Source: Saccoglossus kowalevskii (taxonomy: Eukaryota > Hemichordata > Enteropneusta > Harrimaniidae). Taken from it: a stretch of 23,664 nucleotides of DNA. The stretch is taken from positions 131,544-155,207 of the forward strand of contig NW_003121914.1 in assembly GCF_000003605.2 (NCBI RefSeq), given 5' to 3'. This document shows, in pieces, positions 1 to 23,664 of the stretch (its first letter is position 1; the number at the start of each line of letters is the position of its first letter). The position numbers were made by a program, and so were the translations under genes. The notes beneath the pieces were generated by a model. It saw only the letters and a program-made list of their open reading frames with translations, was not told the DNA's origin and ran no database searches.

Positions 1-171
1 TTTCACTCTATGCGAAAACAGTTAATTCCTGAGTATTTTTGGCATCTTCCCAATCCAGAAAAATATTACAGTCTAATGCGCTCAAAATCAGCAAAGGTAC
101 TACGTAATCTTTGTAAATTTCTACATAAAGCATTCAACCTTAGAAGGGAGTTTTCGTTACTATCGGTATAA
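1..171 (+). CDS. 3' end of last coding exon of an upstream gene (C-terminal 56 residues)
   Basis: Frame 1 is open from the first base to a TAA at 169-171, giving 56 residues that are protein-like in composition (aromatic and basic, e.g. LIPEYFWHLPNPEKYY near the start, then a basic helix-like stretch around KFLHKAFNLRRE). The 5' part of the exon and gene lies left of the window. The stop is followed by a T-rich stretch and two AATAAA signals at 285-297, as expected for a gene end. I do not recognise the family with confidence. The PxYF..PN pattern loosely recalls the C-terminal part of Mab-21-type nucleotidyltransferase-fold proteins, but that is a weak guess. Whether a splice acceptor cuts this segment inside the window cannot be decided. 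Confidence 0.55.
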   Translation, partial: FHSMRKQLIPEYFWHLPNPEKYYSLMRSKSAKVLRNLCKFLHKAFNLRREFSLLSV

Positions 172-300
172 TAATTTTGTTATGTATATATATGTATTTT
201 ACAATTTCTGTACATTCTCCAGTGCTTATGTATTGTTTTGTTTTTTTGTTATGTATAGTCATATGGGCATGTGGCCTAAAAGACAATAAACAATAAAAAA
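172..300 (+). terminator. 3' UTR and polyadenylation signals of the upstream gene
   Basis: AATAAA occurs at 285-290 and again at 292-297, about 115 bases after the TAA stop at 169-171. The region before it is T/GT-rich. Cleavage would be expected shortly after 300. The order open frame, stop, short UTR, polyA signal supports a real gene end on the + strand. Confidence 0.5.
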
Positions 301-2481
301 ACAGTTCATAAATCGAAAGAATATTCTTTGTAATATTTGCGTCTTGTGAAACAAAAATTAAAACCCTTTGAGCTCTATGAATTCTGTAATTTATATAAAT
401 CATATGATTCTATAACAAAGGTCGCCATTTCTGAGAAGAGACTGCCACACCTGGGTTAAAACTGAAACCAAACAGGTCAATCTTTGGAAACCCATGACGT
501 CACATGATCTGCCTGAGATCACGTAATTGGAAATTGACGATATTTTGCGGTGATATTCATAAATTATTCAGTAAGCATCTTTGGAGTATACTGTTAAACT
601 GCCGTAATTTCAACACGTAAGGTGTACATGTTCTAGGGCTGTTATAGCGTATGACTTGTACTTTTTGCATGTGACGTCACGAATGCGTCCTACACTCTGT
701 TCTACGTGTTTAGAGGTATAAGGGACTGTTGAAAAGGCACCAGTACGACCAATAATATTTAAACTAGGGTGTTCGACTCATCAAACGTGCAATGGGCTTA
801 TCTCATTTAAATTCTAGTAAATAGTATCCTGAACGAAATTCACAAACCCAAATAATCGTGTTCTGACCAATTCTAATTGCTCTGTTGATTTTCTGTGAAA
901 ATACATAGACTCGTATTTCTATTGTCTAGTGACTGAATGAAACAAATATAACTCTGAACCAAACTAAAATCGGCAGAAGCAACCGAGAGAAAGTACCCCG
1001 GTATAATTACAGTTACTTGTTTAATCACTTAACACCAGACATTTAGACCCCTTAACTCGACATAATAAGGCATTAGCTCACCGCAATATAGTGTTTTTTT
1101 CAAATTAAAACGGACAATTGGAAATCCATATTTATATATAATAACACACTTCACTTCTTAACAACTAAGGCTACGTTGAAATGTCGTATTCATTATAGTC
1201 TTTATTACTATAAGTGGAAATATGTATTTAAATATCACGTGATGTAGGCCAGATTGGAGAGATTAAATGAATTGAAGTATTAGTTGTGAGCGTTGGTCAT
1301 GGACGTACACTAGCGGCGTTCACATTGTGCGTCGGGTAAGCATTCTCAGGTAAGTGAAATATTTAGTAGTCAGTCAACGGAGTCAAAGAATATAGTAAAA
1401 TGCGCCAACCTTTCAGACTAACTGCAACAAACTGAAAACGTTGATATTACAAACATCGTCAGATTTTTGTTTCTTTTACACGCGACTTCATCGGATACAT
1501 GGAACTGGCATTTAGGCGCAGAAACTCTCTCGTTAGATTGTCTTTTCCACTGCAGTGTTACGATTGCGTGTTTACACGGCACGCGTCTTTAGTTAAAACG
1601 TGGAGAGTTTCCTAAATTGTGTTTTCTGTACTCTGAAATATACACGAATAGTGTCAATCTATGCGGTCAGGAATTCTAAAATGAGATTTCGTTATTATCT
1701 GAGCTGTATAGCCATTAATATGTTGAATATAGTGCAAGTAACCCTCGGTGGTAGACTACTCTATTATAATAATATGAGTTGATTTTAATACAACGCATTG
1801 TACTACCGTAAATTGAAATAACGGCTTGCTATACAGCGATATATTCTCTTTAATTACATCTATCCTACCGGGATACAATATTCACAAATCCGATACACGC
1901 GGAGAGAAATTGTGTTTTATAACAGTAGCATTTTCCGACAATAGAAAAAGCCAATCAATTATGGTATAGTAAACCAGGCTACATTTTGCCGTAATAATAA
2001 CTCGATTTTATAAGTATCTGACGAAATATCACCGCACACACAAATCGTAGATCCATACGTCAGCTCTGAGGTTGAACCCTTGCAGTTTCTTCAAATATAA
2101 GTGTAATTTGAGTTTCCTTTTTGACAGTTCTATGATATTATTTTCTCATCATTGTATAAATCACAGTGCTGTTGTATATAAACTAATTGCACAGCCGTAA
2201 AAAAAATGACGGGATGTCATTCATCCATTAATTTACTTTATGTCAGTCTGCGCGAAAACCCCGGTTTTGCTAATACGTTCTACGGAACAGGTCAGCGAAG
2301 ACGTCCAGTACTTATTCATCAATTACGTTTGTTGCCATGGTAAATGCCAGTCATTCTTTTACAAATTATTATTATATAATTATACAAGTTTATTAGTATG
2401 AGGTCGCCGAATGAACGAAGACGGTGTTTCGGTCGCATCGACCGCTGACACGATTATACGGAGAGGTCAATACAATTGCGT
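301..2481. other. Intergenic, no gene recognised
   Basis: AT-rich non-coding sequence with only short open frames. It holds two full TGACGTCA palindromes at 495-502 and 672-679, and a strong donor-like CAG/GTAAGT at 1349/1350 that could end a non-coding 5' exon (separate entry). The 60-residue open frame at 1600-1782 has no recognisable features. Confidence 0.5.
1270..1349 (+). other. Candidate non-coding 5' exon ending at a strong donor
   Basis: Sequence ending CTCAG is followed by GTAAGTGAAA, a near-perfect donor at 1350. Upstream are a CACGTG E-box near 1237 and T/A-rich sequence. The only ATG in this stretch (in GGTCATGGACG) runs into a stop after four codons. It could be an alternative first exon of the gene starting at 15642, a first exon of something unseen, or chance. 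The left boundary is arbitrary. Confidence 0.12.
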
Positions 2482-2575
2482 ACTGAGCGACTGACTAACT
2501 GACTCACCAGCCGACTAAATAACTGACTGACTGATTGACTGACATACTGAATGACTGACTGACTGTCTGTCTGCC
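2482..2575. repeat. Imperfect TGAC/ACTG microsatellite
   Basis: A run of ACTG/TGAC tetranucleotides with interruptions (ACTGACTAACTGACTC and later TGACTGACTGACTGTCTGTC). It lies about 70 bases left of the left arm of the fold-back element. Confidence 0.8.
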
Positions 2576-2644
2576 TGGGTGTATACGGTATATCCAATTT
2601 TATTAACAACTCAGTTTAATGGATTCGTACATGAAGCCCAGCAC

Positions 2645-2911
2645 TGTAAAACGTGTAGATATGGCCATAGCTCTTTTTGTGTCTGTCTTTTGTCCCTGTA
2701 ATGGTATTTTAGTAATTTCTGATACTTTTGGTGTCCTTGAGTTGTTATTTTTGGATATTGAAATATTATCGGCACAGAAGACTTGCTCCTCCCATAGACT
2801 TGCGTGACACAAACGTGCGACGCCAATGCCATCGCAAATAACAATCGATAAAAGTACACCATTTCTTCGTAGCACGCAATTGAAACTACCACCAATCGGT
2901 AGCTTGTTTAT
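2645..2911 (+). repeat. Left arm of a fold-back inverted repeat
   Basis: This arm matches the reverse complement of 3424-3696 over most of its length. Anchors include GGTATTTTAGT, TTTGGTGTCCTT, CATAGACTTGCG and ACAAACGT..CGACGCCA. By eye most columns match, with a few small indels such as about 10 bases near the inner third. The arm contains short open frames whose opposite-arm counterparts share peptide words (for example SDTFGVL), which follows from the duplication and is not evidence of coding. Confidence 0.8.
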
Positions 2912-3423
2912 TAAATAAATGTACTACCCAGCGCGAAAACAACGACAAAAATGATCGTTTGATCGTTTTCTGAGATTTAGGACGCTAAACCGTACGTAAC
3001 TCTAGTGACAGCCATTTTTTTGGCCAAATTACGTCACTGTATTAGAAACCCTCTTCGGAAAAAAACCCAAATGAAACGCCAGGAAATGGTTGTCTGCTAC
3101 TATCGGCAGTTTGTTATGGATCACTTGGTATTACTGTTGTTGTCTATTTGCGTGGAAAAACACTTTTTTGTACATTTCTCGCAAAAGACTGTGGGCGGTA
3201 TAGTATACACGCACATCTAAGCAGACGACATGATGTTCGCTTTATTGGAGTATCCATCGGGAATCATCGTTCTCTATGCCGAGACAGCGCTTCCTGTGAC
3301 GACACCGTGACAGCGATCGGGAATACCTACTCCAGTGACGTCATATTGTCCTCGTTCTACGTTCTAGCTGCCACCGGAGTTACGGGTGGTTCGGAACACT
3401 GTTCTTACTTTGGTGGGAGCTCA
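2912..3423. other. Loop of the fold-back element
   Basis: About 510 bases between the two inverted arms. An open frame covers part of it (3148-3573) but starts at a non-ATG codon, resembles no family I know and runs into the right arm. A TGACGTCA palindrome lies at 3336-3343. No transposase-like motif seen. Confidence 0.5.
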
Positions 3424-3696
3424 ATAAACATATTATCGATTGAGGATAGTTTCGATGTTGTGATGCGGCAAAATATTCTGCTTTTGTCAACTTTTATTTG
3501 CTATACTGTTTGGCGTCGAACGTTTGTGTTACGCAAGTCTATGGAAGGAACCATAGCTCTTCTGTGTCGATAAAATCCTAATATCTAAATACAACAAATT
3601 TAAGGACACCAAATGTATCAGACATGACTAAAATACCTTCACAAAGATTAAAGACCGACACAAGAAGAGCTATGGGCCCACAGCTATAAAACGTGA
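3424..3696 (-). repeat. Right arm of the fold-back inverted repeat
   Basis: Reverse complement of 2645-2911 with scattered substitutions. The core AGGACACCAAATGTATCAGA at 3603-3622 mirrors the left-arm TCTGATACTTTTGGTGTCCT. Arms this long with a loop of about 0.5 kb fit a fold-back type or other non-autonomous DNA transposon, or a local inverted duplication. No target-site duplication was established at the outer ends. Confidence 0.8.
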
Positions 3697-4073
3697 CGTA
3701 GTAAGATATTCTTTTCGCTGTACACTCACAATAGTTCAAATCACGTTCATCATATTGGAAACATTGCGCCATATGTGTCTATTTTGAAATGCGCATACTG
3801 TGATATCAAGTAATGTAAGCTTGTTGAGTACAGTAGGTTGTTACACACGTTTTTGTTCAGTTTGCTCAATATCATGATGATTTCATTAAAGTAATGGTTG
3901 GATGGAAAAACAGTTATAATCAGTGATTTATTGTATTCAAATTTAGTTTTAAGTAGTGAACATTAGTCAGACAGTTTAGTATTTCACAAAATTGCAAATA
4001 TGAAATAATAGTTTTCAAAACAACAATATTAGCTTTTAAACACAAGACCAAATTCCAGTTGTCTGTAGACTAC

Positions 4074-4094
4074 CCAATCCCCGCCCCGCCCACC
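4074..4094. promoter_or_regulatory. CCAAT box directly joined to a Sp/KLF-type GC box
   Basis: CCAAT at 4074-4078 runs straight into CCCCGCCCCGCCCACC at 4079-4094. A GC box of this kind is unusual in such AT-rich surroundings. NF-Y and Sp/KLF factors bind these motifs in animals generally. No transcription unit starts visibly beside it, so its role is unknown. Confidence 0.25.
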
Positions 4095-6128
4095 TATGAT
4101 AGCACGCAACACGGAAACCAAAAAGCCACTTTTACTTGAAATAATTATGCAGCATTTTGAAGAATAGCCATCGAGGGTAATCGTGATAACAACATCCGCC
4201 ATTGGGTTACAATCTATACCAAGTGCTCACTTGTGCGTAATATTCCACAACACAGAGATGTTTGCGCTTGGATCTCAATTAACGCGGTATAATTCTCTGT
4301 AATAAAATTCAACCGCGTGTTTAGGTCCACAAATGTGTTTGTGCAAACTGCCGTGTTGCGATAGATGATCAATCTTGCAATTATAATGCCGTACAATAAT
4401 GAAATGACTTTTGTGTTGAACTAAACTCTATATTCAAAACTCTCCTTTGCAATTTATCGGGTAGCCTTTATTAAGATTTAATAGTTTGCTAATAACATTA
4501 CTTTGAGGGTAATTGTGGACTCAATTATATCGAATGGATGTAATTAACGAATATTGACACTGTAAATATTGCGCTAAGTATGAACGATTGGTAAAGTACA
4601 CAAGTGTAAAAGGCGACTTCTATTACATTATGAACAGTAACAATACGAAGCAAATCAATTTCAATATTTGTTCACCCTGAGGTCTAGGAGTCAATTTAAT
4701 CGGGAATGAATTTAGTAATATGTATTAAAACTGCCTCGCTAGTAACTACCATCGTATAGAAAAGGTTTTGTCGCGCCGAAAGACGAGCCAAAAGAGCACA
4801 ATATAACGAAGCACAGTAAGTAACCCGATCCTTCAATGGTAGAGCCATATCACGTTAAAATCGCCATAAAGTGATTTCGGATTTGAGTATATTGTTTGTA
4901 TTTTAAAATCTCACTTCATAACTGGGAAAAGGGTTGTTAGAATATTCATTGATCTATTGGATTATTTGAAACTTTTACAACACGTGGTATAGAAATATAT
5001 ATAACGTGGTATAGAGTATAAAATCATACATCAGGTATTAATATACATTTCATATGTAAAGAAATATTAACGGTGAATATTAGTGTTGAGTCTCAGTCTA
5101 GAATCTTGTGCTTGTGATGACGTAACATCCGGCTTCACGGAGAATATCATCTTGTCCTTTGCATCTCAATTGATAGGTGGGTGCTTTCCGTGATTATTGT
5201 CATTTTTTCATGAAATTATTGATCTACTCCGTGAAATGTCACTTTGAAATCATGAAGTAGATTACGTAACGCTTAGTTGTACAAACACATCTGTTAATAT
5301 CTTCAAATCTCCAGCGTTATTGCCACACACAGTGTGAAGGGCTGGTCTGCATGAAAACTAATTTTGAAAAGGTCAATATAAAATGTTATTGGTCTGAGAG
5401 TTTAAGTAATAATTTTTTTTTCGACGAACATAGTTGCTACTAACGATTACCTGTTATCATTGCGCGTAAATGTACATTTGGTTATTTTGATTAAAAATAA
5501 GGAATATTCTCGCCCTAAATCACAAGCAAATGAAATCATGCTTTCCAATAATATAGAAAAAAACAAACATTTTTTATTCTACAGCTCAATGTTCATAATA
5601 GTCGACATGAAATAAAAAGTGGAAACAAGAACATAAATCATTGAAAATAAGACGCTTGTACGTATATCAAGGCTAAGTTTAGTTCGTCGAAAGAAAATCT
5701 CTAACCGTATTGTATCAGCTTAACATGTTTGATCCGATTATATTACCGTATTTATTGTCACACAAATGTCCATAGAAAACGACTTCAGTTTGTATGTCGA
5801 AAACGCATGACACTTTTAAAGCGTCCATTGGTACGTTGCCATATAAATTAGGGCATATTAATATACGTATTTACTACTTACACAGAATTAACATCAATGA
5901 CAGACTTAACATTAATATAGCATAACGTCACAACACGACCACAGTGACTTCAACGCGCGAGGTTAAAGATTAGGATAGATAAAAATAACATATAAAGTAT
6001 GAATTCCCGGTGTCATCTATATCTATCTCATAGTCAACAACACCTTAGTTGCAGTGTTAGAATATGAGCCATTCGTATTCGAGATTTTGTGTGTTGGAGC
6101 AGGTATATCTGGAATAAAAACCATAATT

Positions 6129-6190
6129 CAATCTCACTTAGCACTGATCAATACTGTACCAGTCTCACTCAGCACTGATCGATACTGTAA
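6129..6190. repeat. 31-bp tandem duplication
   Basis: Two adjacent 31-base copies (6129-6159 and 6160-6190) share TCTCACT.AGCACTGATC.ATACTGTA with four mismatches. It lies inside an open frame that I do not regard as a gene. Confidence 0.8.
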
Positions 6191-8148
6191 AGGACCAATT
6201 GATCTCGTTTTGTCTTTACCTCTAACTCACTTTCCGGAATTCAATGGTCATACCGAACATCTATCGTTCTCATTGAAAAAACTACGCTTGTGTAAATCGT
6301 GTGCGGTAATTAAAAGAATAATGATCTCATTATCTTGCGTTCACACCTGTTTTTTTAAGGGGAACCATGAGATGATGCCCACAATGGCACTGTCTTGTGG
6401 GCAGGCAATGTTTCGGTTGAACTGTGATAGGTATTTTTGATGGTTAAAAACCTTTCACTTAGGTAACCGGGATTCGGTCGTTTCCACGCTAGGCTGACAA
6501 AAACGCACACGAGCTCCGTTCATGTTCCCAAACGATTCTCTGCCAAGTCCCTGGTTTTCACCCGAGACAGCATTAAATCACTCTTTATTTCTTGTCACTC
6601 CTTAACCAATTACAATCAGTATAAGAGACTCCAAGGCCTTGCCTTCCAACAAACAACCAATCACATGAAAGTTTTACACATCATAATCAATTAATTACTC
6701 GTCAAGCTTTCTAGAAAAAACACTACTATATATTGTCAACACTAACTAATATTGATGGGGTAATAGTCTCGCACTAACATTCCACAAAGGTACCACCTTA
6801 GTTAAAATCGCAAACAAAATTGGTTTAGGATTACAGCTACTGTATTGTATCTTAAAAACTGCAGAGTCATAAGATGTTTTTGGTTGATTTCGACCAGCTC
6901 GCCGTCTGGTCTTGTCATTAACCTTTATCAGTATATGTCATGGCAACCACTGTCAAACTGACTGAAATATAAATCATGACAGAACAGATATTTCTGTCCT
7001 TTGTGTACTTTTTCAACCGAGAAATAATAGTCATGAAAATAAAATGTCATAATAATATACATACGCATACATGTAAGCTTGTCATGTCAGATCATGAAGC
7101 TAATCACGTTATAGCTCTATGTTAACACCATCCAGCATACTTGAAGATTATTAAACGTATATGGCTCAATAGAACATCCTAAACTCCATTAACACAATGA
7201 CCCAAATTGCGAACATCTACTTTAAATTAAAAAAAATACTTGTATACAGTTGACTGTGGCATTCGAATAAAGTTTAGGACGCCAATACATTTAAAACCAT
7301 TTACGCCGGCGCTGATAACCCTCTTAAAGGGGGACGTGTTAACATCTGTTTTCCTCTCACGCCGTTGTAAGTCGATGTCAGGGGCACAAGCACAGATGCG
7401 AATATGATATATATTCACTGCGCTAGAACATTTTAATTGTGTGCCAAGACACGATACAATATATGCAATAACCAAACTCAAATGTTTAATACTAACTGAC
7501 GCCCTGATATAAAACACTGCGTGCCATATGCTAGTTTTTGCCAATTTGCGTGAAGATATTTAATACACATTTGGCGAGGACTGCAACAAGCAATGTAACA
7601 ATGGAAACTGTTCTATTTAATGTCGATGGTTCATTAAGAATGAAATATAATGTAGAATGTGAGTATCGACAATAACAAGCGACATACAAAGCAGCACAGC
7701 AAGGACTATTCCTGTGCGTGAGTGAATTCAGATATTTTTACTTTAATTCCACGTACTTGTAAAGTCTAAAAGCACTGCCTGTCTCAATATAATTGAAACC
7801 CATGAGATTAGACACAATACAAGTTAAATCAACAAAGAACCCATGAACGCAATATTTTGTTAATGTACATGTATTGAATAAGATGTATAGTTCTGCTAAT
7901 GTTAATGTTATTAAGTATATCTCAATTATGTAACGTAATGTACGTGCGTGTTTTGGAAATTAAAGTAATTTAATTTCAACAACTACTGGGTTTAATCCAT
8001 GACCGGGTGAACTACACATAGGTCAAGGTTGGTGATTATACTTAAGTTAATTGTGAGTTGGTTGACGGGAAGTATCCCCACACTTCAGTTGAGTCGAAGC
8101 ATATAGGTACAATTTGATACGTCAGCAAAACAAACAAGCTGCTCTGTG

Positions 8149-8194
8149 ATTGGTCTAACGGTTACCAGGTAGTTTTTATGGTCGGATAGCCAAT
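8149..8194 (+). promoter_or_regulatory. Candidate core promoter region with a pair of CCAAT boxes
   Basis: ATTGG (inverted CCAAT, in GTGATTGGTC) at 8149-8153 and CCAAT (in AGCCAATCAG) at 8190-8194, about 41 bases apart in opposite orientation, both with flanks close to the NF-Y consensus. About 190 bases downstream is a strong donor (8386), and no ATG occurs between about 8225 and that donor. This is what a promoter and 5' UTR exon of the gene at 15642 could look like. It is inferred from sequence only. Confidence 0.25.
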
Positions 8195-8224
8195 CAGGTA
8201 CAATCTTGTAAGTATCTTTGCATT

Positions 8225-8385
8225 GACTCCTACAGTGCGGTGTTTTTTTAGAGGCGACTATCGATCCAGTCCATCATAGTAGTCTGTCACTGGAACATAA
8301 TTAACTGGTAACGGGCAGGCATCAGAAACAGTCACAAGATAGATCAATCACAGTCGCTTGTAATTTACCACGAATTTATTTTATC
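8225..8385 (+). other. Candidate non-coding first exon (5' UTR) of the mosaic gene
   Basis: An ATG-free stretch ending TTATCG and followed by GTGAGTATAA (donor at 8386). The first coding exon of the mosaic gene is preceded by a good acceptor (TCTTATTTCAG, exon start 15642), which implies a spliced 5' UTR upstream. This is the better of two candidates seen (the other ends at 1349). The intron would be about 7.26 kb. The left end is a guess. Confidence 0.22.
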
Positions 8386-9851
8386 GGTGAGTATAATATT
8401 AAGCTTTCCCAAACATCCTGGTTGGCTGCACATCTATCAGTGAAAAAAGTGTACATACTGACCACTTGCCACATTCTTTGGATTCAGTGTTGGGAATATC
8501 GCGTCCAGTCGACGGGAACGAACAAACTGTCGATCCTGTGTGCTACCCATGTACGTGAACAAACACATCATTCTTAGCACAAAGAGCAGCAGATCGTTGC
8601 GGGGTGACTGGATAAACTGATCTAAATATTCACCAGGAAATGGGTGTCACAGCTTACGATTAACATTTTTTAATCGTAATGACCGAATAAATAATGGAAA
8701 AATGAACTGGTTCGTCTAAATTTGCCCTACATTTTTTTCTTTGAATATTTCATCACCGAACGTTTTTCTGTTTACATTTAGAAAAAAAAACGATTCGTAC
8801 ATTTCATTTGGTTTGGAGCTGACGTGGAGTTCAACAATATTGTACATAGTTTTTGATCAATCGTCTTTAAAAAATAACAGAATATTTTGCCAAAAAATAT
8901 TAGTTCAGAGATTATTATTCCAATTTGCGTATTTTCTTATACTCACATCTTTGATACTGAGATTGTGGTAGCGAACCTTCAATCATAAATGTCGACAGAA
9001 ATGAACATATGGGAAATATATTACTTGCATTGAGACGGAAAAATTGTCCAAGATTGCGTTCTCAGCCAATAATTACATGTTGGAGACTCAGTATTGCAAT
9101 CTTGCCAAGAAACTAATCGTTGGGCAGACATCGAAATTGTCACATGGACACATGGTTATTTTTCATGATTGCTTACATTTCTTACTCATTACACATTGCA
9201 GTGATTTATAAATTAATTTACGGCGGCTGTATGCCGGTACTTAATTGACTCTAATACTAACATTCACCGAGTAATAGAGCACTACTTGATACAAGCGTAT
9301 ACGTTAAGATGACGGTCCGTATATAAATATCTCAATCAAATCTCTCAGCTTATTGAAACAATTCATTGGTAAATTCCACAGCCCACGGTGGTATTTTTAG
9401 AGTTTGATTTGTACACAGTATTTTATGCTGGTTGCTTGTGGCATGTTATTGTGGGGTAAGATTCTTCGGGTGACGACAATATACACAATAGACAGCAGCT
9501 TGTTGACAGTTGAACAGATTTTTTGAAAACACTAATACAGTGATGGCAATGGTCGATTTATATAAATTCAGAATTTGGAAGTGTATCAATGACATCGTTA
9601 TCACTGGCCAATTAAGATCCGCTATGACTGGCTACTTTTCACATCCGGTCTTATGGGATTGGTCACATAATTGAGATGTATGATTGAGTGAGAGGACAAA
9701 ATGTCATCGTCTGTAATTGGTCTTATAGGGAAGACATATGATTGGATAAGATGTTGAAGGTATTATCCATAATTGTCACCATACTTGGTGATTTTGATTT
9801 TCAACAGTTATAATTGTTATATCTTTTTCGTCCCGCCACGCGGCGGATATG
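8386..9851. other. Non-coding, possible first intron
   Basis: AT-rich. No convincing exon. The open frame at 8741-8971 is low-complexity, rich in F, L and I. The only notable part is a cluster of four CCAAT boxes at 9608-9745. Confidence 0.4.
9608..9745. promoter_or_regulatory. Cluster of four CCAAT boxes within an imperfect duplication
   Basis: CCAAT at 9608-9612 and inverted copies (ATTGG) at 9658-9662, 9716-9720 and 9741-9745. The segments starting at 9658 and 9716 look like an imperfect duplication with about 58-bp spacing (both begin ATTGGTC and carry TATGATTG downstream). Could be a regulatory block or simply a local duplication in AT-rich DNA. Confidence 0.2.
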
Positions 9852-10191
9852 GTCGCCGTAGAGCACCATAGTCGTAGTGCAGCGCCACAGTCGTCTTGCA
9901 GCGTCATTGTCTTCGTGCAGCGCCACAGTCGCCGAGCAGTGTTACAGTCGTCACGCGGCACCAGTCGTCACATAGCGTCACAGTCGTCGTGAAGCGCTAT
10001 AGCCGTCATACAGTGCAAAAGTCGTCGTGAAGCGCTATGGCCGTCATACAGCGCAACAGTCGTCGTGAAGCGCTATGGCCGTCATACAGCGCAACAGTCG
10101 CCGTGAAGCGCTATAAGCGTCATACAGTGCAACAGTCGTCGCGAAGCGCTATGACCGTCATACAGCACAACAGTCGTCAGAGTATGACGTT
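9852..10191. repeat. 19-bp minisatellite with 38-bp higher-order repeats
   Basis: Seventeen complete units start at 9852, 9871, 9890, 9909, 9928, 9947 (17 bases), 9964, 9983, 10002, then every 19 bases to 10154, with a partial unit from 10173. Left units are varied single units of the type gtcgtcNtgcagcgccaca. From 9983 the array alternates gtcgtcgtgaagcgctatg and gccgtcatacagcgcaaca, giving a strict 38-bp period. It is much richer in GC and CpG than its surroundings. Because 19 is not a multiple of 3, open frames across it are by-products. Confidence 0.95.
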
Positions 10192-11097
10192 GTTGCGCTT
10201 TAATATTTCTACTGACATTATCTGGACATTGAGTTACGTCATGGTTAAACATTATCAGACGACAGTATATTATTTTGGTGCCTTCCATCGATCGGGCCTG
10301 AACGTAATACTAATGACAATATGAATGGCTTCAGCTCAAGTGCGTCTGATGTATTTGTTAAGAGTATCGCTTCAGAAGAAGGGCGAGTCCAATTCGATGG
10401 AGCATGCATACATTTTTAATAGCTGTTTACGATCGACTCTGTGTGTTGCCTGCATGTCTCGGAACGATACGCATGTACATGTTTTAGGCCCACGGCGTTC
10501 CACGATGAACAACCAGCACACATATTGTCACATTGATTACCTTCGTTTTAGGTTGATATTTTCACCACAGTCGTGGTTTCGTGTTTGGATAAGTTTTCAA
10601 TAGATGTTCACATGACCACCGCGTCTAATATCTATATAATAGAACATATTTCTGAATCATTTATCGTAGTGAGTTGTTATTTTTTCTATGACCCTTTATA
10701 TAATATTTATTTGTATTTTAGTTTGCATGTGTCGATTTTTTGTTTTTTCTTGTCGTTAATCAGTTCTTAAATTGGAGCCTCATACATACATCGGATTTTA
10801 ATCAGATTTAATCAGCAAAATTCCGATAAACATTGAAATAAATGTAGGTGAGTAGATGATTCAGCTACTATTTATTTAGTAGTTCTAATTAAAAGTCAGC
10901 GAATGGCATGGAAATATAATCGTAAAACAAGTTCAAACAAAAAGTTCTTGATACATGTGTAAATGAAAAAAAAAACTCGATTTAACATCGTCAACCCTTG
11001 ATCTATTGTTTCAATAGGATATTTTGCTCACAATTTTCAACGGAGATTCCTCATTTGCTGACTTACAAAATTTTGCTCACCGGATTTTGCCTACCAC
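10192..11097. other. Non-coding between minisatellite and assembly gap
   Basis: Only short open frames (10325-10603, 10573-10770) with no recognisable features. TTTTGCTCAC occurs twice close to the gap edge (11022-11085). Confidence 0.4.
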
Positions 11098-11147
11098 NNN
11101 NNNNNNNNNNNNNNNNNNNNNNNNNNNNNNNNNNNNNNNNNNNNNNN
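11098..11147. other. Assembly gap of 50 N
   Basis: Exactly 50 unknown bases. The true length is probably unknown. Both edges are non-repetitive enough to be a scaffold join; a short minus-strand open frame runs into the right edge. Confidence 1.
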
Positions 11148-12713
11148 TTATCCAAGCTCTGTTCTAAGTGTTCAGGATTGTCACCTAATTCGATTACTAA
11201 ACAGTCAAGTGGATTTGTTTTTTTCAATTCCATTCATGTATTGTTCGGAGGTCCCACGAGTTGGAAACATCGACACAACACATACATTTCGAGTTATTTA
11301 AATACATAAATGTCTTGTTGTGTGCATAATATTGTATTTAAACATGTTTTTTGCATTCGTCGTGTTTACTTTTCAAGTTGCAGGTATATATTTAGAGAAC
11401 ATTTTAGAGTTTTATCGACTCGCTGCAAACGAGACCCATACTCAAAAACATCTCGCAAGTCATGCGTTTTTGCACGAAATATTTACGCTGTTCGTGGCGG
11501 ATTTTGTCGCGCGTCAACAGAAACCCGACAATCATTGAGTTTCCTGTTGTCGGCCGCTAGTAAATATTCGGTCGGAAAAATACTTTTCCACAATACGAAA
11601 TATTTGCGTCTTTTATTACATACATTGCGACAAAGAGCCGGTCGCCATTTTATATTTTTATATCAGTCAAAACCACTATGCAAAATGTATATATGTTCGA
11701 CTACCAACGGTATTCCCACGTTCGACTGTTACAAAGTGAGTGACAATACGCGTATATTGTCACGGTGCCGGAGCCTGCCAGGTTAGATAAATTCCACTCA
11801 TCCTAGGTATATAAGCTAGACATGTTCTATCAAATTTCATAGACCGACTGACAACTAATATCTTGTCATATTATGGAAAACGAATTATGTTGCTGCCACG
11901 GTCATTTTTTTAAGTATAAACATTATAACGTATAAACAGTTTTTAAATTGTATTTAGAGATCAATAACACAATCTAGAACTCGACAAACTAGTTGTATTT
12001 GAATTCATCAATGCGGAAAACAGATATATACCTATATACCGACAATAAATTGGATAATGTTATTACTTGTTTCTTAACAATTTGTATTAGCTTCATGGTG
12101 TAATTGAATTAACTGCTCAACGAGCGAGTGCGTTGTCTCAAAGGAGACTTCTCGATCGATACCCCCTACAAAGCGTTACTCCTGCAGTTGTTGACTCAAC
12201 GGCACCCAGCGAGCATGAATTACAGATACAAAGGAAATGTATCAAGTTCCACCACGCATGGATTTCAAAAATATGACTTTCATTATCCATTGTAATATAA
12301 AAAAATAATTAAGTATAAAACCACCATCATTAACCATTTGATCAGTGCAGTCACGTGCACAACATGAATGTTAATGTGACTCTCAAGCCCAGTGAGTGTG
12401 ACACGTATTTCCAATTTGATGTAACTGAGTGGTGATTGACTTTCAATCAAATTCAATCGTGTCTAATAAGTAAATGCGTAAACCCCGGGAACGTTCTAAA
12501 CAGGGTGTCATCTGAAGCGTGAACAAAGTTATGAATCAACAATTCCCAACCTCGATATATCGCTCTTTGAACAATAGGCGACTTTCACTGAAAGGTTGAG
12601 TCAAACGTTCGGCATACATGACAAATTAATTGCAAGACATATACTGACGCACCATTTGCTTATTATTATTATATTACCGAGCATTCCGTAGTCCATTGAA
12701 TGAACGCGTCAGT

Positions 12714-12727
12714 GTCGCCATGGAAAC
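12714..12727 (+). promoter_or_regulatory. RFX X-box-like site
   Basis: GTCGCCATGGAAAC fits the RFX half-site arrangement (GTYGCC, two bases, GGAAAC). RFX factors bind such boxes upstream of ciliary and other genes in animals. It is about 3 kb left of the coding start, so any role is speculative. Confidence 0.25.
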
Positions 12728-15010
12728 AATATATTCGGATATCCGTAGAAGGGAATGGAAATGTTCAGAAATGACAGACCAGGAACTCCGGTGTGAGTAC
12801 TTAGTGTGGAACTATGTATCACAGTCAGCGCAATAACGTGCATCTAACACATTTGTCACGTTCTTCAAATATTCGCCACATAACTGATTTCCACTGACCA
12901 CCATGTTACGTCACAATCTGGAAGAGGTGTAAGAAATAACAGTACTATACAATGGCTGTCACAATCAGTTTCAGTCAACAGATTCTTTAATCACTAATGG
13001 CCGCGTATTCAACTATTATATAGTTAACGACTAATAAACAGAAAACAGTGAGCAAACACAACACGCTTTACTGAAATTGTCAAAACATTCCTAATTCGTT
13101 TTGCATACATATTACAAAAAAGCAACTTTAGCAAATCGTACAATATTTACAGAAAATATTAATCATTGCGGTAATGGAAAGCACTACAAAATATAATATA
13201 TATTCTATAATGTGAATGTACAGTCGGACAATTACTCCGCTTCTCGTGTGTAATAACTGATTGTTAACTTAATATAAATACTACTTTATTCACTCTATGT
13301 GGTTTACAAATCCAAAAGTTGGTGGAATGTCATAATTCCTCATATCCAGTGGATATTAATAATAATATAATTTCATTGTGACTTAACGTTTTCAGTATCA
13401 ATTTATTGACCAGTCTAAATGAATTGATTAAAACCTCACATGTGATTCGAAGTTGTGAACACAAGAAAACTATTTAACAGGAAATTATTAACGATATCCA
13501 AGTCGACTAAACCAGCCCTTCGGACGAACACGATTAATGTTCAGACCCGGGATTACAATCTTACCCTTGGAAGTAACATGAGTATTCCATTAATGTTACT
13601 ATCGTTGCACATTGCATTGCTTAGTGTTGATTGTAGTCGCGTGCACTATAACGACTTAAGAGGGAAATGAAATGAAAGCTTTCACTCCTAACTGACCTTT
13701 ACATGCACAACCGCTCAAAACAACAATGTAGATATCGACAAAAACAGAAACAGTTGTTATCACAAATATAACAGACGAATTATGTTATAATTGACAGGTA
13801 GGGTGATTGGCTTTCACCTTCGATACTTTAATTCTCTGGTTTCGAACTGGCATGGAAGGCTGTATAGTTTACACCACACAGATTAGGCAGTTTCCTTTTT
13901 CCTCACTATTTCGAACACGGTTCAATGCGAAAGCGGTCACACAACATTCTGTTGTTTTACTTATCTACTTTTAAATTTATTATACGTTTTTAAAATGGCT
14001 AAAAATTCATAGAAAAGGTGGAATACTTACTGATAAGTATATTAGACATAATATACTAGTAACGTGGATTGTGGAACGTCATATTCTATAGGTTCCTATG
14101 GAAACCACGTTCAAAACTTAGTATCACGAAATATATAGTGTCAAGTGGTGATGAAACTAAGTTCAGGTTATGGCAATCAATTGTTCTACAAATTGGTAAA
14201 GCGTTAACCTAAATTCACGACTTGTATTATGGTCTAATTACTAGAGTCATATGACGTCTCGTTTGATTTTTCCCTGTCTAACACACATCAAGTTCAGTTT
14301 CATATTTAAATAATAACACAAGTTTGTGAGGGTAATATCATGATTTGTTGTTTGCCCAATTGGATGCTGGCCATGACCATAATATAGATGATGCCAAAGC
14401 CGAAGCACACACACATTGTTTGCTGAGAAAAACTGCAAAATACACAGTATATGTTACTTTCAGCCATGGTTACTCTTTTTTAGTAAACCTTGCAAGCAAC
14501 AGCGGCCAGGACAGCACTAGTGTAGCGAACGACAATTTGTTATGCGCAGTATCGTTGTGTAGTAGTTTCAGTGACGTCATTCATGTGATATACCCATGTA
14601 ATATCCACTTGGCGGGCAATATACCATGTAATATCTATTTTTATTCAATGTCATGTGACTGAGTGTCAACCAATCACAGCATGGTAACCACAGTGAGATG
14701 CCATAATGCCATGTCTATATACAATATAACACGATATTCACGGTTACACGGCTATTTACCAAGTTATATGAACTACAACAAAATATCACGTCAAAACATA
14801 ATTTAAAAATACAGGATCAACAAAAAGTACGGGACTGAGAGTAGTATTCATTATGGCGCTTTGGTATGTATTATCAATAACATCGTTAAGTAAGGCTACA
14901 AGTTGCAGCACCCGATAAGCATGCACATTGCTACAAAACATTAACAAGTTACATTTAACACATTGACTTAAAACTTAAATTACTAATATACATATGTTGT
15001 TACATATATT

Positions 15011-15024
15011 GTTGCCATGGAAAC
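15011..15024 (+). promoter_or_regulatory. RFX X-box-like site
   Basis: GTTGCCATGGAAAC, a strong match to the RFX X-box, about 650 bases upstream of the first coding exon. A weaker relative (GTTGCCATGAAAC) follows near 15046. Confidence 0.3.
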
Positions 15025-15641
15025 CAACTTTCATACGTTATTGGTTGCCATGAAACCTGGCGATTAATATGAATAATCATTAAATCTTGCCTTCAAAAAA
15101 TTTACATGACATCACGTCTGACTAAACTGTGACAGTGTTGCATGAATTAAACGAACATCAATCAGTGACGTGTTTTACACACATTTTAAGTAAATCGTTC
15201 GATTACGTTCCGACACTTCCACTACTCGTACGCACGTGTATTGCATTAACATACGGTGTACATATTTAGTTTTACAGTACATTCCATTCAAAAATAGGGG
15301 CATATTGCTTTTTCTCTAGAAAGAAATTTGTGTAGGTCTGCTGACAGGACTACTAGCTGGATGCATTTAAAAAGATGGATTGAATTGTATAGTTATAAAG
15401 CCGAACGGCAACGTAGGCTGGCTCTTCTGTCATGTGAATTAATTCCCCCGCAATAAAATGTCCCTGCCTGCGGCCTCGCCACATCATCTTGCGTACTCTG
15501 GCGTTATCATGTGACATATCATCCACCGTCGAGTTAAAGACAAATGCACACGTCGTTAAATCACAGCAGTAATGTTTCAGATCACTTCGTTGGGTGATAT
15601 ATTGTCCTTAACAATAAGTGATTTCGGTGTTCTTATTTCAG

Positions 15642-15737
15642 ACATGCTTCATATACGTGGATGTTGAGTCTCAATGGAGTTTGGTTTGTTTTTAATTTCT
15701 TTCATCAGTGCATTATCTTCAAAGTCAGTTTGCCAAG
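15642..15737 (+). CDS. Exon with start codon and signal peptide
   Basis: The acceptor TCTTATTTCAG ends at 15641 and the donor GTAATT starts at 15738. Coding starts at ATG 15674: 21 residues with a hydrophobic core LFLISFISAL and a likely cleavage region around SSKSVCQ, i.e. a signal peptide. This ATG is chosen because only its frame enters the FN3 exon in phase 1. Two earlier ATGs sit in the same exon: 15644 (stops at 15667) and 15661 (overlaps the start in another frame). The acceptor implies at least one non-coding exon upstream. The start context is weak at -3 (T) but has G at +4. Confidence 0.7.
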
Positions 15738-18700
15738 GTAATTTAACACGCACAACGGTACATACACGTTAATTCATCGTGAATACTAACGTTGTGTGAA
15801 TGTTCGTGTCCTGTTTACCAGATGTACAGTAACAGTGTATTTCTATCCCATGAATTGTGTGCACATACCGTTTTCCACATGTTTCGTAATTACGAGTATT
15901 TACGCCCCTATCATCATTTCGTACGTCAGCTCCATGTTCAGATATACCTAAATTACATCCTCTTGTGTCTTACAGTTTCAGATGTGATACCAAACGCACC
16001 CAGCTCTATTTACCTCATCAACTCATCTCCTATCTCAATTCAAGTTGGATGGAGTGCAGCTTGGGGACAGTTTGATGGCTACGACATTTCAGTGGCCCCA
16101 GACGATGGCTTTTCTTCTTTTGAATTTGTCGGTTTTGTGTTCAAGAACCAGCCAACACGGTATGTTGTCGAAGGCCTCATACCTGACACACAGTATAACG
16201 TAAAGATTGAGACATCCCTGGGTGCGGTCAAGAGTTCACCCGTCAGCATCGCACATTCGACAGGTATGTGGTAGAGCTTATTGGAACCCCTATATAACGG
16301 AACTGGCACGAGACGAAGATTTTCAGAAGTAAACACAGTTTCTTCTTCGCCGGAAATTTTTTTTAACCCAGAATCCGTCCATTCGACCACCAAGTCAGTA
16401 ACTTCAATGTATACATATTTGCATAATATTTTTATGGTTGATTTGCGTCTTCTGTCACGAACTTACTTATTTGTATCTTCGGTCCATTGTATTATTGACG
16501 CACGTGGTCACGGTGTTGCTGACGTCACAATAACGTAATGCATTGATTTCACATCCGTAGATAAAGGAGAACCGGCGTTTATGTACATCACTAAATTTAC
16601 AAGCAACAGTATTACGATCACCTGGAGTGACGGAGAATTTGGTGCTAATTTCACTGGATATCGTGTTATATATGGGTCAAACGAGGGGACGGCCGGGGAA
16701 TATCTCTTAGATGTGGATGCGACACGAGAAGTGAAGATTACTGGTTTGGCATCTGCCACTGAGTACAACATAACACTGGTTGTCACGGGTACTGACATTG
16801 AAAACGCTGTTTCGTCTTGGACAAGTAAGTAGTGGAAACACCTGATATATCCTGTCAGCAAGGCGTGTGACATACGTAAATTACATTTATCAAGAATATC
16901 GGAAGGAATATTTGGTAATGTTTATAGAAATTGATAGTTGATAATTGTAATCGTCCGAACAAGAAATAGACAGCCACAAATATTTCATTCACCGACGTAC
17001 AGAACGAATCGGTTCATGCTGCAATATCGACGATACCTAAAGGCCGTGTCTACACTAGAAACAAAATACACCGGCGTAAGTTGAGCCCGTAATGCACACG
17101 ATAAGATCATTATATCAGATAGGCATTCATGCATACATTTCTCTCGTTTGCCTACTTTATTCATTTCGACACAATCGATCATCTACTAGAAGGTATCTAC
17201 TAGTTCACATCAAATGGCCGTTAAATGTTATAATAGTATATATCTCGCGCAGATCTTGTGTTTAACAACAATTATAATGCTCAATGTAGGTTAATTTGTT
17301 ATAAATCTGGTCGCCAAGTGATGGCGTTAAAGCCACGTTTTGTGTTCACATCTGTTTTACGCCGGTGCAATTATTACTACTGGTTATACCAGTTGTGGTA
17401 TGTTCATGCACGCCGGTGTAACGTGTTCATACGTGTGTTCCCTTATGCCAGCGCAGGTTACGAGAGATGTGAACGCGATAATGTGAGTGTAGCTATATAC
17501 TCGATACTCATGTGTGTTATTATACATAACAGGACCTATCGCACCACGACGTGTATCAGCAACATTAACAACTTCCACTAGTATCAGTGTTTCCTGGCAG
17601 TCCCCATTGCAAGAAGTAGATGTGTACCACCTATCGTATTGGCCAAGTGAATATCCGAATAGCATATTGGTAAAGGAGATTGTTGAATCCACACCAAATG
17701 TGCACGTACAAATAACAAATCTTCAGCCTCTTACTGAGTATACAATCGAAGTCACTTCCGTAGTTGGGGATGATTCCAGGTCAATTCACAGCGATGTCAA
17801 AACAGTTGTGGCAACCACAGGTACGTTACGTGTGTCCACCAACACGGATTGATGGTGTTAATAATAGAAATAATATGACATGCATTGAAGCTATCCTGCA
17901 ATTATAATATATTGTATTTTTTTCAGATGGTAATAGGTGTATTCCGTATGACCCGTGTATGAATGGTGCTACGTGTATCCCTCATGGTAACCATGGTTTC
18001 ATCTGCAGCTGTACTGCTGGCTGGCACGGAGAGATATGTAGCCAAGGTATACACCATTCATGAACTGTTATTCGATAACGCATGTGTAGTGCAATGTACT
18101 AGAAAATTCAATCGAATCGTACAACGAGTTGCCGGAAATTATATCTAACATTACGTGTATGTTGCTTTGTAGCTACCAATCCTTGCATCAATACACCGTG
18201 TATGAATGACGGCGTATGTGTTCAAGTAACTGGTACTGATGGAGGGGAGTTTGAGTGTTTCTGTCTTCCGTCTTGGAGTGGCACACACTGCGAAACAGGT
18301 AATCCACAATACGTATATATAACAAAACCTCGTCAAAACAGAAAAGTTACGGAATAATCTTATTTTTATCGGTGAATTATTATTTCCGAATTTTCCATAT
18401 ATACACATTGAACTTAATATAGCTATATGTAGATGGCAACCGCATGTAAGCTTAGCCAGCTTACCGTCCTGTTATTTCATAACTCCTTCGGTCCTCTCAC
18501 AAACGAGTGAAGAGCCCATACAATAACAGAATGGTAACAAGGCTAAAGAAAATATACTGTATGATGGCATAGGAAGGGGCAACATTAATAGACGTCCATC
18601 TCTGGAACTTTGGAAAATCTCAAATGAACCTTTGTGCAAACACTTTGCTTTGTCCTCTCTATAATTATAGACACACCATTTACTAATTGTGTATTCTCAG

Positions 18701-21700
18701 CAGAGCTTACAGTAAGTGGATTATGTTCTAAAAATGTTTGTCTGAATGGTGGTACCTGCTTTGGTGACGTGCACAGTCACATATGTCAATGTCTAACTGG
18801 ATGGACTGGAGACAACTGCCAAATAGGTTAGTGATATGAATATTAATATACTGTTATGTTAACAGGTATGTTTATACGTTCTAAAGGATGGTGGTCGTTG
18901 TAAGGCATCGATATGCGACGAATACAGCCTTTATTTGCCGTTCCCTCACCCTGTAATGCATGTAAAATTGTTGGTAGTTTGATATTCATATGATATCCAT
19001 ATACATACTTTCAAAATTGATAATTAAAAATTACACATTTAAAAAAATTATTGGCATTCAACAATCAAAATGAATCACTCAATTCGAATAGTATTTCGGT
19101 CAAGCATTGCGTATTATATATTTGCAGACATAGGTGATCCATGTTCAAGTTATCCTTGTAAGAATAGTGCTGGATGTATAAATGGTAATAAGTTCTACAT
19201 TTGCCAATGTTTGGATGGATGGGCCGGCAGACAGTGCGATTTAGGTAATGTTATTTATATGTTTATTAATAAAGTTCTATGAATGTTTGTTTTCCAAATG
19301 TAATAATTTATTTATTATTATGTTTTAAAATATCAATTATTAAGCTGTTGTGTGTTTTTAGAAATATATACACTAAAGCACCTCTGTGGTCGGCCAATAT
19401 TCAATTTCACTGACCCACAGACTACCCTGAACTAATATTATCTGTATGAATCAACAAAGCTGAATATTGGGTTCCACCTTGATAACTTGTGTTCATTATA
19501 TTTAGAGATACACATGAGATAGCATATCAAATGTAAAAGTCAATATTATGGTATTATTTTCAGAAGGCGATATCTACACTGACTTTGCGGCATATCGCTT
19601 CCATAGAAGTAGTAATTTCAAGCCCATAATTGTGGATGTTACGCAAGACGAATGCATGGAATTGTGCTTAAACAACTCTGCATTTCTGTGCCGTTCAGTA
19701 AACTACGCCATATACGATCGAACTTGCTATCTGAGCAGTGAGAATGAATGGAGATCTGGTAGTGTTACACCTAGTGTGAATACACACTATTTTCAACGAA
19801 GAAGTACATGTACGTATAGTGTATATTGTAATGTGTCTTTTTTTCCGGTGATGTTATCATGTTCACGATATATTAGATTGAATCAGGAATGTATACTGTT
19901 TTTCCCGTTTTTTCTTAATCAGACGTTGTGTGTGTGGAAGGATTATTCCAGTGCTGGAACGGAAATCAGTGTGTTTCTGGTGAAAGGCAATGTGACGCTG
20001 TATCTTACGACTGTGGCGATTCTTCTGACGAACATGATGAAATTTGTGGTATGTGGATTTGAAATTCTTTACTTTCTACGGTTGTATTCATTCTATGTGA
20101 CATATATAATCATCTACATTGGTCTATTTATGTAGGAACGTGTGAATTGGAATTACAGACACCACTAACAACAAGAAATGGGTGGGTTACGTATCCAGTG
20201 CAGTCTGAAATATACAACAGTCACGCGTCCTGCACGTGGGTTATTTCGGGACCAGTAGGTTTGTAACGATCAACTAATGTAGTCGAATAACTACTTCAAA
20301 ACAGTAACCAAACTAAAGGTAACGTCTGAACCTATGTGCTGTTGTTGATATGGAAATAATTTCTCAAAAAGAAAGAAAACAAATTTATTTATGCGTTTAT
20401 TTAGATACACGTGTTTCATTCAAGATCTACTCAATCGAGATGGAGGGCTGTCTTAGCTCAAAAGATGGATGTATATTTGACTATGTCGAGGTATGGGATG
20501 GTGTACCAAGTTCAAAATCTATTCTCAAATATTGCTCTTCGCAAATCCCGCCGATGAAGGTAAATATATACACCTAGTATGTGTCGCAACCCCAAAGTGT
20601 TTGTTTCATAGTGATTCCATGTAAGGTTAACAATAGTATTACGGACAACATTTAAGAAAAATGAAATTTGAAGTTTGAATATGTATATTTTTTCTAAATT
20701 TAAGATTACGCTTTATTACATTAACGTTACAGCACTGATAGCTTATTCTTAAATATTCAATTGATTGTTACATCCATGTTTACTAAATAAACAGTGGCAT
20801 TTCACTTCTTCATTTCTAAAACCTTGTTTACGCGTGCCTATAACGCTGTATTAAGTTTTACTTCATTGAACCTTTTACATATTGTTGAAGGAAAGACATT
20901 AAAGGTTTATTTTTTCTACAAGGCCAGAAAGGGATTATATAAATCAAACATTTCTTCTGTTTACAATTTTGCTTCATATAACTATCTTTAAAATGCAGTA
21001 AATGTAATGATTTGTGTAAAACTCCGGTAGGATAAACTGCGACTTACCAGAAATTATACAGATTTGACGAGCATAATCTAGCGACTAGGATGTTAAAAAT
21101 ATGTAATTTATTCAAAAACAATATATATCTTCTAAACCACTTCTTTGTTTCGATTTATTGTATGGAGACCAAAGGAGCGAAACCACCTCGACAGTACAGG
21201 ACAAATAAAGCCTTCAAATTAGTTCAAATTTATAAATTAGTTGCATATCTATTTTTCGAGGGATTGATTTACATCAATCACGTGATTACATTGGTGAAAT
21301 AATGCGGTTTGGTTAAACGTCTAATGAGCATTCAAAGACCATTTAATTTTCAGAACAAGGTCCAGAGATACAGTGACAAGTACATCAGTTCGTAAGGGTG
21401 TAAATGTATTATCATTTAACAACATATCAACACATATTGTGACTTGTATGCATATTCCGTAAACTAATCTCGAGTAATGATTTGATTGCAGATTTACATA
21501 TCCACCACAAACGAGGTCACAGTCAATTTTGTATCTGATTTTGCAACTGAAATGCATGGATTTAATATTTACTATGAAATCATTGGTAGCCAGGCTTGTC
21601 CACGAACATTTGGATATGACTTAGGAACTTATCCACTCTCAAATCAAGACTATGAAGGGGTGTTCCTTGACACCGGTCTTCAAGTACCTTGTTCCGGGTA

Positions 21701-22795
21701 CATAACGTCTTGGAGGATTATACCTGGAGACGATTTAGAAGGGGTTGTGATATTGACAATGTTATTGTTTCGTCAAGTGGACGGTGGATTTTTAGTTGTG
21801 TCTTCGAGTGACATTAATATAAGGGAAAATGTTTCAGGCGAACTTGTAATCCAAATTGGAAATGAAGATAGGATACCATGTAAAGAGGGCGATATTATCG
21901 GTAAGTGAATTGTATCTTCACACATATATATATACAGTATCATTGGATGCCGTACATGTATGCACATTTTCGATTGTGTTTTGTTTTAGGGTGGTCGTGC
22001 AAAAACGGATGCCCGATGAAATCAGCGTATTTAGATAACTGTCCACATAGGCATACTCTTCTGAGAAGTTTGATATCATCACCAGAAGATGTGGAATTAG
22101 ATAGTGTCTTGTCGTTTGAGAATGCGCAAGTTTTAGGTGTCGCAACGGCTATTTCAGTGGGACTTCAGGCAGGTGAGTTTCATGTGATCAGCAGACAGAT
22201 CCCCGTCTGTAAAATACTGCCACATACATACTCCTGGCATTATTGACAACTGTGCAATTGTTTACATGTCTTATGGAAAGAATGGATTAAATACCCTACA
22301 ACTTCTAAAAAATCACATACTAATATGTAAACGTCAACCGATATACATAATTATCACAATAATACTCGAAGCGTATACCATATAACTACTTCATATAACT
22401 ACTTTCCTACCATCAGACGAAGCCTGTTGTAGAATATTAATTTATTATAAAAGGCACAGCTTGCACCATCTGTGTTTAACGCTAATTTGATTTAGATTGA
22501 AGTCTGCAAAGACGATGGTCAGCGGTCGTCTATAGTTTTTTTGCTGTTGTATACATTCCAGAATGTGCATTGACTGGGACTACATCAGGATGTGACGGAG
22601 TTAAGTTTTTGAATGATTCGTCTTGTATCGATTATCTATCTACTCCAAATCACCCCGAGATTTATGATGTTAACCTGAATTGTACCTGGATCTTAGAAGT
22701 GCCCGTCGAAGAGTATGTTATCCTTACAATAGAATACTTTGATGTTGGATCAAGCACTGACGGGATATGCACGGATTATCTCCAGATTATGGAAG
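15674..22795 (+). CDS. Mosaic extracellular protein: signal peptide-FN3x3-EGFx4-PAN-LDLa-CUB-unnamed module-CUB (3' incomplete)
   Basis: I joined 15 coding exons: 15674-15737, 15976-16263, 16561-16824, 17533-17820, 17927-18046, 18173-18298, 18701-18826, 19128-19244, 19564-19809, 19923-20048, 20136-20258, 20405-20559, 21492-21900, 21990-22172 and 22562-22795. They total 2869 bases, keep one frame without a stop for 956 codons, and every intron is GT-AG. Phases are all 1 except the intron after 20559 (phase 0), inside CUB1. Most modules match one exon exactly. Introns are 87-932 bases; those at 18299-18700, 18827-19127, 19245-19563 and 22173-22561 show nothing else of note. The product should enter the secretory pathway and act outside the cell or at its surface, in adhesion, matrix or ligand binding. 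Exact function and ortholog not recognised. The C-terminus lies beyond the window. Confidence 0.85.
15976..16263 (+). CDS. FN3 module 1 exon (residues 22-117)
   Basis: A fibronectin type III domain on one phase 1-1 exon of 288 bases. The B-strand tryptophan is in IQVGW (W47), the C-strand tyrosine in FDGYDI (Y57), and the E-F turn and F-strand signature GLIPDTQYNVKI (88-99) is typical. A possible N-glycosylation site is N37-S-S. The acceptor is a tandem: TTACAG before 15976 and TTTCAG before 15982. Both keep the frame; using the second drops residues V22-S23. The donor is GTATGT. Confidence 0.92.
16561..16824 (+). CDS. FN3 module 2 exon (residues 118-205)
   Basis: Single-exon FN3 domain of 264 bases, phase 1-1. 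Signature positions: ITITW (W139), FTGYRVIY (Y151) and VKITGLASATEYNITLV (175-191). Possible N-glycosylation sites at N147 (NFT) and N187 (NIT). The acceptor is CCGTAG and the donor is the consensus GTAAGT after ACAA. Confidence 0.92.
16825..17532. other. Intron between FN3-2 and FN3-3, with dispersed-repeat fragments
   Basis: This 708-base intron holds CCGGYG-type motifs: CACCGGCGTAA near 17070, ACGCCGGTGCAA near 17359, ACGCCGGTGTAA near 17411, and a degenerate GCCAGCGCAGGTTA near 17448. The segment GTGTTCACATCTGTTTT (17342-17358) followed by ACGCCGGTGCAA has a relative at 7336-7370. Also a short hairpin ACTGGTTATACCAGT near 17379. This suggests remnants of a mobile or dispersed repeat. Confidence 0.45.
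17533..17820 (+). CDS. FN3 module 3 exon (residues 206-301)
   Basis: Single-exon FN3 of 288 bases, phase 1-1, the same length as FN3-1. Signature positions: ISVSW (W227), VYHLSYW (Y237, Y241) and VQITNLQPLTEYTIEVTS (264-281). The acceptor ATAACAG has a weak pyrimidine tract, but the frame and domain boundary fix it. The donor is GTACGT. Confidence 0.92.
17927..18046 (+). CDS. EGF-like module 1 exon (residues 302-341)
   Basis: EGF domain of 40 residues on one phase 1-1 exon. Six cysteines at 306, 312, 318, 328, 330 and 339 in the usual 1-6 spacing, with CMNGATC and CSCTAGWHGEIC. It lacks the N-terminal D-x-D/N-E/Q calcium-binding motif. The acceptor ATTTTTTTCAG is strong. Confidence 0.93.
18173..18298 (+). 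CDS. EGF-like module 2 exon (residues 342-383)
   Basis: EGF domain, phase 1-1, six cysteines at 346, 351, 357, 370, 372 and 381. The loop between cysteines 3 and 4 is longer than in its neighbours (VQVTGTDGGEFE). The CFCLPSWSGTHC end is typical. No calcium-binding EGF signature. Confidence 0.93.
18701..18826 (+). CDS. EGF-like module 3 exon (residues 384-425)
   Basis: EGF domain, phase 1-1, cysteines at 392, 397, 403, 412, 414 and 423, with CLNGGTC and CQCLTGWTGDNC. A short linker (AELTVSGL) precedes it. The acceptor is a NAGNAG tandem (CTCAG-CAG): exon start 18701 or 18704, the latter losing only A384. The donor GTTAGT is weaker than its neighbours. Confidence 0.93.
19128..19244 (+). CDS. 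EGF-like module 4 exon (residues 426-464)
   Basis: EGF domain, phase 1-1, cysteines at 431, 436, 442, 451, 453 and 462 (CKNSAGC and CQCLDGWAGRQC). The usual N-G-G between cysteines 2 and 3 is N-S-A-G here. The donor is GTAATG. Confidence 0.93.
19564..19809 (+). CDS. PAN/apple module exon (residues 465-546)
   Basis: A PAN/apple-type domain on one phase 1-1 exon of 246 bases. The core shows four cysteines: TQDECMELC (C495, C499), FLCRSVNYA (C507) and RTCYLS (C519), the arrangement of the PAN_1 helix-plus-strand core, which is stabilised by two disulfides. Such domains bind protein or carbohydrate ligands. A possible N-glycosylation site is N501 (NNS). The open frame continues into the intron after the donor GTACGT at 19810 but loses family character there. 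Confidence 0.85.
19923..20048 (+). CDS. LDL-receptor class A module exon (residues 547-588)
   Basis: LDLa repeat, phase 1-1, six cysteines at 550, 557, 563, 570, 577 and 588. Typical FQCWNGNQC, CDAVSYDC and the calcium-site end DSSDEHDEIC (D582, E583). The spacing between the fourth and fifth cysteines (DAVSYD) is slightly longer than the common CDGxxDC. Too short to stand out as an open frame by itself; its frame differs from the open frame covering the preceding intron. Confidence 0.92.
20136..20258 (+). CDS. CUB module 1, first exon (residues 589-629)
   Basis: Start of a CUB domain: first cysteine C591, the loop NGWVTYPVQSEIYNSHASC with the YP..Y pattern, and CTWVI (C621, W623). Acceptor TTATGTAG; donor GTTTGT is weak. 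Short, but its phase links LDLa to the following exon exactly. Confidence 0.88.
20405..20559 (+). CDS. CUB module 1, second exon (residues 630-681)
   Basis: The middle of CUB1: CIFDYVEVWDG (C652, D655) and LKYCSSQIP (C673). An extra cysteine, C645, in EMEGCLSSKDGC may be unpaired or form an additional bridge. E643 and D655 occupy the places of calcium-site acids in calcium-binding CUBs. The exon enters in phase 1 and ends in phase 0, the only non-phase-1 junction in the gene. Confidence 0.9.
20560..21491. other. Longest intron (932 bases), inside CUB1
   Basis: AT-rich, begins GTAAAT and ends TTGCAG. Contains only short open frames (20794-20991, 21090-21302) with no domain character. Because CUB1 continues without loss across the splice (PPMK joined to IYISTTNE), no exon is missing here. 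Confidence 0.7.
21492..21900 (+). CDS. End of CUB1 fused to first part of an unnamed module (residues 682-817)
   Basis: The largest exon (409 bases). Residues 682-711 finish CUB1: the strand VTVNFVSDF with D697 at a calcium-site position, then HGFNIYYEI, the usual CUB end. Residues from about 713 form another module: ACPRTFGYDLG, a PCSGYITSW turn (C748, W755), LLFRQVDGGFLVV (772-784), and EDRIPCKEGDII at the end. It reads as alternating beta strands. I recall similar GDVIGW modules in uncharacterised invertebrate extracellular proteins but cannot name a family. The donor GTAAGT splits the GDIIGW motif. Confidence 0.88.
21990..22172 (+). CDS. Second part of the unnamed module (residues 818-878)
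   Basis: Begins with GWSCKNGC, completing GDIIGW (814-819), then a cysteine cluster (C821, C825, C835) and a regular stretch ending VLGVATAISVGLQA, which looks like the last beta strands of the same fold. Phase 1 at both ends, acceptor TTGTTTTAG, donor GTGAGT. The module with CUB1 spans 20136-22172 and is phase 1 at both ends as a block. Confidence 0.85.
22379..22404. repeat. 13-bp perfect tandem duplication in intron
   Basis: CATATAACTACTT occurs twice in direct succession (22379-22391 and 22392-22404). Confidence 0.85.
22562..22795 (+). CDS. CUB module 2, first exon (residues 879-956, incomplete)
   Basis: Starts phase 1 after ATTCCAG. Clear CUB pattern: YLSTPNHPEIYDVNLNCTWILEV (C919, W921), VILTIEYFDVG, CTDYLQIMEG (C948, D950). 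The position normally holding the calcium-site glutamate after FDV is glycine (G941), so this CUB probably lacks a full calcium site. Extra cysteines C880, C889 and C900 precede the core. The donor GTACGC at 22796 interrupts the EG motif; without splicing the frame stops at TAG 22822-22824, about 30 residues short of a full CUB. The rest must lie beyond the window. Possible N-glycosylation at N918 (NCT). Confidence 0.85.
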
Positions 22796-23664
22796 GTACG
22801 CCGTCAATTATTGCATACTACTAGACGAAATCTCGCGAGTTGCCCGAAAGACGCGCACCGAACGTCTGCTTCAAAAATCGAACGAATAGATTTTGAACGC
22901 GAATTTCTTCATTTCGTAGCTCACATCAAAAGACCGATCTTTGACAGGAAAATATTGCGTTTGAATTCCATTACTTCATCGAAATTGACCGTCATCACGT
23001 GTGTACAACACATAAACCATAGAAATATCCCCAAAATACTTTCGCGTTTGTCGAATCCCACGCGATGTTTGTCGCCACTACGACGTTATGACCTTTGTTT
23101 GTCCTGTTTTTACGTTCGATTTCACGTGATCTCGCAGTGAAAGAAAATGGTCTATTACATGTTGCCAGGAACATTAAGGTAGATGCCTAGTCATGATTTC
23201 AAAAACCCACAATTTATTCATTTTTTAATATATTGTACTTCCGGGCAATATAAGAATATTGACTTTGAAAAAAATTTGGGTCACCAGGTTAATTTTCGAG
23301 AAAATCATGGTTGTATTTTAGTGAATAGTGGCCATTTTGGCAGTATTATAGTGCTTTTACTATAGGTTCCTATGGCAGAGATATTATGCCATATCTCAAA
23401 TTGTAGGCTGGTGACATAGGCTGCAAAAATAATACATTGTTAATAATGGCCTTCTTTTTGTTTTCCAGAATTTTTTCAAAAATCTGGGTTTTAAAAAGTG
23501 TTGAAAAATGCAATTTTTGTTTAACATTGCGCTCTATGGAATTGTTCTAAAAATAGCTATTTTTGAAAAAAATTAGGACAAGTTTCTCAAAATACGTCAC
23601 TGTAACACACAATAGAATGCTATTTTATGGTGCCATGGGACAATAGCTCCATGATTTTACATAC
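22796..23664. other. Presumed intron after CUB2a, with two sequence zones
   Basis: Begins with the donor GTACGC. 22820-23135 is unusually CpG-rich for this locus (CTCGCGAG, GACGCGCACCG, GAACGCG, ACGCGATG), while 23150-23664 is AT-rich with many A/T homopolymer runs. Neither zone shows a CUB continuation or another domain. The open frames across it (22739-23140, 23183-23365) have no family character. Part may be an inserted repeat; no ends were defined. Confidence 0.45.

Follow-up and report, generated by a model that had tools for sequence, protein, structure and literature searches.

The receptors closest in composition to the gene described below are those of the GRL101 type (type C2 LGRs, such as Lymnaea GRL101 and those of Biomphalaria). 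GRL101-like receptors that combine CTL, LDL and LRR parts are known in Biomphalaria, where the genes cluster at a snail locus associated with schistosome resistance; the excerpts of that work describe LRR, LDL and CTL parts only, and its main text does not use the word CUB (PMC12297450). GRL101 is termed an orphan receptor in the excerpted part of a 2025 paper (PMC11863921), and IGF is proposed as its ligand in passages of another (PMC8286064); among the matches listed in our literature search, no paper brought GRL101 and the CUB domain together. The other nearest systems are the polycystin-1/REJ proteins (including the sea urchin SpREJ family, in the excerpted report of which the module considered here is not mentioned; PMC1934368), the CUB domain itself, and the galactose-binding-like sandwiches of the F5/8 type C and CBM6/32/36 modules.

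Here we analyse a stretch of 23,664 nucleotides from the hemichordate Saccoglossus kowalevskii (the window, at its full length), which carries a multi-exon gene on the + strand with three FN3, four EGF, one PAN, one LDLa and two CUB domains by Pfam and, between the two CUBs, a module of 165 residues. Its exons and domains are the following:

15978..16271, + strand: fibronectin type III domain 1 (Pfam fn3, E 1.9e-10; approximate exon)
16539..16829, + strand: fibronectin type III domain 2 (Pfam fn3, E 7.9e-9; approximate exon)
17535..17849, + strand: fibronectin type III domain 3 (Pfam fn3, E 2e-12; approximate exon)
17911-18060, + strand: EGF-like domain exon 1 (Pfam EGF, E 7e-8)
18169-18309, + strand: EGF-like domain exon 2 (Pfam EGF, E 2.5e-4)
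18679-18828, + strand: EGF-like domain exon 3 (Pfam EGF, E 1e-7)
19121-19246, + strand: EGF-like domain exon 4 (Pfam EGF, E 1e-5)
19560..19812, + strand: PAN/apple domain (Pfam PAN_1, E 1.2e-10)
19922..20047, + strand: LDL-receptor class A domain (Pfam Ldl_recept_a, E 7e-6)
20136-20258, 20405-20559 and 21492-21584, + strand: CUB1 (translation, consensus splice sites)
21585..21900, + strand: first exon part of the module, residues 713-817 (GSQACPR ... KEGDII) and the first base of the G818 codon
21901..21989, + strand: intron inside the module (89 bases, phase 1, GT..AG), splitting GDIIG from W
21990..22172, + strand: second exon part of the module, the rest of G818 and WSCKNGC ... ISVGLQA to residue 878, with a phase-1 donor at its end
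22562..22795, + strand: first exon of CUB2 (Pfam CUB, E 2.3e-8)

In a spliced protein of 275 residues Pfam finds two CUB stretches, one of them CUB1, of which the scan covered the third piece. Elsewhere in the window, at 9798-10200, a peptide of the type SAxxVIQxxSRREALWPSYSATV recurs in open frames that overlap, apparently a tandem repeat in non-coding sequence. When 21492-21900 is joined to 21990-22172, the translation runs from the C-terminal end of CUB1 directly into the module SQACPR...ISVGLQA (module residue 1 is residue 714, with G713 directly before it), with cysteines at 717, 748, 811, 821, 825 and 835 (module positions 4, 35, 98, 108, 112 and 122). An earlier sequence-only reading had placed a module with these cysteines and a set of short landmarks in residues 713-878, between CUB1 and CUB2; translation and splicing recover every cysteine number and every landmark (PCSGYITSW, FRQVDGG, EDRIPCKEGDIIGW and ATAISVGL), and Pfam finds CUB in the flanking exon. 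The interval that it gave, 21585..22172, does hold the module but is not continuous, the 89-base intron cutting between the G and the W of GDIIGW. The extracellular context is similar to that of a CUB domain, CUBs being present on both sides, whereas the module itself is missed by Pfam CUB, is 165 residues long against about 110 for the Pfam CUB model, and conserves different residues.

The same reading had suspected a recurring domain, and the module is indeed a genuine recurring family, with seven copies that share a profile scoring above shuffled sequences. All copies come from the genome of S. kowalevskii itself, whose 572 Mb in 4830 contigs formed the search space, and the copy counts are lower bounds. 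Searched against this genome, the window module returned six rows, two of them for its own exons and the others for C1938 (E 4.7e-6), C561 (0.06), C3325 (0.13) and C653 (1.9). The last three are weak alone in this search and were tied in by later searches and profiles. Starting from C1938, we recovered C3325 (4e-7), C653a (8e-7), the window (8e-5), C561 (1e-3) and C653b (2e-3); C653b found C653a (1e-12), C449 (2.5e-6), C1938 (3e-3), C561 (0.02) and the window (1.1); the C561 search reached C3325, C1938, C653a and the window with E-values between 3e-4 and 0.04; and C449 found the C653 pair (2e-7 and 5e-6), together with C1005 (E 0.29, with a stop), which is not counted as a copy. A seven-copy profile run over the 4607 reading frames of the fetched loci retrieved the exons of the module together with a third C653 copy, which an intron splits (E 1e-4 and 0.05), every other row being at E 0.58 or worse. 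Within the 80 kb around on the same contig, in which 39,542 of 80,000 bases are N, no further copy was better than E 2.2. In a separate scan of viral contigs, one stretch, for which no locus was listed, codes for a close relative of the module; it may be DNA of a host, this one or one with a near genome, that was binned as viral.

Against a profile of the six other copies, the window module scores 54.6 bits, the best shuffle reaching 6.4 (1389 of 2000 shuffles were reported by hmmsearch). The leave-one-out test, extended to all seven copies (the third C653 copy was left out), gives 33.3-82.0 bits, where the best reported shuffle of each copy reaches 6.4-15.6, with 1389-1892 of 2000 shuffles reported per copy; this test is not blind, the copies having been chosen by similarity, and the genome E-values are the independent part. 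Scored against the seven-copy profile, which contains the window copy, the first exon part of the window module gives 117.9 bits and the second 56.9.

The family is not in Pfam, and the earlier statement that it bears no named domain holds at the Pfam cut-off for the seven copies scanned, in NCBIfam for the window copy, and among PDB sequences. For the window module, Pfam returns no family even at E 10, CUB (PF00431) included, and NCBIfam no row. The remaining copies behave similarly: at E 10, three of C653a, C653b, C1938, C561 and C3325 (the last three scanned in their first-exon part only) show sub-cut-off rows, the best at E 0.027, and two show none, while the C449 copy and the larger part of the third C653 copy match no Pfam family at E 0.05. 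No copy of the seven scanned has a Pfam-A match above the curated cut-off. Compared with PDB sequences, the window module and the other copies find nothing better than E 0.58, and the seven-copy profile (A9) finds none at E 10. PHROGs contributes two weak rows (E 0.038 and 0.043), each in one of seven members. The string 'gdvigw' is absent from the literature searched, and nothing on the module appeared among the matches listed in the literature searches.

The copies are strongly diverged, the window copy being 18-29% identical to the others. Five residues are invariant in the seven copies, namely G9, W42, R62, I76 and D102 (window numbering), D102 being the D of GD.IG, within the consensus PC.G.VVGW.F ... 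F.VG..R ... LVGE..I ... I.F..GDVIG. The GD.IGW landmark of the earlier reading keeps its D among the relatives. Since Cys 4 and Cys 35 occur together in six of the seven copies and are both lost in C561, a disulphide between them is likely. An additional C-x3-C-x9-C after GD.IGW is common to the window and C1938.

The exon structure is consistent with a mobile unit. Class 1-1 exons are a hallmark of shuffled extracellular modules. In a survey of seven copies (the third C653 copy left out), a phase-1 donor follows all seven and a phase-1 acceptor precedes six, as read from the sequence at consensus splice sites; the window copy, without a 5' intron, is fused to the last CUB1 exon. Judged by splice consensus, the module boundaries are those of a class 1-1 module. 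The window, C1938, C561 and C3325 have an intron between GD.IG and W, placed at one and the same codon, so that these four CUB-associated copies look like a subfamily, whereas C653a, C653b and C449 read through this point in one open frame.

A beta-rich fold had also been anticipated, with structure prediction as its check, and the AlphaFold model of the first exon of the window module is a beta-sandwich (pLDDT 81.6, pTM 0.72), predicted to be jelly-roll-like. The VIA-align rows for both module models include many F5/8 type C, CBM6-36-32 or TNF/C1q-like sandwiches, which raises the possibility that the module belongs, strongly diverged, to one of the known jelly-roll families (galactose-binding-like of the F5/8 type C or CBM6-36-32 kind, or TNF/C1q-like), lying beyond the reach of Pfam. 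We regard this as rather unlikely. No Pfam row for the F5/8 type C or CBM jelly-roll families appears in the copies scanned, and the seven-copy profile matches no PDB sequence of these modules at E 10.

The copies are carried by different kinds of genes. The C1938 module is located between the end of a CUB (just under the Pfam cut-off) and a CUB2-like exon (L012 2369-2638, by eye). After these come three CUBs found by Pfam, a segment that by eye resembles EGF, two Lectin_C matches, LDLa repeats and an LRRNT match, those to Lectin_C and LRRNT being below the cut-off. Upstream of it (L028 4067-7573) are Kringle (4.5e-21), EGF, Xlink (1.5e-16) and a sub-cut-off chitin-binding type 1 match (2.7e-4), a mixture that would be unusual for one LGR ectodomain. 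In C561 and C3325 a Pfam CUB follows the module, then CUB-like and EGF-like exons (mostly by eye), with CTLD-like exons as well in C3325 (by eye; one tblastn match among the C561 and C3325 exons). In a database of five loci, the first CUB2 exon of the window finds the CUB exons situated after the C3325 module (E 2e-11) and after the C561 module (E 5e-11). C449 has a Methyltransf_FA match (E 5e-6; L018 407-883, - strand) about 500 bases downstream of its module, on the same strand. Segments of the GDVIGW type are present in polycystin-like proteins of invertebrates. The C653 gene, with its tandem module pair and third copy, matches PKD (E 2e-19) and REJ (E 1e-26) and appears therefore to be polycystin-1-like, if its exons, joined by order and strand, form one gene; no PKD or REJ is present in the window exons scanned. 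The further C653 features are:

L030 3097-4555 and L037 1799-5173: third C653 module copy (intron-split) and an open frame of 1125 residues that matches PKD and REJ

This distribution bears on what the module may do. It could be a structural spacer or cap that has no outside ligand, packs CUB1 against CUB2 and sets the shape of the ectodomain, and its position (flanked by CUBs in the window and C1938, followed by one in C561 and C3325) fits such a role, as do the low conservation already given and the structural look of the five invariant residues. Still, the copies outside CUB contexts, in tandem in the PKD/REJ-type gene and near Methyltransf_FA, argue against a role tied to CUB packing, and we hold the spacer role to be improbable, if far from negligible. 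A recognition role, which we favour, fits the reuse of the module by two receptor classes, its class 1-1 mobility, its sandwich fold and its CUB and CTLD company.

The receptor itself is suggested by what follows the window on the contig. Beyond 10.6 kb of N, and on the same strand, the locus L003 (G000:C1468:165208-175207) contains a Pfam CTLD, seven LDLa-like exons (the three scanned were all confirmed), five LRR-like frames (by eye) and a 7TM region whose best PDB matches are TSHR (6e-38), LHR, FSHR and RXFP1 (2e-28). We take L003 to be a GRL101-like receptor with a glycoprotein-hormone-receptor-like 7TM; its CTLD, LDLa-like, LRR-like and LGR-type 7TM parts make up the combination described for SudRes2 in the excerpted part of the Biomphalaria work (PMC12297450). 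Further along the contig, L005 (G000:C1468:185208-195207) shows ankyrin-like repeats and then hydrophobic frames resembling a TRP channel gene (by eye). The window gene is probably the N-terminal part of this GRL101-like (type C2) LGR, to which, across the gap, it would add FN3, EGF, PAN and CUB domains and the unnamed module; given the 10.6 kb of N, we infer this join rather than read it.

The same gap leaves room for a different gene model, in which a separate secreted or single-pass FN3-EGF-PAN-LDLa-CUB protein is encoded in the window and the GRL101-like receptor downstream is another gene. Collinearity with C1938 speaks on both sides. In a database of four loci, L003 exon 789-1088 has a counterpart in C1938 at E 1e-21, and LDLa 2-7 have theirs there in the same order. 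The Pfam CTLD exon of L003 finds nothing in C1938 at E 1e-3, and LDLa 1 has its best match out of order, two breaks that favour separate genes. Against them stand the common strand of the window gene and L003, the C1938 arrangement, in which CUB-module-CUB leads, without a change of strand, to CUBs, CTLD-like exons, LDLa and an exon resembling LRRNT (with 79 N in L027 and 4149 N in L036), and the order module, CUB, EGF-like, CUB-like, CTLD-like in C3325 (mostly by eye). We judge two separate genes to be rather unlikely, and continue with a single GRL101-like receptor as the probable carrier.

A prokaryotic, viral, phage or plasmid origin of the module is rejected, no relatives being listed within the limits of the pattern scans, which reach close relatives only: those with the two-copy alignment (A6) returned 70 stretches from prokaryotic genome contigs and 19 from viral contigs, none of them a relative, plasmids gave no module relative, and the two phage records at E 0.8 are one phage under two accessions, beneath a RecF-like gene. 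Chance similarity or a linker is likewise rejected, since the module has homologous copies and a predicted fold and scores above its shuffles.

Our preferred reading, which we consider reasonably probable, is that the module is a recurring extracellular domain of about 165 residues, a disulphide-stapled beta-sandwich spread by exon shuffling in class 1-1 form, and most likely a recognition module of a probable GRL101-like receptor. Under this proposal, the window module would sit in the distal ectodomain, between CUB1 and CUB2 of the receptor, and exon shuffling would have spread it as a class 1-1 unit, with other copies in the polycystin-1/REJ-type gene. An exposed loop end of the sandwich may then bind either a ligand, glycan or protein, or a domain next to it, and the module may help to present what is bound to the receptor, in the manner of CUB, C-type-lectin and CBM-like modules in ectodomains of this kind; ligand binding is proposed here by analogy with these.

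Extracellular modules are the vocabulary of animal receptors, and one that is missing from Pfam leaves a gap in the annotation of orphan receptors. A bolder and more doubtful extension is that this undescribed family, common to LGR/GRL101-like GPCRs and polycystin-1-type proteins, which are unrelated classes of signalling receptor, gives both a shared (perhaps glycan) ligand recognition; if true, naming the module family would annotate a large blind spot in the giant ectodomains of invertebrate receptors. A module common to GRL101-like receptors and a polycystin-1-type protein would offer a concrete, expressible unit for a ligand search.
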